Origin: Candidatus Krumholzibacteriota bacterium
Lineage (GTDB): Bacteria; Krumholzibacteriota; Krumholzibacteriia; Krumholzibacteriales; Krumholzibacteriaceae
Direction: 5' to 3'
Assembly (NCBI GenBank): GCA_016932415.1
Contig: JAFGCX010000007.1
Span: 62,001-126,000, forward strand
DNA length: 64,000 nucleotides
Position 1 is the stretch's first letter. Every line of letters starts with the position of its first letter. Below, piece after piece: positions 1 to 64,000 of the stretch. The notes below the pieces were generated by a model that had not been told where the DNA came from, ran no database searches, and saw only the letters and a list, made by a program, of their open reading frames with translations. A program made the translations under genes and the position numbers.

Positions 1-2
1 TG

Positions 3-857
3 ATCGTAATACTCGGAACATGGGTCACTGAAAAATTCGTCGAACCGAGGCTCGGCAGTTACGAGGGAAAACTAGACAGTTTCGAAACGGTATCGAAGAA
101 CGAGAAAAAGGGTCTTGTCTGGGCAGGTATCGCCGTCGCTGTCACCCTTGGCATCCTGTTGATCCTCGCCCTGCCGCCGGGAGCTGTCCTTCGTGATCCC
201 GTGACCGGGTCGCTTCTTCGATCACCTTTTGTCAGCGGCATGATAACGGCGATCATGCTCTTCTTCCTTATCCCCGGAATCGTCTATGGCGTCGTGACGG
301 GAACTGTCCGGAATGACAAGGATGTCGTAAAGCATATGACATCTTCGATGAAGGGCCTGGCCGGTTACATAGTCCTCGTATTCTTCGCCGGACAGTTCGT
401 CTATTATTTCAAACAATCCAACATAGGAGTCCTCCTGGCGATCAAGGGAGCCCAGTTGCTCCAGAATATAGGATTTACCGGGATATCACTTCTCGTGGCT
501 TTTGTCCTCCTGTCGGCGTTCATCAACCTTTTCATGGGAAGCGCTTCAGCCAAATGGGCGATCATGGCTCCGGTCTTCGTTCCGATGTTCATGCTGCTCG
601 GATATCATCCCGGGATCACGCAAGCCGCCTTCAGGATAGGCGATTCGATAACGAATATAATCACTCCGATGATGAGCTACTTCGCGCTGATCGTAGCGTT
701 CGCCCAGAAATATGACGAAAAATACGGCATAGGCACTATCACCGCGACGATGGTCCCCTATACGGTCGTATTCGGAGTCGCATGGACTCTTCTGCTTGCC
801 CTGTGGATGTGGCTCGGGCTGCCTACCGGACCAGGCGCCCCGATTCATCTGCCTTAA
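3..857 (+). CDS. AbgT-family transporter, C-terminal part (5' end outside window)
   Basis: The reading frame is open from the first bases of the window and codes for 284 residues of a polytopic inner-membrane protein. The opening segment (VTEKFVEPRLGSY) and the later pieces around MGSASAKWAIMAPVFVPM and DSITNIITPMMSYF match the conserved C-terminal half of the AbgT (p-aminobenzoyl-glutamate transporter) family, whose members are ion-coupled carriers; some export sulfonamides. Family proteins are around 500 residues, so roughly the N-terminal half lies upstream of base 1. Substrate cannot be told from sequence. The next gene starts 213 bp downstream and looks functionally unrelated. Confidence 0.85.
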   Translation: MVILGTWVTEKFVEPRLGSYEGKLDSFETVSKNEKKGLVWAGIAVAVTLGILLILALPPGAVLRDPVTGSLLRSPFVSGMITAIMLFFLIPGIVYGVVTGTVRNDKDVVKHMTSSMKGLAGYIVLVFFAGQFVYYFKQSNIGVLLAIKGAQLLQNIGFTGISLLVAFVLLSAFINLFMGSASAKWAIMAPVFVPMFMLLGYHPGITQAAFRIGDSITNIITPMMSYFALIVAFAQKYDEKYGIGTITATMVPYTVVFGVAWTLLLALWMWLGLPTGPGAPIHLP

Positions 858-975
858 AAGGGAACGGCAATACCCTCGATACGCCGGAATCGTGTTTTAG
901 CAATCCCGATGGGAAGCCCTGCCCGTGTCTGAATCCGTTAAAGTTTTTTCTCACATGGCCGATAACCCCTCCGAG

Positions 976-1008
976 GAAAGATATCGCGCCGCTACAGCGA
1001 TATCTTCC
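976..1008. repeat. Inverted repeat between AbgT and PilZ-like genes
   Basis: AAGATATCGC (978-987) is repeated in perfect inverted orientation as GCGATATCTT (997-1006) across a 9-base loop; GG and CC just outside extend it with one bulged A. There is no following T-run, so it is not a standard intrinsic terminator. It could be an operator or an RNA hairpin about 65 bp upstream of the PilZ-like gene. Confidence 0.4.
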
Positions 1009-1070
1009 GGCCGGACTGCGGTTATTTAAGAATATTCTGCCGGCAACGGCCTCAACAGCAGGTTGGAACA

Positions 1071-1976
1071 ATGAAGAAGACGACTCAGAGATATACGAGG
1101 ATCGATCCGGATCTTGTAAGGGGAATCAGAAAATTAGAGATGGAGGAACTTGACAAGATTCGAAAACTCACGCAAAAGGAACTCACCGCCAGAATATTTA
1201 TCGGAGTCGCGGAAAGCATCCCCGCCGGCTCTCCGGTAGAACTCGAACTTGATCTGTCCGACAAGGGCGTGCTGACAGCTGACGGGATCGTCGAATGGGT
1301 GAACGACGGTGTCAGCCACGAAGACGCGACAGGGCTGGGCATACAGCTCTTCGCCATATTCAGGCCTGATTCGGCAGGCGATCACCCGTCGGGGAGAAAG
1401 GCTGCCGGAATCAGCGGTGAAGAGGATAATGAGATCAGGCGGCCTGACTCTTCGACAGGGGAAACAGAAATCGAGAGAGAATCCGAGGAAGATGGATCGA
1501 TCGTCCCCTCATCTACGGCGATATGCGATCTTTTCGAATCGCTTCTCGATGCCAAAGTCTCAACCGGGCCTGGATCGGCTGTGGTCATAGACCCTGAAAC
1601 GCCTCTCGCCGCTGCCTTATTCACCCTCGAAGACGGTACGGCGAAAGCGATATGGCTATCTTCTCTTGAAACCATCGTATATGTAGGATCGGCTCTTGCC
1701 GTAGTCCCTCCTGAAACAGCGATGGCGACGGTGAAATCCGCGGAGATACCGGACAATATAAGAGAGAACTTCCAGGAAGTGATGAATGTATCGGCATCGC
1801 TCTTCAATAAGGCGGAAGGTCCGTTCCTCAAACTCGACGAGCTTTTCATCCATCCGGAACCGGTAACTGAAGATATCATGATGAAGGTAGCCGGTGCAGC
1901 CAACCGCGTCGACCTGGCAATCAGGATAGCGGATTACGGTGAAGGAACGATGTCGCTAATCGAGATTGGAAATTGA
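1071..1976 (+). CDS. PilZ-like domain protein
   Basis: 301 residues, no signal peptide or membrane segment. Residues about 40-100 have the shape of a PilZ domain, which binds cyclic di-GMP in many bacteria: a SPVELELDLSDKGVLTADGIVEWV stretch is split here as a beta-rich core followed by GLGIQLFAIF, matching the usual G-I-x-F ending. The canonical RxxxR and D/NxSxxG binding residues are not clear, so ligand binding is doubtful. A linker rich in Glu and Ser (about 105-145) leads to a C-terminal alpha/beta domain that I do not recognise. The HDOD gene follows after 15 bp, so the pair is probably one transcript with a signalling role. Confidence 0.55.
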   Translation: MKKTTQRYTRIDPDLVRGIRKLEMEELDKIRKLTQKELTARIFIGVAESIPAGSPVELELDLSDKGVLTADGIVEWVNDGVSHEDATGLGIQLFAIFRPDSAGDHPSGRKAAGISGEEDNEIRRPDSSTGETEIERESEEDGSIVPSSTAICDLFESLLDAKVSTGPGSAVVIDPETPLAAALFTLEDGTAKAIWLSSLETIVYVGSALAVVPPETAMATVKSAEIPDNIRENFQEVMNVSASLFNKAEGPFLKLDELFIHPEPVTEDIMMKVAGAANRVDLAIRIADYGEGTMSLIEIGN

Positions 1977-1991
1977 GACTGAGGGGCAGAG

Positions 1992-2873
1992 ATGAACAGG
2001 CGCGAAGCGATAATCTCAAAACTACCACTCGTCAGGGCTATTCCCGGAACCGCGATCAACGTAATGAAAATATTGCAGGACCCCGAGTTCGAGATCGATG
2101 ACCTTCTTGAAGCGATAGAATACAACCAGGGGCTGACATCGAATCTGCTCAGAATGGCGAATTCGGCGATGTTTGGCGCGCCTGGATTCATAAACAACAT
2201 GAAAGACGCGGTCACGCGTCTTGGAGCGAATAATATCTACAGGATGACAGTCGCCTCGGTAGTCTCGCCATCAGCAAAACAGAAGGTCGAAGGATATGAC
2301 CTGGAAGCGGGAGATCTGTGGCTCCACTCGGTCTCGGTGGCGCTCTGCACGGAGAGGCTGGCGAAAAAACTCAAACTGCGCGTCCCCCCATATTCCTTCA
2401 CCGCCGCGATCCTTCATGATATCGGGAAAATAGTCCTCGGGTCTTTCCTGGAGATCGATTCTGCTCCGATAAATTTTCTCGTAAGGCGAAAAGGGTACAC
2501 TCTGTTCGAAGCTGAAAAAAAGATCCTCGGTATAGACCACGCCGAAGTGGGAGCTCTTCTCCTTGCCAGATGGAATATACCGGATGAAATAATCTCGATC
2601 GCCCGATGGCACCATGAACCGGAGAAGTGCAGGAGGGACTGCCAGGTGGCCCAAATGATCCATCTGGCTGACACTATCTCGATGCGCCTGATCATAGGTC
2701 AGGACGACACCATGAGCATTGAAGGACTTCCCCGCGGGCTTATCGAAAAATTCGCCATCGATGAGGAATTGATCGAGACTGTCATCTCGGAGACACTCGA
2801 TCTTCTTGAAAAATCGAGGGACCTTTACCAGATCGAACTTCCCACTCCGATCACGGGGGATGGGGAATCCTGA
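1992..2873 (+). CDS. HDOD domain signalling protein
   Basis: 293 residues. The N-terminal two thirds is an HDOD domain: LPLVRAIPGTAINVMKILQD, then a helix ending in GLTSNLLRMANSAMFG, and a later HDIGKIVLG stretch that keeps an HD pair, as in HD-type phosphohydrolase folds. HDOD proteins are usually non-enzymatic regulators in chemotaxis, motility and cyclic di-GMP output. A GAGGGGCAG ribosome site precedes the ATG. It lies 15 bp behind the PilZ-like gene on the same strand, which supports a shared pathway. Confidence 0.8.
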   Translation: MNRREAIISKLPLVRAIPGTAINVMKILQDPEFEIDDLLEAIEYNQGLTSNLLRMANSAMFGAPGFINNMKDAVTRLGANNIYRMTVASVVSPSAKQKVEGYDLEAGDLWLHSVSVALCTERLAKKLKLRVPPYSFTAAILHDIGKIVLGSFLEIDSAPINFLVRRKGYTLFEAEKKILGIDHAEVGALLLARWNIPDEIISIARWHHEPEKCRRDCQVAQMIHLADTISMRLIIGQDDTMSIEGLPRGLIEKFAIDEELIETVISETLDLLEKSRDLYQIELPTPITGDGES

Positions 2874-2979
2874 CAATCTGACCAGTGCCAAACACCTGAA
2901 AAACGGTATACAAATCTGCTCTATCTGTTTAGACTATCCATCGGCAGAATCATGGTGGGAGCCCTGAGAGGAATAAAGC

Positions 2980-4056
2980 ATGCGGATAGTCTTTCTCGGA
3001 GATGGATCGCTTAACCACATAAGGAGATGGGCAGGATATTTTCACGAGAGAGGCCACGAAGTACTTCTTTTGTCCTTCGAGGATATTTCCGGCTGCCTTT
3101 TCCCGTCCCTGCGTCTTCCGAAATATCTTCCCACGAAGCTGGCCGGTTATCTTTCCGCATTTCCCACGGTAAGGAGGATACTTAAAAATTTCAAACCCGA
3201 CCTGGTCAATGCTCTTTACGCCGGTGGATACGGATTTCTCGCCAGTATCAGCAGCGATGCCCCTCTTGTCGTATCAACCCTTGGCTCGGATCTTCTCATA
3301 GATTACCCATCGAGCCCTGTCCACAGATACCAGATCCGGCGAGCCCTTCGCGGTGCTGCTCTCGTCACTACCGACGCCGAAAATCTTTCCGCCGCGGCGA
3401 TCGAAGCGGGGGTCTCATCGGAAAAAATATTAAAGATCTTTTTCGGAATCGAAGAAGATATATTCTTCCCTCCCGCTCCGAGCGGTACTGCGATGACCAG
3501 GGAAGCGGGCCGAGTGAATATCATCACGACACGCAACCTTTACTCTGTATATAATATCGACCTTCTGGTCGATTCGGCTCCGATGATCCTCAAAAAAACT
3601 GACGCTCTCTTTACGATATGCGGCGAAGGACCGCTGAGAAATAACCTGGAAGAAAAAGTCTCCCGCATGGGGTTGAATGAACGATTTATCTTCCGGGGAC
3701 GGCTTTCTCCGGAGGAGATCGCCGGTGAGCTGAGAAATGCGAATATATATGTCTCGACCTCTCTTTCCGATTCAACGTCGGTATCGCTGCTTGAAGCGAT
3801 GGCATGCGGCGCGATACCTGTAGTAACAGACATAGTCGCGAACAGGGAATGGATCGAAAACGGAAAAAACGGTTTTCTCGTTCCCGTCGATTCGCCGGAG
3901 GCTCTTGCTGAAGCGGTGGTTGAAAGCACAAGAGACTCTGATCGGATCGATATTTTCAGAAAGAAAAATATATCGATTATAAAAAAGAAGGGGTTGTGGG
4001 CTCCCAACATGAGAGTGCTTGAAGAAAGATTTTTATCAATGCTCGGACAGGTTTGA
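2980..4056 (+). CDS. Glycosyltransferase family 4 (GT-B fold)
   Basis: 358 residues. The N-terminal Rossmann half starts MRIVFLGDGSLNHIRRWAGY, with STLGSDLL near residue 105. The C-terminal half carries the GT4 donor-binding pattern, ICGEGPLRNNLEEKV followed by STSLSDSTSVSLLEAMACG; the first position of the usual EX7E pair is changed (SDSTSVSLLE keeps only the second Glu). It should move a nucleotide-linked sugar onto a lipid or glycan acceptor at the cytoplasmic membrane face. GAGAGGAATAAAGC precedes the ATG. It overlaps the start of the ClC gene, so the two are probably co-translated. Confidence 0.85.
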   Translation: MRIVFLGDGSLNHIRRWAGYFHERGHEVLLLSFEDISGCLFPSLRLPKYLPTKLAGYLSAFPTVRRILKNFKPDLVNALYAGGYGFLASISSDAPLVVSTLGSDLLIDYPSSPVHRYQIRRALRGAALVTTDAENLSAAAIEAGVSSEKILKIFFGIEEDIFFPPAPSGTAMTREAGRVNIITTRNLYSVYNIDLLVDSAPMILKKTDALFTICGEGPLRNNLEEKVSRMGLNERFIFRGRLSPEEIAGELRNANIYVSTSLSDSTSVSLLEAMACGAIPVVTDIVANREWIENGKNGFLVPVDSPEALAEAVVESTRDSDRIDIFRKKNISIIKKKGLWAPNMRVLEERFLSMLGQV

Positions 4057-4058
4057 CG

Positions 4059-5360
4059 ATGGCGGCGAATAAAAGGAGAGAACTTTTCAGCCTTCCCGGA
4101 AAATGGATGCTGATCTCAGTCATGGTAGGACCTGCCACAGCAGTCACTGTCTGGGGATTCATGATACTACTCAGGGTGATAATAGACTTTTCTCCACGGC
4201 TGATACCTGCCGCTCCATGGATCGCCCCTTTCGTTGGGGCTACTCTTGTCGGAGGTCTGATACTCAGGTTTATCCCCGGCGCCGGAGGAGAAGGGATACC
4301 GTCATATCTCGTCGCCGTCAACAGAAACCACGGAAGAATCAGTCTTGCCGGAACGCTCCTGAAAATACCGGCGACGCTGTTCACTCTCGGTTTTTACGGA
4401 AGCGGGGGGATCGTCGGGCCTCTCGCAAGGATCGGATCGGGGATCGGGGGATATCTTATCAAAGGTATCTTTCGCCTCCTGGGAATCGGGGAACGTGATG
4501 AATTGAGGATAGCGACCATCTGTGGAGTAGGCGGTATCGTCAGCGCGATCTTTCACTCTCCCTTCGGAGGAGGAATCTTCGCCGTCGAGATCCTTAACCG
4601 CGATACGGTGCGGTATCGCGATCTTTTTCCTTCGATAATGACCGGCTACGCGTCTTTTTTCACTTCACGATTTCTTCTCGGCGAAGGACCGATATTCGCG
4701 CTGAACGCGCCGGACGCGCTCAGTTCGAACATAACGTACGCTCTTCTTCCGGTCGCCGCAGCTTTTTGCGGCGCCGTCGGCCTGCTGTTCATCTTTACAT
4801 TCAAATGGAGTTCCTGGCTTTTTCAGCAGATAAAATGGCGCCAACCCTCCCGGACGATACCTGCAGGAGCGCTTCTGAGCCTCCTCTGGATTTCCGGCGG
4901 AGAATGGAGCCTCAATATATCAACTGCCCTCTATAATGCTCTCGGCAGTGGAGATGTGCGTATGCTGTCGAGCATCATCTCTTCGGAATATAACCTCATC
5001 ATACTACTGTCGACGGTGATCCTCGTAAAAATAGCAGCCACGTCGATCACTATAGGAAGCGGAATGAGCGGAGGGTTCACCGGGCCGATGATCATTACCG
5101 GAATGGCAAGCGGCGCTCTCTTCGCCTCTCTCCTCGGCTGTAGTCCTGGAGGCCCGGAGTACTTCATCTTCATGGCCTGCGGTGTAGCCTCGGTCCTCGG
5201 ATCGGCCCTGAATGTCCCTCTCGCCGCGACGGTGATCACGGCAGCAGTCTTTGGAAACGGATATATGATTCCGGCGGCAGTCGGAGGGGCTCTTTCATTC
5301 ATACTTTACAGGAGCCTGACGATCTATAACTATTCCTACGCCAGATCGACTCAGCCCTAA
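4059..5360 (+). CDS. ClC-family chloride channel/transporter lacking the gating glutamate
   Basis: 433 residues from ATG 4059 (a TTG six bases earlier is also in frame). About ten hydrophobic segments. ClC signatures are present: GGEGIP near residue 77 for the usual GSGIP, GSGGIVGPLARIG at 114-126 for the GREGP region, and GSGMSGGFTGP near residue 325 for the GxFxP region. In the second motif the two residues between the glycines are Ile118 and Val119, where most family members have Arg/Lys and the gating Glu. Without that Glu, proton-coupled exchange is not expected, so passive anion conduction is more likely. There are no cytoplasmic CBS domains. The gene slightly overlaps or abuts the upstream glycosyltransferase. 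Confidence 0.85.
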   Translation: MAANKRRELFSLPGKWMLISVMVGPATAVTVWGFMILLRVIIDFSPRLIPAAPWIAPFVGATLVGGLILRFIPGAGGEGIPSYLVAVNRNHGRISLAGTLLKIPATLFTLGFYGSGGIVGPLARIGSGIGGYLIKGIFRLLGIGERDELRIATICGVGGIVSAIFHSPFGGGIFAVEILNRDTVRYRDLFPSIMTGYASFFTSRFLLGEGPIFALNAPDALSSNITYALLPVAAAFCGAVGLLFIFTFKWSSWLFQQIKWRQPSRTIPAGALLSLLWISGGEWSLNISTALYNALGSGDVRMLSSIISSEYNLIILLSTVILVKIAATSITIGSGMSGGFTGPMIITGMASGALFASLLGCSPGGPEYFIFMACGVASVLGSALNVPLAATVITAAVFGNGYMIPAAVGGALSFILYRSLTIYNYSYARSTQP

Positions 5361-5740
5361 AACAGCCGGTCGATCTGACGGCGAATGCCGATAGAAACCC
5401 CTCCATTACGGGAAATAAAAGAGGAATACTGGAAACTCCTCTCTCCTCTGCACCCGGCGAAAGATAACTTCCCCAATAAAATTCTTTCCAAATCTATATT
5501 ATCTGGGAATTTTTCCCCATCCGCTTGCGCTTAAATTTAAAAGAAAAAGAAAATATATCTCTCTCAGCCATAATACTCAATCGGCTAACTGCCTGTGGAT
5601 AAAAGCGCTGACACCATGATCGGAGCCGAATAGACGAAGATACAGTGTCAACACGCCTTTACACAATTATTGGAATATATCTTGTTCTGAAGATTGGTCG
5701 ACAGGACGGTTTTTAACGCGGTGAAGACGGGAGAGCGGAT
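5361..5740. other. Intergenic stretch, no gene seen
   Basis: 380 bp between the ClC gene and the next membrane-protein gene. No open frame with a ribosome site is evident on either strand, nor any convincing terminator or promoter. The stretch is richer in A and T than the flanking genes, especially 5470-5570, and probably holds the promoter for the gene at 5741. Confidence 0.5.
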
Positions 5741-6343
5741 ATGCAAATGATCATTCTGAAAACTGCCGCGATAATACTGCTTTTTTACTCCCTTCTCTCC
5801 AGATCTTCAGTAAGAACACCATCGAGGATATTCCTGCTGTCGATGATCATCACCGTTTTTACCATTTACCTGACAAAAGACGGCATCGGGGGACTTATTT
5901 TTTCCGTTTCGGGGTTGTTCACCGTTTCGATCGGTGTCCTGGCGTGCCATCTGGTAAAACAGATATCCCCCGACGAGTATCTTGCCGCGGCAGCGATCGG
6001 ATCTGTCGTGGGACCGATCGGATCGTTTTTCATTATCATTATAATCTTCGCGATGAGCACAATTCAAAAGATGGCTCGATGCGAATCGACGGCAACCATG
6101 GAACGCCTGCTCAGGAAGCATATTTCGGCGGAGGAAGTTATTTCAACGGGAAAGAAACGAGCTGATATCCTGGTGAAGGAACTCCACTGGATACTTTCCG
6201 CGGAAAGGGAAACTTCCGACGGGACTCCAGGGATAGGAATAAAAAACAATGAGACTGTGGAAACGCGCCAGAAGATATTCTCCTGGGGTACAAAGCTCGC
6301 CATGGCTACTCTCGCGATTCTGATCTCCGGAATCTTCATCTGA
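5741..6343 (+). CDS. Membrane protein resembling a degenerate A24 prepilin peptidase
   Basis: 200 residues with four or five hydrophobic segments and a cytosolic-looking charged stretch (about 110-180). Residues 45-105 follow the order seen in A24/TadV prepilin peptidases: a TKDGIGGLIFSVSGLF segment, then SPDEYLAAAAIGSVVGP, which lines up with the family's GAGDVKLLAAIGAxxGP. At the position of the second catalytic Asp there is Glu, and no first catalytic Asp motif is visible. If the resemblance is real, the protein is probably not an active peptidase. GGGAGAGCGG precedes the ATG. A DUF192 gene follows after 13 bp. Confidence 0.5.
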   Translation: MQMIILKTAAIILLFYSLLSRSSVRTPSRIFLLSMIITVFTIYLTKDGIGGLIFSVSGLFTVSIGVLACHLVKQISPDEYLAAAAIGSVVGPIGSFFIIIIIFAMSTIQKMARCESTATMERLLRKHISAEEVISTGKKRADILVKELHWILSAERETSDGTPGIGIKNNETVETRQKIFSWGTKLAMATLAILISGIFI

Positions 6344-6356
6344 AAGCCTGGAAAAG

Positions 6357-6704
6357 ATGTCTGTAAGGAACAGGTCCAAAGACAGATTGATAGCCGAGAC
6401 GATACTGACGCTGAACAGCCAGTTCAGAAAGACTCTTTATATGCTTAATCGCCACGGTATTCCTGACAATTGCGTCCTGTGGATATCCCCTTGCAACGGG
6501 ATATACACTGCCGGAATGAAAACTCCGATCGATATCGCCTTTCTTGACAGCAAGGGGAGAGTCACCAGAATACTGAAAGAATTTCCACCTGATTCCTTCG
6601 CCGGATCCGGTCCGAAGGCCATAAGCGCGATCGAGCTTCCCAATGGAAGACTCGCCGAGACCGACACCGGTGTCGGCGACCTGGTCGAGATCCTTCTCGA
6701 CTGA
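6357..6704 (+). CDS. DUF192 family protein
   Basis: 115 residues. The DUF192 core is clear: MKTPIDIAFLDSKGRV at about residues 53-68 matches the family's W-M-K-N-T-x-x-P-L-D-I-x-F-x-D, and AISAIELPNGRL followed by VGDLVEI matches its C-terminal half. The function of this small beta-rich family is not established. Most members have a signal peptide; this copy has none obvious and lacks the usual Trp before Met-Lys. It follows the A24-like gene by 13 bp and probably shares its transcript. Confidence 0.8.
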   Translation: MSVRNRSKDRLIAETILTLNSQFRKTLYMLNRHGIPDNCVLWISPCNGIYTAGMKTPIDIAFLDSKGRVTRILKEFPPDSFAGSGPKAISAIELPNGRLAETDTGVGDLVEILLD

Positions 6705-6732
6705 GGATCAATATCGTTGCGGGTCCGGAAAA

Positions 6733-7920
6733 TCACCAGTAGCCGACCGAGGTATAACCGACCCAATGGTTAAGGTTGGCGATGTTTGTAGCCCCTGTCC
6801 CCTCGCCTTCGAAGAGCAGGGGGCCGGGATCGAGGCTTGTACTGTAGTCAAGCATGACGCCGACGGGAGCGTCTCTTCCTTCCATCGCGCTCAGCCGCGA
6901 AATAAGGGAGAGGCCGAATGGGATCGAATATACTCCGCACCATGGTATCTTGTACGGCCACTCGAATTCGAAACTGTCTATCCTTTCCCTGAATATCTTT
7001 ATCTTCTCCGGGGTGAGCTTTCCGGCAAGAGTCGTTTTAACGATATCGATATCACGAGCCACCGCTTTTTCATACCCGTCCTTTCCGGTACCGAATGGCG
7101 CGTGATTCCTGCCACCCCATTCCTCGTCACCATAATGAACGCAGTCACTGGAAATAAGAATTATATAATCGCGCCCTATCTTCATTCCCTTCTTCTCAAA
7201 TTCCCTGCCAAGGGCTGCGGAAAACTCTTCTGCCGCGGCGTCAAAATTTTCTTCTTCAAAAAAAGTAACAAGCAGAGGCAGGATCTCGAGTTTACGTCCC
7301 TTTATTTCTTTTTCATCCCCGCTGCCGCGTCGACAGGAATACTGAAGGAAAGGAAGGATCCCTTCGATCGAATGCTCATCACGGTGCAGATCGTCATTTA
7401 CCATGACTATCTCGCCGGGAAGAGACTCAATAAGACTCTCTCTTATCGAAGAGACCGGTATTTCCCCGTACGGCCCCTTCCATGCGCGATAGCTTTCAAA
7501 GACTATCTTCCCCCTGATCCCAAGACGCCTTGCCCTGTGTGAGACTCCCACGATGACGGCAAGGGGGGCATCGATCTCCCTGGTCAGTTTCAGACAGGCA
7601 GGTCCCGCGTATATATAATCATCATGAGGCAGTATGCCTCCCAACATCTTCCCCCGTGGAAGATCGATCGCTCCGCCACCTTCATCGATACGCTCCATCG
7701 ACAACCTGACGACTTCATCCATCTGTCCGGACGTCGTGGCGTAACCGACCGAATCGACCGGGACTCTGACCGGATCGGCCCCTAAAACGCGGACTTGTTG
7801 AAAAACAAGAAGAACGGCAATAAAAAGGACTGTCCGGCCTTTTTTTGAATATGAGGCGAGGTCTTCCATAATCGAAAATCGAGATCCCGCGTCCCTTTCA
7901 GATACAGAAAGATCCAGCAT
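6733..7920 (-). CDS. Memo-family (AmmeMemoRadiSam protein B-like) protein with N-terminal membrane anchor/signal
   Basis: 395 residues from the ATG that has AGGAGGGGG nine bases upstream; a longer frame begins at 7962. A hydrophobic segment at about 29-47 suggests export or membrane anchoring. The rest is the Memo fold, related to class III extradiol dioxygenases. ILPHDDYIYAGP carries His99, GVSHRARRLG carries His128 and IPWCGVYS carries Cys329, corresponding to His49, His81 and Cys244 of human MEMO1; SSDCVHYG gives His262 for the fourth conserved position, and DEHSIEGILPFLQ is also family-typical. The AmmeMemoRadiSam partners (AMMECR1 and radical SAM proteins) are not nearby. An exported copy is unusual, and its substrate is unknown. 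Confidence 0.85.
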   Translation of the reverse strand: MLDLSVSERDAGSRFSIMEDLASYSKKGRTVLFIAVLLVFQQVRVLGADPVRVPVDSVGYATTSGQMDEVVRLSMERIDEGGGAIDLPRGKMLGGILPHDDYIYAGPACLKLTREIDAPLAVIVGVSHRARRLGIRGKIVFESYRAWKGPYGEIPVSSIRESLIESLPGEIVMVNDDLHRDEHSIEGILPFLQYSCRRGSGDEKEIKGRKLEILPLLVTFFEEENFDAAAEEFSAALGREFEKKGMKIGRDYIILISSDCVHYGDEEWGGRNHAPFGTGKDGYEKAVARDIDIVKTTLAGKLTPEKIKIFRERIDSFEFEWPYKIPWCGVYSIPFGLSLISRLSAMEGRDAPVGVMLDYSTSLDPGPLLFEGEGTGATNIANLNHWVGYTSVGYW

Positions 7921-8160
7921 AATAAGAATCCCCCTCCTGTTATCACCTTCTTGCGACAACAATGATCAAAGTGCCGGAAAGATTTTATTCCATGGAGGCG
8001 GAAGAGTCAATCATCGAAGATTACCGGCCGGGCCGGGTAATTCTTTCCCGCGATAAAGAATTTGCTTTGTCTTTTTCGACATCCGCCGATATATTCCACT
8101 GTCAAAACAGACCCGGTGGGCGCCGTGTTGAACGTTTATGAGAGGCCTGAAAAGGTCGGG

Positions 8161-9360
8161 ATGAATATGGCATTTGAAAAAAGTAAAAAAAGACTTCTTG
8201 CCGCTGTGGCCATGCACCACGCGTTCAACGATGGATCGTCAGTAGCACTGCTGGCGATATTTCCGATCCTTATCAAAAAGGGAGAATTGCTGACCAATTA
8301 TACCTCGATCGGGAAATTCCCCCTTTCCGTGATGGCGGTAGCCATCGTGGCGCAGGCGGTGATCGGACACTACGTGAAGCCCAGGCATTCGAGATATTTT
8401 CTCGCTCTCGACGCTCTTATCGTCGGGCTCTCCCTGATACTGATGACCCGCGCCACCAACTTCCCCATGCTTGTCCTCTTCTATCTTGGAATGCGGCTCG
8501 GCACGAGTATTTATCACCCGGTCGGAATATCATGGGTATCCCACTCATTCAAGGGCGTTGGTCTCGACAAGGCGATGGGGATCCAGAGCGCTTTCGGAAA
8601 TATCGGCGTTCTCCTCGCCTTTACATCGACCGGATTTCTCGCGGAGAGTTTCGGGTGGCGGATGCCGCTTTATATCTGGGGGATCGCTAATCTCCTCGCC
8701 GTGCCCGCCGGGCTTCTCATATCCAGGGGGACTGTCAGCTCGGGCGACGTCGCGTACCAGAAAGTAACTGAAAAAAATCCCGTATCATGGCCGACAGCTT
8801 TCAGAGAGATCAGTATCTTTATACCTTTGACCCTGCTTGGAGGCCTCGCCTGGGGAATAATGGTGCACTACGCGCCAAGCCTTCTGAATCACAGGCTCTC
8901 CCTTCCGATGTCCAAAACCGGAATGATCCTTGGCTGCTGGATGGCCGCCGGCACGATCGCGGCTCTCCTCTACGGGAAAGTGATCGCCTGGCTCGGCCGC
9001 TGCAAGACAGTGATCATCGCGATATCGATCATCGCCGTCACTTCTCTTGTCATCGCCTTTGGGATGGCTCTTCCCCTGGTGATAACAGGCTTCACCTTTC
9101 TTGGGTTTGCTCTGTTTTCCACATACCCCGCGACGATATCTTTCATCTCCACGACAGTAGGCGAAAGGAACCGTACCCTCGGCTTTGCCCTGAACGCGAA
9201 CATAGCGATCATAGGAAGTTCGGTATTCTCTTATCTGTCGGGACGTATCTCCGATCTCTACGGGATCCATGCGCCTTTTATTCTTCTTGGTTTGATGGGT
9301 ACTGTTATAATATTCTATATGTCTGTCATGGTGAAAAAAGGCAAAGTGTGCCCGAACTGA
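8161..9360 (+). CDS. MFS transporter, Fsr-like
   Basis: 399 residues from ATG 8161, chosen because AAAAGGTCGGG sits just upstream and transmembrane segment 1 starts soon after; the open frame extends 33 codons further. Twelve hydrophobic segments fit the major facilitator fold. The start, AMHHAFNDGSSVALLAIFP, and the YHPVGISWV segment near residue 118 resemble fosmidomycin-resistance-type (Fsr) carriers, which export small compounds by proton antiport. The substrate is not deducible. The class II aldolase gene begins 48 bp downstream on the same strand. Confidence 0.85.
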   Translation: MNMAFEKSKKRLLAAVAMHHAFNDGSSVALLAIFPILIKKGELLTNYTSIGKFPLSVMAVAIVAQAVIGHYVKPRHSRYFLALDALIVGLSLILMTRATNFPMLVLFYLGMRLGTSIYHPVGISWVSHSFKGVGLDKAMGIQSAFGNIGVLLAFTSTGFLAESFGWRMPLYIWGIANLLAVPAGLLISRGTVSSGDVAYQKVTEKNPVSWPTAFREISIFIPLTLLGGLAWGIMVHYAPSLLNHRLSLPMSKTGMILGCWMAAGTIAALLYGKVIAWLGRCKTVIIAISIIAVTSLVIAFGMALPLVITGFTFLGFALFSTYPATISFISTTVGERNRTLGFALNANIAIIGSSVFSYLSGRISDLYGIHAPFILLGLMGTVIIFYMSVMVKKGKVCPN

Positions 9361-9408
9361 CAAAGCCGATGTAAAAAGGCCGGATACCCGCCGGGGACGC
9401 GTGATTCG

Positions 9409-10050
9409 ATGGATAAACTGAAGACAAGAGAAGAGATCGCTTTCTATATGAGGCTTCTCTGCGACAAGGAGCTTACCACCTCTTCCGGGGGAAATATCAG
9501 CATCCGCGGTGATGAAGGGCTGATATTCATCACTCCTTCAGGTCCAGGCAAAAACAGGCTTGGGCCATCCGATATAATAGAGATATCCCGGAAAGAGACC
9601 CGGCAAGGCTCTCAACCTCAACCAAGTATCGAGACGGGATTGCATTTCGGGATCTATGAAAGACGTCCAGACATCTCCGTCATAATCCACGCCCATCCTC
9701 TTTTCGCGACCGCCTTCATGTCTACGGGAAGAGAGATCGATTTCGATCTGACAGATGAGACGAGAATCATCCTCGGCTGCGTCGGGACAATACCTTTCGC
9801 CCAGTCGGGAAGCGAAGAGCTTGCGCTTTCAGTTTCCGGCGCGGCAGAACGCTCCAACGTGATACTTATGAAGAATCACGGGATAATCGCGTTGGGAAGA
9901 TCGCTGCCTGAAGCGTACAGCCGAATCGAACTGGTCGAGATGGCTGCCAGGATCACCTTCATCGGTGAAGTCTCAGGGTCAGGAAACGGCCTTTCCTCCG
10001 GACAACTCGATCTGATGGACATGCTGGGAAAAAATCAGGAAGATATATAG
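9409..10050 (+). CDS. Class II aldolase/adducin family protein
   Basis: 213 residues, the usual size for L-fuculose-phosphate aldolase-type enzymes. SSGGNISIR (about 24-32) and FITPSGPGK bind the phosphate in this family. PSIETGLHFGIY carries the acid/base Glu, VIIHAHPLFAT gives two zinc-ligand His residues and LMKNHGIIALG the third. The catalytic set is therefore complete, and an active zinc enzyme that cleaves or forms a phosphorylated ketose, or dehydrates a related sugar phosphate, is expected. Exact substrate is unknown. The gene may be co-transcribed with the upstream MFS gene. Confidence 0.85.
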   Translation: MDKLKTREEIAFYMRLLCDKELTTSSGGNISIRGDEGLIFITPSGPGKNRLGPSDIIEISRKETRQGSQPQPSIETGLHFGIYERRPDISVIIHAHPLFATAFMSTGREIDFDLTDETRIILGCVGTIPFAQSGSEELALSVSGAAERSNVILMKNHGIIALGRSLPEAYSRIELVEMAARITFIGEVSGSGNGLSSGQLDLMDMLGKNQEDI

Positions 10051-10130
10051 ACGATCCGGCCGATGACTCGTGAAACCATTCCACCCCCGTTCCGTATTAT
10101 AGAAAGGAACAGAAAAAGAAAGGTGAGAAG

Positions 10131-10325
10131 ATGGTCGGTTTTCTTCTGTGGTGTATACTTTTTGTCATCTGCTGGCCGATAGCGCTGCTGATCCTATTCC
10201 TGTTGCCCCTGGTCTGGCTGATCGCGCTTCCGTTCAGGATCGCCGCGGCGGTCATAGGAGGCCTCTTCAGCCTGGTCTGGGGTCTTTTGACCCTTCCCCT
10301 CAGGATCATGACCTGCAGATGGTGA
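10131..10325 (+). CDS. Small hydrophobic membrane protein
   Basis: 64 residues, nearly all hydrophobic, with two predicted membrane segments (about 3-28 and 34-58) and Trp/Pro-rich turns such as LPLVWLIALPFR. A good ribosome site (AAAGGTGAGAAG) directly precedes the ATG, which argues for translation. I do not recognise a family. The antisense frame is not supported. It sits between the aldolase and a convergent methyltransferase, whose stop codon immediately follows this gene's stop. Confidence 0.6.
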   Translation: MVGFLLWCILFVICWPIALLILFLLPLVWLIALPFRIAAAVIGGLFSLVWGLLTLPLRIMTCRW

Positions 10326-11051
10326 TCAGTCTGCCGCGAGGATCAAGCAGAATGACTGTTCGAACGAATTAACGAGCGGTATATTTCTGTGATCAAGCCC
10401 GGCGGCCCGGCAAAGATTCCTGAACAGCCTGGGGAATATCCTCGTGTGCGTCAGATGTTCGCCTTTCCAGGCCTTCACGATCCTCAATCCGTTATCCCTT
10501 GCCAGCCGCTTCCAGTATCGGGGCGGCTTGACGTTTATATGCGTCGGGTTGGCATCCCTGATACCGAAACCGGGTATCGACCTCATGATGTACGGAAAGC
10601 CTTTGTTGGGAGTAGTGACAACGACGAGGCCGCCATCGGAGAGGTATTCACGGACCTTCCTGAAAAAGACCGATGGATCTTCGAGATGCTCGACGACATC
10701 GAAAGATGTTATGACGTCAAAAGGCCTCTCTCCCACGGGCCAGCGCTTATCCCTGATATCTCCATTGTATATCGTCGCGGAAGTATACTTCCCCGCGATC
10801 TCTATCGATCGTGGAAAAGGATCCATCCCAGACAGGTCGGCAAGATCGTACTCCTTCTCCATGAGATGAAGGAAGACTCCATAACCCACTCCCACATCGA
10901 GAAGCCGGAGATCCTTGAACCTCTCTCCGAAATAATCCCTGATAAATTCTATCTTCGGCCGGTATTTTTCGCGCTGATATTTCAAACCGCTCTCGGACCA
11001 GAGAGTGTCGGTCGTATGAATGTATGTCCTGTTTTCGCTGTCTCTGTCCAT
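10326..11051 (-). CDS. SAM-dependent class I methyltransferase
   Basis: 241 residues from an internal ATG with GGGAGAG five bases upstream; a longer frame starts at 11123, four bases after the OPT gene, so coupled translation from there is possible. LRLLDVGVGYGVFLHLMEK is the SAM-binding glycine motif, GDIRDKRWP the acidic loop, and FDVITSFDVVEHLEDP with GGLVVVTTPNKG completes the Methyltransf_11/23 pattern. The C-terminal HINVKPPRYWKRL resembles methyltransferases from cell-surface glycan and lipid loci. Substrate unknown. It is downstream of the OPT transporter on the same strand. Confidence 0.85.
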   Translation of the reverse strand: MDRDSENRTYIHTTDTLWSESGLKYQREKYRPKIEFIRDYFGERFKDLRLLDVGVGYGVFLHLMEKEYDLADLSGMDPFPRSIEIAGKYTSATIYNGDIRDKRWPVGERPFDVITSFDVVEHLEDPSVFFRKVREYLSDGGLVVVTTPNKGFPYIMRSIPGFGIRDANPTHINVKPPRYWKRLARDNGLRIVKAWKGEHLTHTRIFPRLFRNLCRAAGLDHRNIPLVNSFEQSFCLILAAD

Positions 11052-11127
11052 AGCTACTCTCCCGCGGATACCTCTCACGACTCCTGGCTGGATCGCCGAT
11101 AGACGGTCATTCCAGCCGGACATCGCG

Positions 11128-13086
11128 TCAATCTTCGACTCTTCTCGAATAATTGAAGATGAAGACTGACAGAAGGACCAGCATCACGATACCGGCAAGT
11201 TCCGACAACGTGTCGGAATACTCCAGCAAAAGAAAAGAATCCCAACTAAGTCCGGCGATGACGGCGGAGATAACGCCAGCGATCGATCCTCCGGCGATCA
11301 GCCCCGACGCCACCAGTATTCCCTTCTCTTTTCTCATTTTGACCACTTTGACGTCACTGCCGCCGCGCCCGACGAGCCAGGCGATGAACCCTCCGAGTAG
11401 CACTGCTGTATTGAGTTCGATCGGAAGATACATGCCGAGCGCGAAAGCCAGAGCGGGCACTCCGGCCATCGCGAGGATGACCGATATGATCATACCGAAC
11501 GAAAAAAGTATCCACTGCACTCCAGCCTCGGGCCCCATCAGACCGAAAATGATCTCTTTCATCGCCGTCGCCTGGGGCGCCGGCATATTGGGCGAACCGA
11601 GTACGTATATCCTATTGAAGAGCATCATCGCCAGGGCGCAGAAGACGGCCGAGACCAATATCCCGGTAAATTTGTAAAGCTGCTGATTCCTCGGAGTGGC
11701 GCCGATCCAGTATCCTATCTTTAGATCGGTGGCAAAAGCCCCCGCTACGGCAAGAGAAGTGCAGACGACCCCCCCGACGATCAGGGCAACGAACATCCCC
11801 GGCTTGCCGGAAAGCCCTACTTTGGTCAGGATCACGCTCGTTATGATCAACGTGGCAAGAGTCATCCCCGAAACAGGATTCGTTCCTATCAACCCGATCG
11901 CCCGCGCCGATACCATCGTAAAAAGAAATGATATCCCGAGAGCGAGAAGGACACCGACAGTGCTTACCATCGAACCGGCGAACCCTCCCCTGAAAAAAAG
12001 CCAGAGACAAAGTCCGATCGCCGCTATACCGATGAATACATCCCGCAACTTGAGATTACGCTCGGTCCGTAAATCATCAGCCTCGGCGTGTTTGGCATCG
12101 GCAATCCCCTTGATACCGAGCATGAATGATTTTCCTATCGAAGGTACGCTCTTTACGATCCCCATTATCCCCGCCCCGGCGATACCCCCGATCCCTATAA
12201 GCCTCACGTAATTGCCGAAAATATCGTCGACCGACATCTCCGATATCGGTATCGTCCCTGGAGGGATGATACCGGTCAGATGCGCCCCGATGTAATGGAC
12301 AAGGGGAATAAGAACAAGGAAAGAGAGAAAACTTCCCGCGGCGATGATCGACGCGTACTTTATGCCGACGATGTAGCCAAGGCCCACGATCGCCGAAAGG
12401 CTGTCAATCCGGACGGCCATCGAAAAACGTTCCTCGAGCCACCTGCCGACCCAAACCGCGTGAAAAGTTATGATCTCTTTCCAGAGACCGAATGTAAGGA
12501 TCGACAGATCGAATATGAACGCCACGACAGCGCTCCAGATAAGAGTCTTCGCCTGATGGCCGGCACTCTCGCCCGCCACCAGTATCTCTGTCGTCGCCAT
12601 AGCTTCAGGAAAGGGAAGCCTTCCATGCTCACGGACCATAAGATAGTCGCGCAGAGGAATCAGGAAAAGTACGCCGAGACTGCCCCCGAGAAACGCAGTA
12701 AGAAAGATATGCCAGAAAGAGACTTCTATATCGAGCATATAAAGGGCCGGTATAGTAAAAACAGCTCCAGCGACGACGGCGCTTGACGCCGCTCCGACAG
12801 ACTGTATGATCACATTCTCGAGGATCGTGCTTTTTCTGGCGAAGATATTCGCCAGGCCGATCGCGAGGATGGCGATCGGAATCGCTGCTTCCATCCCCTG
12901 TCCCGTCTTCAGGGCCAGGTAGGCCGATGCCACCGAAAATATGACGGCCATTATTATACCTGTAAGGATAGCGCGGAGAGTGACCTCGAATGAAGTGGAA
13001 GATGCCGGAACGATCGGATGATAGACCTCGCCTTCTTTCAACTCTCTGTACGCTTCCTGTGGGAGTTTTGTCGGGATATCAGCCAT
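11128..13086 (-). CDS. OPT-family oligopeptide/metal-chelate transporter
   Basis: 652 residues from the ATG preceded by GAAAGGATGT; a longer frame reaches 13149. About 14-16 hydrophobic segments. Signatures of bacterial OPT proteins include TLRAILTGIIMAVIFSVASA near the N-terminus, LALKTGQGMEAAIPIAIL, FPEAMATTEILVAGE and GIGGIAGAGIMGIVKSVPSI. The family imports short peptides or metal-siderophore-like chelates by proton coupling. It begins divergently from the S9 peptidase at 13378, so peptide uptake linked to extracellular peptidase action is a reasonable inference. Confidence 0.9.
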   Translation of the reverse strand: MADIPTKLPQEAYRELKEGEVYHPIVPASSTSFEVTLRAILTGIIMAVIFSVASAYLALKTGQGMEAAIPIAILAIGLANIFARKSTILENVIIQSVGAASSAVVAGAVFTIPALYMLDIEVSFWHIFLTAFLGGSLGVLFLIPLRDYLMVREHGRLPFPEAMATTEILVAGESAGHQAKTLIWSAVVAFIFDLSILTFGLWKEIITFHAVWVGRWLEERFSMAVRIDSLSAIVGLGYIVGIKYASIIAAGSFLSFLVLIPLVHYIGAHLTGIIPPGTIPISEMSVDDIFGNYVRLIGIGGIAGAGIMGIVKSVPSIGKSFMLGIKGIADAKHAEADDLRTERNLKLRDVFIGIAAIGLCLWLFFRGGFAGSMVSTVGVLLALGISFLFTMVSARAIGLIGTNPVSGMTLATLIITSVILTKVGLSGKPGMFVALIVGGVVCTSLAVAGAFATDLKIGYWIGATPRNQQLYKFTGILVSAVFCALAMMLFNRIYVLGSPNMPAPQATAMKEIIFGLMGPEAGVQWILFSFGMIISVILAMAGVPALAFALGMYLPIELNTAVLLGGFIAWLVGRGGSDVKVVKMRKEKGILVASGLIAGGSIAGVISAVIAGLSWDSFLLLEYSDTLSELAGIVMLVLLSVFIFNYSRRVED

Positions 13087-13377
13087 CTTACATCCTTTCT
13101 TCAGTTCGGCATGGTATCTATCTTGATTCCCCGCGAGGCTCGCCGGCAAAGCCCTGCCTGGCGTGGGGAAAGATCGCAGACCGGCACGAGCTTATCATCT
13201 TGAAACTCTTTACTCCAGATTAAAAAATCAATAGCTCGACACGGCGGGAAGAGATCAGTTGCCGCATGATCTGTCACAACAATATTATACTCTCTTGAGG
13301 ACTGCGCCCCGGTACCGTATACTGCTCGCGGCGGCCAGGTCGTTTGATCCAATTTTTCGCTGAAAGGAGCGATCGAT

Positions 13378-15495
13378 ATGTTCAGATTTGAGAAATCAGG
13401 AAATACTATAATAATATTCGCGTTGCTTGTACTTGTCTCAGCGGCGCCCCCGGCGCTCGGGTCGGAAGAGGCCCATTTCGTTTCGCCGCTGGATCTCCTT
13501 GGCATAAGGACAGCAGGAGACGCGAGAATATCTCCCTGCGGGGAATCAATCGTCTACACCGTGTCGGTCCCAAGAGAAGCTTCCGACGAGCCTGGCGGCG
13601 CCTACAGGGAATTGTATCTCGCCTCGATAAAGACGGGAGAGATCCATCCCTTTATAACTGGCAAGGTGAATATCGAATCTCCCCGTTTCAGCCCTGACGG
13701 ATCAAAGATCGCCTTTCTGAGACCGGGACAAAAAAGTGGAAAGAAACAGATATGGATGATCCCCGTGGACGGCGGCGAGGCGGTCCAGATAACAGATTGC
13801 GGCACTGGCGTCTCCGGATTCCGCTGGCATCCCGGCGGAGAGAGGATCGCCTACAGGGCTATCGATCCGGCCTGTGAAGAAACCGTGAAATACGATAAAA
13901 AGGGATATGATTTCATCTACTACGAGGAGGACCTGAGAAATTTCAGCATTTATATCACTGGAATTTACGAGGAGACAGGGTATGAGGAGAAGCGGTTGAC
14001 GGAAGGGGTGAATGTCGCAGGGTTTGAATTCAGTCCTGATGGAAAGAAGATCGCCGCCTCAATAACCCCTGAAAACCTGATCGATCACATCTACATGTTC
14101 CAGAAGATCAATATATTGGAGATTGAAACGGGACAGATCGAAAGCGTATCGAGGAACGAAGGCAAGCTTGGCAATTACGCCCTGAGTCCGGATGGATCGA
14201 AGCTCGCCTACACGGCGTCGCTGGACAGGAAGGATCACTCGGTCAGCCAGGGGTATGTCCTTGACCTTACAACCGGAAGGATCGTCAATATCGGCGGAGA
14301 CGATTTCCATGGACATGTCAAGAATATCGCGTGGAAAGACAACAAGACCGTCATCTCCCTTGCAGCCGAAGGAGCCTGGAATACGATCAGTACGTGCAGC
14401 GCCTCCGGGGGAAAGAGGAAGATCATTCTCGACGGACGTGAGACAGGGCTTGTCTTTGATTTCCCGACTTTCACCCCTGATCTCGCCGGTTTCGCCTTTA
14501 CGGCGAGTTCCCCATCGATCCCCCGCGATCTCTTCTACTGGAAAAAGGGGGCGAAAACGCCTGCGAGGATGACTACCCTCAATCCCTGGATTAGCGAAAG
14601 GCGGCTCGGCAGGCAGGAAGTGATCAGGTACAGCGCCCGCGACGGGCTTGAGATCGAAGGCATTCTTGTCTACCCGGCAACCTGGACAGAGGGAGAAAAA
14701 TATCCCCTTATCGTGGGAGTCCACGGAGGCCCTGAAGCTCATTACTCGAACTCCTGGATCGGATCTTATTTCAACCCGGCCCAGGTGCTGGCTGGAAAAG
14801 GATATCTCGTTTTCTATCCGAATTACCGCGCGAGCACGGGATACGGAGTAGACTTTGCCGCCCGGGGATATATGGACGCGGCTGGAAAGGAATTTGACGA
14901 TATCGCCGACGGCATAGACTTCCTTGTCTCAGAAGGGCTCGCCGATCGGGAAAGGGTCGGTATGGGAGGCGGATCATATGGAGGATACGCTTCGGCATGG
15001 TTCGCTTCGTATTACACCAGATACGTCAGGGCTGTCTGCATGTTCGTCGGAATAAGCGACATTATAAGCAAACGGGGGACGACCGACATCCCCTGGGAAG
15101 AATTGTATGTCCATTCAGGAAAGAAACTCGACGAAGATGACGACCAATGGGAGTTCAGCCTTAAAAGAAGCCCCATATATTACGCCAAACAAAGCAGGAC
15201 AGCCGTACTGATCCTTGGAGGCGCTTCCGACACAAGGGTCCATCCGTCACAGGGCATCGAATTCTACAGAAGATTGAAGATGAACGGCCATCCTGCCGTA
15301 AGGATGGTGCAGTATCCCGGAGAGGGACATGGGAACAGGAAACAGCCTGGCAGGATAGATGTCCTTTACAGGCACCTTGAATGGTACGACTGGTATGTCA
15401 GGGATCTCAAACCGATCGATGGACCTATGCCTCCGCTGTTTCTGTTCGACAGGTACGGCCTGGAGCCCGGGGTGAAAGAGAGCGAAAAAGACTGA
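13378..15495 (+). CDS. S9-family prolyl oligopeptidase/dipeptidyl peptidase, exported
   Basis: 705 residues with a signal peptide (about 1-29, ending near ALGSEE). Residues 35-420 form a WD/TolB-like beta-propeller with repeated SPDG(S/K)KI units. The C-terminal alpha/beta hydrolase has GVHGGPEAHYS near the oxyanion site, the nucleophile in GMGGGSYGGYAS, Asp in ASDTRVHP and His in GEGHGNRK, so the triad is complete. It should cleave peptides, often dipeptides, in the periplasm or outside. AAAGGAGCG precedes the ATG. It is divergent from the OPT transporter; a second S9 enzyme lies at 42.1-44.2 kb. Confidence 0.92.
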   Translation: MFRFEKSGNTIIIFALLVLVSAAPPALGSEEAHFVSPLDLLGIRTAGDARISPCGESIVYTVSVPREASDEPGGAYRELYLASIKTGEIHPFITGKVNIESPRFSPDGSKIAFLRPGQKSGKKQIWMIPVDGGEAVQITDCGTGVSGFRWHPGGERIAYRAIDPACEETVKYDKKGYDFIYYEEDLRNFSIYITGIYEETGYEEKRLTEGVNVAGFEFSPDGKKIAASITPENLIDHIYMFQKINILEIETGQIESVSRNEGKLGNYALSPDGSKLAYTASLDRKDHSVSQGYVLDLTTGRIVNIGGDDFHGHVKNIAWKDNKTVISLAAEGAWNTISTCSASGGKRKIILDGRETGLVFDFPTFTPDLAGFAFTASSPSIPRDLFYWKKGAKTPARMTTLNPWISERRLGRQEVIRYSARDGLEIEGILVYPATWTEGEKYPLIVGVHGGPEAHYSNSWIGSYFNPAQVLAGKGYLVFYPNYRASTGYGVDFAARGYMDAAGKEFDDIADGIDFLVSEGLADRERVGMGGGSYGGYASAWFASYYTRYVRAVCMFVGISDIISKRGTTDIPWEELYVHSGKKLDEDDDQWEFSLKRSPIYYAKQSRTAVLILGGASDTRVHPSQGIEFYRRLKMNGHPAVRMVQYPGEGHGNRKQPGRIDVLYRHLEWYDWYVRDLKPIDGPMPPLFLFDRYGLEPGVKESEKD

Positions 15496-15527
15496 CGATC
15501 GGTCCGGATCGGCGCCGCGGATTATGA

Positions 15528-16367
15528 TTATGTCGATTCAACATCGATCACCGGAAGAAGGATCTCTACGACAACACCTTTACCACTGTTGCTTTTGACC
15601 CTGATATTTCCCTTGTGGTCCTGGATGATCCTGCTCGTTATCGATAATCTGAGGCCTGTATGCCACTCTCCCGGACTCGATGTAAAGAACGGTTCATGTA
15701 AACTGGAAAGCTTATCGCGATCCATGCCTTCACCGTCGTCTTCGACAATGATCCTGAAATACTCTCCGGGGACAATATCGTAGTATTCACCAGTCGACGT
15801 GGAGAAAACGATCAGATCGGTCTTTACCACAAGCCTGCCAGTTTCGCGCATGGCGTCCCTTGAATTAAGGCATATATTGAGGATCGCTCTTTCGATCTGC
15901 CCCCTGTCGATCATGATTTGAACCGGTACCTGGCAGTGATGGAATTCGATTTCCATATCTGACGGAAAGGAGATCGATAGAAACCTTTCCAGGCTTTCCA
16001 TGACTATCCCGATCTCTTCTTTCACGAAGACAGGGTAGAGCTTTCTGCCGAGCTTCTGAAGTTTTTCGAAATAACTGCCCGCCTGTTCGGTGACTTTGAT
16101 CACCTCCTCAAGATCTGAATATGACTGCTTCGTCCTGTCCATCTCGGCCATCGCCATAGTCACATACCCGGTGATCCCGTAGATAATATTGTTAAAGTCA
16201 TGAGCGATATCGGCCGCGATGTTCATAAGAGATTCGACGCTCTGAGAACAGAGAAATCTTTCCGCGAGCCTGACGTGGTCTTCGTCGATCAGTTCATGTA
16301 TGGCAGGATCACTCAGACCATCAAGAGACTTCACCCTTCGCCACCGTTCCATGTCATTTCGATTCAT
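15528..16367 (-). CDS. Sensor-less histidine kinase
   Basis: 279 residues, with no membrane segment or sensor domain. The phosphoacceptor region has ADIAHDFNNIIYGITGY (His56), of the type found in hybrid NtrB-like kinases. The ATPase domain shows the N-box NICLNSRDAM (about 164), the D-box VEDDGEGMD (about 208) and TGLRLSITSRII, where most kinases have GxGLGLS; the changed glycines could weaken ATP-lid function. No response regulator is adjacent. AAGGATTCGC precedes the ATG. It is convergent with the S9 peptidase 32 bp away. Confidence 0.85.
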   Translation of the reverse strand: MNRNDMERWRRVKSLDGLSDPAIHELIDEDHVRLAERFLCSQSVESLMNIAADIAHDFNNIIYGITGYVTMAMAEMDRTKQSYSDLEEVIKVTEQAGSYFEKLQKLGRKLYPVFVKEEIGIVMESLERFLSISFPSDMEIEFHHCQVPVQIMIDRGQIERAILNICLNSRDAMRETGRLVVKTDLIVFSTSTGEYYDIVPGEYFRIIVEDDGEGMDRDKLSSLHEPFFTSSPGEWHTGLRLSITSRIIQDHKGNIRVKSNSGKGVVVEILLPVIDVEST

Positions 16368-16687
16368 TTTGCGAATCCTTAATTCCCCACCGTATGACTA
16401 TAGCTATTTCGACCCGGACGGAACGTTTCGGTCACCTCTCTTCCGGGAATCACGTAATTCGATCGATTGTATCGGCTTACTATATTTCGGCAGCTGAGAC
16501 GCCACCTTTACATGAAATATCCGCATCGCGGAAGTAATTACCACAACTATAAGGCTGATCTGGAAATGAAGATACCAACCTGCCTCATCATCAACTTTAT
16601 CTGAGAGATTTGTCATATTTCTTGCAGCAGCATTCATGGAAGGGGTCATTTTGAGCAAATGGTGTGATTGAAAGGAGCGGTTCGGTC

Positions 16688-16858
16688 TTGAAACGCAGAT
16701 CTAACACCCGCAAAACAAAGAATTCCCATTCAAATGAAGACGAAAAAAAGCATTTCAGCAGGGCTTCGGACATAACTGAAAAAAGAACGATGAAGTACGG
16801 AGCGATCGCGGTCATGCTGGAAGACGAGCTGGATGAAGAGCATGAAGACGGATATTAG
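16688..16858 (+). CDS. Possible small charged protein
   Basis: A 56-residue frame starting at TTG 16688, with AAAGGAG about ten bases upstream. The N-terminal half is rich in Arg/Lys and the C-terminal half ends in an acidic tail (MLEDELDEEHEDGY). I recognise no family. The evidence is only the ribosome site and the non-random charge pattern, so it may not be a gene. Confidence 0.25.
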   Translation: MKRRSNTRKTKNSHSNEDEKKHFSRASDITEKRTMKYGAIAVMLEDELDEEHEDGY

Positions 16859-16950
16859 GGAAGGATATTGATCCTGACGATAGGTCCCACGATCAACCGG
16901 TGACCGGCTGCGATCGTCCTGCCTGATCGACGTTGATACTAAAAGCCGGT

Positions 16951-17313
16951 TCAGAGGAGATCTTCCGCGCTTCTGCTTGCTACGAAACGGTTCTCCCGGT
17001 CGACTTCGATGAATATCGGATGAGCTTCTCCAGACGACCAGGAGAAAGCCATGATATCCACTTCATCACCCTTGTTGATGAGATGAGCCGCGGCGCCGTT
17101 CATGCAGATGATACCGCTCCCCCTCTCGCCTTTTATTACGTACGTCTCAAGCCTTTTACCGTTCGTGCGGTCGATGACATGCACGTTCTCATGCTCGCTG
17201 AGATTGGCCTGGTCGATCAGGTCCTCGTCTATCGTAATCGACCCGACATATCTGAGATCAGCCTGAGTGATCCTCGCTTTCAGGATCATCGATTTCAAAA
17301 GAAGCCTTTTCAT
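16951..17313 (-). CDS. panD: Aspartate 1-decarboxylase-like protein (PanD) with altered Lys9/His11 positions
   Basis: 120 residues, the normal length of pyruvoyl-dependent aspartate decarboxylase, which makes beta-alanine. The self-cleavage site is intact in ADLRYVGSITID (Tyr22-x-Gly24-Ser25), as are NGKRLETY (Arg54, Thr57, Tyr58) and CMNGAAAH (Asn72), in E. coli numbering by gapless alignment. However the start reads LLLKSMILKARIT where ordinary PanD has KSKIHRATVT, so Lys9 is Met and His11 is Leu. Lys9 is a conserved substrate-binding position. It lies 124 bp downstream of a gene encoding a fused second PanD-like domain that keeps both residues. Fold assignment is secure; activity alone is uncertain. 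Confidence 0.85.
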   Translation of the reverse strand: MKRLLLKSMILKARITQADLRYVGSITIDEDLIDQANLSEHENVHVIDRTNGKRLETYVIKGERGSGIICMNGAAAHLINKGDEVDIMAFSWSSGEAHPIFIEVDRENRFVASRSAEDLL

Positions 17314-17437
17314 ATTCTGATGCCTTCCGCTGCCATTTGCCTTCTTTTAACGACACCGCATATTTCCAGACGATGCCGGACTATTCTATCATAAAGAGCG
17401 CGAAAAATCCAGACGCTTCCGTCCTCTGACCGGTTTT

Positions 17438-17800
17438 TCAGGCTATATCTCCCGCTTTTTCCGTAAGATATTTAACGAACCGGTTGTCCTTGTCGACAAG
17501 AATATTTGAAAACTGTCCGTGAGTCTCTTCCGACCATGTGAAAGCCATAAGGATGATCTCATCCTTGTCATGTATCTGTCTGGCGACAGCTCCACAGGCG
17601 ATCAATTCGCCGCTTCCCCTCTTCCCTTTCATCACGAACGCTTCAACCCTCGCTCCGTTGGTGTTATCGACGATCAGGACCCTTTCGCAGGGCGCGATAT
17701 TGCTCAACTCGAGGATCTCCTCATCTACTATCACGCAATCGATCTTCTCCGGGTCGACTCCAGTCACATTCGCCTTGTGGATCTTCGACTTTACCACCAT
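17438..17800 (-). other. PanD-like C-terminal domain of the fusion, with possible internal start
   Basis: This 120-residue domain is the same length as the free PanD next door and shares C-terminal features with it that ordinary PanD lacks, such as MAFTWS/MAFSWS and VDKDNRFV/VDRENRFV. That suggests local duplication. A GAGGA stretch sits four bases upstream of the domain's own ATG (17800), so a free copy could also be translated. Confidence 0.6.
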
Positions 17801-19159
17801 ACGTTCCTCGACCTTGGAGATTATAAACCTGAATTTTCCCGCCGGTGAAAGAGGGATATTTTCCACCCTGTCAAAATCAAGCCTGACCGATTCACCCATA
17901 TTTTCGATGATCTCCTGTTCGACCCTGCGAAGGTATTCATCCTTCCAGTCCGGGCCGGGCACGAATCGGAAAGTGATCGCGTTCCTCTGCTTCTGTTCCA
18001 CCTGAAACTGCTTGATCCCCGGCACCACCCTCGACAGGTACGTCCAGAAGTACCCGCCGATCGACCTGCCGTCAGGAGTCATCACATTGTCGAACGTCCT
18101 TCCCTCTATCCTTTCAATCAGCGGCAGGCCTCTTCCACAGGAGCATATCCTGTCGGTCGCTATAGCCATATCACCGGTCCTGTAACGCACAAAAGGCATA
18201 TAGCAGTTAAGGAAATCGGTTATGACTATCTCTCCGAGTTCCCCCGGTCCTGCCGGTCTTCCGTTGTCACGCAGTATCTCGACGTACATCAGATCGGAAA
18301 AGAGGTGCAGTCCCTTATGCTGATCGCACTCGTGCGCGACATTGGCGAATTCGTTGCTTCCGTACCGGTCGAAGACCCTGCTCTTGAATACTGCTTCGAG
18401 GGTCTCCCTCTGAACGGGATACATCTTCTCGCCACTCGATATTATCGCCCTGGGCTCTATACCCTTGATCCCGCTGTCCCTGACGAATTCGGCAAACAAA
18501 GTGACTGCCGAGGGATATCCTATCAGCAGATCGGGTCTGTTCCGCTTCAGTTTCATCGCGTAATCGCGCATCGCCTTTTCTGAAAGATTGAAAGATGAAA
18601 GGTAGGTGATATTGCTGAAATAGTTCCTTATCGCGCTCGCCATCCTCTGTTTAAGCGGGATATCGAAAGGAAAACCCCAAACGAACGCCTGCTTGTCGCC
18701 GATATCTATCCCTGCCATCCTGTAGCTTCTCTGCGTGTTGGCCCTGCGGACCGGCCCCGCTGAATTGTCGATAGAGAAATAGAGGGGTTCGCCGGTAGAC
18801 CCACCGGTGCTCGAGCGGTACCCCTTCACCATCGGGTCTGTCGTCACCATCCGTTCCCCCTCCTGGCGGATAATATATTTATCGAGAAGAGGTATCTTTA
18901 GAAAGTCGACCGGATTCTGAATATCCCCGGCGCTGAGGCCGAGGCCTTCGAAAAGATCCTTGTAATACGGTACATGGGTCGTCACTGCTTTGAGAAAGAC
19001 CGCCAGCTTCTGCCACTGGATATCCTCTATCTCCCCCGGAGACAACCACTGATTCTTCTCGAGCTCGGCGAGCGTTTCAAGAAGCCTGTCTCCCTTAAGA
19101 CCTCTGTAGACGGGATGGATGACATTTCTGACCAGAGAGGGCGCAAGTGGCAAGACCAT
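17438..19159 (-). CDS. CapK/PaaK-like adenylate-forming enzyme fused to a PanD-like domain
   Basis: 573 residues. Residues 1 to about 453 are a phenylacetate-CoA-ligase-like (CapK) adenylate-forming domain: YRSSTGGSTGEPLYF is the P-loop-like motif, followed by SSGEKMYP, DRYGSNEFANVAHEC, YRTGDMA and the closing GKFRFIISKV. Residues 454-573 are a full-length PanD-like domain starting MVVKSKIHKANVTG, with Lys9 and His11 retained. Its cleavage site reads KIDCVIVDEE (Gly24 to Asp, Ser25 to Cys, Tyr22 to Lys), Tyr58 is Phe and Asn72 is Cys. CapK-like enzymes occur in capsule and glycan loci, where they activate carboxylic acids. GGAG lies about ten bases before the ATG. It is 22 bp after the deacetylase, in one operon. 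Confidence 0.85.
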   Translation of the reverse strand: MVLPLAPSLVRNVIHPVYRGLKGDRLLETLAELEKNQWLSPGEIEDIQWQKLAVFLKAVTTHVPYYKDLFEGLGLSAGDIQNPVDFLKIPLLDKYIIRQEGERMVTTDPMVKGYRSSTGGSTGEPLYFSIDNSAGPVRRANTQRSYRMAGIDIGDKQAFVWGFPFDIPLKQRMASAIRNYFSNITYLSSFNLSEKAMRDYAMKLKRNRPDLLIGYPSAVTLFAEFVRDSGIKGIEPRAIISSGEKMYPVQRETLEAVFKSRVFDRYGSNEFANVAHECDQHKGLHLFSDLMYVEILRDNGRPAGPGELGEIVITDFLNCYMPFVRYRTGDMAIATDRICSCGRGLPLIERIEGRTFDNVMTPDGRSIGGYFWTYLSRVVPGIKQFQVEQKQRNAITFRFVPGPDWKDEYLRRVEQEIIENMGESVRLDFDRVENIPLSPAGKFRFIISKVEERMVVKSKIHKANVTGVDPEKIDCVIVDEEILELSNIAPCERVLIVDNTNGARVEAFVMKGKRGSGELIACGAVARQIHDKDEIILMAFTWSEETHGQFSNILVDKDNRFVKYLTEKAGDIA

Positions 19160-19181
19160 AATCTATCGGCTCCATTCTGTT

Positions 19182-20387
19182 TTATTTTTTCCCGCTCAGA
19201 AAACACCTGACGAGATATTTCATCTTATAACACCGCGATTTCCAAATCGACAGTTTTTTTCCCGCATACCCTTCAAGAATCGAGATGAAAAATCCCGGGT
19301 CTGTCCTGCGGATCACAAGGCCGCTTCGCGATATCCACGATCCGCAGCCTATCCTGTTGATCCTTCCGGCATCCTCGCCGTAGACATTTCTCATCGCGGG
19401 ATTATGATAATCGGTCGTCGTAGCCAGATATCCCGATTCCGAAGCGATCCTCAGCGCCGTGTCGTTATACCCTCCGCCCGGCCAGCAGAGAAACCTCACC
19501 TCCTTCCCCAGTCTGTTCGACAGGAATTTTCGCGAACCGGCTATCTCTTCGGTGATCCTCTGCTCATATTCGTCCCGCGTCTCGAACCGGCCCGCCGAAG
19601 AGTGCTCGCCGCGGACGATAGAATCGAGTTCCTCCTTCCACTGCGCTCTGTCGAAATAGAGGTGCCCCCCGTTCTCCCTGACATGAGCGGTAAGAAGAGA
19701 AGCGACTTTCTCGTCGGGGAAATAACGCCTTGCGACTATCGATCTTTCAGATTCGTAGATCGGCGTGCCGTACGGCGCGTCACTTGCAAAATCCCTCGAC
19801 ATGTACTGATATTTCAGTTCGGGACGCAGATTCCATGAAAGCCAGGGCAGCGGCTGATACCCGCTGTTTCCCGCCGGCCTGTGGTAATCCACCACATCGC
19901 TGCCGCTGAAATACCATGTGTGAGTCCTCGCGTGGCTCTGTATCTCGATCGTGCCCGTCTTCTCCATTATAAGCATCTCGGAAAGAGAGAGGAACCCTTC
20001 CCCTGGCAGATCCTCCGGGCGTGATCTCCCTTCTTCCAGATCATCGAGATTGGGCCTCGGTTTCTCCGCGGGATCGATGAAATCGGTACTCATCCATATC
20101 ACGGCATGATGTCCGTACTTTTTGAGGATCGGGTAGGCATACACCCAGTTATCGAGATACCCGTCGTCGAAGGTAAGGACGACCGGCCTGTCGGGAAGTG
20201 GAGCGTTATCTTTCATGTGCGAATGAAGCTGGGTGAGGGAGATCGTGTTCCATCCCTTTTCCCTCAGCAGACGCATCTGTCCTTCAAAGAGATCGACCGG
20301 CGTGACCAGGTGGGACCAGAGCCATCCCGGGCGCTCCGGCGCGATCGTATGATACATTACTACTGGTACCGCGTAGGGATTCTTCAT
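19182..20387 (-). CDS. NodB-type polysaccharide deacetylase
   Basis: 401 residues. VVLTFDDGYLDNW (about residue 70) supplies the Asp pair of NodB/CE4 deacetylases, IEIQSHARTHTW the two metal-ligand His residues, and VRFLCWPGGGYND the later conserved motif. An insertion of about 120 residues separates the second and third motifs. These enzymes remove N- or O-acetyl groups from glycans; no signal peptide is evident, so action on a cytoplasmic lipid-linked intermediate is plausible. Its ATG overlaps the stop of the upstream glycosyltransferase (ATGA), indicating coupled translation. Confidence 0.88.
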   Translation of the reverse strand: MKNPYAVPVVMYHTIAPERPGWLWSHLVTPVDLFEGQMRLLREKGWNTISLTQLHSHMKDNAPLPDRPVVLTFDDGYLDNWVYAYPILKKYGHHAVIWMSTDFIDPAEKPRPNLDDLEEGRSRPEDLPGEGFLSLSEMLIMEKTGTIEIQSHARTHTWYFSGSDVVDYHRPAGNSGYQPLPWLSWNLRPELKYQYMSRDFASDAPYGTPIYESERSIVARRYFPDEKVASLLTAHVRENGGHLYFDRAQWKEELDSIVRGEHSSAGRFETRDEYEQRITEEIAGSRKFLSNRLGKEVRFLCWPGGGYNDTALRIASESGYLATTTDYHNPAMRNVYGEDAGRINRIGCGSWISRSGLVIRRTDPGFFISILEGYAGKKLSIWKSRCYKMKYLVRCFLSGKK

Positions 20388-21538
20388 CTTTTTCGTCCCG
20401 ATCGACTCCTTGACTGAACAAGCTCCGTGTATATCGCGCCGAGCCTGTCGGCGGCCCTCCTTATACTGAAACGCTTTTCTACCGTCTCCAGTCCGTTGAC
20501 GGCGAGTTTCTCCCCGAACAGCCGATCGGATAATATCCTTTCGAAAGCCCCGGCCAACGCTTTAATATCTCCGGAAGGCACAAGAAGCCCGTTCACTTCA
20601 CCAGTGACAGCGTCTCCTACTCCTCCGACATCGGTGGAGACCACCGGCGTCCCTGCTGCCATGGCTTCGAGGATCGATACAGGCAACCCTTCCCGGACTG
20701 AAGAAAGGGCGAATATATCTGCGGCCGACAGAAGATCGGCGATATCCCTTCGCGTCCCCGCCATCTTTATATTATCTCCGGCTCCAAGGGAATCGATCTT
20801 CGCCTCGACCTCGCTTCTGCGATCGCCGTCGCCGACTATCAGGCACCTGGCACGGGGGATCTTTCCGCCCAGTTCGACCATGGCATCGACAAGAAGAGGA
20901 TAGTTTTTCGCCTCCACGACCCTTCCCACCGACAGTATAAGCGGGTCGCCGTCATCCCATCCGAATTCGGTCATAAGCTTCTCTCTTGGCGGATGATTAT
21001 TCCTGAACAGATCAGGATCCACCGCGTTCGGGATATAGATAAGTTTCTTTTCCGGCGTCTTCTCGTTCCTCCGCCTGATCTCGATGATATCGCGGCTCAC
21101 GCATATCTTCGCGTCGGTGACGCGGTTCATGAGCCTTTCAATCGCCAGAAGCGGTCTTGATTTCCACAGGTTCTTTCCATGCTCTGTCGTCATCCGTACC
21201 GGGACCCCGGCGAACCACCCCGCCATGCGACCTATAAGGCCGGCATATTCAAGATGGGCGTGGACGACGCTGAACCGTCCGTCCTGAAGATATTTTACCA
21301 GTCTTAAAAACGAAAAGGGAAAATGGCGCCACCGAAAACCGAGGTAGAAGATCGAATCGACATACTCCGCCGCCTCATTCTCCATCTCCGGATCGCCGCG
21401 GTTGAAAAGGCACAGGGAAAGGGAGAACCGGTCATGATCGATATTCTTAAGAAGACCGAGCACCTGCACTTCGGCTCCGCCGACATGAAATTTCGGCATC
21501 ATCACGCAGATTCTTATCTTGTCATTGCTGCCTGTCAA
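20384..21538 (-). CDS. Glycosyltransferase family 4
   Basis: 384 residues beginning at a TTG codon. PKFHVGGAEVQVLGLLKNI is the glycine-rich acceptor-side motif of GT4 enzymes, IPNAVDPDLF marks the hinge, LSVGRVVEAKNYPLLVDA the start of the donor domain, and SSVREGLPVSILEAMAAG a complete EX7E motif. It is the first gene of a four-gene minus-strand operon with the deacetylase, the CapK-PanD fusion and PanD. Sugar and acceptor are not deducible. Confidence 0.9.
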   Translation of the reverse strand: MTGSNDKIRICVMMPKFHVGGAEVQVLGLLKNIDHDRFSLSLCLFNRGDPEMENEAAEYVDSIFYLGFRWRHFPFSFLRLVKYLQDGRFSVVHAHLEYAGLIGRMAGWFAGVPVRMTTEHGKNLWKSRPLLAIERLMNRVTDAKICVSRDIIEIRRRNEKTPEKKLIYIPNAVDPDLFRNNHPPREKLMTEFGWDDGDPLILSVGRVVEAKNYPLLVDAMVELGGKIPRARCLIVGDGDRRSEVEAKIDSLGAGDNIKMAGTRRDIADLLSAADIFALSSVREGLPVSILEAMAAGTPVVSTDVGGVGDAVTGEVNGLLVPSGDIKALAGAFERILSDRLFGEKLAVNGLETVEKRFSIRRAADRLGAIYTELVQSRSRSGRKR

Positions 21539-21692
21539 AACGCTTCTTTCTCAAGATCACCGGAAAGCTTAAAGAAAAGCCGTATGCAAGATTCGGACAC
21601 AGCCGGTTAAAATCAGGACGATTATCATCTCATCCAGCCCTGAAGACAAGAAAAAACCGGCACCACGCTGGCCACGATACTCAAAGACAAGA

Positions 21693-21727
21693 AAAGGCGC
21701 GAAACCGCTTCCGGCTCCGCGCCTTGA
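21693..21727 (-). terminator. Intrinsic terminator after the first outer-membrane barrel gene
   Basis: On the minus strand, AAGGCGCGGAGCCGG pairs with the complementary arm ending CGCGCCTT, and TTTTCTTGTCTTT follows. It lies about 30 bp past the stop at 21760. A nearly identical terminator follows the paralogous gene upstream. Confidence 0.8.
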
Positions 21728-21759
21728 AAAGTCATGGTAAAATCATGAGCACCTGTTAT

Positions 21760-22467
21760 CTAGAAAGCCATACCGACCATCAGGATGAACGCCTTGTTCT
21801 TGCCTTTCTGCTCATCGATCTCTTCGGTCATCTCATCTTCCCACTCGACGACCTCGTACGTCACGTCTCCTCCCCCGATCAACTTTGTCAGCCCGTGCTC
21901 GTACCTGATATCAAATGTCAGGGCGGTCGATCCGATGTCATATTCGAACCCGCCGCCGAGGACAATGGAGAAATCGGTCTTGTTCATCGCCTTATCAGCA
22001 TCGACATTAATATTGAATCTATACCCCGTTCCATGGATCTTCATATCGACTTTATCGCTCATGTTGAATCCGATACTCGGCCCAAAACAGAACCACGGCC
22101 TGAAAGCTCCTTCGAGCGGAATGGAGAACCTGGCGATAAGAGGGATCTCGATATAGTTGAATTTTCCCTCCATGTCGATAGTTCCCTCTTCCTCTTCATA
22201 CTCCGCCTTGAATCCCTTCATGACGAAAAGAAGTTCCGGTTGAAAAATAAAACTCCCCGCGACGGGGTATTTCATATAGACTCCCCCCGCCATCCCCGTT
22301 CTCGCCTTCCCTTTCCAGTTGATATCCTCGTCGAGAAACTTCGGGACATCGGTGATCCCCGCTACCGCCATTCCGCCCTTGACTCCGAAAGAGATCCCTT
22401 CCGCGGCGGCTGCCTGGCTCATCACAGCAATCAGCATAAAAACGACAGGAACAAGAAAACGCTTCAT
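21760..22467 (-). CDS. Outer-membrane beta-barrel protein (PorT-like/OMP_b-brl)
   Basis: 235 residues from the ATG preceded by GGGAGGG. A signal peptide (MKRFLVPVVFMLIAVMSQAAA) is followed by GISFGVKGGMAVAGI, alternating beta-strand segments (SFIFQPELLFVMKG, FNYIEIPLIARFSIP, WFCFGPSIGFNM, VLGGGFEYDIG) and a terminal Phe (FILMVGMAF). This is the small eight-strand outer-membrane barrel type. Function is unknown, probably structural or adhesive. The gene at 22689 encodes a paralogue sharing the same segment order. Confidence 0.85.
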   Translation of the reverse strand: MKRFLVPVVFMLIAVMSQAAAAEGISFGVKGGMAVAGITDVPKFLDEDINWKGKARTGMAGGVYMKYPVAGSFIFQPELLFVMKGFKAEYEEEEGTIDMEGKFNYIEIPLIARFSIPLEGAFRPWFCFGPSIGFNMSDKVDMKIHGTGYRFNINVDADKAMNKTDFSIVLGGGFEYDIGSTALTFDIRYEHGLTKLIGGGDVTYEVVEWEDEMTEEIDEQKGKNKAFILMVGMAF

Positions 22468-22502
22468 GCGGTACCCTCCCATGTGAAATTGATAACGAGC
22501 AG

Positions 22503-22517
22503 CAACTATCCGGCCGC
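22503..22517 (-). promoter_or_regulatory. Weak sigma-54-like promoter
   Basis: On the minus strand CGGCCGGATAGTTGCT has GG and GC elements 10 bp apart, as required, with TTGCT at -12 but CGGCCG rather than TGGCAC at -24. It lies about 35 bp upstream of the outer-membrane barrel gene. Weaker than the two sites at 23842 and 49221. Confidence 0.25.
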
Positions 22518-22621
22518 TATTGTCACATAATGAATATTTCGCTGGCAAGAAAAAAGGCGGCAGAAGGCTTCGAATCGGAGGATGGCGTTTTTGACCCGAA
22601 CTCCGGCGGCCCACCAAAAGA

Positions 22622-22657
22622 AAAGGCGCGGGACCATCTTCCGGCCCCGCGCCTTGT
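22622..22657 (-). terminator. Intrinsic terminator after the second outer-membrane barrel gene
   Basis: On the minus strand AAGGCGCGGGGCCGG folds with GGTCCCGCGCC and is followed by TTTTCTTTT. It stands about 32 bp past the stop at 22689 and differs from the terminator at 21693 by only a few bases. Confidence 0.85.
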
Positions 22658-22688
22658 TCTTACAGATAATATAAATTTGTCTTATGCC

Positions 22689-23276
22689 CTAGAAAGCATA
22701 CCCGACGAGGAACATGATACCTGTATTCTTTACGTCCATTTCCGCATCGGAATCGTCGAGGGTGGTAAGGCCGAGAGCATACCTTACGTCGAAGGTCATG
22801 GCCCCTTCACCCATCGCGTATTCGAACCCGCCGCCAAAGACAAGACCGAAATCCATAGCCTTCACGTCATCAAGATCCTCTTCATCATCTTCATAATATT
22901 CCTTCGCGCTCATATTGAAACCAATATACGGACCGGCGAAGAAACAGGGAGCGAAAGCCCCTTCCATCGGCACGGCGAATTTGGCGAGGATAGGGATATC
23001 GATATAACTGAGTTTGATACCGGCATCGTCATCTATATCGGCTTTCGTGCCCTTCATCATGAAAAGAAGTTCAGGCTGAAGGCTGATCGATTCTGTCATC
23101 ATGTAGTTCATGAATACTCCGCCGCCGAAGCAGAGCTTCATCTTGACGTCATCGATGTCATCCCCGGTAAGATTGGCAAGGTTCACTCCTGCCTTTACGC
23201 CGAAGGTCATTCCCTCGGCAAGAGCGGTACCGCTCAGAAGAGCGATAAGAGCAACAGCAATAATAAGACGCTTCAT
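22689..23276 (-). CDS. Outer-membrane beta-barrel protein, paralogue
   Basis: 195 residues. Signal peptide MKRLIIAVALIALLSGTALA, mature start GMTFGVKAGVNLANL, then strand segments in the same order as the neighbouring barrel (SISLQPELLFMMKG, SYIDIPILAKFAVP, FAGPYIGFNM, LVFGGGFEYAMG) and a terminal Phe (MFLVGYAF). An acidic loop (EYYEDDEEDLDD) near residue 130 may be surface exposed. AAGGAG precedes the ATG. It and the following barrel gene each have their own terminator, so they are likely separate or partly separate transcripts. Confidence 0.85.
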   Translation of the reverse strand: MKRLIIAVALIALLSGTALAEGMTFGVKAGVNLANLTGDDIDDVKMKLCFGGGVFMNYMMTESISLQPELLFMMKGTKADIDDDAGIKLSYIDIPILAKFAVPMEGAFAPCFFAGPYIGFNMSAKEYYEDDEEDLDDVKAMDFGLVFGGGFEYAMGEGAMTFDVRYALGLTTLDDSDAEMDVKNTGIMFLVGYAF

Positions 23277-23938
23277 TAGATATCTCCTTGTCAGTTCAGT
23301 TTACCTTCATTTACAAGTGCTTGAATCAACCGCCCCGGCCGGGGCCCGGACCGATAATTATCACCTCGCTTTCAACGATCCGAATTACATCCAACCTTTC
23401 CCAAAAGCATTCTGCCACCGCACCAGATGATGGATTCCTCTTTTATTTAAACGATATTGTCACCTATTTGATCAAAGCTGGCAATAAAAAAACTTGTCTT
23501 TCTTAAAAATTTCCATAAATAAAATTTTCTTAAAATCCCTGGTTTTTTCATTCCCGCTTTGATTCAGTACCGCGAACTTTTTTTAATATCATATTCCTCC
23601 GCGAGGTCCACGCGGCGCATGAACGCGAAAAAATGTCTGCCAGTTGTACATTTCTTTGCCGGTTTCGTAAAGATCCGGCGCGAAAATCAGGGTTTCGCTT
23701 TATGCAGCAAAATCCGTACCCGCGCCCGCGTTACATCGATCAAAGAAATAAACGTTGTCATATCTCAAGTTGCAAAGCCGCGGGGTTTTGCGGAGTCATA
23801 TTTGAAAATAATACGGCCGTAGAGGCTTAAAAGTTGCATTCTGGCATCCTGATTGCAGTTAAATCGATGATCACAGGCAGCAGACACTGATCACTGATAA
23901 AAATATTATCATTCAGGCCTAAGGCCCAAGGAGGAAAT
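23277..23938. other. Long divergent intergenic region
   Basis: 662 bp between the divergent barrel gene and the SPFH operon. It contains the palindrome CCCCGGCCGGGG (23333-23344), an AT-rich core (about 23440-23600) unlike its surroundings, and a sigma-54-like promoter near its right end. Short open frames inside it have no ribosome site and a composition unlike the neighbours' proteins. It probably holds regulatory sequence for both directions. Confidence 0.5.
23842..23857 (+). promoter_or_regulatory. Putative sigma-54 promoter of the SPFH/zinc-ribbon operon
   Basis: TGGCATCCTGATTGCA matches the -24/-12 consensus (TGGCAC-N5-TTGCW) at all but one position, with GG and GC 10 bp apart. The predicted start point is near 23868, about 70 bp before the SPFH gene, whose ATG is preceded by AAGGAGG. 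Sigma-54 control would require an activator ATPase, none of which is in the window. Confidence 0.5.
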
Positions 23939-25081
23939 ATGTCGCAATTCATGGAAGTACTCGAATGGTTTGATGAATCGGGAGCCGAGATAGTCCACAG
24001 GATACCGCCTGAAGGATCGGCCGAAATAAAAATGGGCGCTCAGCTTATCGTCAGGGACAATCAGAGCTCCGTCTTCTTCAAAGACGGAAAAGGGCTCGAC
24101 GTCTTCGGCTCGGGGCGCCATACCCTCACTACAAAAAACCTTCCTATACTTACGAAGATCCTCGCGCTGCCATGGGGTTTTAAAAGTCCCTTCAGGGCGG
24201 AAGTCTATTTCGTCAATATGAAGACCTTTCTCAACCAGAAATGGGGAACTAAAGACCCGGTCGCTTTCAAGGACAGCCGGCTCGGCCTCGTCCGGCTGAG
24301 AGCTTTCGGGCTGTATACATTCAAGATCAAGGAACCTGTCCTTTTTATCAACAGCGTCGTTGGTACCCAGGGCGTCTACACCAGTGAAATGATCGGCGAC
24401 TACCTGCGCGATGTCGTGGTAGCGAGGATGAACGATCTTTTCGGTGAAAAACTCGATTCGATCTTCGAACTCCCGCAGTTCTACGACGAGCTGGCGGTCG
24501 AGATCAGGGATCGCCTCGTAAACGATTTTTCAAAATACGGCATGGAGCTGACCGATTTCTTCATCAGTTCGATCACCCCTCCCCCTGAGGTCCAGAAGAT
24601 GATCGACGAGAGAAGCGGACTCGCCGCGGTCGGAAATCTCGACGATTTCTTCAAATTCAAGGCGGCAAAAGCGATGGGCGACGCCGCTTCCAGCGGAGGG
24701 TCGGGCGGAGCAGCCGGAGCGGCGGCGGCGTCCGGCATGGGCGTCGGCGTAGGCGCGGGGCTCGGCATGATGATCCCGGGGATGCTCGCTCAGAATATCC
24801 CGAGCCGGGCGCGAGGGAACACCGCCACCGCCGAGCAGAGATCGGCCTGTCCGAAATGCCACAACGAAGTCTCCGTTGAATCAAGATTCTGTCAGAATTG
24901 CGGGACTCAGCTTGTCGTCATGAACCGGTGCCCCGAGTGCGAGACCGATCTGCCGGCTGAGGCAAAGTTCTGCAGCAGCTGCGGACACAGGCTCGGAACG
25001 GGCCTTGTCTGCCCTCACTGCGGCATGTCGCTTCCGCATGGGACCAGATTCTGCACGAATTGCGGAGAAGGAGTGGAATAG
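23939..25081 (+). CDS. SPFH-domain protein with three C-terminal zinc ribbons (YdjI-like)
   Basis: 380 residues. Residues 1 to about 240 form the SPFH (band 7) domain of the subgroup often labelled virion core protein: [52 protein letters not shown] and [24 protein letters not shown] Gly/Ala-rich hydrophobic stretch (about 258-295) follows, then three zinc ribbons: CPKC/CQNC, CPEC/CSSC and CPHC/CTNC. B. subtilis YdjI has the SPFH part and acts with PspA and YdjG/YdjH in membrane-stress response, so membrane scaffolding is a fair inference. It heads a four-gene operon; the next ATG is 7 bp past its stop. Confidence 0.85.
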
Positions 25082-25088
25082 GAAAGCG

Positions 25089-25793
25089 ATGCTGGTCAGA
25101 TGCAACCTTTGTGGCGGTGAAAACGAGACGCAGCCGGGGCAGGAGATGCTCTTCTGCGCGTATTGCGGATGCTCTCTCGTCGTAGAGGAGACCCGCCTTT
25201 GCGAACATCTGATCCTTCCACACGAAAGAAACGACAAAACAGCTCAGCAGGCGCTTGTATCTTTTCTCAACATGAAAAGCCTGGCCAGAGCGAAAGAAAT
25301 GAAGATCGAGTTCGCCTTCGTTCCCTACCTGATGATCGAGGACGACAGGGAGAAAATGCGAACTCTGCCGGCCCCGGGAGCTCCATCATGGTCTCTGCCA
25401 CTTCCCCATCCACCTTCGGGAAACTATTCCTTCTTTGACGCGGAGCTGGCAGGAAAGGAAAAGACATTTATGCCGAAGGAGCTGCCCGGCGAATCGAGGA
25501 AACTTCTGCATATCCCTCTTTACAGGATCAGGTACAAAGCGGCGGGCGAAGAATACGAAGCTCTCGTCACCGCGGAGAACCTCTTCGTTATAGCTTCGAC
25601 CCTTCCTCCTCCGAGGCCATCTTCCGTCAACACCACCAATATCCTTATGGCGGCGATCCTTTTTACAGCCTTTCTTTTTATCGGCAGGCTGGGCAACGGC
25701 CTTGCCGGCCGGCTCGGATATATAATGCTTGCCGCCACGGCGGGGTTCGCCATCGTTTCCATCCGGGAAAGGATGAAAAGAAGTGAAGAGTAA
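25089..25793 (+). CDS. Zinc-ribbon membrane protein 1 of the SPFH operon
   Basis: 234 residues from ATG 25089, with AGGAAAGCG directly upstream. The N-terminus is a zinc ribbon, CNLCGG then CAYCGC. It is followed by HLILPHERNDKTAQQALVSF and EFAFVPYLMIEDD, a soluble domain shared in outline with the next two proteins. Two membrane segments lie near the C-terminus (about 180-197 and 203-222), ending in a basic tail. I know no assigned function; the architecture recalls the TFIIB-type zinc-ribbon proteins near SPFH genes, such as YdjG. The downstream gene overlaps it by 11 bp. Confidence 0.75.
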   Translation: MLVRCNLCGGENETQPGQEMLFCAYCGCSLVVEETRLCEHLILPHERNDKTAQQALVSFLNMKSLARAKEMKIEFAFVPYLMIEDDREKMRTLPAPGAPSWSLPLPHPPSGNYSFFDAELAGKEKTFMPKELPGESRKLLHIPLYRIRYKAAGEEYEALVTAENLFVIASTLPPPRPSSVNTTNILMAAILFTAFLFIGRLGNGLAGRLGYIMLAATAGFAIVSIRERMKRSEE

Positions 25794-26841
25794 GGTCGAG
25801 GCGCCTATCGTGACACCAGTCTTTGAGAAGGGGAACAGCCCGCGTCCAGCCGGAGCTTCCGACCGATCCGAGACTGTCGGAATAACATGCCCCGACTGCG
25901 GTGGATCGCTCAGGCTCCGCTCCGGGGAGAAAAGCATACGATGCCAGTACTGCGGATCGGCCCTCTACGTCATAAGCCCGAAAGGGGTAAAACAGTTCAT
26001 CCTTCCTCCAGTCATATCTGACGGCAAAGCAAGACTCGCCGCCCTTCATTTCCTATCAGAGAAGACAGGCGGAAAGATAAAAGCCCGTCACGCGTCGATC
26101 CTTGACATTCGGCTGATCAACGTCCCTTTCTGGAGGCTCAAAGGAAGGCTCGCCGGATGGGTATGCGGAGAAAAAATCACGAGAAGACAGATCGAAGTCT
26201 CAGCTCCCGGCCCCAACGGGACCCAGACCCGTTTCAAGACGATCGAGGAGCGTTCCCCTTTCTCTAAACTTATTTATAAAAATGTCGACTGGAGCACTCC
26301 CGCCTGTTCCCTCCGGGACCTCGGTCTCCAGGGAATAGCCCTGAAGGCCCGGCTTCTCGACTGGAACATCTTCGATCATGAATTGAAAAAAACGCTCAAT
26401 ATCGCCCTGCCGATGAAAACTAGAAAAGAGGCGGAAAGAGACGCTTTCCAGCATCTCTCGACCCTCGCCAAACCGGCATCGTCCAACATTAGAAGCAGCA
26501 GATTCGATATTTTCAGCAAGGACTTCTCGATATATTACTACCCGGTGTATATCCTGCGTTACAGGCACGCGGGCAGGATATATTCGATCACCGTGGACGG
26601 GAACGAGGGTCATATTATCAGGGGAGATTATCCCCGGCAGAAAAAAGGAAGCCGCGCTCTGATCTTTTTTATCCCGGCGACGCTCGCTTTTCTGTTCGGA
26701 ACCTGGGCTCCTCTCGTGCCGATAGCGGCGCTGGCCGTCTATATCTGCAATATGGCGGCAGAAGGCAGATTCATCGCGCCGCATCACTGGTTGATGGGCA
26801 ACCTGCAAAAGTGGCTGGGAGGAGGCTCCACCGATGGATAA
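25783..26841 (+). CDS. Zinc-ribbon membrane protein 2 of the SPFH operon
   Basis: 352 residues from a GTG start with AAGGATG upstream; it overlaps the preceding gene. A zinc ribbon at about 36-60 (CPDCGG, CQYCGS) leads into QFILPPVISDGKARLAALHF and RLINVPFWRLKGR, the same layout as its neighbours. The middle region is longer (residues 130-270), with an FSIYYYPVYILRYRH beta segment, and ends in a hydrophobic pair (about 285-325). Like its neighbours it looks like a cytoplasmic domain tethered to the membrane. Function is unknown. Confidence 0.7.
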   Translation: MKSKVEAPIVTPVFEKGNSPRPAGASDRSETVGITCPDCGGSLRLRSGEKSIRCQYCGSALYVISPKGVKQFILPPVISDGKARLAALHFLSEKTGGKIKARHASILDIRLINVPFWRLKGRLAGWVCGEKITRRQIEVSAPGPNGTQTRFKTIEERSPFSKLIYKNVDWSTPACSLRDLGLQGIALKARLLDWNIFDHELKKTLNIALPMKTRKEAERDAFQHLSTLAKPASSNIRSSRFDIFSKDFSIYYYPVYILRYRHAGRIYSITVDGNEGHIIRGDYPRQKKGSRALIFFIPATLAFLFGTWAPLVPIAALAVYICNMAAEGRFIAPHHWLMGNLQKWLGGGSTDG

Positions 26842-27670
26842 CGGATACAGGATCAGGGATCTCAAGTGCGGACATTGCGGCAACCACCTTCCGGTGATGG
26901 GCGAGTACCTTACCTTCCAGTGCGACCGGTGCTACAGATACTGGATAATATCAGGAGACTCCCTCAAACCACTCTCACCCGCGAGAGTCGTCCTGCCGCA
27001 CGATTACGATGGAGAACCTGTCTTTCTTCCCTTCTGGATCATCGAGATAGATCGAGATAAGATGAGAAGAAATATTGAATCAGCCTGCGCTTCCTTGCGG
27101 GAGATATCCTGCGCCATAGTAGAGACCGGGGCAGAGGCGAGTCCGTCGCTCGTCGACGGGATTATTGACGAGCTCACTGGTCGCGGAAAGGAAGCAAGAT
27201 CAAAAGTGATATTCGGCTCTGTCAGCGAAGGGATAAGGACCCCCGAAAGTGGTGAACTCGGATTCATGCTTCGAAAGATCGATCAGATGGAGAGTTTCAA
27301 CATATTCGTGCCGGCCTTTTACGCCGCCAACACGTACGCTTATATAAAGGTCGGAAGGCTCCTGACGAAACAGCAACCGCCGTTCACCGTTTCGACAGCG
27401 CTCGGGCCGGGAAGGCCCCTTATGTGTTCGCTCAGGCCATCGGAAGCGAAGATACTGATGGATTATATATTCATAGCGACCCTTCCCGATTCGATCCGGG
27501 AAAGCGGGGACCTGCCGGGGATGATCCGCCTTGAAGCGTCTTCCCTTCCCAGGCTCGTCGAATTCCCTTTCGAACTCGACGGCCCATCGTATCGATCTCT
27601 CACCGGCAACTTCCATATCGCGAGGCAACTGATAGAGATGGATGGATCCGATAAAGAACTCCGGGTCTAA
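26834..27670 (+). CDS. Zinc-ribbon protein 3 of the SPFH operon (no membrane segment)
   Basis: 278 residues, overlapping the upstream gene by 8 bp; GGGAGGAGG lies just before the ATG. The N-terminal ribbon is CGHCGN then CDRCYR. VVLPHDYDGEPVFLPFWIIEID repeats the pattern of the other two zinc-ribbon proteins, split here by a Gly-Glu insertion. No hydrophobic segment of membrane length is seen, so it may be the soluble member of the set. It ends the operon; a 210 bp gap precedes the flippase gene. Confidence 0.7.
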   Translation: MDNGYRIRDLKCGHCGNHLPVMGEYLTFQCDRCYRYWIISGDSLKPLSPARVVLPHDYDGEPVFLPFWIIEIDRDKMRRNIESACASLREISCAIVETGAEASPSLVDGIIDELTGRGKEARSKVIFGSVSEGIRTPESGELGFMLRKIDQMESFNIFVPAFYAANTYAYIKVGRLLTKQQPPFTVSTALGPGRPLMCSLRPSEAKILMDYIFIATLPDSIRESGDLPGMIRLEASSLPRLVEFPFELDGPSYRSLTGNFHIARQLIEMDGSDKELRV

Positions 27671-27880
27671 ATACTTTCCCCCAGTTGTGGAAATAAATTC
27701 CCTCCTGAATGATCCGTGCTGAGTCAGATCTGCCAGGCAAAATGATCCGCCTTGATAACACCCATAACGGCAACGGGTTACCAACGTCCAATTAATTCGT
27801 TTTTCCAGCCGGAGAAGGCAGTCTTCTTGCGTTAACCGATTACCGCCTATGAGATCGAACGAAAAAGGAGCTAAAACAGT

Positions 27881-29428
27881 TTGACTGACGCTACAGTTGT
27901 CGATAAACGGGAAAAACACTCCCCGGAAGACAGGCATGAAATAAAAGAGCACGCGATACCGTCGTTGGAAGAGTCCGGTGAAGGTTCAAAGGTCGAATCT
28001 TCCCCCGTCATCGGGAGAGTCCTGAGAAATACCCTGTCGCTTACCGGAGCGAACGCGGTATCTTCCGTCCTCGCTTTTTTTGCCACCGCCTATCTCGCCC
28101 GGGTACTCGCCGCGGAAGGATTCGGAATACTCGGTTTCGCCCAGGCGGCGATAACATATTTCACTCTTTTTATAAATATGGGGTTTACTCATTTCGGCGT
28201 CAGGGAGATCGCCAGAAACCCTTCCAGCACTGAAAAATACGTCAACAATATAGTGACGATCAGGATCATACTCGCCACAGTCGCCTACGCCCTTCTGCTC
28301 CTTTTCACCTCGATGCTTTCCAAGCCGATGACGGTAAAACTCGTGATGCTTGTACTGGGACTGAAACTCTACTCAATGACATTCCATCTCAGGTGGGTCT
28401 TCCAGGGCAGGGAGAAGATGGGCTGGATAGCTTTGAGCAGGATAGCCCCCCAGCTGCTCTATGCGGTATCGGTCTGGGTCCTGATAAAGGAAAGCTCCCA
28501 GATCATCCGTGTGCCGGCGCTACAGGTCGCCTCCGTGACGGCAGGCAGCCTTATCCTGCTGGCCAGTTACATCCATGGAGGTCACCGCATCCGATTGAGT
28601 TTCGACCTGGCCTTCTGGAAAGACGCTTTCAGACAGAGCCTGCCGATGGCGGCAAGCTTCATACTCAGCCAGATCTACGTCAACTTCGACATGATAATGC
28701 TCGGATTCACCCACGGCGAGGAGACTGTCGGATATTACCATGCCGCGTACAAGATCATTTTCACGATCAATCTTTTCGGCACTTACTATTTCTTCAGCCT
28801 CTTTCCCAACCTTTCGCGCGTATTTTCATCATCGGTAAAACAGCTCGGCCTTCTTCTATCCAAGAGCATGCGGCACATGATAATCCTTCTTGTCCCGATA
28901 TCCGCCGGAGGGATGGTACTGGCCGGACCGATGATCCGGACGGCATTCGGAAACGGCTATGCGGCAAGCATCCTCCCCCTGCAGATCCTCATCTGGAGCA
29001 TCGCGATAATCAATATCCGCCAGCATTTCAGTAACACCCTGATCGCTTCGAACAGGCAGAAGCGCTACCTCCTCTGCGCCTCTCTCGGAGCTGTGACGAA
29101 TATTATCCTTAACCTTATATTCATTCCGGCCTTCGGGATGAGCGCGGCGGCTGCGACGACCCTCTTTTCGGAACTTGTCGTCATGCTGACGATGTACCGG
29201 GAGACGAGGAAGGTCATATCGATAAATATACTCCCGATGCTGTGGAAGCCTGTTGCCGCTTCGACGGGGATGGTCGCCGTATTGATGATAATCCCGGGAT
29301 GGAACGTCTTTCTCAGAACAGGATTCGGGATCGCAGTATATTTTCCGATCCTCTTTGTCACGAGAGGAATATCAGTTAAAGAGATCAAGGCGATGGCCAC
29401 TCATCTGCGAGAATGGAGAAGAAGATGA
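27881..29428 (+). CDS. Polysaccharide flippase (Wzx/MOP superfamily)
   Basis: 515 residues starting at TTG 27881 with AAAAAGGAG ten bases upstream. A charged 45-residue N-terminal tail precedes VIGRVLRNTLSLTGANAVSSVLAF, the start of the transport fold with about 12-14 membrane segments. LARVLAAEGFGILGFAQAAITYF and FTHFGVREIARNP are typical of Wzx/RfbX flippases, which move undecaprenyl-linked glycan units across the inner membrane. It is the first gene of a surface-glycan cluster that continues to 35.95 kb. Confidence 0.9.
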   Translation: MTDATVVDKREKHSPEDRHEIKEHAIPSLEESGEGSKVESSPVIGRVLRNTLSLTGANAVSSVLAFFATAYLARVLAAEGFGILGFAQAAITYFTLFINMGFTHFGVREIARNPSSTEKYVNNIVTIRIILATVAYALLLLFTSMLSKPMTVKLVMLVLGLKLYSMTFHLRWVFQGREKMGWIALSRIAPQLLYAVSVWVLIKESSQIIRVPALQVASVTAGSLILLASYIHGGHRIRLSFDLAFWKDAFRQSLPMAASFILSQIYVNFDMIMLGFTHGEETVGYYHAAYKIIFTINLFGTYYFFSLFPNLSRVFSSSVKQLGLLLSKSMRHMIILLVPISAGGMVLAGPMIRTAFGNGYAASILPLQILIWSIAIINIRQHFSNTLIASNRQKRYLLCASLGAVTNIILNLIFIPAFGMSAAAATTLFSELVVMLTMYRETRKVISINILPMLWKPVAASTGMVAVLMIIPGWNVFLRTGFGIAVYFPILFVTRGISVKEIKAMATHLREWRRR

Positions 29429-31182
29429 TGCTGACAAAAACAGGCGTCAGCCTCACCGGGCCGGCAGACCTTTTTACGCCGACCCACCTCTGCCAGCAAC
29501 CGAAATACCGCGTCGCGGGAGGCCGCTGGACCAGCAGCTTCAATAAAGCGGCGATGGAGGCAAGTGGCGACCTTCACTGGGACACCGCGGCGATTCTCTC
29601 ATCGATAGCTTTCCACTACCCGGTCGGCGACCTGACGATGGTCAGGGAAGTATCGAGAAATCCATGGCTCTCGGAAACAGGCGGGGCTGATGACCCGATC
29701 CTTTCGGAGATTCCGCCTCACGGCTGGCGCGCCGGGACTCCCCCGTCGATCGCCGAAGACCTCGGGGTATTGTTATACGAAGAAGGCAGGCGGGTATGCA
29801 CCGGTAGAAATGAGATATATATCCTCCTTTCAGGTGGGCTCGACAGCAGGATAGTCGCCGGCACTCTCCGGCACCTGTGGAAAGACGGCGTGATAGATAA
29901 TAGACCGGTCGGACTTACATGGGGACTGGAGAATTCAAGAGACGCGGTATACGCTAAAGCAGTGGCCGACATCCTCGATTTCGACTGGATCAATATTCCG
30001 GTAACTCCCGGGACACTTTTTGACAATATCGATCTCTCCGCCGCGAACGGGGCTCTTGTCCCTCCGCCAGATCTGCACCGCGTCTCATGGTTCTCATCGT
30101 TGAGCCGGGACGCCATCGTCCTTGCCGGAAGTTACGGCGATTCGATAGGCCGCGCCGAGTTCAGCGGCAATCACCTGCTGGAACTCGAAGCTCATTCGCC
30201 GTTAAATCTTTTCGGGCTTGTAAGGCCAGATCTCTGCGCTTCAGCGGCGGACAGGATCACCGGACAGCTTGAAAATCTCTCATCAAGGGCTCCCGATGAA
30301 CCTGAATATGCCAGGTTCGAACATGAGCAGCAGGCTCATTACATGAGGGGGATGATACACCAGGCGATGAGCCTTATCGGAAAACACTGCTCGATCTACC
30401 AGTTCTTTACCGATCCTTCGGTATATTCATATATATGGTCGATCCATCCATCGATGCGAGGCGACAGGGTGTACGGATATCTCCTTGAATCGCTGGACAG
30501 CCGTCTGGCCCGGCTTCCATGGGCAAGAACGAACAGGGCGCTGAGGGGAAGGACTGAAGGCGCGGAAAGAGGTCTGGCAGTTGATTTTCACCGTTACTGC
30601 GAATGGATAAGCGGCCCGCTATATAAAAAGATCTCCGAGATCGTCGATCCGGACTGGTTCGAAGGGACCGGCATATTCGTCAGGGAGAAGGTCGAAGCGC
30701 TCGGGAAAAGAATCGCTGCCGGCGGATCCAGTTGCCACCAGGACAGTTTCAAACCTTATAACGTCTGGCTGTGGCTGGCGAGCCTGAGACGAATGGAGGA
30801 GATCCAGCGCTGTAATGGAAAATCGATAATCCCGGGACAATTCGCCATAAGACCATGCCCTCCCGAACTCGAGGACCATCCGGCAGACAAAAGGTCTCTC
30901 CTCAGAAAGCTTGCTTCAAAAAGCGAACTGGCCAGGAATCTGAAGAGAAAAGCAAGGAGAGCTCTCCTTAAGCGAAAAGCGTTTAAAAACTTTCCTCCCG
31001 CTGGAATTGGTCGTGAGACCCCCATGCGGGACCAATCGCGTCTTGAAGAGCCTGGAGGAAGCCGGCCTGATGGACCGGCCGGATTCCAAAGACAAAAGAC
31101 TAAAGTCCCAGCGGGGATATCCGATCAGAAATGCGGGGACCCTGAAGCGGTGGCAGGGAAGTCACGGCATATTAGAAGATGA
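29425..31182 (+). CDS. Asparagine-synthetase-like protein without a glutamine amidotransferase domain
   Basis: About 585 residues; ATG 29425 has GGAGAAG just upstream, while an in-frame ATG at 29413 also exists. The frame overlaps the flippase stop. YILLSGGLDSRIVAGTLRHLW (split here at its SGGLDS core) is the pyrophosphatase-loop motif of the AsnB synthetase domain, preceded by a degenerate domain that lacks the N-terminal catalytic Cys of class II amidotransferases. It may form an amide or related bond with an amine other than glutamine-derived ammonia. The last 60 residues are low complexity (Pro, Gly, Arg). A complete AsnB follows 44 bp downstream. Confidence 0.75.
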   Translation: MMLTKTGVSLTGPADLFTPTHLCQQPKYRVAGGRWTSSFNKAAMEASGDLHWDTAAILSSIAFHYPVGDLTMVREVSRNPWLSETGGADDPILSEIPPHGWRAGTPPSIAEDLGVLLYEEGRRVCTGRNEIYILLSGGLDSRIVAGTLRHLWKDGVIDNRPVGLTWGLENSRDAVYAKAVADILDFDWINIPVTPGTLFDNIDLSAANGALVPPPDLHRVSWFSSLSRDAIVLAGSYGDSIGRAEFSGNHLLELEAHSPLNLFGLVRPDLCASAADRITGQLENLSSRAPDEPEYARFEHEQQAHYMRGMIHQAMSLIGKHCSIYQFFTDPSVYSYIWSIHPSMRGDRVYGYLLESLDSRLARLPWARTNRALRGRTEGAERGLAVDFHRYCEWISGPLYKKISEIVDPDWFEGTGIFVREKVEALGKRIAAGGSSCHQDSFKPYNVWLWLASLRRMEEIQRCNGKSIIPGQFAIRPCPPELEDHPADKRSLLRKLASKSELARNLKRKARRALLKRKAFKNFPPAGIGRETPMRDQSRLEEPGGSRPDGPAGFQRQKTKVPAGISDQKCGDPEAVAGKSRHIRR

Positions 31183-31226
31183 TCGATAGCGTAAACAAAG
31201 AGACTGAAACGGAGGAGTGACCTCGA

Positions 31227-33209
31227 ATGTGCGGAATAACAGGGATCTTTCACCTTGATCCAAGAGAAAATGCCGATCCCGCCCTGCTCGAAAGAATGAC
31301 ATCTCTTCTCGAGCACAGGGGGCCCGATGACGAAGGGTTTTTTTACGAAGGCAGGATCGCGCTGGGCCACAGAAGGCTGTCCATCATAGATCTCGATACG
31401 GGGCACCAGCCGATGTCGGACAGCGAAAAGACGATCTGGATCGTCTTTAATGGAGAAATCTACAATTTTAAAAAGATCCGACGCGAGCTGTCGCGGAAAG
31501 GCCATTCTTTCAGGACCCGCTCCGACACCGAAGTGATCATCGAAGCGTATAAGGAATGGGGGACTGAATTCGTCGAAAGATTCAACGGGATGTTCGCCCT
31601 CGCGCTATGGGACAAGGCAAATAGCCGGCTCGTCATCGCCAGGGACAGGCTTGGAATCAAGCCTCTCTACACTTCAATAGTCGACGGGACTCTCCTTTTC
31701 GCCTCTGAGATGAAATCGATCCTCGCGCACCCGCGTTTCCGGCGCGAAGTCGATCCGGAAAGCATATCAAGCTATCTCGGCTACAGGTGCGTACCCGGAG
31801 AAAAGACCCTTTTCACAGGCATCGAAAAACTCTCTCCCGGACATCTGCTGATAGTTGAGAACGGATATATGTCCAAGGTCCGGTACTGGAACCTTCCCGC
31901 TCCGGGCAAAGGCAGGGACAGGGGAGAAGAATATTACATCAGCAAGATCCGTTCGCTGCTGAAGCGTTCGGTTAAAAGCCGCATGATAAGCGATGTGCCT
32001 CTCGGCGCCTATCTCAGCGGCGGCCTTGACAGTTCGATAATCGTCTCGATAATGGCCCGTCTCAGCGCGAAACCGGTAAAGACATACACGATCGGGTTCG
32101 AGGACGAGGGTTTTAACGAACTCAAATATGCCAGAGCGGTCGCCAACGCGTTCCGGACCGATCATACAGAGATAATCGTCGATGACCGTGAATATATCGA
32201 TCTTATCCCCAGGCTGATCAGGATGAAGGATGCCCCGCTCGCCGTCGCCAATGAAGTGCCGCTCCATATCATGTCGAGAGAGCTGCGCAAGGATATAACT
32301 GTCGTTCTTTCGGGAGAAGGCGCCGACGAACTCTTCGCCGGATACGGCAGGATATTCAGGTCGCCGTTCGACTACGAGAGGGCACGGTTCCTCGAGGATG
32401 ACACGACGATCCACGCTGAATACCGGGAGAGACTACTTTCGAAACTGCAGGATATTTACGGTGTGAGAAGTTTCGTCGGGGAACTCGATCACTTTATCAA
32501 CAAGTACCACTGGCTCAGCAGGCTTGACAAGGAAGCTCTCCTTTCGAGCCGGATAATAGACAAAATAAACGGAGATTCAAGAGTGGTCGACTTTTTTGCC
32601 CGTCAGTTCAAGGAAATGGAAGGAGCATCACACTATGAAAAACTCCTTTATATCTTTCAAAAAACGCATCTCGAAAACCTTCTGATGCGGGTCGACATGA
32701 CGACGATGGCGACCTCTGTCGAAGCAAGGGTGCCGTTCGTCGATCATGAATTGATAGAGTTCGTCTTCTCGATGCCTTTTGAATACAAACTAAGATGGAA
32801 AAGTGACGTGCACAGGCTGATGGCCGCCTTTCTGCCGAGTGACGAGATCAGCGAGATCTACGATACGCCAAAATATATTCTCAAGGCATCATACCGCGAC
32901 GATCTTCCCGAAGAAATAACAGACCGCAGGAAAATGGGGTTTCCCGTGCCCCTTGACAGATGGACGGGAGGAAGATACCAGGAGTTCATGAAAGAGATCC
33001 TTCTTGATGAAAGGACCAGGCGGCGCGGGATCTTCAACCTCGACGCGATTGAAAAATGGCTGGCCGGAGACAGGACCAGCAATCATTCTTCATCCCTGAA
33101 ACTCTGGATGCTTATGAACCTCGAGATCTGGTTCAGGGAATATATCGATCAGGTTCCGGTGAACGAGACACCTGACATTGGAAAAATCCACCTCGTTCAG
33201 AACGCTTAA
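31227..33209 (+). CDS. asnB: Glutamine-hydrolysing asparagine synthetase family protein
   Basis: 660 residues. Cys2 (MCGITGIF) is the glutaminase nucleophile, with LEHRGPDDEG, LGHRRLSIIDL and FNGEIYN completing the amidotransferase domain, and GAYLSGGLDSSIIVSIMA (about 264) giving the ATP-pyrophosphatase motif. The enzyme transfers amide nitrogen from glutamine to an aspartyl or similar carboxylate. Placed within a glycan cluster, it may amidate a sugar acid or an amino-acid substituent, as such paralogues do in some O-antigen loci, rather than make free asparagine. GGAGGAG lies upstream of the ATG. Confidence 0.9.
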   Translation: MCGITGIFHLDPRENADPALLERMTSLLEHRGPDDEGFFYEGRIALGHRRLSIIDLDTGHQPMSDSEKTIWIVFNGEIYNFKKIRRELSRKGHSFRTRSDTEVIIEAYKEWGTEFVERFNGMFALALWDKANSRLVIARDRLGIKPLYTSIVDGTLLFASEMKSILAHPRFRREVDPESISSYLGYRCVPGEKTLFTGIEKLSPGHLLIVENGYMSKVRYWNLPAPGKGRDRGEEYYISKIRSLLKRSVKSRMISDVPLGAYLSGGLDSSIIVSIMARLSAKPVKTYTIGFEDEGFNELKYARAVANAFRTDHTEIIVDDREYIDLIPRLIRMKDAPLAVANEVPLHIMSRELRKDITVVLSGEGADELFAGYGRIFRSPFDYERARFLEDDTTIHAEYRERLLSKLQDIYGVRSFVGELDHFINKYHWLSRLDKEALLSSRIIDKINGDSRVVDFFARQFKEMEGASHYEKLLYIFQKTHLENLLMRVDMTTMATSVEARVPFVDHELIEFVFSMPFEYKLRWKSDVHRLMAAFLPSDEISEIYDTPKYILKASYRDDLPEEITDRRKMGFPVPLDRWTGGRYQEFMKEILLDERTRRRGIFNLDAIEKWLAGDRTSNHSSSLKLWMLMNLEIWFREYIDQVPVNETPDIGKIHLVQNA

Positions 33210-33253
33210 GGCAGGATATCGGCCTGTCATGACAGGGAAGGAATGAAGGAAAG

Positions 33254-33997
33254 ATGAAAGTGATCATACTCGCCGCGGGAAAGGGAGAGCGCCTCTATCC
33301 ACTGACGAAGAACAGTCCGAAATCCCTTCTCGAACTCGGAGGCGGCAAAACGGTACTCGAAAGCCAGCTCGATCATATCGTCGAAGCGGGAATACACGAT
33401 GTCACTATCGTGACCGGGTACAAGACCGAACAGATCGAAGCAAAGATAATCGACCGCACTGATCCGGAGATCTCGATATGTTATAACCCGTTTTTCGCCA
33501 CAAGCAACAATCTGATATCCGCCTGGATGGCGGTGCGTCAGACTAACGAGAACTTCGTCCTCGTCAACGGGGATGACGTCTTCCGCCCGCATGTCCTTTC
33601 CGGGCTGATCGAATCGCGCCATGATATAACGATGGTGATCGACCGGAAGGAAAAGTACGATTCGGACGACATGAAAGTCGTCACTTCCGGCGGGCTCGTC
33701 CACAAAGTAAGCAAACAGATCGGAGAAGAGGAAGCGAACGGAGAATCGATCGGGATGATCATGTTCAGGGGAAAGGGGAGGGGGATAATCCTCGATACTC
33801 TCGAGGAGATGGCTCGAAAAGAAGAAAACAAACAGATATTCTATCTTGCCGCCCTCCAGAATATCATGGACAAGGGATACCCGGTCCATTATCACGAATG
33901 TTCCCGCGAAGACTGGGCGGAGATCGATTTCCACTCGGATCTGTCATTCATCCGCAAACATATCGAGAATTTCGCGGCTGATATAGTCAATATATAA
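33254..33997 (+). CDS. LicC/IPCT-like CTP-dependent cytidylyltransferase
   Basis: 247 residues of a nucleotidyltransferase fold. MKVIILAAGKGERLYPLT is the NTP-binding loop, with KSLLELGG next. NPFFATSNNLISAW and VLVNGDDVF near residues 78 and 105, and WAEIDFHSDL near the end, resemble phosphocholine and inositol-1-phosphate cytidylyltransferases more than glucose-1-phosphate enzymes. It should make a CDP-activated alcohol or polyol. The CDP-alcohol transferase gene follows after 13 bp, which supports the pair acting in sequence. Confidence 0.85.
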   Translation: MKVIILAAGKGERLYPLTKNSPKSLLELGGGKTVLESQLDHIVEAGIHDVTIVTGYKTEQIEAKIIDRTDPEISICYNPFFATSNNLISAWMAVRQTNENFVLVNGDDVFRPHVLSGLIESRHDITMVIDRKEKYDSDDMKVVTSGGLVHKVSKQIGEEEANGESIGMIMFRGKGRGIILDTLEEMARKEENKQIFYLAALQNIMDKGYPVHYHECSREDWAEIDFHSDLSFIRKHIENFAADIVNI

Positions 33998-34010
33998 GAA
34001 AGGGACGGCG

Positions 34011-34772
34011 ATGGAATCGATAGCCCGGCTGAAAGAGATATGCAGAAGGGATAATTTCGATGACAACCAGCGTACGATGGGCTCGGCGGCGAGGATATCG
34101 ATCTATTTCACGCGGCTTTTTCTCATGATGAAGATGTCCGCCAACCAGGTCACATGGCTCTTCACCTTTCTTGGAACTGTCGGAGCTCTCTGCTTTCTTT
34201 CCCCTGGAGTCGCCGGCGCGGCGGCGGGATACATACTTTACCGCCTGCACGTGATAGTCGACGTCTCCGACGGGGAAGTGGCTAGGTACCGCGATACTTT
34301 CAGCCCCTTCGGCGCCTACCTCGACTACCTCACTCATTACTTCGTGTATAATATCGTTCTTTTCGCCATACCATTCAGGTTCTTCCTCGATACTGGAAAA
34401 GCCTGGGGACTTGTCACCGGCGCCGTACTGATGCTTTCGATCACCCTGAACCGCGCCTCGGTCGACTGCTGGTTCCGCGCCAACTTCGGAAAGCGCGACC
34501 GCGGCGATATCGAGGAAGGCGGCCGGAACGCTGGCAGAAGCGCTCTCGCGCCGATCGTGAAGTGGTCGGTACTGGCGGCGAGCAGGGCATCTGGATTACA
34601 GACCTTTCTCGACCTCTACCTCATCTCGATGATCGTCGAATCGATCACCGGAGTCGAGTCAAGGAGCTGGCTGATCCCCTCTTACGCTCTGATCCTTTTT
34701 TCCTTCACGATAGCAAGGATCGCGTACACGATTTTCAGGGGACAGATACCGAGAAGGGCGACATACTACTGA
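34011..34772 (+). CDS. CDP-alcohol phosphatidyltransferase family protein with an altered fourth metal-site residue
   Basis: 253 residues with about six membrane segments. The family motif D-x2-D-G-x2-A-R-x8-G-x3-D-x3-D reads D84, D87, G88, A91, R92, G101, D105 and then His109 where the last Asp is expected (DVSDGEVARYR then GAYLDYLTH). The fourth Asp is thought to act as catalytic base, so the change is noteworthy, although some divergent homologues may use His. It should join a CDP-activated head group to a lipid or polyol phosphate, using the product of the upstream cytidylyltransferase. The next gene starts within its stop codon (TGATG). Confidence 0.82.
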   Translation: MESIARLKEICRRDNFDDNQRTMGSAARISIYFTRLFLMMKMSANQVTWLFTFLGTVGALCFLSPGVAGAAAGYILYRLHVIVDVSDGEVARYRDTFSPFGAYLDYLTHYFVYNIVLFAIPFRFFLDTGKAWGLVTGAVLMLSITLNRASVDCWFRANFGKRDRGDIEEGGRNAGRSALAPIVKWSVLAASRASGLQTFLDLYLISMIVESITGVESRSWLIPSYALILFSFTIARIAYTIFRGQIPRRATYY

Positions 34773-35950
34773 TGCGAACTCTCGAAGAAAAAAGAACCGC
34801 GCGGGCGATTTCTCCGGCGGAAAAAGAGGATCTTTCATATCTGCGGGTCTGCAGGATCGCCTCATATCCTACGCACGCCTCTCCGGGAACCGGACTGCCC
34901 GGGTATTACCTCTCTTCTGAGACAGGCGCTCCGACCCTCTTCCTGACGAGAAAAGTCGAAGACGCTCTCCCCGTACCGGACAACACCGATCTGATGATGA
35001 TAGATTATGACAGCCCCGCTTTCGGCGAAAAGCCGGACCTTATCACGGCGGCGGCCAAGATAAGGGGACTGGTGAGATTCTTTGCCGCCTCCACCTCTCA
35101 GATGCGCCGTTTCGGGCCTGATATCGTTCACATACACTCCCCCCTCTACCTTATGCACGCCATCTGGGCGAAACTTTTCCTTCGGGCGAAGATATGCATG
35201 ACCTTCCATGGATCGGACCTGCTGAGGATAAAAAGATCCCCCCTGCTGAAACTGACGATCAGTAAAACAGTCGACGCCGTATTCCACGTGTCATCGACGA
35301 TGAGGGAAGCAATCGCCGGATTTCTTCCGGAAAGAATCATCCACTATGCTCCCAACGGAGTCGATACGGAAAGATTCAGAGATGTCGGGCTGGAGAGGAA
35401 GGATCAGATCGTCGCCCTCGGCAACCTTCGATGGCAGAAGGGATATAAATACCTTGTCGAAGCTTTTTCGATGCTTGGAGAAAGAGGTTACAGGCTCGTC
35501 ATCATCGGCGAGGGCCCTCTAAGGAAGGAGCTGCAGGACCAGATCGACCGTCTCGGGCTGACGGCACGGATCTCGCTCGCTGGCAAAAAAGGGTATGATG
35601 AGATCCTGAGAATATTGAACGAAAGCAGGATATACGTGATGTCCTCCATATCAGAAGGTTTCCCAAAGGCGCTTCTCGAAGGTATCGCGACGGGACTGCC
35701 CGCCGTGACGACCGACGTCGGAAGCTGCCAGGAAGTCACCGATGGGATCGGAATATGCGTTCCCGCCGCCGACGCCGGGGCGCTTGGCGAAGCTCTTGAA
35801 AAAATGATTTCCGACGCCCGGCTCAGGGAGCGCTGCGCCTCGATGGCGAGGCATAAAGCGGAGCAGTACAGCTGGGAGAGATCGTGCCGGATCGTCAAAG
35901 AGGTCTACCGGACTCTTCTGCCCCCTTCTTCTCAAGGATCCCGCGAATGA
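34772..35950 (+). CDS. Glycosyltransferase family 4
   Basis: 392 residues from ATG 34772, whose A is the last base of the upstream TGA, so translation is coupled. DIVHIHSPLYLMHAIWA and FHGSDLL belong to the acceptor half; IVALGNLRWQKGYKYLVEA, IGEGPLRKEL and SSISEGFPKALLEGIATG (a complete EX7E motif) to the donor half. It ends the flippase-to-GT4 cluster. Its last 56 bases overlap the end of the convergent beta-lactamase-fold gene. Confidence 0.9.
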   Translation: MRTLEEKRTARAISPAEKEDLSYLRVCRIASYPTHASPGTGLPGYYLSSETGAPTLFLTRKVEDALPVPDNTDLMMIDYDSPAFGEKPDLITAAAKIRGLVRFFAASTSQMRRFGPDIVHIHSPLYLMHAIWAKLFLRAKICMTFHGSDLLRIKRSPLLKLTISKTVDAVFHVSSTMREAIAGFLPERIIHYAPNGVDTERFRDVGLERKDQIVALGNLRWQKGYKYLVEAFSMLGERGYRLVIIGEGPLRKELQDQIDRLGLTARISLAGKKGYDEILRILNESRIYVMSSISEGFPKALLEGIATGLPAVTTDVGSCQEVTDGIGICVPAADAGALGEALEKMISDARLRERCASMARHKAEQYSWERSCRIVKEVYRTLLPPSSQGSRE

Positions 35951-37073
35951 TCCTGACCGCTTCATCGGTCAGGACTCTGCCTTTCACGGCGTTTCTCCGG
36001 GTTACAGCCCCTGCCACGGCAAGATCGATCTCCGGAAAATAGAAAGTGAATGTGTTCCAGAACCCCGTATGTCCCCATCCCGTGATCCCGTCGACTTCGA
36101 TACTCCATATTCCCGCCCTGTACGTTCCCTGGTCGGGAGCGATCACCATCGACAGCATAGTATCGAGAGTCGATTTTTGCTTGTAGACCTGCCCGCTGAA
36201 CAGCGCCTTTTCGAAGAGGGCCAGATCCCTCGCCGTAGAGATCAGTCCTCCGCCGCCGTAGAGATCGATAGATGGATCGACGTCATATGAATCGGCGTCC
36301 CCGAAGTACTGGTGAGCTATAGCGCCCACGGCGGCGGGGACCGCTTCGACAGATTCGGTCCAGGTATGATCGAGCCCGAGCCTGTCGAATCCGACCAGGT
36401 CGCGCATCGCCCCAGCCATAGTTTTTCCGGTGACTTCCTCGAGGATCTTTCCAAGGAGGATATACCCCGTATCAGAATAGTGCCACCTCTCGCCCGGTCC
36501 GCCGTATGGAGCGCCAAGTTCGATCGCAAGCTTCAACTGATCGAGCCTGCTCCACTTTCTCCCCGGATCGTCAAGGATCATCTCTGTATACTCCTCACCG
36601 GCGTGTTCGTACATACCGCTCGTGTGTGTAAGCAGATGCCTGATCCTCATCATATCCGGCCGGTATCCGTCGGCGACAAGCATATCGACATAAAGCGGCG
36701 GCAGGTAGTGGCTGATCGGATCGTCGAGCCTGATCTTCCCTTCCTCGAAGAGCCGGAGGATCGAAACGGCGATAAATGTCTTTGTATTGCTGGCAATCCG
36801 GAAGGCGTGATCCACCGTCAGCGGCGCTCCCCCGGTCATCCCTTCAAATCCAGCCGCCGAGCCATAGGAAAGACAAAGGCCCGGCTGATCGATATATATC
36901 GATATCCCCGGGATAGTGCTGTCTCTTGCGAGCACGCCGGCAAGAAGGGTGTCGATACCGGCCTCAGCCTCTACCGTTGCAAAGGTACGCTCACACTCCC
37001 GCTCCCCTCCCTTTGAGCAGGAGATGAAGAAAGCCATGCCGAAAAGCAGAAATGTCCTGATGATAATTTTCAT
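35895..37073 (-). CDS. Serine beta-lactamase-fold lipoprotein (class C-like hydrolase)
   Basis: 392 residues from the ATG preceded by GGAGGGATCG; a longer frame extends to 37115. The N-terminus is a lipoprotein signal with lipobox FFISC. SNTK in HAFRIASNTKTFIAV is the active-site SxxK, YSDTGYILLG supplies the second Tyr motif, and GWGHTGFW the third (HTG replacing KTG). Such proteins include esterases and D-aminopeptidases as well as lactamases, so resistance should not be assumed. It is membrane-anchored, probably in the periplasm. Confidence 0.88.
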   Translation of the reverse strand: MKIIIRTFLLFGMAFFISCSKGGERECERTFATVEAEAGIDTLLAGVLARDSTIPGISIYIDQPGLCLSYGSAAGFEGMTGGAPLTVDHAFRIASNTKTFIAVSILRLFEEGKIRLDDPISHYLPPLYVDMLVADGYRPDMMRIRHLLTHTSGMYEHAGEEYTEMILDDPGRKWSRLDQLKLAIELGAPYGGPGERWHYSDTGYILLGKILEEVTGKTMAGAMRDLVGFDRLGLDHTWTESVEAVPAAVGAIAHQYFGDADSYDVDPSIDLYGGGGLISTARDLALFEKALFSGQVYKQKSTLDTMLSMVIAPDQGTYRAGIWSIEVDGITGWGHTGFWNTFTFYFPEIDLAVAGAVTRRNAVKGRVLTDEAVRIIRGILEKKGAEESGRPL

Positions 37074-37360
37074 CGATCCCTCCATCGAGAAGCCCGGGAG
37101 TATTTCACGCCACATCCTTGATCGGTAATATTTACCGGCAATCAGTATAGGACAGTTTCACGGGGTGACGCAAAGCTCTCTTTACGCGGTGGCCGGCATT
37201 TTTCTCTTGTTTCACGCGCAAAGAAGAGGAACAAGGCTTGAAAAATATCGTAAAAGATGTAAAGTACTACCGACCTTCGGCCTCAGCATTCGATTCTGGG
37301 GCCGTATGCCGGAGTCAAAACCTGCCAGGCGGCAAGCCGCCCGGGGAAAAGGAGGAGGAA

Positions 37361-37981
37361 GTGATCTGGAAAGGATTATTCGTTATCATCGCTTTAACTC
37401 TGCTCATAGCGCCTGTCGAAGCCCTGGCGCAATCGACCGTGGAGAATGCAGGCGATGGCGGCTCAGGATCGTTTTTCGATAAAGTTCTCTTCAGCGTCGA
37501 CGCCGGAATAAGCATGCCGATGGGAGATATCTCCGATTTTTACAACACCGGCTTCGTAATAGGCGTCAATGGATTCTATCCCTGGTCGGAGCGCCTGCAT
37601 TTCGGAGGAAGGATAGCTTACAACAAATGGGGGATCGACGATGGAGGATGGACCGGCAGCGATGTGGACGGCGGATCTTCGATGATGGAGTTCATGCCGA
37701 TGGCGCGCTATCTCTTCCCCAACAAGGATGCATCCTCGACGACCTTTTTCGCCCAGGGAGGACTCGGATTCTACAGGTTCTCATTCGATGTCGACGTGAC
37801 GGCTGGTGGTATCACGGAAAACTATGATGATTCCGATATCAACATGGGCCTCTGTCTCGGCGGCGGCGTGATCCTCGAGAGAGGAAGCAGGGAATTGATA
37901 GTCCAGCCGATGCTCAACCAGGTCTTTACCGACGGCGACTCATCGACGTATATATCGATTACTGTCGGGATGGCTTTCTAA
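37361..37981 (+). CDS. Outer-membrane beta-barrel protein
   Basis: 206 residues from GTG 37361, with AAAGGAGGAGGAA directly upstream; longer open frames upstream lack a ribosome site. Signal peptide MIWKGLFVIIALTLLIAP ends near EALAQ. Strand segments such as LFSVDAGISMPMGDISDFY, WSERLHFGGRIAYNKWGI and MPMARYLFP, with terminal ISITVGMAF, mark a small eight-strand barrel related in type to the pair at 21.8-23.3 kb. Function is unknown. Confidence 0.8.
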   Translation: MIWKGLFVIIALTLLIAPVEALAQSTVENAGDGGSGSFFDKVLFSVDAGISMPMGDISDFYNTGFVIGVNGFYPWSERLHFGGRIAYNKWGIDDGGWTGSDVDGGSSMMEFMPMARYLFPNKDASSTTFFAQGGLGFYRFSFDVDVTAGGITENYDDSDINMGLCLGGGVILERGSRELIVQPMLNQVFTDGDSSTYISITVGMAF

Positions 37982-38005
37982 CCCAGACCTCTGATGGAGC
38001 GGGAA

Positions 38006-38767
38006 ATGAGAACCGCCACCTTTATAATGATAATGCTGCTGAGTCTGCCGGGGCTGCCATGCGCGGTCCTGGCAGATTCCTTATCGACAGGACCCTCCGT
38101 CGCCGGGGCGGTGAAAGATACGCTGCCGGAAAAGACCCACGGCGAACCGGAGATCGAAGTCTCCCTCTTCCGGGCGCTGAACACCGCCGCTCAGAACCGG
38201 TTTTTCGATCTTGTCATGCCGGTCATCACCGATTTCAGCAAATGGAGGATAGTACTGCTGGTCGTATGGGCCTTCCTTGTACTTGCCGGCGGGCCAAAGG
38301 GACGTTGGGCCGCTTTCATGATGATACCCCTTATCGCAGCTTCCGACCAGCTCTGCGCCTCACTGATAAAACCCGCCGTAGCCCGGGCCCGCCCCTGCCA
38401 GGTCCTTGGTGGAGTGCATTTCTGGCATGGAACGGCGGGGTGGATAACGACTCCGCTGCAGGTGACGAAAAGTTATAAATCATCCTTTTCGTTCCCTTCC
38501 AACCACGCTGCAAATATGACAGCGGCGATGCTTTTTCTCGGCCTCGTCTACAGAAAATGGATAATTCCGCTTCTTCTGATAGCGCTGGCAGTATCCTACT
38601 CACGAGTTTACATAGGAGTCCACTGGACCTCGGACGTGTCGGCGGGGATCGCGATCGGCGCCCTTCTCGCTCTGGCCGCCTGGAAAGCTTTCAGATATCT
38701 CGGATTCGACTCGGATGAAAGGAGATGGAGATGGAAATCCTTACAGGGAAAAATATCAGGACATTGA
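38006..38767 (+). CDS. PAP2-family membrane phosphatase
   Basis: 253 residues; ATG 38006 has GGAGCGGGAA upstream. A signal-like segment (about 1-25) is followed by five hydrophobic segments. The acid phosphatase motifs are KPAVARARP (KX6RP), FPSNHA (PSGH type, Asn for Gly) and SRVYIGVHWTSD (SRX5HX3D). It probably removes phosphate from a lipid carrier such as undecaprenyl pyrophosphate or from a phospholipid at the periplasmic face. The next gene overlaps its 3' end by 37 bp. Confidence 0.85.
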   Translation: MRTATFIMIMLLSLPGLPCAVLADSLSTGPSVAGAVKDTLPEKTHGEPEIEVSLFRALNTAAQNRFFDLVMPVITDFSKWRIVLLVVWAFLVLAGGPKGRWAAFMMIPLIAASDQLCASLIKPAVARARPCQVLGGVHFWHGTAGWITTPLQVTKSYKSSFSFPSNHAANMTAAMLFLGLVYRKWIIPLLLIALAVSYSRVYIGVHWTSDVSAGIAIGALLALAAWKAFRYLGFDSDERRWRWKSLQGKISGH

Positions 38768-40095
38768 TAATCGTCGCCATTTCCCTCGCCGCCGGATTCG
38801 CCGTCAGCCGATTCACTCCGGAAGGCCTCAGCCCTGCCGGCCAGGTCACTCTCGGGATATTCACGGTCGCGGCTATTCTATGGGTACTCGAACCTTTCCC
38901 TCTCTATGTTACATCCTTCATCATCGTATTTCTTGAAGTGGTCTTCCTCGGTAGAAGCTCGGGACCGCTCGGTTTCTCCGGAAACCAGTACGCGATATTC
39001 CTGACACCTTTTTTTAACCCGGTCGTAGTCCTTTTCCTCGGCGGGTTCGCCATGGCCAACGCCGTAAAACGGTATAAACTCGACGAGAGGATCTCAAGGT
39101 CGATCCTTCGCCGCGTCGGCAGAAAGCCGAATACAGTTCTTCTCGGGATGATGGTGACGACGGCTTTTCTCTCGATGTGGATCTCGAACACGGCGACAAC
39201 CGCCCTTATGCTGGCAGTTGCGATACCGGTGATGAGGCCGTTCCCGGCCGACGAGCCGTTCAGAAAAGCGATCATACTGGGAATCCCGTTCGCGGCGAAT
39301 ATCGGCGGAATGGGAACGCCGATCGGCACTCCTCCCAACGCCATCGCGATGGGAATACTCGACAACATGGGTATGGGGATAACATTCACCGGATGGATGA
39401 TCCGCGGCCTCCCCCTCGTCCTCATTCTCCTCGCTGCTTGCTGGCTGATCCTCTGCAGGATGTTTCCAACAGCGATAAAGACGATCGAGATAAAAATGCC
39501 TGAGAAAGAAGAGGTTCTCGGCGTTAAATCAAAATTCATACTGTATACATTCGCCGCTGTGATCATCCTATGGCTTACTTCGAAATTCCACGGTATTCCC
39601 TCGTCGATCGTCGCGCTGATACCGGTGATCGTATTTTTCAGCCTCCGAATCCTCGAGGAAGAGGACCTGAAGGACCTGGGCTGGAACATACTCTTCATAA
39701 TAGGAGGCGGAATGAGCCTCGGCGTGGCGATGCAGGAAAGCGGCCTGAGCAGATGGATGGTCAGCCTGATACCGTTCGGCGGAATAGGACTCTTTCCCGT
39801 GCTTCTCCTGTTCGCCCTCTCCGCCGCGGCGATGACCACCTTCATCTCGAACAGCGCCACGGCAAACCTGCTTGTCCCAATCGCCGTGGGAATAACTGTT
39901 GTACCGGCGCAGACGAGCGCCGTCGTAATAGCCCTCGCCGCCTCGGCTGCCATGATTCTACCGATAAGCACTCCTCCCAACGCGATCGCTTACGGCTCCG
40001 GCCAGGTCCAAGTCAGGGAGATGGCAAGGAGCGGATCGATAATAACTCTGGTTTCCGTTCTGGCAGTCACTCTTTACCTCTTTCTGCTCTTCTGA
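38731..40095 (+). CDS. DASS/SLC13-family sodium-coupled anion transporter
   Basis: 454 residues; ATG 38731 is six bases after AAAGGAG. Two repeated halves each carry the substrate-site signature, SNTATTALM with GTPIGTPPNAIAMG in the first and SNSATANLLVP with ISTPPNAIAYGSG in the second. These define the divalent-anion sodium symporter family, which imports dicarboxylates or sulfate. Start and 3' end of the PAP2 gene overlap. Confidence 0.92.
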   Translation: MEILTGKNIRTLIIVAISLAAGFAVSRFTPEGLSPAGQVTLGIFTVAAILWVLEPFPLYVTSFIIVFLEVVFLGRSSGPLGFSGNQYAIFLTPFFNPVVVLFLGGFAMANAVKRYKLDERISRSILRRVGRKPNTVLLGMMVTTAFLSMWISNTATTALMLAVAIPVMRPFPADEPFRKAIILGIPFAANIGGMGTPIGTPPNAIAMGILDNMGMGITFTGWMIRGLPLVLILLAACWLILCRMFPTAIKTIEIKMPEKEEVLGVKSKFILYTFAAVIILWLTSKFHGIPSSIVALIPVIVFFSLRILEEEDLKDLGWNILFIIGGGMSLGVAMQESGLSRWMVSLIPFGGIGLFPVLLLFALSAAAMTTFISNSATANLLVPIAVGITVVPAQTSAVVIALAASAAMILPISTPPNAIAYGSGQVQVREMARSGSIITLVSVLAVTLYLFLLF

Positions 40096-40142
40096 CGATG
40101 AGACGGGGCCCGATCTGAATCCGAAAGGAGAACCTGATACTG

Positions 40143-40514
40143 ATGGACGAAAAAAAGAAAGGGATAGAAAGGGCAAGAGTGGAGCACTGCCCTTCATGCG
40201 GTTCCACCCTGACTAAAAACAACATGTTTTTCTCCAAGGGAAAGCGGGTGCGCGTCTATATCGAATGCGGCGAATGCGGGGAGTTCGTCGCGAGATACAC
40301 TCTTCTTTCGTATACATCGGACAAATCTTATGAATCGCTTCTGAGAAAGATGCGTTTCACAAGGACCAGCAGTGGTAAGAGTACGATGAAAATGGTCGAA
40401 GGATTCGAAGAGGACGTAAAAAAAGAGTTTGAACACGTGATCGCGCTTGTCAGAACGAACGAGGACAAACGCCATATAGAAGATATCATCCTGGAAGACG
40501 ACCTGCTTGAATAG
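40143..40514 (+). CDS. Small zinc-ribbon protein of unknown function
   Basis: 123 residues. A zinc ribbon, CPSCGS near residue 16 and CGECGE near residue 43, is followed by a charged helical region. GAAAGGAG lies 14 bases before the ATG. I recognise no family. It precedes the membrane glycosyltransferase gene by 20 bp on the same strand. Confidence 0.65.
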   Translation: MDEKKKGIERARVEHCPSCGSTLTKNNMFFSKGKRVRVYIECGECGEFVARYTLLSYTSDKSYESLLRKMRFTRTSSGKSTMKMVEGFEEDVKKEFEHVIALVRTNEDKRHIEDIILEDDLLE

Positions 40515-40534
40515 GATTGCGAGGACACGCCGCG

Positions 40535-42112
40535 ATGAGACAGGTGAAAAAAGACAGCAGCAGGCTTTTTATCAGCGAATCGTTTCTTGCCGCGCTCGTT
40601 GTCTTTACCGCTCTGGCGCTTCGACTCGCACATCTCCTCTTCACCGCAAAACTGAATCCGCTTGCGACAGACCTGGTGCTCGACGCCGCCGTATACGACC
40701 GCTGGGCCAAAGTGATCGTATGGGGAGGAGACCCGGTATCAACACAGCTGATGCAGGCCCCCCTCTTCCCCTGGTTCGTCTCTACCATCTACAGGGTCTT
40801 CGGTCCCAGTCTCACCGCTGTCAGGGCCGTCCAGGCTCTCCTTGGAACGATAACGGTCGGACTGATCCTCACTTACACAAGGAGGCTCTTCCGTTCGTCT
40901 GCCGCGGGGATCATAGCCGGGACGTTCATCGCCCTCTACCTGCCGGCTATCTTCTATGAAGGAGTCCTCGCTCCGGCGACCCTTGTGCTTTTCCTCAATT
41001 CTCTTTTCGTTTTTCTCATGATACCTGAAAGCCGCTACCCGTCGGCGCCGAGGCTTCTTCTCGCAGGATTCGTTCTCGGCCTCTCCGTAATGGCCAAACC
41101 TGTCGCTCTGCTTCTGCTTCCTTTTGCCATACTGCACCTCCTGCTCAGGATCAGGAAATTCGAGGGTGGATACCTGGCTGACAGGCGAAGAGAGTGGGCC
41201 GGTTACTTGAGGACTCTTTCGTTCTCCTCGGTCATGATGGTCTTCGGCATCGCGATCGCCGCGGCTCCGCTATCAATCAGGAACGCCAGGCTCACGGGAG
41301 AATTCATCCCTCTCACTACCGGCGGCGGAATAAACTTCTATATCGGAAACAACCCTGAAGCGAACGGTTTCTATTCCGTCCCCTTCTACCGGGGAGAAGC
41401 CCTCGGCGGATCGCCCGAGGAGCAGAGGATCCGAATGCACGATATAGCTTCGGACGAGGAGGGGAAAGACCTTACCCACTCTGAAGTTTCAAGGTTCTGG
41501 ATGAGAAAGGGTAAAGATTCCATCCTGGAAGATCCGATCAGGTGGATGAGGCTGCTGGGCCGCAAATCGGTCTATTTCTGGAACAGCTATGAAAGGGCGA
41601 ATATCGAGAGTCTCCCCTTTCACAGGCGTTTCGGCGGAATACTCTCTCTTCCGCTTTTCACTTTCGGGATCGTCGCGCCCCTGGCCCTGGCGGGGATCTT
41701 CATCTCGCGCGGAAGGTGGCGACAGCTGACGCTTCTCTACGGAGGGATTGCGGCTTATTTCGCCGCCGCTCTTTTATTCTACGTCCTGGCAAGATACAGG
41801 CTGCCCATCGTTGTCTTTCTAATACCGTTCGCCGGAGCGGGAGCGGCCGGTATATTGAAGATGCTCATAAAGAGAGAATGGGTCCCGGCTGTCCTGGCGA
41901 TAATAATATTCCTTCTCATCACCAGGCTGGTCAATACTCCGGTCGCGAAAGATACAGTCACCGGTGAATCCCGGCAACTCGTCCGGCTTGGCATCGTCTA
42001 TGTCGGCCATGGAGACAAAATAAAAGCGAGGGCCTCCTTTGAGGAAGCCCTCAGGAAAAATCCCGCGGACAGGCAGGCCAGAGAAAGCCTCGAGCTTCTC
42101 GATAGGCACTGA
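40535..42112 (+). CDS. ArnT/PMT-like membrane glycosyltransferase with C-terminal TPR
   Basis: 525 residues from ATG 40535 (GAGGA nine bases upstream). About 11 hydrophobic segments. LDAAVYDRWAKVI and QAPLFPWFVSTIYRVFG in the first periplasmic loop match the GT39/GT83 family, in which the acidic loop contacts the polyprenyl-phosphate sugar donor. NFYIGNNPEANGFY is also typical. The last 40 residues form a TPR (GDKIKARASFEEALRKNP). It probably moves a sugar from a lipid carrier onto a protein or glycan outside the membrane. Confidence 0.82.
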   Translation: MRQVKKDSSRLFISESFLAALVVFTALALRLAHLLFTAKLNPLATDLVLDAAVYDRWAKVIVWGGDPVSTQLMQAPLFPWFVSTIYRVFGPSLTAVRAVQALLGTITVGLILTYTRRLFRSSAAGIIAGTFIALYLPAIFYEGVLAPATLVLFLNSLFVFLMIPESRYPSAPRLLLAGFVLGLSVMAKPVALLLLPFAILHLLLRIRKFEGGYLADRRREWAGYLRTLSFSSVMMVFGIAIAAAPLSIRNARLTGEFIPLTTGGGINFYIGNNPEANGFYSVPFYRGEALGGSPEEQRIRMHDIASDEEGKDLTHSEVSRFWMRKGKDSILEDPIRWMRLLGRKSVYFWNSYERANIESLPFHRRFGGILSLPLFTFGIVAPLALAGIFISRGRWRQLTLLYGGIAAYFAAALLFYVLARYRLPIVVFLIPFAGAGAAGILKMLIKREWVPAVLAIIIFLLITRLVNTPVAKDTVTGESRQLVRLGIVYVGHGDKIKARASFEEALRKNPADRQARESLELLDRH

Positions 42113-42127
42113 CGATCCTCCCGCCTC

Positions 42128-44239
42128 TCAGATATCCTCAAATCCCTCTATCGGCAGTTCCTCTCCGCCCCTTCTCAGCCACTGATCGAACCAGTCGAGT
42201 ATCGACGCGTACCAGAAACGGGAGTTATGAGGCTTGAGTATCCAGTGATTCTCATCCGGATAGCGGATCATCTTCGAGGGAACGCCCTGCCTCTGAAGGG
42301 CGGTGAACATCTGTTCGCCGCCGGTGATCGGCACCCTGTAATCGAGCTCCCCGTGAATTATCAGGTGAGGCGTGTTGAAATCCCCGGCGTAACGTATCGG
42401 CGACATCTCGTCGTTCATCTCGGGAGTATCCCACGGAGTCCCTCCGAATTCCCACTCGGGAAACCACAACTCTTCGGTCGAACCGTACGAGCTCCACTGA
42501 TCGGCTTCTCCTGCGTGAGTGACCAGGACGGAGAACATCTTGTCGCTGTTATGCCCCTGGAACCAGTTGCAGACGAATCCGCCGAACGAACCGCCCCAGG
42601 CGCCCACTTTCGTTTCATCTATCCACTCGTTATTGGCGATCACGTGGCGCACGCCATTCTTTATATCCTCGATGACCTTTCCCCCCCAGTCGTAATTGAT
42701 CCCGTCGCAGAACTCGGTCCCGTAACCGGTCGATCCTCTCGGATTACAGAAGAAGACGGCGTATCCCGAGCCTGAGAAGACGGCGAATTCCGTCCTGTAG
42801 GCGTACCCGAACATCTGCTGAGGGCCTCCGTGTATCCTTACCAGCATCGGGTATTTTACCGCCGGATCGAAATTCATCGGCTTGACGAGGAATCCGTGGA
42901 CCATAGTCCCGCCCGATCCCTCGAACCAGACCTCTTCGGCATCTGGGAAATGATACTTCGCGTAAACATCAGCGTTGACGTCGGTGATCTTTTTCGATCT
43001 GCCGCCGCGCGGTTCTATTCTGAATATCTCGTAGTAATGCTTCATCGGCCGGTAAAGGAAGGTGAAGAACCTGTCTTTGGGCCCGGCATCGAATCCCAGA
43101 TGATATCCCTTCCCGGCGTTCTTCGCTCCGACGACCTTCTTTACCGCTCCACCGGCGGCATCGACGCTGAAGAGGTCGATATCAGCCTTATCCTCAGCCT
43201 CGAAGTATATCTTGCTTCCGTCATGACTCCAGAAGAGGGATGACACGCTTCTGTCGAAATCAGCCGTCAGGCTTTTCGGCTTTCCTCCCTTGAGATCGAG
43301 CACCATAATTTCGTACCTGTCAGATTCATATCCCGGCCTGCGAGTCCCCCTCCACGCGAGGAACCTGCCGCAGGGAGAAACGCGCGGATGGCTGTCGGCG
43401 GCGGGATTCGAGGTGATCCTCCTTATCTCTCCGCCCGTGACGGGGACAGACCATATCTCCTCGTTATACGATACTGCCTGGTCGGGATCCTGTTTCCCCG
43501 AGAAATAGACGGTCTTTCCATCGGGACTTACGTCGAAATCTCGTCCTGCCGACGCGAGCCAGTATGTCAGGGCGTCATATTCAAGCCCCGCCGTGATGTC
43601 GACAGGATCTCCCCCGCCCGCATCGACAGTGAAAAGATGCTGAGCCTTGCCGTCTTCATAAGTATCCCAGTGCCGATAGAGAAGCTTGCGATGGACCATC
43701 GCGGAGAGTTTTCTCTCCTCCTTCGCCTTGTCCCGTTCGGTGACGCAATCAAGATCAGGGCAGTCGGGATATACCCGTCCCGTAAAGATGAATCCACTGC
43801 CCGAGGGAAGCCACTCCATATCACCGACGCCTCCGGGGAAATCGGTTATCTTTCTCGCCTCTCCTCCCCCGAACGGGATGATATATATCTGCGTCGACCC
43901 GTCCCTGCTTGACAGGAAGGCTATATCCCTGCCATCAGGAGACCATCTCGGATGGTTATCCCCTTTGGGACTGTTCGTCATTTTTTTCGGTTCTCCACCC
44001 GACGAGGGTATGACCCATATATCGGAATCACCCCTGTTCTCGTCGTAATCGGTCACCGAGACTACATACGCTATCCATTTCCCGTCAGGGGAAATATTAT
44101 TATCGCTCACTCTTTTCAGCTGCCAGATATCTTTCGGACTCCACGGCAGCCTGCTTTCTTCCGACGAAGCGGCCATGGCGACTGAAAGGGCCGCCGTTAA
44201 GACGGCGAGGAACAATACTGCTGTTTTCCTGACCTTCAT
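42128..44239 (-). CDS. S9-family peptidase (acylaminoacyl/dipeptidyl peptidase type), exported
   Basis: 703 residues with signal peptide (about 1-24). A beta-propeller with SPDGKWIAYV, SPDGRDIAFLSS and similar blades covers residues 35-420. The hydrolase domain has RIHGGPQQMFG, nucleophile Ser in GAWGGSFGGFVCNW, Asp in HGELDYRVP and His in DENHWILK. The triad is complete. AAAGGAG precedes the ATG. It is a distant paralogue of the enzyme at 13.4-15.5 kb and is convergent with the membrane glycosyltransferase. Confidence 0.92.
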   Translation of the reverse strand: MKVRKTAVLFLAVLTAALSVAMAASSEESRLPWSPKDIWQLKRVSDNNISPDGKWIAYVVSVTDYDENRGDSDIWVIPSSGGEPKKMTNSPKGDNHPRWSPDGRDIAFLSSRDGSTQIYIIPFGGGEARKITDFPGGVGDMEWLPSGSGFIFTGRVYPDCPDLDCVTERDKAKEERKLSAMVHRKLLYRHWDTYEDGKAQHLFTVDAGGGDPVDITAGLEYDALTYWLASAGRDFDVSPDGKTVYFSGKQDPDQAVSYNEEIWSVPVTGGEIRRITSNPAADSHPRVSPCGRFLAWRGTRRPGYESDRYEIMVLDLKGGKPKSLTADFDRSVSSLFWSHDGSKIYFEAEDKADIDLFSVDAAGGAVKKVVGAKNAGKGYHLGFDAGPKDRFFTFLYRPMKHYYEIFRIEPRGGRSKKITDVNADVYAKYHFPDAEEVWFEGSGGTMVHGFLVKPMNFDPAVKYPMLVRIHGGPQQMFGYAYRTEFAVFSGSGYAVFFCNPRGSTGYGTEFCDGINYDWGGKVIEDIKNGVRHVIANNEWIDETKVGAWGGSFGGFVCNWFQGHNSDKMFSVLVTHAGEADQWSSYGSTEELWFPEWEFGGTPWDTPEMNDEMSPIRYAGDFNTPHLIIHGELDYRVPITGGEQMFTALQRQGVPSKMIRYPDENHWILKPHNSRFWYASILDWFDQWLRRGGEELPIEGFEDI

Positions 44240-44401
44240 GACTCTCCTTTCGAAGATTTGTTACTATCCTCCGCGGACGACGACCGATTGTATACCAGAA
44301 CCGCCCGGCTTGGAAATTACAATTTATTAATGGAAATATAAGGCATCTTGCGATATAACGACAATCAGGCAATCTGTCAGATCGAATATCACGGAGGAGC
44401 T

Positions 44402-45178
44402 ATGATGTTCTGGGAAGCAGACAATGAAAGAGACAGGCGAAAGCAGCAGTTCATAGAGCTGATGAAAAAGAATAAATGCAGGCAGTTGGTCGATCATCTT
44501 TCAGACAGGATGATCGCTTTCGAAGAGGGAGAGATCGACGCTGCCGTCCTCTTCCAGACGGCGGGATCGATCTCGAAAAAAGGAAGCACTATTCTTTCCG
44601 ATTTCAAAAAACGCCCCGACGTCATCCTCGCCGGTATAGCGATGGATGAAGACAGGTACCTCACCGGTATAGGCGAGATCGGGGTCTCTGTGAGAAAAGC
44701 GCCGCTTGCCGAGATTTTCGCCGATATTATCATCTCTCCCTGCTCCGGCGACGGATCAGCGCGCTCCCGTACTGCTTCGAAGGTATTGGAAGCAGGGGGC
44801 GGCGCTGTAACGGATGAACTGGCTTCGCTCGCTCCGGTAGCGGCAGGAGCTGCTGTTTCGACGGGGCCGGGCGAACTGCCGGTCTCGGCGATCATACATG
44901 TCAATACCGCCGATATCGCGCCTGACACCGAAAAGCTCCGAAAAGCTCTTCTTTCAGCGTTGGGACTTGCCGAAAGCCTCGAGGCGCAAACTGTAGTCTG
45001 TCCCTCATTTTCAGGCGAAGCGGGGAAAATCGCGCCCGGCGACGCGGCGACCGCGGTGATCGAAGCGATAAAAAACCATCCGGCAGAATCTATCACCAAG
45101 ATAATAATCGCTGACGAAGATGAAGAGGCTGTAAGCGTTCTCACCGCCGCTCTCGAAAAATTCGACGAAGAGGAATAG
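44402..45178 (+). CDS. Divergent macro-domain protein
   Basis: 258 residues from ATG 44402, with GGAGGAGC upstream; the frame is open to 44348. Residues 1-90 are an alpha-helical region I do not recognise. Residues 95-258 follow the macro-domain order: ADIIISPCSGDGS (for the DAIVNAANS loop), SKVLEAGGGAVTDEL (for GVxxAIHxAAG), AAVSTGPGELPVSAIIHVN (for the catalytic-loop/IIH strand) and VVCPSFSGEAGKI (for the FPxxSTGxxG loop). The ADP-ribose contacts are altered (Asn and the second loop), so ligand or activity may differ from standard macro domains. No obvious partner toxin is adjacent. Confidence 0.65.
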   Translation: MMFWEADNERDRRKQQFIELMKKNKCRQLVDHLSDRMIAFEEGEIDAAVLFQTAGSISKKGSTILSDFKKRPDVILAGIAMDEDRYLTGIGEIGVSVRKAPLAEIFADIIISPCSGDGSARSRTASKVLEAGGGAVTDELASLAPVAAGAAVSTGPGELPVSAIIHVNTADIAPDTEKLRKALLSALGLAESLEAQTVVCPSFSGEAGKIAPGDAATAVIEAIKNHPAESITKIIIADEDEEAVSVLTAALEKFDEEE

Positions 45179-45230
45179 GCGCCGGCGGCAAAGTCCAATA
45201 ATCAAAACGATCGTGGAAACGACGTCACTG

Positions 45231-46190
45231 ATGGCGGAAAAAATAACAATAACCGAAGAATGGGATGGCAGCCGCCTCGACAGGTTCGTCAGGGCTACGA
45301 TACCCGGCATCTCCTTTCCCGCCGCCCAGGAGATCATAAGAAAGAACCGGGTCCTTGTTAACGGATCGAAGGCGGAAGGAAGAACGAGACTTTCAACAGG
45401 GGACGCTGTCGAGATCGATTATGGCGCCGGTCGTGAAGAACGCGGCCACGCTGCCGGTTCCGCTCCGTTCCCGCGCTATGACGCTGCCGCCGCCGCAAAG
45501 ATCGGAGCTGTCTTCGGTTCGATCGGAAACGAGATCGCCGTCCTGTACGAAGACGACGATCTGATGATAATAGACAAGCCAGCAGGGCTGTGCGTCCAGC
45601 CTGGAAACGAAAAGGGAAAAGGGTCCCTTCTCGACCTTCTCGACCGGTACAGCCTCTCTGGTGGCATCCAGCGCCCGGAAGAGAGCACGCCTTTTCCCTT
45701 CACTCCGGTCCACAGGCTCGACCGCGGGACGAGCGGAGCACTGATCATCGCGAAAAGGCGCCCCGCGGCGAGGGGGCTCAGCAAAACGATAAAAGACAAC
45801 CTTCTTGTCAAAATATATCTCGCCGTAGTCAAGGGCGTCCCCGAACCTCCCGAAGGAAAGATATCGGGAGATATCATCACCGACAAGACTACCCGGTCGC
45901 GGAGCCGCGTCGCTCCGGGCGGGCGGAAGGCGGAGACTTCCTACTCCCTCGTTAAAAGACTCCCAGGCGGCAGATCGCTCGTCGAGCTGACCATGACGGC
46001 GGGCAGGACTCACCAGATCAGAGTACATCTGTCGTCGAAAGGATTTCCAGTCGAGGGGGACGGGCAATACGGCTCCGCCAGCGGGAATAAACGGCTGATG
46101 CTGCACGCGTGGAAAATGTCATTTCCGCACCCTTCGCGCGAAGGCATTGTAGAAGCTACAGCTCCCGTCCCCGATTCATTTAACAGATGA
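45231..46190 (+). CDS. RluA-family pseudouridine synthase
   Basis: 319 residues from ATG 45231; an in-frame GTG at 45213 is an alternative start. The N-terminal S4 RNA-binding domain (SRLDRFVRATIPG, QEIIRKNRVLVNG) precedes the catalytic domain, where PVHRLDRGTSGALIIAK holds the catalytic Asp. GRTHQIRVHLSSKG and MLHAWKMSF are also characteristic. It isomerises uridine in rRNA or tRNA. Target position cannot be inferred. Confidence 0.93.
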   Translation: MAEKITITEEWDGSRLDRFVRATIPGISFPAAQEIIRKNRVLVNGSKAEGRTRLSTGDAVEIDYGAGREERGHAAGSAPFPRYDAAAAAKIGAVFGSIGNEIAVLYEDDDLMIIDKPAGLCVQPGNEKGKGSLLDLLDRYSLSGGIQRPEESTPFPFTPVHRLDRGTSGALIIAKRRPAARGLSKTIKDNLLVKIYLAVVKGVPEPPEGKISGDIITDKTTRSRSRVAPGGRKAETSYSLVKRLPGGRSLVELTMTAGRTHQIRVHLSSKGFPVEGDGQYGSASGNKRLMLHAWKMSFPHPSREGIVEATAPVPDSFNR

Positions 46191-46250
46191 TAAGATAGCT
46201 GAGAATTGTTAATATTGCGGGGAGCGCCGCCGACTGGGGGCGATTCGCGT

Positions 46251-46256
46251 TATAAT
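46251..46256 (+). promoter_or_regulatory. Possible -10 element for the NicX/M29-like gene
   Basis: TATAAT lies 24 bases upstream of the start codon. No good -35 match is present at the right spacing, so this is weak evidence. Confidence 0.3.
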
Positions 46257-46279
46257 GATCGATCGAAAGGAAGTACTTA

Positions 46280-47245
46280 ATGGACAAAGCACTATACGAC
46301 GCCTCCATGATCGCGGTAAAAGACTGCCTTAATGTCAAAGCGGGCGAGACTTTCCTCGTCGTGACAGACACCCTCCTTGTCGAGATAGGCGAGGGGCTTG
46401 CCGAAGCCGGGCGCGCTATCGGAGCGGTGACGATCCTGATGGAGATCTCGCCACTGAGCAGAAACGGTGAGGAGCCTCCCGCGATCGTCTCAAACGCCAT
46501 GACAATGGCCGATGCCGTTCTGATCCCCGCTTCAAAATCGCTTACCCACACCGCGGCAAGGAGAAACGCCTGCTCGAGCGGCGCGAGAGTCGCCACGATG
46601 CCGGGGATAACCCGCGATACGATGATACGCTGCCTTAACGCCGACTACTACGAGATAGCCGAAAGGACGAGGAGACTTACCCGCCTGATGACGGAAGCTT
46701 CAGTGGCCCGCGTCACTACAGAAGCAGGAACCGATATCACCCTCCCTATCGGCGGCATCGACGCGATAGCTTCCACCGGGCTTATCCACGACCGCGGATC
46801 TTTCGGGAACCTCCCTTCGGGAGAGGCTTATATGAGGCCTGCCGAAGGTGAATCTTCAGGTATATTCGTCGTCGACGGGTCGATGGCAGGAATCGGAGAC
46901 CTCAGCGGCAGGGAACCGATCTCGATAAAAGTCGAGAAGGGGTTCGCCACCAGGATAACCGGGGGACCGGAGGCTGACGAACTGCGCAAGAAGCTCGAGG
47001 ATGTCGGAAAGCTCGCATTCAATGTCGCCGAACTGGGGATCGGGACGAACGACGCCGCGAAGATCATCGGGAATATCCTTGAGGATGAGAAAGTTATGGG
47101 AACGATACATATCGCCCTGGGAAACAACATGTCGATGGGAGGAACGATAGACGTCCCGATCCATCTTGACGGGATCGTAAAAGAGCCGACCGTCGAACTC
47201 GATGGAAAGATCATCATGGAGAAGGGGCGGCTGCTTATCGACTAG
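46280..47245 (+). CDS. NicX/M29-like metalloprotein (aminopeptidase T family)
   Basis: 321 residues. NLPSGEAYMRPAEG (about residue 180) and NVAELGIGTN (about 250), with HIALGNNMSMGG and DVPIHLDGI at the C-terminus, match the metal-binding residues of the family containing aminopeptidase T (M29) and 2,5-dihydroxypyridine dioxygenase NicX. The N-terminal MDKALYDASMIAVKDCLNVKAGE is also family-like. Peptidase or dioxygenase-like activity cannot be separated by eye. GAAAGGAAG precedes the ATG. Confidence 0.85.
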   Translation: MDKALYDASMIAVKDCLNVKAGETFLVVTDTLLVEIGEGLAEAGRAIGAVTILMEISPLSRNGEEPPAIVSNAMTMADAVLIPASKSLTHTAARRNACSSGARVATMPGITRDTMIRCLNADYYEIAERTRRLTRLMTEASVARVTTEAGTDITLPIGGIDAIASTGLIHDRGSFGNLPSGEAYMRPAEGESSGIFVVDGSMAGIGDLSGREPISIKVEKGFATRITGGPEADELRKKLEDVGKLAFNVAELGIGTNDAAKIIGNILEDEKVMGTIHIALGNNMSMGGTIDVPIHLDGIVKEPTVELDGKIIMEKGRLLID

Positions 47246-47256
47246 GCGCCAGTCTT

Positions 47257-48144
47257 TTACATATTCTCCAGCCGGGCTATCCTCTCTTCTATCGGTGGGT
47301 GAGTGCTGAACAGTGATTTCGCCCTTTTTTCAAACGGTTTGATCGGGTTGACTATATAAAGATGCTGGGTCGCTCTGTTCGCCGCCTCGAGCACCTCTTT
47401 ATCCGACGATATCTTCTTCAGCGCCGATGCCAGTCCCGCCGGGTATCTCGTGAGCTGCGCGGCAGAGGCGTCGGCTAGATATTCCCTCTGCCTCGATACG
47501 GCGAGTTGAAGTATCTTGGCGAATATCGGCGCCAGCACAGCCATAAGAATGGCGATGATTATCAGAAGCCCATTCCCCCCCTTGCTCTTGCCCCTCTTCC
47601 TTCCCCCGCCCCAGAATACCGATCTGAGGAAAAAATCGCTTAATAGCACTATCGACCCGACCATGATACCGACCATCATTGAGAAGAGAATATCCCTGTT
47701 TCCCACATGTGAAAGCTCGTGAGCCATCACTCCCTGGAGCTCGTCGCGATCGAGCTTCTCCATCAATCCGGTGGTTATCGCTACAGCCGAGTGCTCCGGG
47801 TCCCTTCCGGTGGCGAAAGCATTGGGCGCGGAATCATCTATCACATAGATCTCCGGCATCGGGAGACCGGCAGCGATGGAGAGTTCCTCCACGACATTGA
47901 ACAGCTGGGGATAGTCCTTTTTTTCGATCTTCCTGGCGCGGCTCATGCCAAGGATCATCCCGGCGCCCTTATAGTAGCTGAACAGCGCCGTTATCACGGC
48001 GACCGTTATAGCCAGGCCCATTCCGAAATAGCCGCTTCCATAGTATTCCCCGAGAAAATACCCGAGGACCAGAAGAAAAGCGGTCACGGAAAATACAAGC
48101 AGCCAGGAATTCCTCTTATTGGCCGATATGTTGTCGTACATCAT
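47257..48144 (-). CDS. htpX: HtpX-type M48 membrane zinc protease
   Basis: 295 residues from the ATG with GGAGG eight bases upstream. Two N-terminal membrane segments (about 12-50) and two more after the active site (about 155-200) frame VMAHELSHVGNRD, the HExxH zinc motif. PMPEIYVIDDSAPNAFATGRDPE and SRQREYLADASAAQLT (third ligand Glu) complete the HtpX pattern. The enzyme degrades damaged membrane proteins. It follows lemA on the same strand, a common pairing. Confidence 0.92.
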   Translation of the reverse strand: MMYDNISANKRNSWLLVFSVTAFLLVLGYFLGEYYGSGYFGMGLAITVAVITALFSYYKGAGMILGMSRARKIEKKDYPQLFNVVEELSIAAGLPMPEIYVIDDSAPNAFATGRDPEHSAVAITTGLMEKLDRDELQGVMAHELSHVGNRDILFSMMVGIMVGSIVLLSDFFLRSVFWGGGRKRGKSKGGNGLLIIIAILMAVLAPIFAKILQLAVSRQREYLADASAAQLTRYPAGLASALKKISSDKEVLEAANRATQHLYIVNPIKPFEKRAKSLFSTHPPIEERIARLENM

Positions 48145-48210
48145 GACGATCGCCTCCGCGTCACTATCCGCCTGGCGGTCCAGCCCTTCCGGGCAGATCA
48201 AAAAGATCGA

Positions 48211-48762
48211 TTAAAAACTTACCTTCGGAGCTTCCCGCTGGCCCTCGTCCTCCAGTTCGAAGAAATCGGCCTGCTTGAATCCAAAGATAGCCGCCACGAA
48301 ATTTGACGGTACAGTCTCGGTCCTCGTGTTATAGCTCATCACGCAGTCGTTATAGTGCTGCCTGGCGAACGATATCTTGTTTTCGGTCGAGACGAGTTCT
48401 TCCTGCATCGCGAGCATATTGGTGTTCGCCTTGAGATCGGGATAGTTTTCCGATACGGCGAAAAGCGTGCGCAGAGTGCTTGTAAGCATATTCTCCGCCT
48501 TCGCCTGGTCCTTGACGCCGGAGACGTCGATAGCCTGCTGCCTCGCTTTCGTGACATTTTCAAGGACGGTCTTCTCGTGCGCCATATACCCCTTGACCGT
48601 TTCGATGAGATTCGGTATGAGATCGTAACGCCTCTTGAGCTGGACGTCTATCTGCGCCCACCCGTTATCGCATCTTTTTCTCAACCTCACCAGAGTGTTA
48701 TAAAGACCTACGACGATAAAAAGAAGGACGACCAGTATAATCGGAAAAATCCATATCATCAT
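48211..48762 (-). CDS. lemA: LemA-family protein
   Basis: 183 residues from the ATG with GGAGG eight bases upstream; the longer frame reaching 48861 lacks a site. One N-terminal membrane segment (about 3-20) is followed by the LemA coiled domain: NGWAQIDVQLKRRYDLIPNL, MAHEKTVLENVTKAR and ENYPDLKANTNMLAMQEEL. It is an inner-membrane protein with the soluble part outside. Its role is not established, but pairing with htpX, as here (67 bp apart), is frequent. Confidence 0.93.
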   Translation of the reverse strand: MMIWIFPIILVVLLFIVVGLYNTLVRLRKRCDNGWAQIDVQLKRRYDLIPNLIETVKGYMAHEKTVLENVTKARQQAIDVSGVKDQAKAENMLTSTLRTLFAVSENYPDLKANTNMLAMQEELVSTENKISFARQHYNDCVMSYNTRTETVPSNFVAAIFGFKQADFFELEDEGQREAPKVSF

Positions 48763-49293
48763 CTCTATCCTCCGTTCCGGATCTGAAGTACCTGTCCAGG
48801 CTCCGCTGCGATCAGCCTGCCTCGCCAGCGAGAGTATATCTCCTGAGCCCGAGAGCTTCAATCATTGATTGCTCTAAAAATAAATACACTCCGGCGGGCC
48901 GGTATATTCATTATCTCACCGGCACCGGCGCCCCGGCGAGACTTTTACGCGTCTTGTCACCCGGGCAGGCGCTCTTAAAGCATTACTGCCGGAACGGCAT
49001 CATGCATTCTGCGTGAATGACGCCGTAAACCCCTTACAGATCTTATAAAGCAGTATGATATTGAACGGAAGACATCTCAGAATCAAAGACCTGCATAAGA
49101 TCATCCATGGCATAATGAGAATCACGAAAGAAGGAGGAGACTTCCGCTCCGGGTTTTTTAACGATTTATAATCCCTTGCGTACATTGCAGTTACTCAGCC
49201 AATAAACCCCGTTAGCGCAATTGGCACACAGGTTGCTGTAAGCAGTCCGAGGGGACAATTAAAGGACTCACTCGAAGAGAAGGAGGTCTCATC
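48763..49293. other. Intergenic region with one sigma-54 promoter
   Basis: 531 bp between the divergent lemA and lipoprotein genes. The left part should contain the lemA promoter, although no clear -10/-35 pair is visible. A short minus-strand frame at 49000-49185 lacks a ribosome site. The right end holds the sigma-54 promoter listed separately. Confidence 0.5.
49221..49237 (+). promoter_or_regulatory. Strong sigma-54 promoter
   Basis: TTGGCACACAGGTTGCT is a nearly perfect -24/-12 element (YTGGCAC-N5-TTGCW), with GG and GC 10 bp apart. Predicted transcription begins near 49248, about 45 bp before the lipoprotein ATG. Its match to consensus is better than that of the site at 23842. Confidence 0.7.
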
Positions 49294-50145
49294 ATGAGGA
49301 AGGTCTTCGTAGTCCTGCTAGCTTTGTCTGTGAGCAGTCTGATCATTTCCTGCTCGGATGACGACACAACCGTTACCCCGACTCCCGAAGAGTTGGCAGT
49401 AACATCGACAGTGCTTACCCAGGGTTATACTTGTACGCCGTACAATTTCACCCTTGAAGCAACTGGCGGAACAGCGCCCTACACCTGGTCCCTTGCCCTT
49501 GGTTCGACTCTGCCCGATGGCGTAAGTCTTTCAGCCGATGGTAAGATCACAGGTATGCTGGAAACAGTTGAAGAACACGCGTTCAGCGTAGTCTGCACAG
49601 ACGCAGCCGACACGCCTCACACCGATACCGCAGAGCTGACTCTGAATATCGATGTACCGTCCAACCCTTCACTGGCTATCTTCTTTGACGAAGACGCCAC
49701 TGTCTGCGGCGCGGAAACAATGGCTTTCTCGGCTCTCGACTGTCACGTCTTCATTATGCTTGAAGACAGCGAAGTCGATTGTGCTACTGCCACCGAGTTC
49801 ATGATCAACATGTTTGACAGTGAAGGCATCGCTCTCGGTATGGGAACACAGTATACCCACACATATGTTTCATTCCCGAGCTATGTCTCTCTATCGATGG
49901 GTGATCCTTTCAGCGGGATCGCTATCAGTTTCAATAGAGACATGTTCTCCGCTTTCGAAGGTCCGATACATGTAGCGAGCTATGGCCTGCTGCTTCTCGA
50001 GAACCTTGACAATATTTCATTCCAGATCCTGGCCAATCCTGACGCCGGTTCTGATCATCCAATTATCGCCGGTTGCGACGCGAACAAGAGCATCATCGAA
50101 GTCGATGGCCGCTCTGCCGCCATCAACTATCCCACGGCTGACTAA
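49294..50145 (+). CDS. Lipoprotein with a putative Ig-like (He_PIG) domain
   Basis: 283 residues. Lipoprotein signal MRKVFVVLLALSVSSLIISC with Cys20. Residues 45-120 match the He_PIG type of Ig-like domain: YNFTLEATGGTAPYTWSLA, LPDGVSLSADGKITG and HAFSVVCTDA. The C-terminal 160 residues are unassigned, with several Cys residues. It is probably tethered to a membrane surface. AGAAGGAGG precedes the ATG and an intrinsic terminator follows. Confidence 0.75.
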   Translation: MRKVFVVLLALSVSSLIISCSDDDTTVTPTPEELAVTSTVLTQGYTCTPYNFTLEATGGTAPYTWSLALGSTLPDGVSLSADGKITGMLETVEEHAFSVVCTDAADTPHTDTAELTLNIDVPSNPSLAIFFDEDATVCGAETMAFSALDCHVFIMLEDSEVDCATATEFMINMFDSEGIALGMGTQYTHTYVSFPSYVSLSMGDPFSGIAISFNRDMFSAFEGPIHVASYGLLLLENLDNISFQILANPDAGSDHPIIAGCDANKSIIEVDGRSAAINYPTAD

Positions 50146-50170
50146 GTGGATATGACAATATGAAATGTCG

Positions 50171-50218
50171 CCCCCCGGGATCAGGCTCGAAGCCGACAAT
50201 CCCGGGGGGTTTTTTTTC
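50171..50218 (+). terminator. Intrinsic terminator after the lipoprotein gene
   Basis: CCCCCCGGGAT (50171-50181) pairs with ATCCCGGGGGG, followed by TTTTTTTT. It is just past the lipoprotein stop and before the convergent AsmA-like gene. Confidence 0.9.
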
Positions 50219-50228
50219 GGGGCAAGTC

Positions 50229-52700
50229 CTATTTCTTCTTATTCAGCAGGTCGCCTATCCCCTTTTTTATCCCGTCGATCAGTTTTTCTTCCGCTTTTTT
50301 GCCAGCCCTGCCCTGGTCAAGGCTGACCTTCGGCGATTTCGAATTGCCGCTGATATCGAGATCGAGAATGAGATTTCCCTTCTCGTCGCGAAAAAGGTCG
50401 ACGAGGTCCCGGTATTTATCGAGGTCCTTGATCTTCTTCTGCATCTGGGGAGTAAGAAAAACCGTCGCCTTGTAATCAAGGGTGCCGTCAAAACCGTAAC
50501 TTCCCTTGATATCCCAGTTCCCGCCTGGCGAATCGATCTTCCAGTCCTCGGTATGCAACCTTCCGTTCTTTATGAAGTAATTTCCCGTCCATTTTTGAAA
50601 ATCTACCTTTTCCATATGCGCAAGATCGATCCCCGACGCCTTTGAGACCGGTGAAATAAATTTCGACAGATCGATCTTTCCGCTTGTTGATGAAGCGTTG
50701 CCGGTCGCCGATATCGAAGCGAGAGGATCAATTCCCGCTCCGGTCCTGATATCTCCCTCGGTCCTGAAGGAAAACTCCCCGGAGATCATTGATCCGAATT
50801 CGCTCACCGAAGAGAGAGCCGTTCCCGCCTTCACCCCGGAAAAGGATAAATTGAAACTCGATCTGATATCGGCCGGATCCCTGAGGTTAATCGTCGCCGT
50901 CCCCGCCCCCTTTCCTCCCGCGTAATCGAGTGATAACGGATCGATGCGGACCCTGCCCGTCGTAATCCCCGCCTTTCCATCGACGGCGGTGAAAAGCGCC
51001 TTTTGAGAGTACAGGGAATCTATCCTCGCTTCTATCCGGCTGTTTAAAAGCAGGACCGCCGCGCCAGCGAGCGCGTTCTGAGGCGTCTCGACCTTTTTCG
51101 GATCGGCTGATTTCGCGGCAGGGTTCTTTTTCTTTTCCGCCGCGTCTCTGGTGAAGGGTCGAAGATCGAACGAACGCCCTGTAAGCCGCATCGAGATATC
51201 GGGAAGATTCACTGCTGAATCAAGTATCTTCGAGAGAGGGGCTCCTTCTTCCTTCCTGGCGTTCATCGCGAGTTCGGCCAGCGCCGGCATGAAACCCTTG
51301 AAAGAAGCGGTAAGATCGTACCTGCTTCCGTTCAGAAGAAATCCGGCGGCCACCTTGTCGATATCGCCTTTCACCACCCTGGCAGATCCATTGAATTGGG
51401 ATATCGAGACAAGCCCGTCCTCCGATTTCATTCGGGCATTCTCGATCTTCACCGAACCTTTCAGTTCGACACTCTTCCACGCCTCGCCAAGGCGCGCCGG
51501 AGAAACGGGACTGTCCGGGGCCGGGAAAAGAGCCTTAAGCAGGCCTGTCCTGCCTCCACCTTCAAGGTCGGCCTTTATCTTTCCGCTGGCAGCAGGTTCC
51601 TTCCCCGACAACTTTGCCGACAGCTCGCCGGCATCGAGATCGAGCCTGCAGGCGAAATCAGCTCTTTCGGGGGCCATGGCGGAATCGATCGCGACGATGA
51701 ATCTCATTTCAACACTTGAACTTCCAAGCGAAGCTGTTATTTTCTCGCTGCTGATCTTTTCGTCCGCCATGGAGATATCTCCATCGATTGTCACCGGCAT
51801 ATCGATGACGACCGGTTCCAGTACGATTTTTTCCAGATGGACGGAACCCGCTGCGGCGACCTTCCCGGGAGCGGCGTCGGCGGCCGACATGCTGGCTGAG
51901 AATAAGAGTCTTCCCCCTGTCACCCGGGCGGGAAAGACCTCAGCTTTGTCTTTTTTATCCGGCGCGGAAATAAACGGCCCCAGGTCAAGCCCGGCTATCC
52001 AGGTTGCAAGAGGAGCCGCGTCGATCGCGTCGCTCTGTGCCTCGAAAGAGATCTCCCTCTTCCCCGCGACTCCGCTGACCTTCCCACTGACCGACATCCT
52101 GATAAGATCATCGACATCAACGGAGGCTTCGGCGACCCTGACAGAATCGAAAGCGGCATTCGACTCTATCCTCGCGGTGCCCCGCAACCTCTCGATGATG
52201 AATTTCCCTTCATGCCCTTTCTTCTCGACTTCGACGCCATCTACGGAAATATCAGCAGAGATCTCATACGCCTTACGGACCGGCCTCATCGATATCTCCG
52301 CGTCAAATCTAACGAGCCGCGTTTCCAACCCTTTTTCCGGAAGTGATGATATGAGCGATCCGTTTTTTACCGACACCTTTCTTATCTCAGGCTTGCGCTT
52401 TATAAGCCCCATCAGTGAAGCGTCCACGGTGATCTTTTCTGACGTAAACGACAGCGACGCCTCTCCCGGCAGCTTCCTGGAAAAAGACAAATCGGCTACA
52501 TCGACCCCGAACCCGAACGGGAAACGTATCCCGATGTCGCCTATCTCGATCTCCGCGTCGACCGCCTTTTCAAGCCTGGGCATGATCATCGCGATGAGCC
52601 TGTCCTTTGTAAGGATCACGCGCAAAGATATACTCAGTGTCAGTATGACCAGCACAACGATCGAAAAGACTACAATCAGATTCTTCCTTTTCTTACTCAT
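50229..52700 (-). CDS. AsmA-like protein
   Basis: 823 residues with an N-terminal membrane anchor (about 8-30), then SLRVILTKDRLIAMIMPRL and the opening AsmA beta pattern. Long stretches of alternating beta-strands with IDGKV-type turns continue to a C-terminal AsmA_2-like region (WKIDSPGGNWDIKGSYGF, FLTPQMQKKIKDL). Proteins of this class are now thought to bridge the inner and outer membranes and move phospholipids. A low-complexity Lys-rich linker lies near residue 530. No partner gene is adjacent. Confidence 0.8.
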   Translation of the reverse strand: MSKKRKNLIVVFSIVVLVILTLSISLRVILTKDRLIAMIMPRLEKAVDAEIEIGDIGIRFPFGFGVDVADLSFSRKLPGEASLSFTSEKITVDASLMGLIKRKPEIRKVSVKNGSLISSLPEKGLETRLVRFDAEISMRPVRKAYEISADISVDGVEVEKKGHEGKFIIERLRGTARIESNAAFDSVRVAEASVDVDDLIRMSVSGKVSGVAGKREISFEAQSDAIDAAPLATWIAGLDLGPFISAPDKKDKAEVFPARVTGGRLLFSASMSAADAAPGKVAAAGSVHLEKIVLEPVVIDMPVTIDGDISMADEKISSEKITASLGSSSVEMRFIVAIDSAMAPERADFACRLDLDAGELSAKLSGKEPAASGKIKADLEGGGRTGLLKALFPAPDSPVSPARLGEAWKSVELKGSVKIENARMKSEDGLVSISQFNGSARVVKGDIDKVAAGFLLNGSRYDLTASFKGFMPALAELAMNARKEEGAPLSKILDSAVNLPDISMRLTGRSFDLRPFTRDAAEKKKNPAAKSADPKKVETPQNALAGAAVLLLNSRIEARIDSLYSQKALFTAVDGKAGITTGRVRIDPLSLDYAGGKGAGTATINLRDPADIRSSFNLSFSGVKAGTALSSVSEFGSMISGEFSFRTEGDIRTGAGIDPLASISATGNASSTSGKIDLSKFISPVSKASGIDLAHMEKVDFQKWTGNYFIKNGRLHTEDWKIDSPGGNWDIKGSYGFDGTLDYKATVFLTPQMQKKIKDLDKYRDLVDLFRDEKGNLILDLDISGNSKSPKVSLDQGRAGKKAEEKLIDGIKKGIGDLLNKKK

Positions 52701-52812
52701 TCCCGTGACCTCACTGTTAAGATGATACTGCTCATCTACTCTATCCGAACCGGGCGATTAGTTCAATATGATATAGCGATGACTACCAGGCAGAAAATGG
52801 CTGGCGAAGCAA

Positions 52813-52841
52813 TTGACACCGCCACGAGTCAGCGATATATT
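52813..52841 (+). promoter_or_regulatory. Consensus sigma-70-type promoter of the Cys-rich lipoprotein gene
   Basis: TTGACA (52813-52818) and TATATT (52836-52841) are separated by 17 bp. Transcription would start near 52848, about 20 bp before the ATG, behind AAAAGGAG. Confidence 0.7.
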
Positions 52842-52869
52842 TATTATGTACCCTGAAAAGGAGATGATG

Positions 52870-53859
52870 ATGAAAACGCGATATATCGCCGGAAGTCTAT
52901 ATTCTATTCCAGCCATAGCGGTTATGCTCTTTTCATTGATAATATTTCCAGGTTGCGGCGATGAGAACCTCACCGGAGGCAGCGGGACCGGCGACGATCC
53001 CGCCGGGTCGCTTGTCTCTTCAGGATCGTGCAAATCGTTTGATGCAACCATGACATTCGATGATCCCTCTCCATCGAACGAATGTTTCACATACAGTTAC
53101 AGCACCGGCGGAGAGCTTTCGATAACCCACATCAACGCCGGGCTCAACTGCTGCCCCGGAACGATAACCTCTGAAATAACCATTGATGAAAGAACGATAA
53201 CGATAAATGAACATGAAGGGGCCGACGCGACCTGGTGCCACTGCCTGTGCCTCTATGATATTGGATACCTCTTCACCGATATTGATCCCGGCATCTGGAC
53301 GATAATCTTCAAGGGCCCCTGTACCGGTGATGACCCCGACCTTCAGGAAGAGATCAGGCTCGGGGCCGCCAACGAGAGCCCGATATGCATCGAGAGAAAC
53401 TTCTACCCGTGGGACGAAGATTATACGCCTTTCCCTGCCGGTGAACTCCTGCGGTATGATGGATGCAAGTACACGGACGCCGCATCTGATCCTTTCGATA
53501 ATTCGTCGGGAGAGACATGCGCCGAGTATGAATACGACGGAAAAACCCTTTTCATCGACCATATCGATGCGGTCTTCAATTGTTGCCAGTACGACATCAC
53601 CGCGGATATCACCATCGATGATAACGTTATAACGATAACTGAAAGTGAATATCCGCCGGGCGGCCTCTGCGACTGTATATGCCTCTTCGACCTTTCCTGC
53701 ATCGTTCGAAACCTGCCGCCGGGGATATATACGATACGTTTCGTCGAACCATACCTGTCCGGCGATGATCCCGAGCTCGAGTTCATCGCCGATCTTTCGT
53801 CACCCTGCTCAGGCAGGGAATGCGCGCCAAGAAGCCATTATCCATGGGGAGGCGACTGA
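52870..53859 (+). CDS. Cysteine-rich lipoprotein with two repeated domains
   Basis: 329 residues from ATG 52870 (two further ATG codons lie directly before it). The lipoprotein signal ends in FPGCGD. Two tandem domains of about 130 residues follow the same order: a Cys, a TYSYSTGGELSITHINAGLNCC / EYDGKTLFIDHIDAVFNCC strand pair, an ITIDE/ITIDD strand, and CHCLCLYD / CDCICLFD, each ending in a GIWTIIF / GIYTIRF strand and then FYPWDE / HYPWGG. The paired Cys suggest disulfides or metal binding. I recognise no named family. Confidence 0.7.
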   Translation: MKTRYIAGSLYSIPAIAVMLFSLIIFPGCGDENLTGGSGTGDDPAGSLVSSGSCKSFDATMTFDDPSPSNECFTYSYSTGGELSITHINAGLNCCPGTITSEITIDERTITINEHEGADATWCHCLCLYDIGYLFTDIDPGIWTIIFKGPCTGDDPDLQEEIRLGAANESPICIERNFYPWDEDYTPFPAGELLRYDGCKYTDAASDPFDNSSGETCAEYEYDGKTLFIDHIDAVFNCCQYDITADITIDDNVITITESEYPPGGLCDCICLFDLSCIVRNLPPGIYTIRFVEPYLSGDDPELEFIADLSSPCSGRECAPRSHYPWGGD

Positions 53860-54040
53860 CAGATCTTCCTGCCGCCCTTTCCCTCTTTTCACCCGAAATA
53901 GACGTAAAACGATATTTCGCGCCGGGATAAAAATATTTTGAAACTATTTTCCCACCGGGCAGTATTACTAACTACAAACATCCAGGATACCCACCATTAA
54001 ATCATTGTCCTGGTTCCCCAAACCCTGAAAGGATCCTTAA

Positions 54041-57000
54041 ATGGGTAAAAGAGGAATGCTGGCTCTGCTCACAGCCGTTCTTCTTCTGGCGGGCAGTGTC
54101 AATGCCGCTGAGGAGAGCCGTCTTTTGCGTTACCCCGACATTTACGGGGACAATATCGTCTTCTCCTACGGAGGAGATCTCTGGCTGGTTTCATCATCTG
54201 GCGGCGTCGCCTCGCGCCTGACGACCCATATAGGCGGAGAAGCGTTCGCCAAGTTCTCGCCCGACGGCAAGACGATAGCCTTTTCTGCCGCGTATGACGG
54301 GAATTTCGACGTTTATACGATCCCGGTGATCGGCGGAGTGCCTAAAAGGCTGACGTACCATCCGAAAGCCGATATCACCCTCGACTGGCATCCTTCGGGG
54401 AAAAAGATCCTTTTCAGAAGCAACAAGGAAGCCAAAACAAACCCCGGTCCGCGTTACGACAGGCTATATACGATCGACGCGGAAGGCGGGTACCCTGAAG
54501 CTCTGCCTCTCTTCGAGGGCGAGCTCACCTCATATTCTCCCGACGGAAAGAAGATAGCGTATAACAGGATGGCAAGGGAGTTCCGCACCTGGAAACGATA
54601 CCGGGGCGGGATGAACCAGAACGTCTGGATATACGACCTGGAGAACAACAAGGCTGAACAGGTCACCGATTATGAAGGTACCGATGCCTTCCCGATGTGG
54701 TACGGAGACAAGATATACTTTATCTCCGACCGCGACTACACGATGAATATCTTCTGCTACGATACAGGCACGAAAGAAACAAGGAAAATCACCGACCACA
54801 AGGAATACGACGTAAAGTGGCCGAGCCTCGGCAACGGTAAAATAGTATATGAAAACGCCGGATACCTTTACGTTCTCGACCTTGGTACGGAAAAAACGAA
54901 AAAACTCGATATCATCGCCCGCTCCGAACATAACCTTAAAAGGCCCGCCTACACCAGCGCCGGCGACATGATACGTTACTTCAACGTATCGGCTTCCGGT
55001 AAGCGTGCCATATTCGGCGCGAGGGGCGACGTATTCACTGTGCCCGCGGAAAAAGGAGAGGTGCGCAACCTGACAGAGACTCCAGGGATTCGCGAACGCA
55101 GCCCCGCTTTTTCTCCGGATGGAAATTGGGTTGCATACCTCTCCGACAGGACGGGTGAATACGAATTATACTTGAGGAAGCCTGACGGCTCGGGCGAAGA
55201 GGAGAAGATCAGCAAGGGGATGGGCGAATTTCCTTTCGAACTGAACTGGTCTCCCGACAGCAAGAAGGTCTCGTGGTATGACCAGACCGGGCACCTCTAT
55301 TTTATTGACATCGATTCGAAGAAAACGGTCAAGGTCGACCGGAACGAATGGTGGGACCTCGGGGACTACCACTGGTCGTCCGACAGTAAATGGATCGCCT
55401 ATTCGAAGGGAGCCGATAACGGATTCAGCTCTCTTTACCTCTACGACGTCGAAAAGGGCGAATCCCACAAGGTGACAAGCGATCTCTACAACGATTACTC
55501 GCCCGTCTTCGATCCCGACGGCAAGTATCTCTATTTCCTCACCGACAGGACGATCAATATCAAGTTCCATTCGTTCGAACTCGATTTCGATTTCGTCACG
55601 CCGACGAATATCTGCGTCCTCACGCTCGCCGCCGACACGCCCTCGATCCTCGCTCCCGAGAGCGATGAGGTGGAGATAAAAAAAGACGAGAAGAAAGACG
55701 AAGATAACGGCGACAAGAAAGATGAAAAGAAGGATAAGGACGATAAGAAGGATGAAGAAAAGAAAGAGGACGAGGGGATCAAGATCGATCTCGACGGCCT
55801 TGGCGGCCGCATCGTTTCGCTGCCGATAGGATCAGGCAACTACCAGGGTCTCGAAGCGGTTTCCGGAAAGATCATCTACGGCGAGCTTCCGATGAACGCC
55901 GGCGTCATATCCTTCGATGCCAACGGACCTGTCACTGGTGAACTGAAATATTTCGATATCAAGGAACGCGAATCGAAGACGATCATCAGCGGAATAACCG
56001 ATTACGCCCTCTCATCAAACGGTTCGAAGATAATCTACGGCATGATGGGGACCTACGGGATCATCGACGTCGCAGCTGGCAAGAAGGTCGGCGACGGCAG
56101 CATCAGCACCAACCTCATGATGAAGACCGATCCCGCCGCGGAATGGAACCAGATATTCCATGAAGCATGGAGGCTCGAGAGAGACTTCTTCTACGTCGAC
56201 AATATGCACGGGGTCGACTGGGACAAGATCAAAAAACGCTACGAAGTCTTCCTCCCCTATCTCACAAGCAGGGGTGATCTTACGTACGTCATAGGTGAGA
56301 TGCAGGCCGAGCTGAACGTAGGGCACGCCTATGTCTACGGCGGCGCTCCGACGGGCCCGAGGGCTCCGTTTGTCGGAGGAGGGTATCTCGGTTGCGATTT
56401 CAAAGTCGACTCAAAAAGCGGCCGCTACCAGATCGCGAAGATATACGACGGCAGGAACTGGGACAGTAATTTCATATCCCCCCTCTCCCTTCCAGGCATC
56501 GGCGTGAAGGAAGGGGATTATCTCCTTTCCGTAAACGGCCATGATCTGGCATATCCGGAAAATCCTCACGCGTTGCTTGAGAACACGGCGGGGCACCAGA
56601 TCAAGATCAGCGTCTCGGATGATCCTTCAGGGAAGGATCCGAGAGAGATCATCATCGAACCCGGTACAAACGACACCAACGCACGCTACGCCGAATGGGT
56701 GGAGAGCAACCGCAAGAAGGTGTTGGAAGCGAGTGGCGGGAAAATAGGTTATATCCATGTACCGAATACGGCGGTGCAGGGACTGATGGAGTTCGGCAAG
56801 TATTTCTATCCGCAGACCGACATGGAAGGAATAATCGTCGACGTACGCTATAACAGCGGCGGATGGCTGCCGAATTTCTTCATCGACAAACTCGGCACGA
56901 AGCTGACGAACCTTTTCAAGCGCCGCCACTACAAACCGGGAAAGACGCCCGGGACCGCCGTCAAGGGGCATCTCGCCTGCCTTATCAACGGATACGCAGG

Positions 57001-57340
57001 CTCTGGCGGAGACGCATTCCCGTACTATTTCAAGCAGGCCGGTCTCGGACCCCTTATCGGAATGACCACCTGGGGCGGCCTGGTCGGATATAACAGGAAT
57101 ATCCCCCTGGTCGACGGCGGAACGCTTACGACCCCCTCGATCGGATTCGTGAACCTCGAAGGCAAGTATGACGTCGAAAGGATAGGGGTCAAGCCTGACA
57201 TCAAGGTCGACAACAGGCCCGATCTCGTAGTAGACGGCCATGACCCGCAGCTTGAAAAAGCCGTGGAATACCTCATGGAAAAGATAAAGAACGATCCTCC
57301 GCGGCTTCCGAAAGTCGAGAAGGATCCGGACAGAAGTTAG
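54041..57340 (+). CDS. Tricorn-protease homologue (S41 family), exported
   Basis: 1099 residues with a signal peptide (about 1-22). Two beta-propeller regions with SPDGKTIAFS-type blades (about 30-300 and 300-545) lead to an acidic/basic low-complexity linker (Asp, Glu and Lys, about 546-585). C-terminal parts: a tricorn core with LNVGHAYVYGG (His of the catalytic site), a PDZ domain (about 790-880), and NGYAGSGGDAFPYYFK holding the nucleophile Ser, followed by TWGGLVGY and RIGVKPDIKVDN. In Thermoplasma tricorn the residue before His is Ser and the one after the nucleophile is Asp; here both are Gly. It is likely a periplasmic peptidase processing oligopeptides. Confidence 0.9.
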   Translation: MGKRGMLALLTAVLLLAGSVNAAEESRLLRYPDIYGDNIVFSYGGDLWLVSSSGGVASRLTTHIGGEAFAKFSPDGKTIAFSAAYDGNFDVYTIPVIGGVPKRLTYHPKADITLDWHPSGKKILFRSNKEAKTNPGPRYDRLYTIDAEGGYPEALPLFEGELTSYSPDGKKIAYNRMAREFRTWKRYRGGMNQNVWIYDLENNKAEQVTDYEGTDAFPMWYGDKIYFISDRDYTMNIFCYDTGTKETRKITDHKEYDVKWPSLGNGKIVYENAGYLYVLDLGTEKTKKLDIIARSEHNLKRPAYTSAGDMIRYFNVSASGKRAIFGARGDVFTVPAEKGEVRNLTETPGIRERSPAFSPDGNWVAYLSDRTGEYELYLRKPDGSGEEEKISKGMGEFPFELNWSPDSKKVSWYDQTGHLYFIDIDSKKTVKVDRNEWWDLGDYHWSSDSKWIAYSKGADNGFSSLYLYDVEKGESHKVTSDLYNDYSPVFDPDGKYLYFLTDRTINIKFHSFELDFDFVTPTNICVLTLAADTPSILAPESDEVEIKKDEKKDEDNGDKKDEKKDKDDKKDEEKKEDEGIKIDLDGLGGRIVSLPIGSGNYQGLEAVSGKIIYGELPMNAGVISFDANGPVTGELKYFDIKERESKTIISGITDYALSSNGSKIIYGMMGTYGIIDVAAGKKVGDGSISTNLMMKTDPAAEWNQIFHEAWRLERDFFYVDNMHGVDWDKIKKRYEVFLPYLTSRGDLTYVIGEMQAELNVGHAYVYGGAPTGPRAPFVGGGYLGCDFKVDSKSGRYQIAKIYDGRNWDSNFISPLSLPGIGVKEGDYLLSVNGHDLAYPENPHALLENTAGHQIKISVSDDPSGKDPREIIIEPGTNDTNARYAEWVESNRKKVLEASGGKIGYIHVPNTAVQGLMEFGKYFYPQTDMEGIIVDVRYNSGGWLPNFFIDKLGTKLTNLFKRRHYKPGKTPGTAVKGHLACLINGYAGSGGDAFPYYFKQAGLGPLIGMTTWGGLVGYNRNIPLVDGGTLTTPSIGFVNLEGKYDVERIGVKPDIKVDNRPDLVVDGHDPQLEKAVEYLMEKIKNDPPRLPKVEKDPDRS

Positions 57341-57402
57341 GCAGCAGGATCAATTCGCTGTCACCGGGATCCGGAGTGAGCAGCAACGGATTTCGCGACG
57401 AA

Positions 57403-57434
57403 AAGGCCCCTCCTCATCGAGGGGCCTTTTTTTA
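57403..57434 (+). terminator. Intrinsic terminator after the tricorn gene
   Basis: AAGGCCCCTC (57403-57412) and GAGGGGCCTT (57419-57428) form a perfect 10 bp stem with a 6-base loop, followed by a T-run. It is 63 bp past the stop codon. Confidence 0.9.
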
Positions 57435-57467
57435 TGGATCGGGGGCATGCCATCATGAACTTTAGGC

Positions 57468-57666
57468 TCAATTGTAACCTAAAGGGGCTCTAGTGAACCA
57501 GGGGAAGCCCAACCTGACCCTCTTGCGCGTCGATCTCGTCCGCGGCACCCATTCGGAGGGAGGTTTGTCAATTACGTTTTTCTTAGGCTTTATGAAATCC
57601 TCCCTCGCCATTCTGATGTATGAATAGGGGCTGTCATGCCTGACCAGCTCCGGCGCCCTTCTCGAC
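57468..57666 (-). pseudogene. Relic open frame at the edge of the island
   Basis: The minus strand is open for about 65 codons between a TAG and a TGA. It reads as plausible protein (HDSPYSYIRMAREDFI, then KPPSEWVPRTRSTRKRVRL), but it has no start codon near its beginning and no ribosome site. I recognise no family. It may be the tail of a broken gene brought in with the transposase remnant next to it. Confidence 0.3.
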
Positions 57667-57669
57667 TAG

Positions 57670-57900
57670 CCTTTTCGTACCGATCAACAGCGGCTACCGA
57701 AATTTACAGAAAGAATCAATGAAGAGATAAAGAGGAGGACAAGAGTCGCCAGGTTGTTCCCAAACGAAGAATCGCTTCTCAGACTTGTTAGTGCTGTGTT
57801 ATCTGAGATCAGCGAAGAATGGGAGACTGGAAAACGATACCTCAACATGAATGCTGAGTGGCCGGTCGATAAGTCAATTTACGGAAAAGATGTTGATTGA
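57670..57900 (+). pseudogene. IS256/mutator-type transposase, C-terminal remnant
   Basis: An open frame bounded upstream by TAG reads TERINEEIKRRTRVARLFPN, then LLRLVSAVLSEISEEWETG and KRYLNMN before TGA. These are the conserved last 60 residues of IS256-family (mutator) transposases. The N-terminal 300 or so residues, including the catalytic DDE residues, are absent, and I see no inverted repeats, so this is a dead fragment rather than a mobile element. Confidence 0.8.
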
Positions 57901-57935
57901 TCCGCCCAGTAAGTGGAAAGAACGTAGTATTCAAT

Positions 57936-57965
57936 TTGACATTAATTAATTATTTCACGTATTAT
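57936..57965 (+). promoter_or_regulatory. Sigma-70-type promoter of the ankyrin gene
   Basis: TTGACA (57936-57941) and TATTAT (57960-57965) are 18 bp apart in an AT-rich stretch, about 40 bp before the start codon of the ankyrin lipoprotein gene. Confidence 0.65.
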
Positions 57966-58008
57966 TTTCGACAATTATAGAAACGCTCTGTTTATGAAAG
58001 GCTTATAT

Positions 58009-59370
58009 ATGAGAAAGTTATTTTGGCCTGTTGTTTTATTAACGGCATTTATGGCATGTTCTACATCTTCGTTTAAAATTCCCATAATCGATGCAGCCAG
58101 AAATGGAGAAAACGAAAAAATATCCAGGTTGTTGGTAGAAGGTACCGATATAAATACAAAATGGGGTAATGAAACAGCTCTTACTGCCGCTGCTGACAGC
58201 AATAGGCTTGATTTGGCAAAATATTTACTTGAGAGAGGTGCCGATCCGAACATAGGCAATCCTCTGGAAATCGCAATCAGGAATCGCAACTATGAAATGG
58301 TCGAACTTCTCTTTCATTTTAAAGTAAACCCGAACATATTGCGTGATCAAAAAATCAGAATGCAAGCAGGGGGATTTAACAGAGTATATTGCACAGATTT
58401 ATTTACCGCTCTTTATGTCGAAGATAGCAGGATCATAGAATTTCTTCTGAAGAACGGTGCTGACCCCAATGTTGATGCAAGACTTAATTCCTTACTAGTT
58501 AACTCGTATCTTGAATATGTTTTGCATAATAAAAGCCTAAATACACTTGAGACAATGTTGAAGTACCAGAGCAATATTGATAAATCTGATCCAAGCAGGT
58601 TATTAGCGATAGTGTTTTCAAGAAAGTCAAAAGATGGCACTGTGTTTCATCCTGATTGGATGGAGCGATTGAAACTCCTCCTGGATTTTGGTCTCGATCC
58701 TGATTGCCGTATTGGATCAGGAGAATATGCTATATATGAACCGTATGGTTATAAACAAACGGAAATTGAGCGGAACAATCGTGTAACTCTTTATGATAAA
58801 AGCTGTAACACTCCCTTGATCCATGCCTTGAACAATAACTACATAGAAGCGATCAGGCTTCTATTAAATTATGGTGCCAACCCGTTTATTGGTTTCTATG
58901 AAGTCACAGGGAGTTGTAATGCGGAGGACCTGTTTTTTTTGGATCCCCAAAACGAAGATATAGTTATGTTACCAGGATATCATGATAAAACCAGATCCAG
59001 CATTATTGACCGTATAATGGAAAATGGTGGGATAGATGCATCCTTCGAACCATTGAACGCCTGTATTATTGCTAAATCAAAATTCGATGAATACCCTGAA
59101 TTGCGGGATTTATTTCCTAAAGACGAAAGGAAATATTTTAAAGGCACTTTCAGACTGACAGTCGACCCGATCATATACAGAGTGCCCCCCTCCGTAACAT
59201 CATATGTCTGGTCTTTTAACAACCCCTGGACGTCCCGAATGCCTGAAATAATGGAGGGAGATGCCAAATTCAGATTTAAAATAAGTTCTTGTGATGACGC
59301 AGTTTTGAGTGACCTGTTTAGATATAACGATCTCGATTCTATGATGCTTCAATCAATGCCTTGCAGATGA
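58009..59370 (+). CDS. Ankyrin-repeat lipoprotein, probably acquired
   Basis: 453 residues from ATG 58009 (GAAAGG upstream; an in-frame ATG at 57994 is less well placed). Lipoprotein signal ending LTAFMAC. Ankyrin repeats are spread through the protein, for example TALTAAADSNRLDLAKYLLERGADPNIG, split in the middle of that unit, and later NNYIEAIRLLLNYGANPF; the region between is more divergent. Ankyrin repeats mediate protein binding. The gene is clearly richer in A and T (for example AAT, ATA and TTA codons) than its neighbours and follows a transposase remnant, which suggests horizontal transfer. Confidence 0.82.
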   Translation: MRKLFWPVVLLTAFMACSTSSFKIPIIDAARNGENEKISRLLVEGTDINTKWGNETALTAAADSNRLDLAKYLLERGADPNIGNPLEIAIRNRNYEMVELLFHFKVNPNILRDQKIRMQAGGFNRVYCTDLFTALYVEDSRIIEFLLKNGADPNVDARLNSLLVNSYLEYVLHNKSLNTLETMLKYQSNIDKSDPSRLLAIVFSRKSKDGTVFHPDWMERLKLLLDFGLDPDCRIGSGEYAIYEPYGYKQTEIERNNRVTLYDKSCNTPLIHALNNNYIEAIRLLLNYGANPFIGFYEVTGSCNAEDLFFLDPQNEDIVMLPGYHDKTRSSIIDRIMENGGIDASFEPLNACIIAKSKFDEYPELRDLFPKDERKYFKGTFRLTVDPIIYRVPPSVTSYVWSFNNPWTSRMPEIMEGDAKFRFKISSCDDAVLSDLFRYNDLDSMMLQSMPCR

Positions 59371-59496
59371 CAAGGCGGGCTGTACAGTGACGGTCTTCGC
59401 ATGACACCCGCCTGAAAGCAAACTGTCATCTCCAAAATCTCTCCCTGGCAGTGTGTTTTTATTGTCTGATATCCCCCGCCACTGCTCCTGCCTGCG

Positions 59497-60936
59497 TCAC
59501 TCCCCCCATATCTTCTCTATATGTCCGGCGGGGAAAGAGGATCTTTTAACGAGGCTCACAACCAGTATGACGATGAAGCTTACCGTCGTCCCCGCGATGA
59601 ATCCATGTATCCCGAAAGGCTTGCCGAGCCATGTCCATATAATGGCGGTCGCCGAACCGGCGATCATCGAGGCGAAGGCTCCCGCTGCGCTCGCCCCTTT
59701 CCAGTAGAGCCCGAAAAGCAGCGGCCATAGATTCGTAGAGGCGATAACCGCCCACGAAAACCCCGTCAGCACGAGGATCAGCGCCGGCGGTTTAAGAGCG
59801 ATCAGAAGAGCGATGATCCCCACAGAGGCGCTTACGATCCTGTTCGCCCTGATCTCGCCCGGCCCGGTCAGCTGTCTTCCCAGCCCGTGCCTGTAGACAT
59901 CCCTTACTAGGGAGCTGGATATGATTATAAGGACTCCGGCGAAGGTCGACATGCCGGCAGCTACCACACCGGCAAGCAGGATCGCCGCTCCCCAGGGAGA
60001 AAGAACGAGTTTCGACAGTTCAGGGATCGCGAGATCGGGATTTTTAAGAGCGGGTATAAGGATCCTCGCGAAAGCGCCGTTGAGATACGGAAGAACGGCG
60101 ACGGCGGCTCCGACAGTGACTATCACCGTTCCGAGCCTGAACGTCTTCTGATCCTTTATCGAGTAGAACCTTATCAGCAGCTGCGGCATCCCCCAGACGC
60201 CGAGGCTCACGACGAGGCAGAAACTGATCAGCCCCGCCCATCCCCATACTCCCGGAGTATTTACGTAGCCGGGGCCGATCTCGGCGAGTCTTCGCATCCC
60301 CGCGCTCAGGCCGCCGACAGCTCCCACCGTTCTGAATGTGAGAAGAAGCAGGCTGAATATCATCACCCATGCCTGGATCAATCCGGTCCAGACGACCGCC
60401 TGGTACCCCCCGAGCGCCACATAGAATATGATGACAAGTCCCGATATCATCACTCCCGCCCAGTATGGCATATCCATCAGGACCTCGAAGGAGTTCGCCA
60501 TCCCCTTGACGACGCTGACGTTATAGATGATCAGAAAAAGAAAGACTATCAGCGCGGAAAAGATCCCCGCCGCGGGCGACTGGTACCTTTTCGCGAAGAA
60601 TCCCGATATCGTGTTTACCCCCATCCTTTCGGTGAAGGCGCGGACCCTCTTTCCCAGGACAATCCAGCAGAGTGTACAACCTACCAGGACGTTTATCGCC
60701 CCGATCCAGATCGTTCCCATGCCGAATTTATATCCGAAGGCTCCTCCTCCGATTATCAGCACCGAACTGAAATATACGGCGATAAAGGAGAGGGCCGTCA
60801 CCCATGGGCCTATCGATCTTCCCCCGAGGATAAAATCATCGGCAGATTTCGTTTTTCTCACGCTCCATATCCCGATCCCCACCAGAACGGCAAGGTAGAG
60901 GACAAGGACGACGATACATGCTGACAAGAGACTCAA
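59497..60936 (-). CDS. Sodium:solute symporter (SSS family)
   Basis: 479 residues starting at a TTG codon with AAAAAGGAG eight bases upstream. About 13 membrane segments. SADDFILGGRSIGPWVTALS is the family's N-terminal signature, with GGYQAVVWTGLIQA in the middle and the later GxxxS-type segments typical of PutP/PanF-like carriers. It imports a small organic solute with sodium. A 40-residue membrane protein gene lies 20 bp upstream, and a porin gene beyond it, all on the same strand. Confidence 0.92.
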   Translation of the reverse strand: MSLLSACIVVLVLYLAVLVGIGIWSVRKTKSADDFILGGRSIGPWVTALSFIAVYFSSVLIIGGGAFGYKFGMGTIWIGAINVLVGCTLCWIVLGKRVRAFTERMGVNTISGFFAKRYQSPAAGIFSALIVFLFLIIYNVSVVKGMANSFEVLMDMPYWAGVMISGLVIIFYVALGGYQAVVWTGLIQAWVMIFSLLLLTFRTVGAVGGLSAGMRRLAEIGPGYVNTPGVWGWAGLISFCLVVSLGVWGMPQLLIRFYSIKDQKTFRLGTVIVTVGAAVAVLPYLNGAFARILIPALKNPDLAIPELSKLVLSPWGAAILLAGVVAAGMSTFAGVLIIISSSLVRDVYRHGLGRQLTGPGEIRANRIVSASVGIIALLIALKPPALILVLTGFSWAVIASTNLWPLLFGLYWKGASAAGAFASMIAGSATAIIWTWLGKPFGIHGFIAGTTVSFIVILVVSLVKRSSFPAGHIEKIWGE

Positions 60937-60956
60937 ATCGTTTTCTCCTTTTTCGT

Positions 60957-61079
60957 TTAACCCTTACCGCCTCTATCTTTCCTTATATCGTTTATCGCCC
61001 AGAGGATCGACGCGGCAATGCTTACGCCGATCACTATGAACGCGGCAAATGTCATCCAGGGCATATCGAACGGACCCAT
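60957..61079 (-). CDS. Small membrane accessory subunit of the symporter
   Basis: 40 residues, too short for many gene finders: one membrane segment (about 9-31, WMTFAAFIVIGVSIAASIL), a short basic C-terminus. A ribosome site, AAAGGCGGGTGAG, is directly upstream of the ATG. Small single-span subunits of this length and layout are known to sit next to SSS-family genes, and the 20 bp spacing supports co-translation. Confidence 0.7.
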   Translation of the reverse strand: MGPFDMPWMTFAAFIVIGVSIAASILWAINDIRKDRGGKG

Positions 61080-61100
61080 AGCTCACCCGCCTTTCAGGCG

Positions 61101-62468
61101 CTAGAAGGTATAGAACAGTTCCCATCTGAGGAAATTCGCTATCGAAGCATCCTCGTTATAATAATCTCCCGGATCGAACCTTTCCCAGAGCAGGTGGCCG
61201 GAGAGGTTTTTGCAGAATCTGTATTTTATCTTCACAGAGGAAAGAAAGCCTTTCGTTTTGCCGCTGCCGAGTATCGAGCCCATCCCCGGCACCGCCCAGC
61301 TGGCGGCGGGAGGATCGGCGACAGCCTTCATGAAATAAATGGAAGCCTCGGCTGTCATATTCTTCATCGGTTTCGCCGTGGTTTTCAGGTTCGGAGCAAA
61401 AAGGTTATCCCAGTAGGCGATGCCGTTTCCGGTCGTAGCCATAGTGTAGATCAACAGCTCGCTCCATTTCGGCCAGCGGCTGTAGAGAGGGTCCCACCCT
61501 TCATATTCATCGGTACTGGGATCGTCGCCGGAAAGATATATCACTCCAACGGTCAGTTCAGGCTCGACTGTCGATGGAAGATTGAACGTCCCGTGGAGAT
61601 ACCCGCCGAACCCTTTCCGGTCGGACTTTCCCCTGTCTCCAAGCTGGAGCGCCCATTCGGTGGCGTAACTGAACGAGTCTCCTTTTTTCCCGCTGAGCCT
61701 TCCGCCTGCTGTATGGATATCGCTTTCCGGGGTATTGCCACCTTCGCTTTCATTCTTGTAGAAGTAATATCCCTCTATCTTGTGGCCTTCAAAAGACTGG
61801 TCGGTGTAGTAGGCCCCCGCTCCCATCTCGTCATAGTCGATCAGCGGCTGGCGCTGGCAGTTCAGCGTCGGCAGATATTTGTCCCATGAAGGATTGGAAA
61901 GCATGTGCAGTTCGATCGATCTTTTCTCAAACTTCGCGCCGAGCCTGACGGCATTGAAATACCCCGTGCGAGAGCCGTCGAGCGGCCCTCCGTCCATGAA
62001 AAGAAATCCCTCGCCGTACATGATATTCTGCCGGCCGACGGTCATGCTCAAAGGCGACCCGGCTATATCGTTGGCGGAGATATAGAGTTTTTCGAATATC
62101 AACTCGTTGATCTCGAAGTCTTCGTCCTGGTACCCCTTCGTCGATTTGAACCAGTGCCTGTGCTCGTTGTTCAGGGCGGCATGGACGGTCCATCTTTCGG
62201 CCGGCTTCCACTCGCACCATAACCTCGTCCTGACCCTGAAGAAAGACCAGTCGTCGCTATTGCCGTCATGGAGATCGAACCCGTTCTCGATATATGTCTG
62301 CCTTACCCTCTCGTCGAAACCATACCTGAAAGCTGCCGGCTCTCCGGCCGATAAACAGGCGGCGCTGAACCCGCCCGCTGCGGCGACCAGAATAGTGAAG
62401 AATATCGCTACTGCGGCGACGTTTTTCGCCGATCGATCGATCCTGAATGGAAGAGTCAAAGATCCCAT
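61101..62468 (-). CDS. Alginate-export-like outer-membrane porin
   Basis: 455 residues from the ATG with AGGAAGGAATTCG upstream; the frame is open to 62615. The N-terminal signal is long (about 1-42). RVRTRLWCEWKPAERWTVH, GRQNIMYGEGFLF and WATEWALQLGD-like strands, and a C-terminal Phe (WELFYTF) fit the Alginate_exp barrel, with about 18 strands. Such porins pass sugars, acids or polymers. Its stop is 21 bp before the small symporter subunit, so porin, subunit and symporter probably form one uptake operon. Confidence 0.82.
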   Translation of the reverse strand: MGSLTLPFRIDRSAKNVAAVAIFFTILVAAAGGFSAACLSAGEPAAFRYGFDERVRQTYIENGFDLHDGNSDDWSFFRVRTRLWCEWKPAERWTVHAALNNEHRHWFKSTKGYQDEDFEINELIFEKLYISANDIAGSPLSMTVGRQNIMYGEGFLFMDGGPLDGSRTGYFNAVRLGAKFEKRSIELHMLSNPSWDKYLPTLNCQRQPLIDYDEMGAGAYYTDQSFEGHKIEGYYFYKNESEGGNTPESDIHTAGGRLSGKKGDSFSYATEWALQLGDRGKSDRKGFGGYLHGTFNLPSTVEPELTVGVIYLSGDDPSTDEYEGWDPLYSRWPKWSELLIYTMATTGNGIAYWDNLFAPNLKTTAKPMKNMTAEASIYFMKAVADPPAASWAVPGMGSILGSGKTKGFLSSVKIKYRFCKNLSGHLLWERFDPGDYYNEDASIANFLRWELFYTF

Positions 62469-62689
62469 CGAATTCCTTCCTGTCATCTCCGGGGCTGGAT
62501 TTACGCCGCTTATCAGCCAACTCCACCCCTTATTATCGGTAGTTCCCTTCTCCCGGCAGATGATAACCGAAATCTGCCCGGGCATTCTATCTTTTTTCGC
62601 CCCGGCGCGGGACAAACGGCACGCCGCGCAGTAACGATTTGTTTTTCAGCCACTTAAAATCATTTTTCACCATAACGGCGGAAATATGT

Positions 62690-62695
62690 TATAAT
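62690..62695 (+). promoter_or_regulatory. Possible -10 element for the C25 peptidase gene
   Basis: TATAAT lies about 45 bp before the start codon. Upstream TTCACC at 18 bp spacing is a weak -35 match. Confidence 0.4.
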
Positions 62696-62739
62696 TATCT
62701 CTCTGGAAGGATATGGACAGCCATGCCCGAAAGCGAGTT

Positions 62740-64000
62740 ATGAGACTTATATCGAAACTTATACGTTGTTCTGCCGCCTTGATCATCTTCCTGGCTCTCC
62801 AGCCATATACGATTCAGGCCGGCCAGGTATCTATCACTTATCATTTCGATGAACCAGTGATAGAGGTCTCGCCGGACGGCTTTTCACGAATGATCTTCCC
62901 CTCTACGATCCAGGCGGGAAAAGCCGGTGGTCCGAGTTTTCCATTCAGAGGTATAAATATCCTTCTCCCGCGAGGAGAGGCGGTCTCGTCGGTATCGCTT
63001 CAGCGCAGAGGATGGAAAGATCTCGATAAGGATGTGATCCTTCGTCCCCGGCAGCACCCTGTCCCCTCACTGGAAAATACCAGGCCGGAAAACGGTTTTC
63101 TCTATAACAGCGCGGCGTATTTATCGACATCCTGGTCGTATCCGCCTGCTTCAGAGTTCAGGACGCGATATTACAGGGGACACGCGATAGCCACCGGATC
63201 GTTTTCTCCGGCAGGATTCCTTCCCTCGGAAAAAAGGGCAGGATATTACAGCGAAATAGAGGTGATCGTCGAAACGGCCCCTTCCGTTAAAAGCGACAGA
63301 GCCCTGTCGATGCTTCGCACCGATTCTTCGACACTCGATTATCTGAAGGAACTGATCGATAACCCGACTGCGGCGGATCTATATGAAAGATCCGTCGATC
63401 GATCGCCATCAGCAGGAGATGAATACGAATACCTGATAATAACCAGGGCGATGCTGGAAAACGAGTTCGAAGCCCTTAAGGATTTCTACAATCGAAGAGG
63501 TGTCCGGACCCGGATCATGACCGTCGAATATATCGAGAGCATCTACCCTGGAACCGACCTGCAGGAACAGATCCGCGCGGCGGTGATCTCGGAGTATATT
63601 GAGAATGGAATAACCGGCCTTCTCCTTGCCGGCGACGGAGATCCGGGCGATCCCGCCACAGTACCGTACAGGGGGCTGTACTGTTCGGTCAATTCATCGA
63701 TCGTATACCAGGACAACTCGATCCCCGCCGATATCTATTACGCCGCGCTCGATGGAAACTGGAACGACGATCTCGACCTCCTGTGGGGCGAACCGGGAGA
63801 GGATGACCTATTCTCGGAAATTTCGGTCGGCCGGGCCCCGGTCGATTCCCCCGCCGAAGCGGCGATATTCATCCACAAGACGACCAGCTACCAGGAATCT
63901 CCCGTCGGCAGCCAGATGAGAGACGTCCTTCTGCTCGGAGAACATCTCTATAGCGACCCCCAGACATATGGCGGGAACGAGATGGATCAACTGGTCGACA
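62740..64000 (+). CDS. C25 (gingipain-type) peptidase, N-terminal part (3' end outside window)
   Basis: About 420 residues are visible and the frame stays open to the last base. A signal peptide (MRLISKLIRCSAALIIFLAL, ending near TIQA) is followed by a propeptide-like beta-rich region (about 30-215) and the start of the C25 catalytic fold: EYEYLIITRAMLENEFEAL, DFYNRRGVRTRIMTVEYI, LLLAGDGDPGDP, PADIYYAALDGNW and ISVGRAPVDSPAEAAIFIHKT. Catalytic His and Cys should lie beyond the window. C25 enzymes are secreted cysteine peptidases, often carried by the type IX system in the FCB group. An alternative in-frame ATG is at 62713. Confidence 0.85.
   Translation, partial: MRLISKLIRCSAALIIFLALQPYTIQAGQVSITYHFDEPVIEVSPDGFSRMIFPSTIQAGKAGGPSFPFRGINILLPRGEAVSSVSLQRRGWKDLDKDVILRPRQHPVPSLENTRPENGFLYNSAAYLSTSWSYPPASEFRTRYYRGHAIATGSFSPAGFLPSEKRAGYYSEIEVIVETAPSVKSDRALSMLRTDSSTLDYLKELIDNPTAADLYERSVDRSPSAGDEYEYLIITRAMLENEFEALKDFYNRRGVRTRIMTVEYIESIYPGTDLQEQIRAAVISEYIENGITGLLLAGDGDPGDPATVPYRGLYCSVNSSIVYQDNSIPADIYYAALDGNWNDDLDLLWGEPGEDDLFSEISVGRAPVDSPAEAAIFIHKTTSYQESPVGSQMRDVLLLGEHLYSDPQTYGGNEMDQLVD

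Follow-up and report, generated by a model that had tools for sequence, protein, structure and literature searches.

A conserved SPFH operon with three zinc-ribbon partners in Krumholzibacteriota: a probable variant of the SPFH-YdjG module

Four genes, here called A, B, C and D, lie head to tail on the + strand in a MAG of Krumholzibacteriota and probably constitute a lineage-specific form of the SPFH-YdjG module, in which B and C would anchor A, D would be a cytosolic adaptor, and the whole would work independently of PspA, most likely in the service of envelope or lipid-carrier metabolism. This reading draws on the YdjI-type character of A, the paralogy of B and C, the homology of C to YdjG, a fixed gene order and the PspA-free state of the carriers. 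It draws also on the adjacency of SPFH and YdjG-like genes in several phyla and in two genomes of the same class, and on the occurrence of strong Band_7_1 matches only in families that possess C.

The operon and its products

The window is a stretch of 64,000 nucleotides from a 3.1-Mb genome that is 95% complete. Gene A (23939..25081, + strand) follows a strong ribosome-binding site (aggagg) and encodes an SPFH (Band_7_1) protein of 380 aa (Pfam PF13421, E 3e-63), ending in three zinc ribbons (24848..25063, +; residues 304-321, 331-348 and 358-375) of CxxC...CxxC pattern with DZR/Zn_Ribbon_1 matches. Gene B (25089..25793, +; 234 aa) combines a ribbon (25101..25166, +; C5, C8, C23, C26) with a YdjG-like core and two C-terminal hydrophobic segments; gene C (25783..26841, +; 352 aa, GTG start) has a ribbon (25888..25953, +; C36, C39, C54, C57), a YdjG-like core and one or more C-terminal membrane segments; and gene D (26834..27670, +; 278 aa) has a ribbon (26867..26932, +; C12, C15, C30, C33), an LPFW motif and a core of its own. 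The ribbon cysteines of B, C and D are invariant. A and B are 7 bp apart, B and C overlap by 11 bp and C and D by 8 bp; with the conserved gene order described below, this bears out the tight operon of four that the initial annotation had proposed. Promoter and terminator scans of the locus yielded matches at chance level. Upstream, on the - strand (21760-23276), are two tandem ORFs resembling outer-membrane beta-barrel paralogues, homologues of which precede A in several relatives as well.

Zinc ribbons had been assigned to all four proteins, three at the C-terminus of A and one at the N-terminus of each partner, and orthologues agree: a single N-terminal four-cysteine ribbon is found in 22/22 B, 27/28 C and 22/22 D sequences, while A has three ribbons in 15/22 and fewer in the others. 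The VPxW/VPYL segment reported for the small proteins is likewise a real, conserved motif (VPYL/VPFW/LPFW) in the orthologue alignments of B, C and D; P79 is invariant in B, and P115-F116-W117 in C and P66-F67-W68 in D are conserved. The expectation of two proteins with membrane pairs and one soluble protein stands in part. Hydropathy of the window copy gives B two C-terminal segments (residues 180-198 and 205-223), so that its pair is firm, and gives D none, as anticipated. C has a single clear segment (residues 301-319) and a second helix there in a low-confidence model only, which makes its pair plausible. AlphaFold2 models of C and D, each made from two sequences (the window protein and that of one relative), were set aside (mean pLDDT 46 and 30), and a PepSY-like fold for the core of C, suggested by its helix-strand pattern and a DGxxG motif, was left out because too few PepSY sequences were available for a profile.

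Outside the ribbon, B, C and D are protein families beyond the coverage of Pfam and NCBIfam: none of the three matched a family above cut-off in these collections, sub-threshold matches being mostly to ribbon families, and a search of solved structures for relatives returned ribbon matches and chance hits only. The resemblance of the ribbon to those of Rpo12 and TFIIB, and the DNA binding suggested for the YdjG ribbon (PMC9239133), might indicate that the ribbons bind nucleic acid and that the operon encodes a regulator of transcription or translation tethered to the membrane. We consider this improbable, since four-cysteine ribbons match many unrelated families equally weakly, the cores and membrane ends are as conserved as the ribbons, and the SPFH partner bears double ribbons of the protein type.

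A still more distant prospect is an envelope-directed defence or antimicrobial-resistance system, an idea that gains something from the response of SPFH/PSP-type systems to envelope stress (PMC8581546, PMC11237479). Searches of PHROGs and PADLOC gave weak matches only, in the ribbon region or at the SPFH level, with no PADLOC match outside the ribbon region; viral contigs contained no relatives of C or D, and plasmids none of D. Furthermore, the gene order is fixed and vertically conserved in the order, unlike that of mobile defence islands, and we regard a defensive role as very unlikely.

Relationship to YdjG and to known SPFH systems

The three small proteins had been taken for paralogues, and profile comparisons uphold this for two of them. 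As judged by hhalign, B and C are paralogues across most of both proteins (P 1e-20), and they remain so when the ribbons are excluded (P 9e-8; score 52, against at most 16 for shuffled and at most 23 for reversed controls). D shares only its ribbon and LPFW motif with B, C and YdjG. In the paralogy comparison its ribbon-less core scored 24-25, against 21-23 for reversed profiles; compared with YdjG the core scored 25.7 (14.6 shuffled, 14.8 reversed), in an alignment confined to 16 columns at the LPFW motif and with a probability of 6%.

A likeness of the locus to YdjG/YdjI of Bacillus had also been suggested, and at profile level it extends directly to C. Against a YdjG-type profile, which was built from plasmid-encoded database homologues and not from Bacillus YdjG itself, C aligns with P 9e-15 as a whole protein and P 4e-6 without ribbons (score 45, controls at most 20). 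B matches YdjG clearly only with its ribbon, and its ribbon-less form has no direct match (P 0.007). On these profiles C is a distant homologue of YdjG-type proteins, and B is related to YdjG through C.

The comparison with the PspA-YdjG-YdjH-YdjI system of Bacillus subtilis rests on A, an SPFH protein of YdjI type that ends in zinc ribbons, and on a ribbon-bearing membrane partner of YdjG type, which is present here as C and, through C, as B. Unlike that system, the operon begins with its SPFH gene, has a pair of YdjG-like paralogues, each with a single ribbon, where Bacillus has one protein with two, and adds the soluble protein D and an SPFH clade of its own. The initial annotation had remarked that PspA and YdjH are missing from the locus, and they are missing from the whole genome too: profile searches of the window's genome found neither PspA nor TPM (YdjH), with positive controls in Bacillus and E. 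coli. Although this genome is 95% complete, the absence of PspA is repeated over all operon carriers in a profile search of 80 phylum genomes, only two of which have PspA, neither of them a carrier. With PspA in no carrier and TPM absent from the window's genome, the operon is a variant of the SPFH-YdjG module and not a PspA-YdjGHI system; its gene content rules out membership of the latter as defined, although it may still work in a similar way.

The SPFH-YdjG module is known as a kind, since a survey of PSP systems lists the arrangement seen in Bacillus among several contexts of PspA (PMC11237479). YdjG-like genes lie directly 3' of SPFH genes in Vibrio, Comamonas, Paracoccus and Tsukamurella, and in Enterococcus with a TPM gene as well; the pair is annotated as 'SPFH domain-containing protein' and 'TFIIB-type zinc ribbon-containing protein'. 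Such pairs without adjacent PspA (for example on Vibrio, Comamonas, Paracoccus and Tsukamurella plasmids) share with A-B-C the succession of an SPFH gene and a YdjG-like gene, here the YdjG homologue C, and C aligns with the second ribbon, the core and the NGxTGxV-type end of their partner. They differ in having a single partner with two N-terminal ribbons, in place of B, C and D with one each in B and C, and in SPFH proteins of another clade. In the SPFH tree, which is small and midpoint-rooted, the A proteins of the phylum cluster together (support 99/98), separately from the SPFH proteins that are paired with YdjG-like genes. The suggestion of a distinct complex is therefore sound as regards distinctness, the operon having its own SPFH clade and its own set of partners. 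The literature examined contained neither this A-B-C-D partner set nor, in a search, any paper linking SPFH proteins either with Krumholzibacteriota or with the designation 'TFIIB-type zinc ribbon'.

Flotillins (FloA/FloT) and NfeD-linked SPFH proteins share the SPFH domain with A, which differs in its Band_7_1 type, its ribbons and its ribbon-bearing partners; flotillins moreover bind the membrane unaided (PMC8581546). Other SPFH proteins of A's kind have different partners, such as DUF4178 proteins and polyamine aminopropyltransferase. On plasmids of Gemmatirosa and Novosphingobium (L127:5926-9336 and L129:4980-9849), DUF4178 or zinc-ribbon ORFs lie 3' of the SPFH genes, and the L129 neighbourhood also contains DUF350 and polyamine aminopropyltransferase genes. 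A further type of partner accompanies a second SPFH gene in genome G013 (L147:591-4376), where an ORF 5' of the gene has a zinc ribbon as well as a SHOCT-like start.

Conservation and gene neighbourhood

The distribution of B-C-D was followed through genomes of the phylum. C is present in 24/25 genomes of the order, sharing 39-81% identity with the window protein; it is weakly matched in 4/4 genomes of f6, another family of the class. Wherever contigs suffice, the order A-B-C-D is without exception within the order, with 17 four-gene loci besides the window (A is cut by a contig end in one); the other loci of the order are interrupted by contig ends. Among the f6 genomes, G039 has A-B-C-D and G028 has A-B-C up to a contig end, while in G032 and G035 B-C-D stand with no A next to them, and A is hence not strictly tied to B-C-D. 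D extends to f6 at low similarity, and strong Band_7_1 matches are confined to the C-bearing families f1, f2 and f6. The gene set is thus conserved across the order and beyond, as would not be expected by chance, and the doubt whether it recurs in other genomes is settled in its favour. Canonical SPFH-YdjG pairs occur at L145:2988-5244 in G032 and at about 2568-4711 of L144 in G035, the same genomes in which A is not beside B-C-D.

Downstream of D in the window are a PAP2-superfamily phosphatase gene (37994..38767, +), the sole PAP2 match of the genome, and a gene for a DASS-type (sodium:sulfate/citrate) symporter (38725..40095, +). Both are conserved neighbours: 14/25 order genomes carry a PAP2 gene about 0.3 to 11 kb downstream of D, sharing its strand and contig, and DASS homologues stand beside PAP2 in L033, L034, L037, L039 and L042. 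In the window the distance from the operon is about 10.7 kb, with a polysaccharide cluster in between (27881-37115; genes for a flippase, asparagine synthases, a CDP-alcohol phosphotransferase-like protein and glycosyltransferases). PAP2 and DASS directly follow D in relatives, and the cluster looks like an insertion, with a similar arrangement in L035. G019, G020 and G022 have no PAP2 linkage; in the other unlinked genomes of the order, contigs end. Upstream of the operon in f6, a uppP (BacA) gene is found on the same strand in 4/4 genomes, adjoining a trpA-like gene in two of them as judged by eye.

PAP2 and UppP are unrelated enzyme families, both of which can act in the recycling of undecaprenyl phosphate. 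The neighbourhood invites a sharper form of our preferred reading, in which the scaffold would be given over entirely to recycling undecaprenyl phosphate or making lipid-linked glycans, with A-B-C-D gathering or regulating the neighbouring PAP2 or UppP. The linkage of PAP2 in the order, the position of the only PAP2 match of the window's genome and the recurrence of uppP in f6 point this way, as does the misplaced cell-wall synthesis that follows loss of ydjG in Bacillus (PMC8581546). Against this, genomes of one lineage are not independent observations, which reduces the linkages to about two events; three genomes lack the PAP2 linkage; PAP2 is a putative lipid phosphatase assigned by superfamily match; and uppP in f6 sits with trpA, where its location may be chance. 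So specific a role is possible, but we think it rather unlikely.

A module working without PspA

In the module reading that we prefer, A would form an SPFH scaffold, as its family suggests, and B and C, as diverged YdjG-like paralogues, would bring it to the membrane by their C-terminal anchors. The model is Bacillus, where YdjI has no membrane anchor and its membrane foci require YdjG and YdjH, and where deletion of ydjG or ydjH leads to misplaced cell-wall synthesis under alkali stress, an effect not seen so strongly on deletion of ydjI or pspA (PMC8581546); both the dependence of the foci and the cell-wall effect favour this reading. YdjI is the only SPFH protein known to be recruited to the membrane by a YdjG-type partner (PMC8581546). 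The ribbons, one per partner and as many as three on A, may be structural modules for protein docking, and A to D may form a complex. D would be a cytosolic adaptor, the weakest step of the scheme. Since the genome has no PspA, the scaffold would act without it, most likely by maintaining a membrane suited to envelope or lipid-carrier metabolism, to which the operon is putatively linked. Several observations count against the scheme: YdjG has two ribbons but B and C only one each, ribbon-less B fails to match YdjG directly, no relation between the core of D and the other proteins could be detected, and A is not adjacent in G032 and G035. A more committed version, in which duplicated YdjG-type anchors and a cytosolic adaptor complete an SPFH scaffold that is PspA-independent, dedicated to undecaprenyl phosphate recycling and coupled to PAP2 in one lineage and to the unrelated phosphatase UppP in another, is a speculation that we would not expect to hold.

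Work on the YdjG/YdjI module in Bacillus has treated it alongside PspA, despite a strong cell-wall phenotype that is specific to ydjG as against ydjI and pspA (PMC8581546). The retention of an SPFH-YdjG-like set in a lineage lacking PspA suggests an independent function for the module. The linkage to PAP2 in the order and the proximity of uppP in f6 are new here, and these phosphatase neighbours offer a concrete guess at what that function may be.
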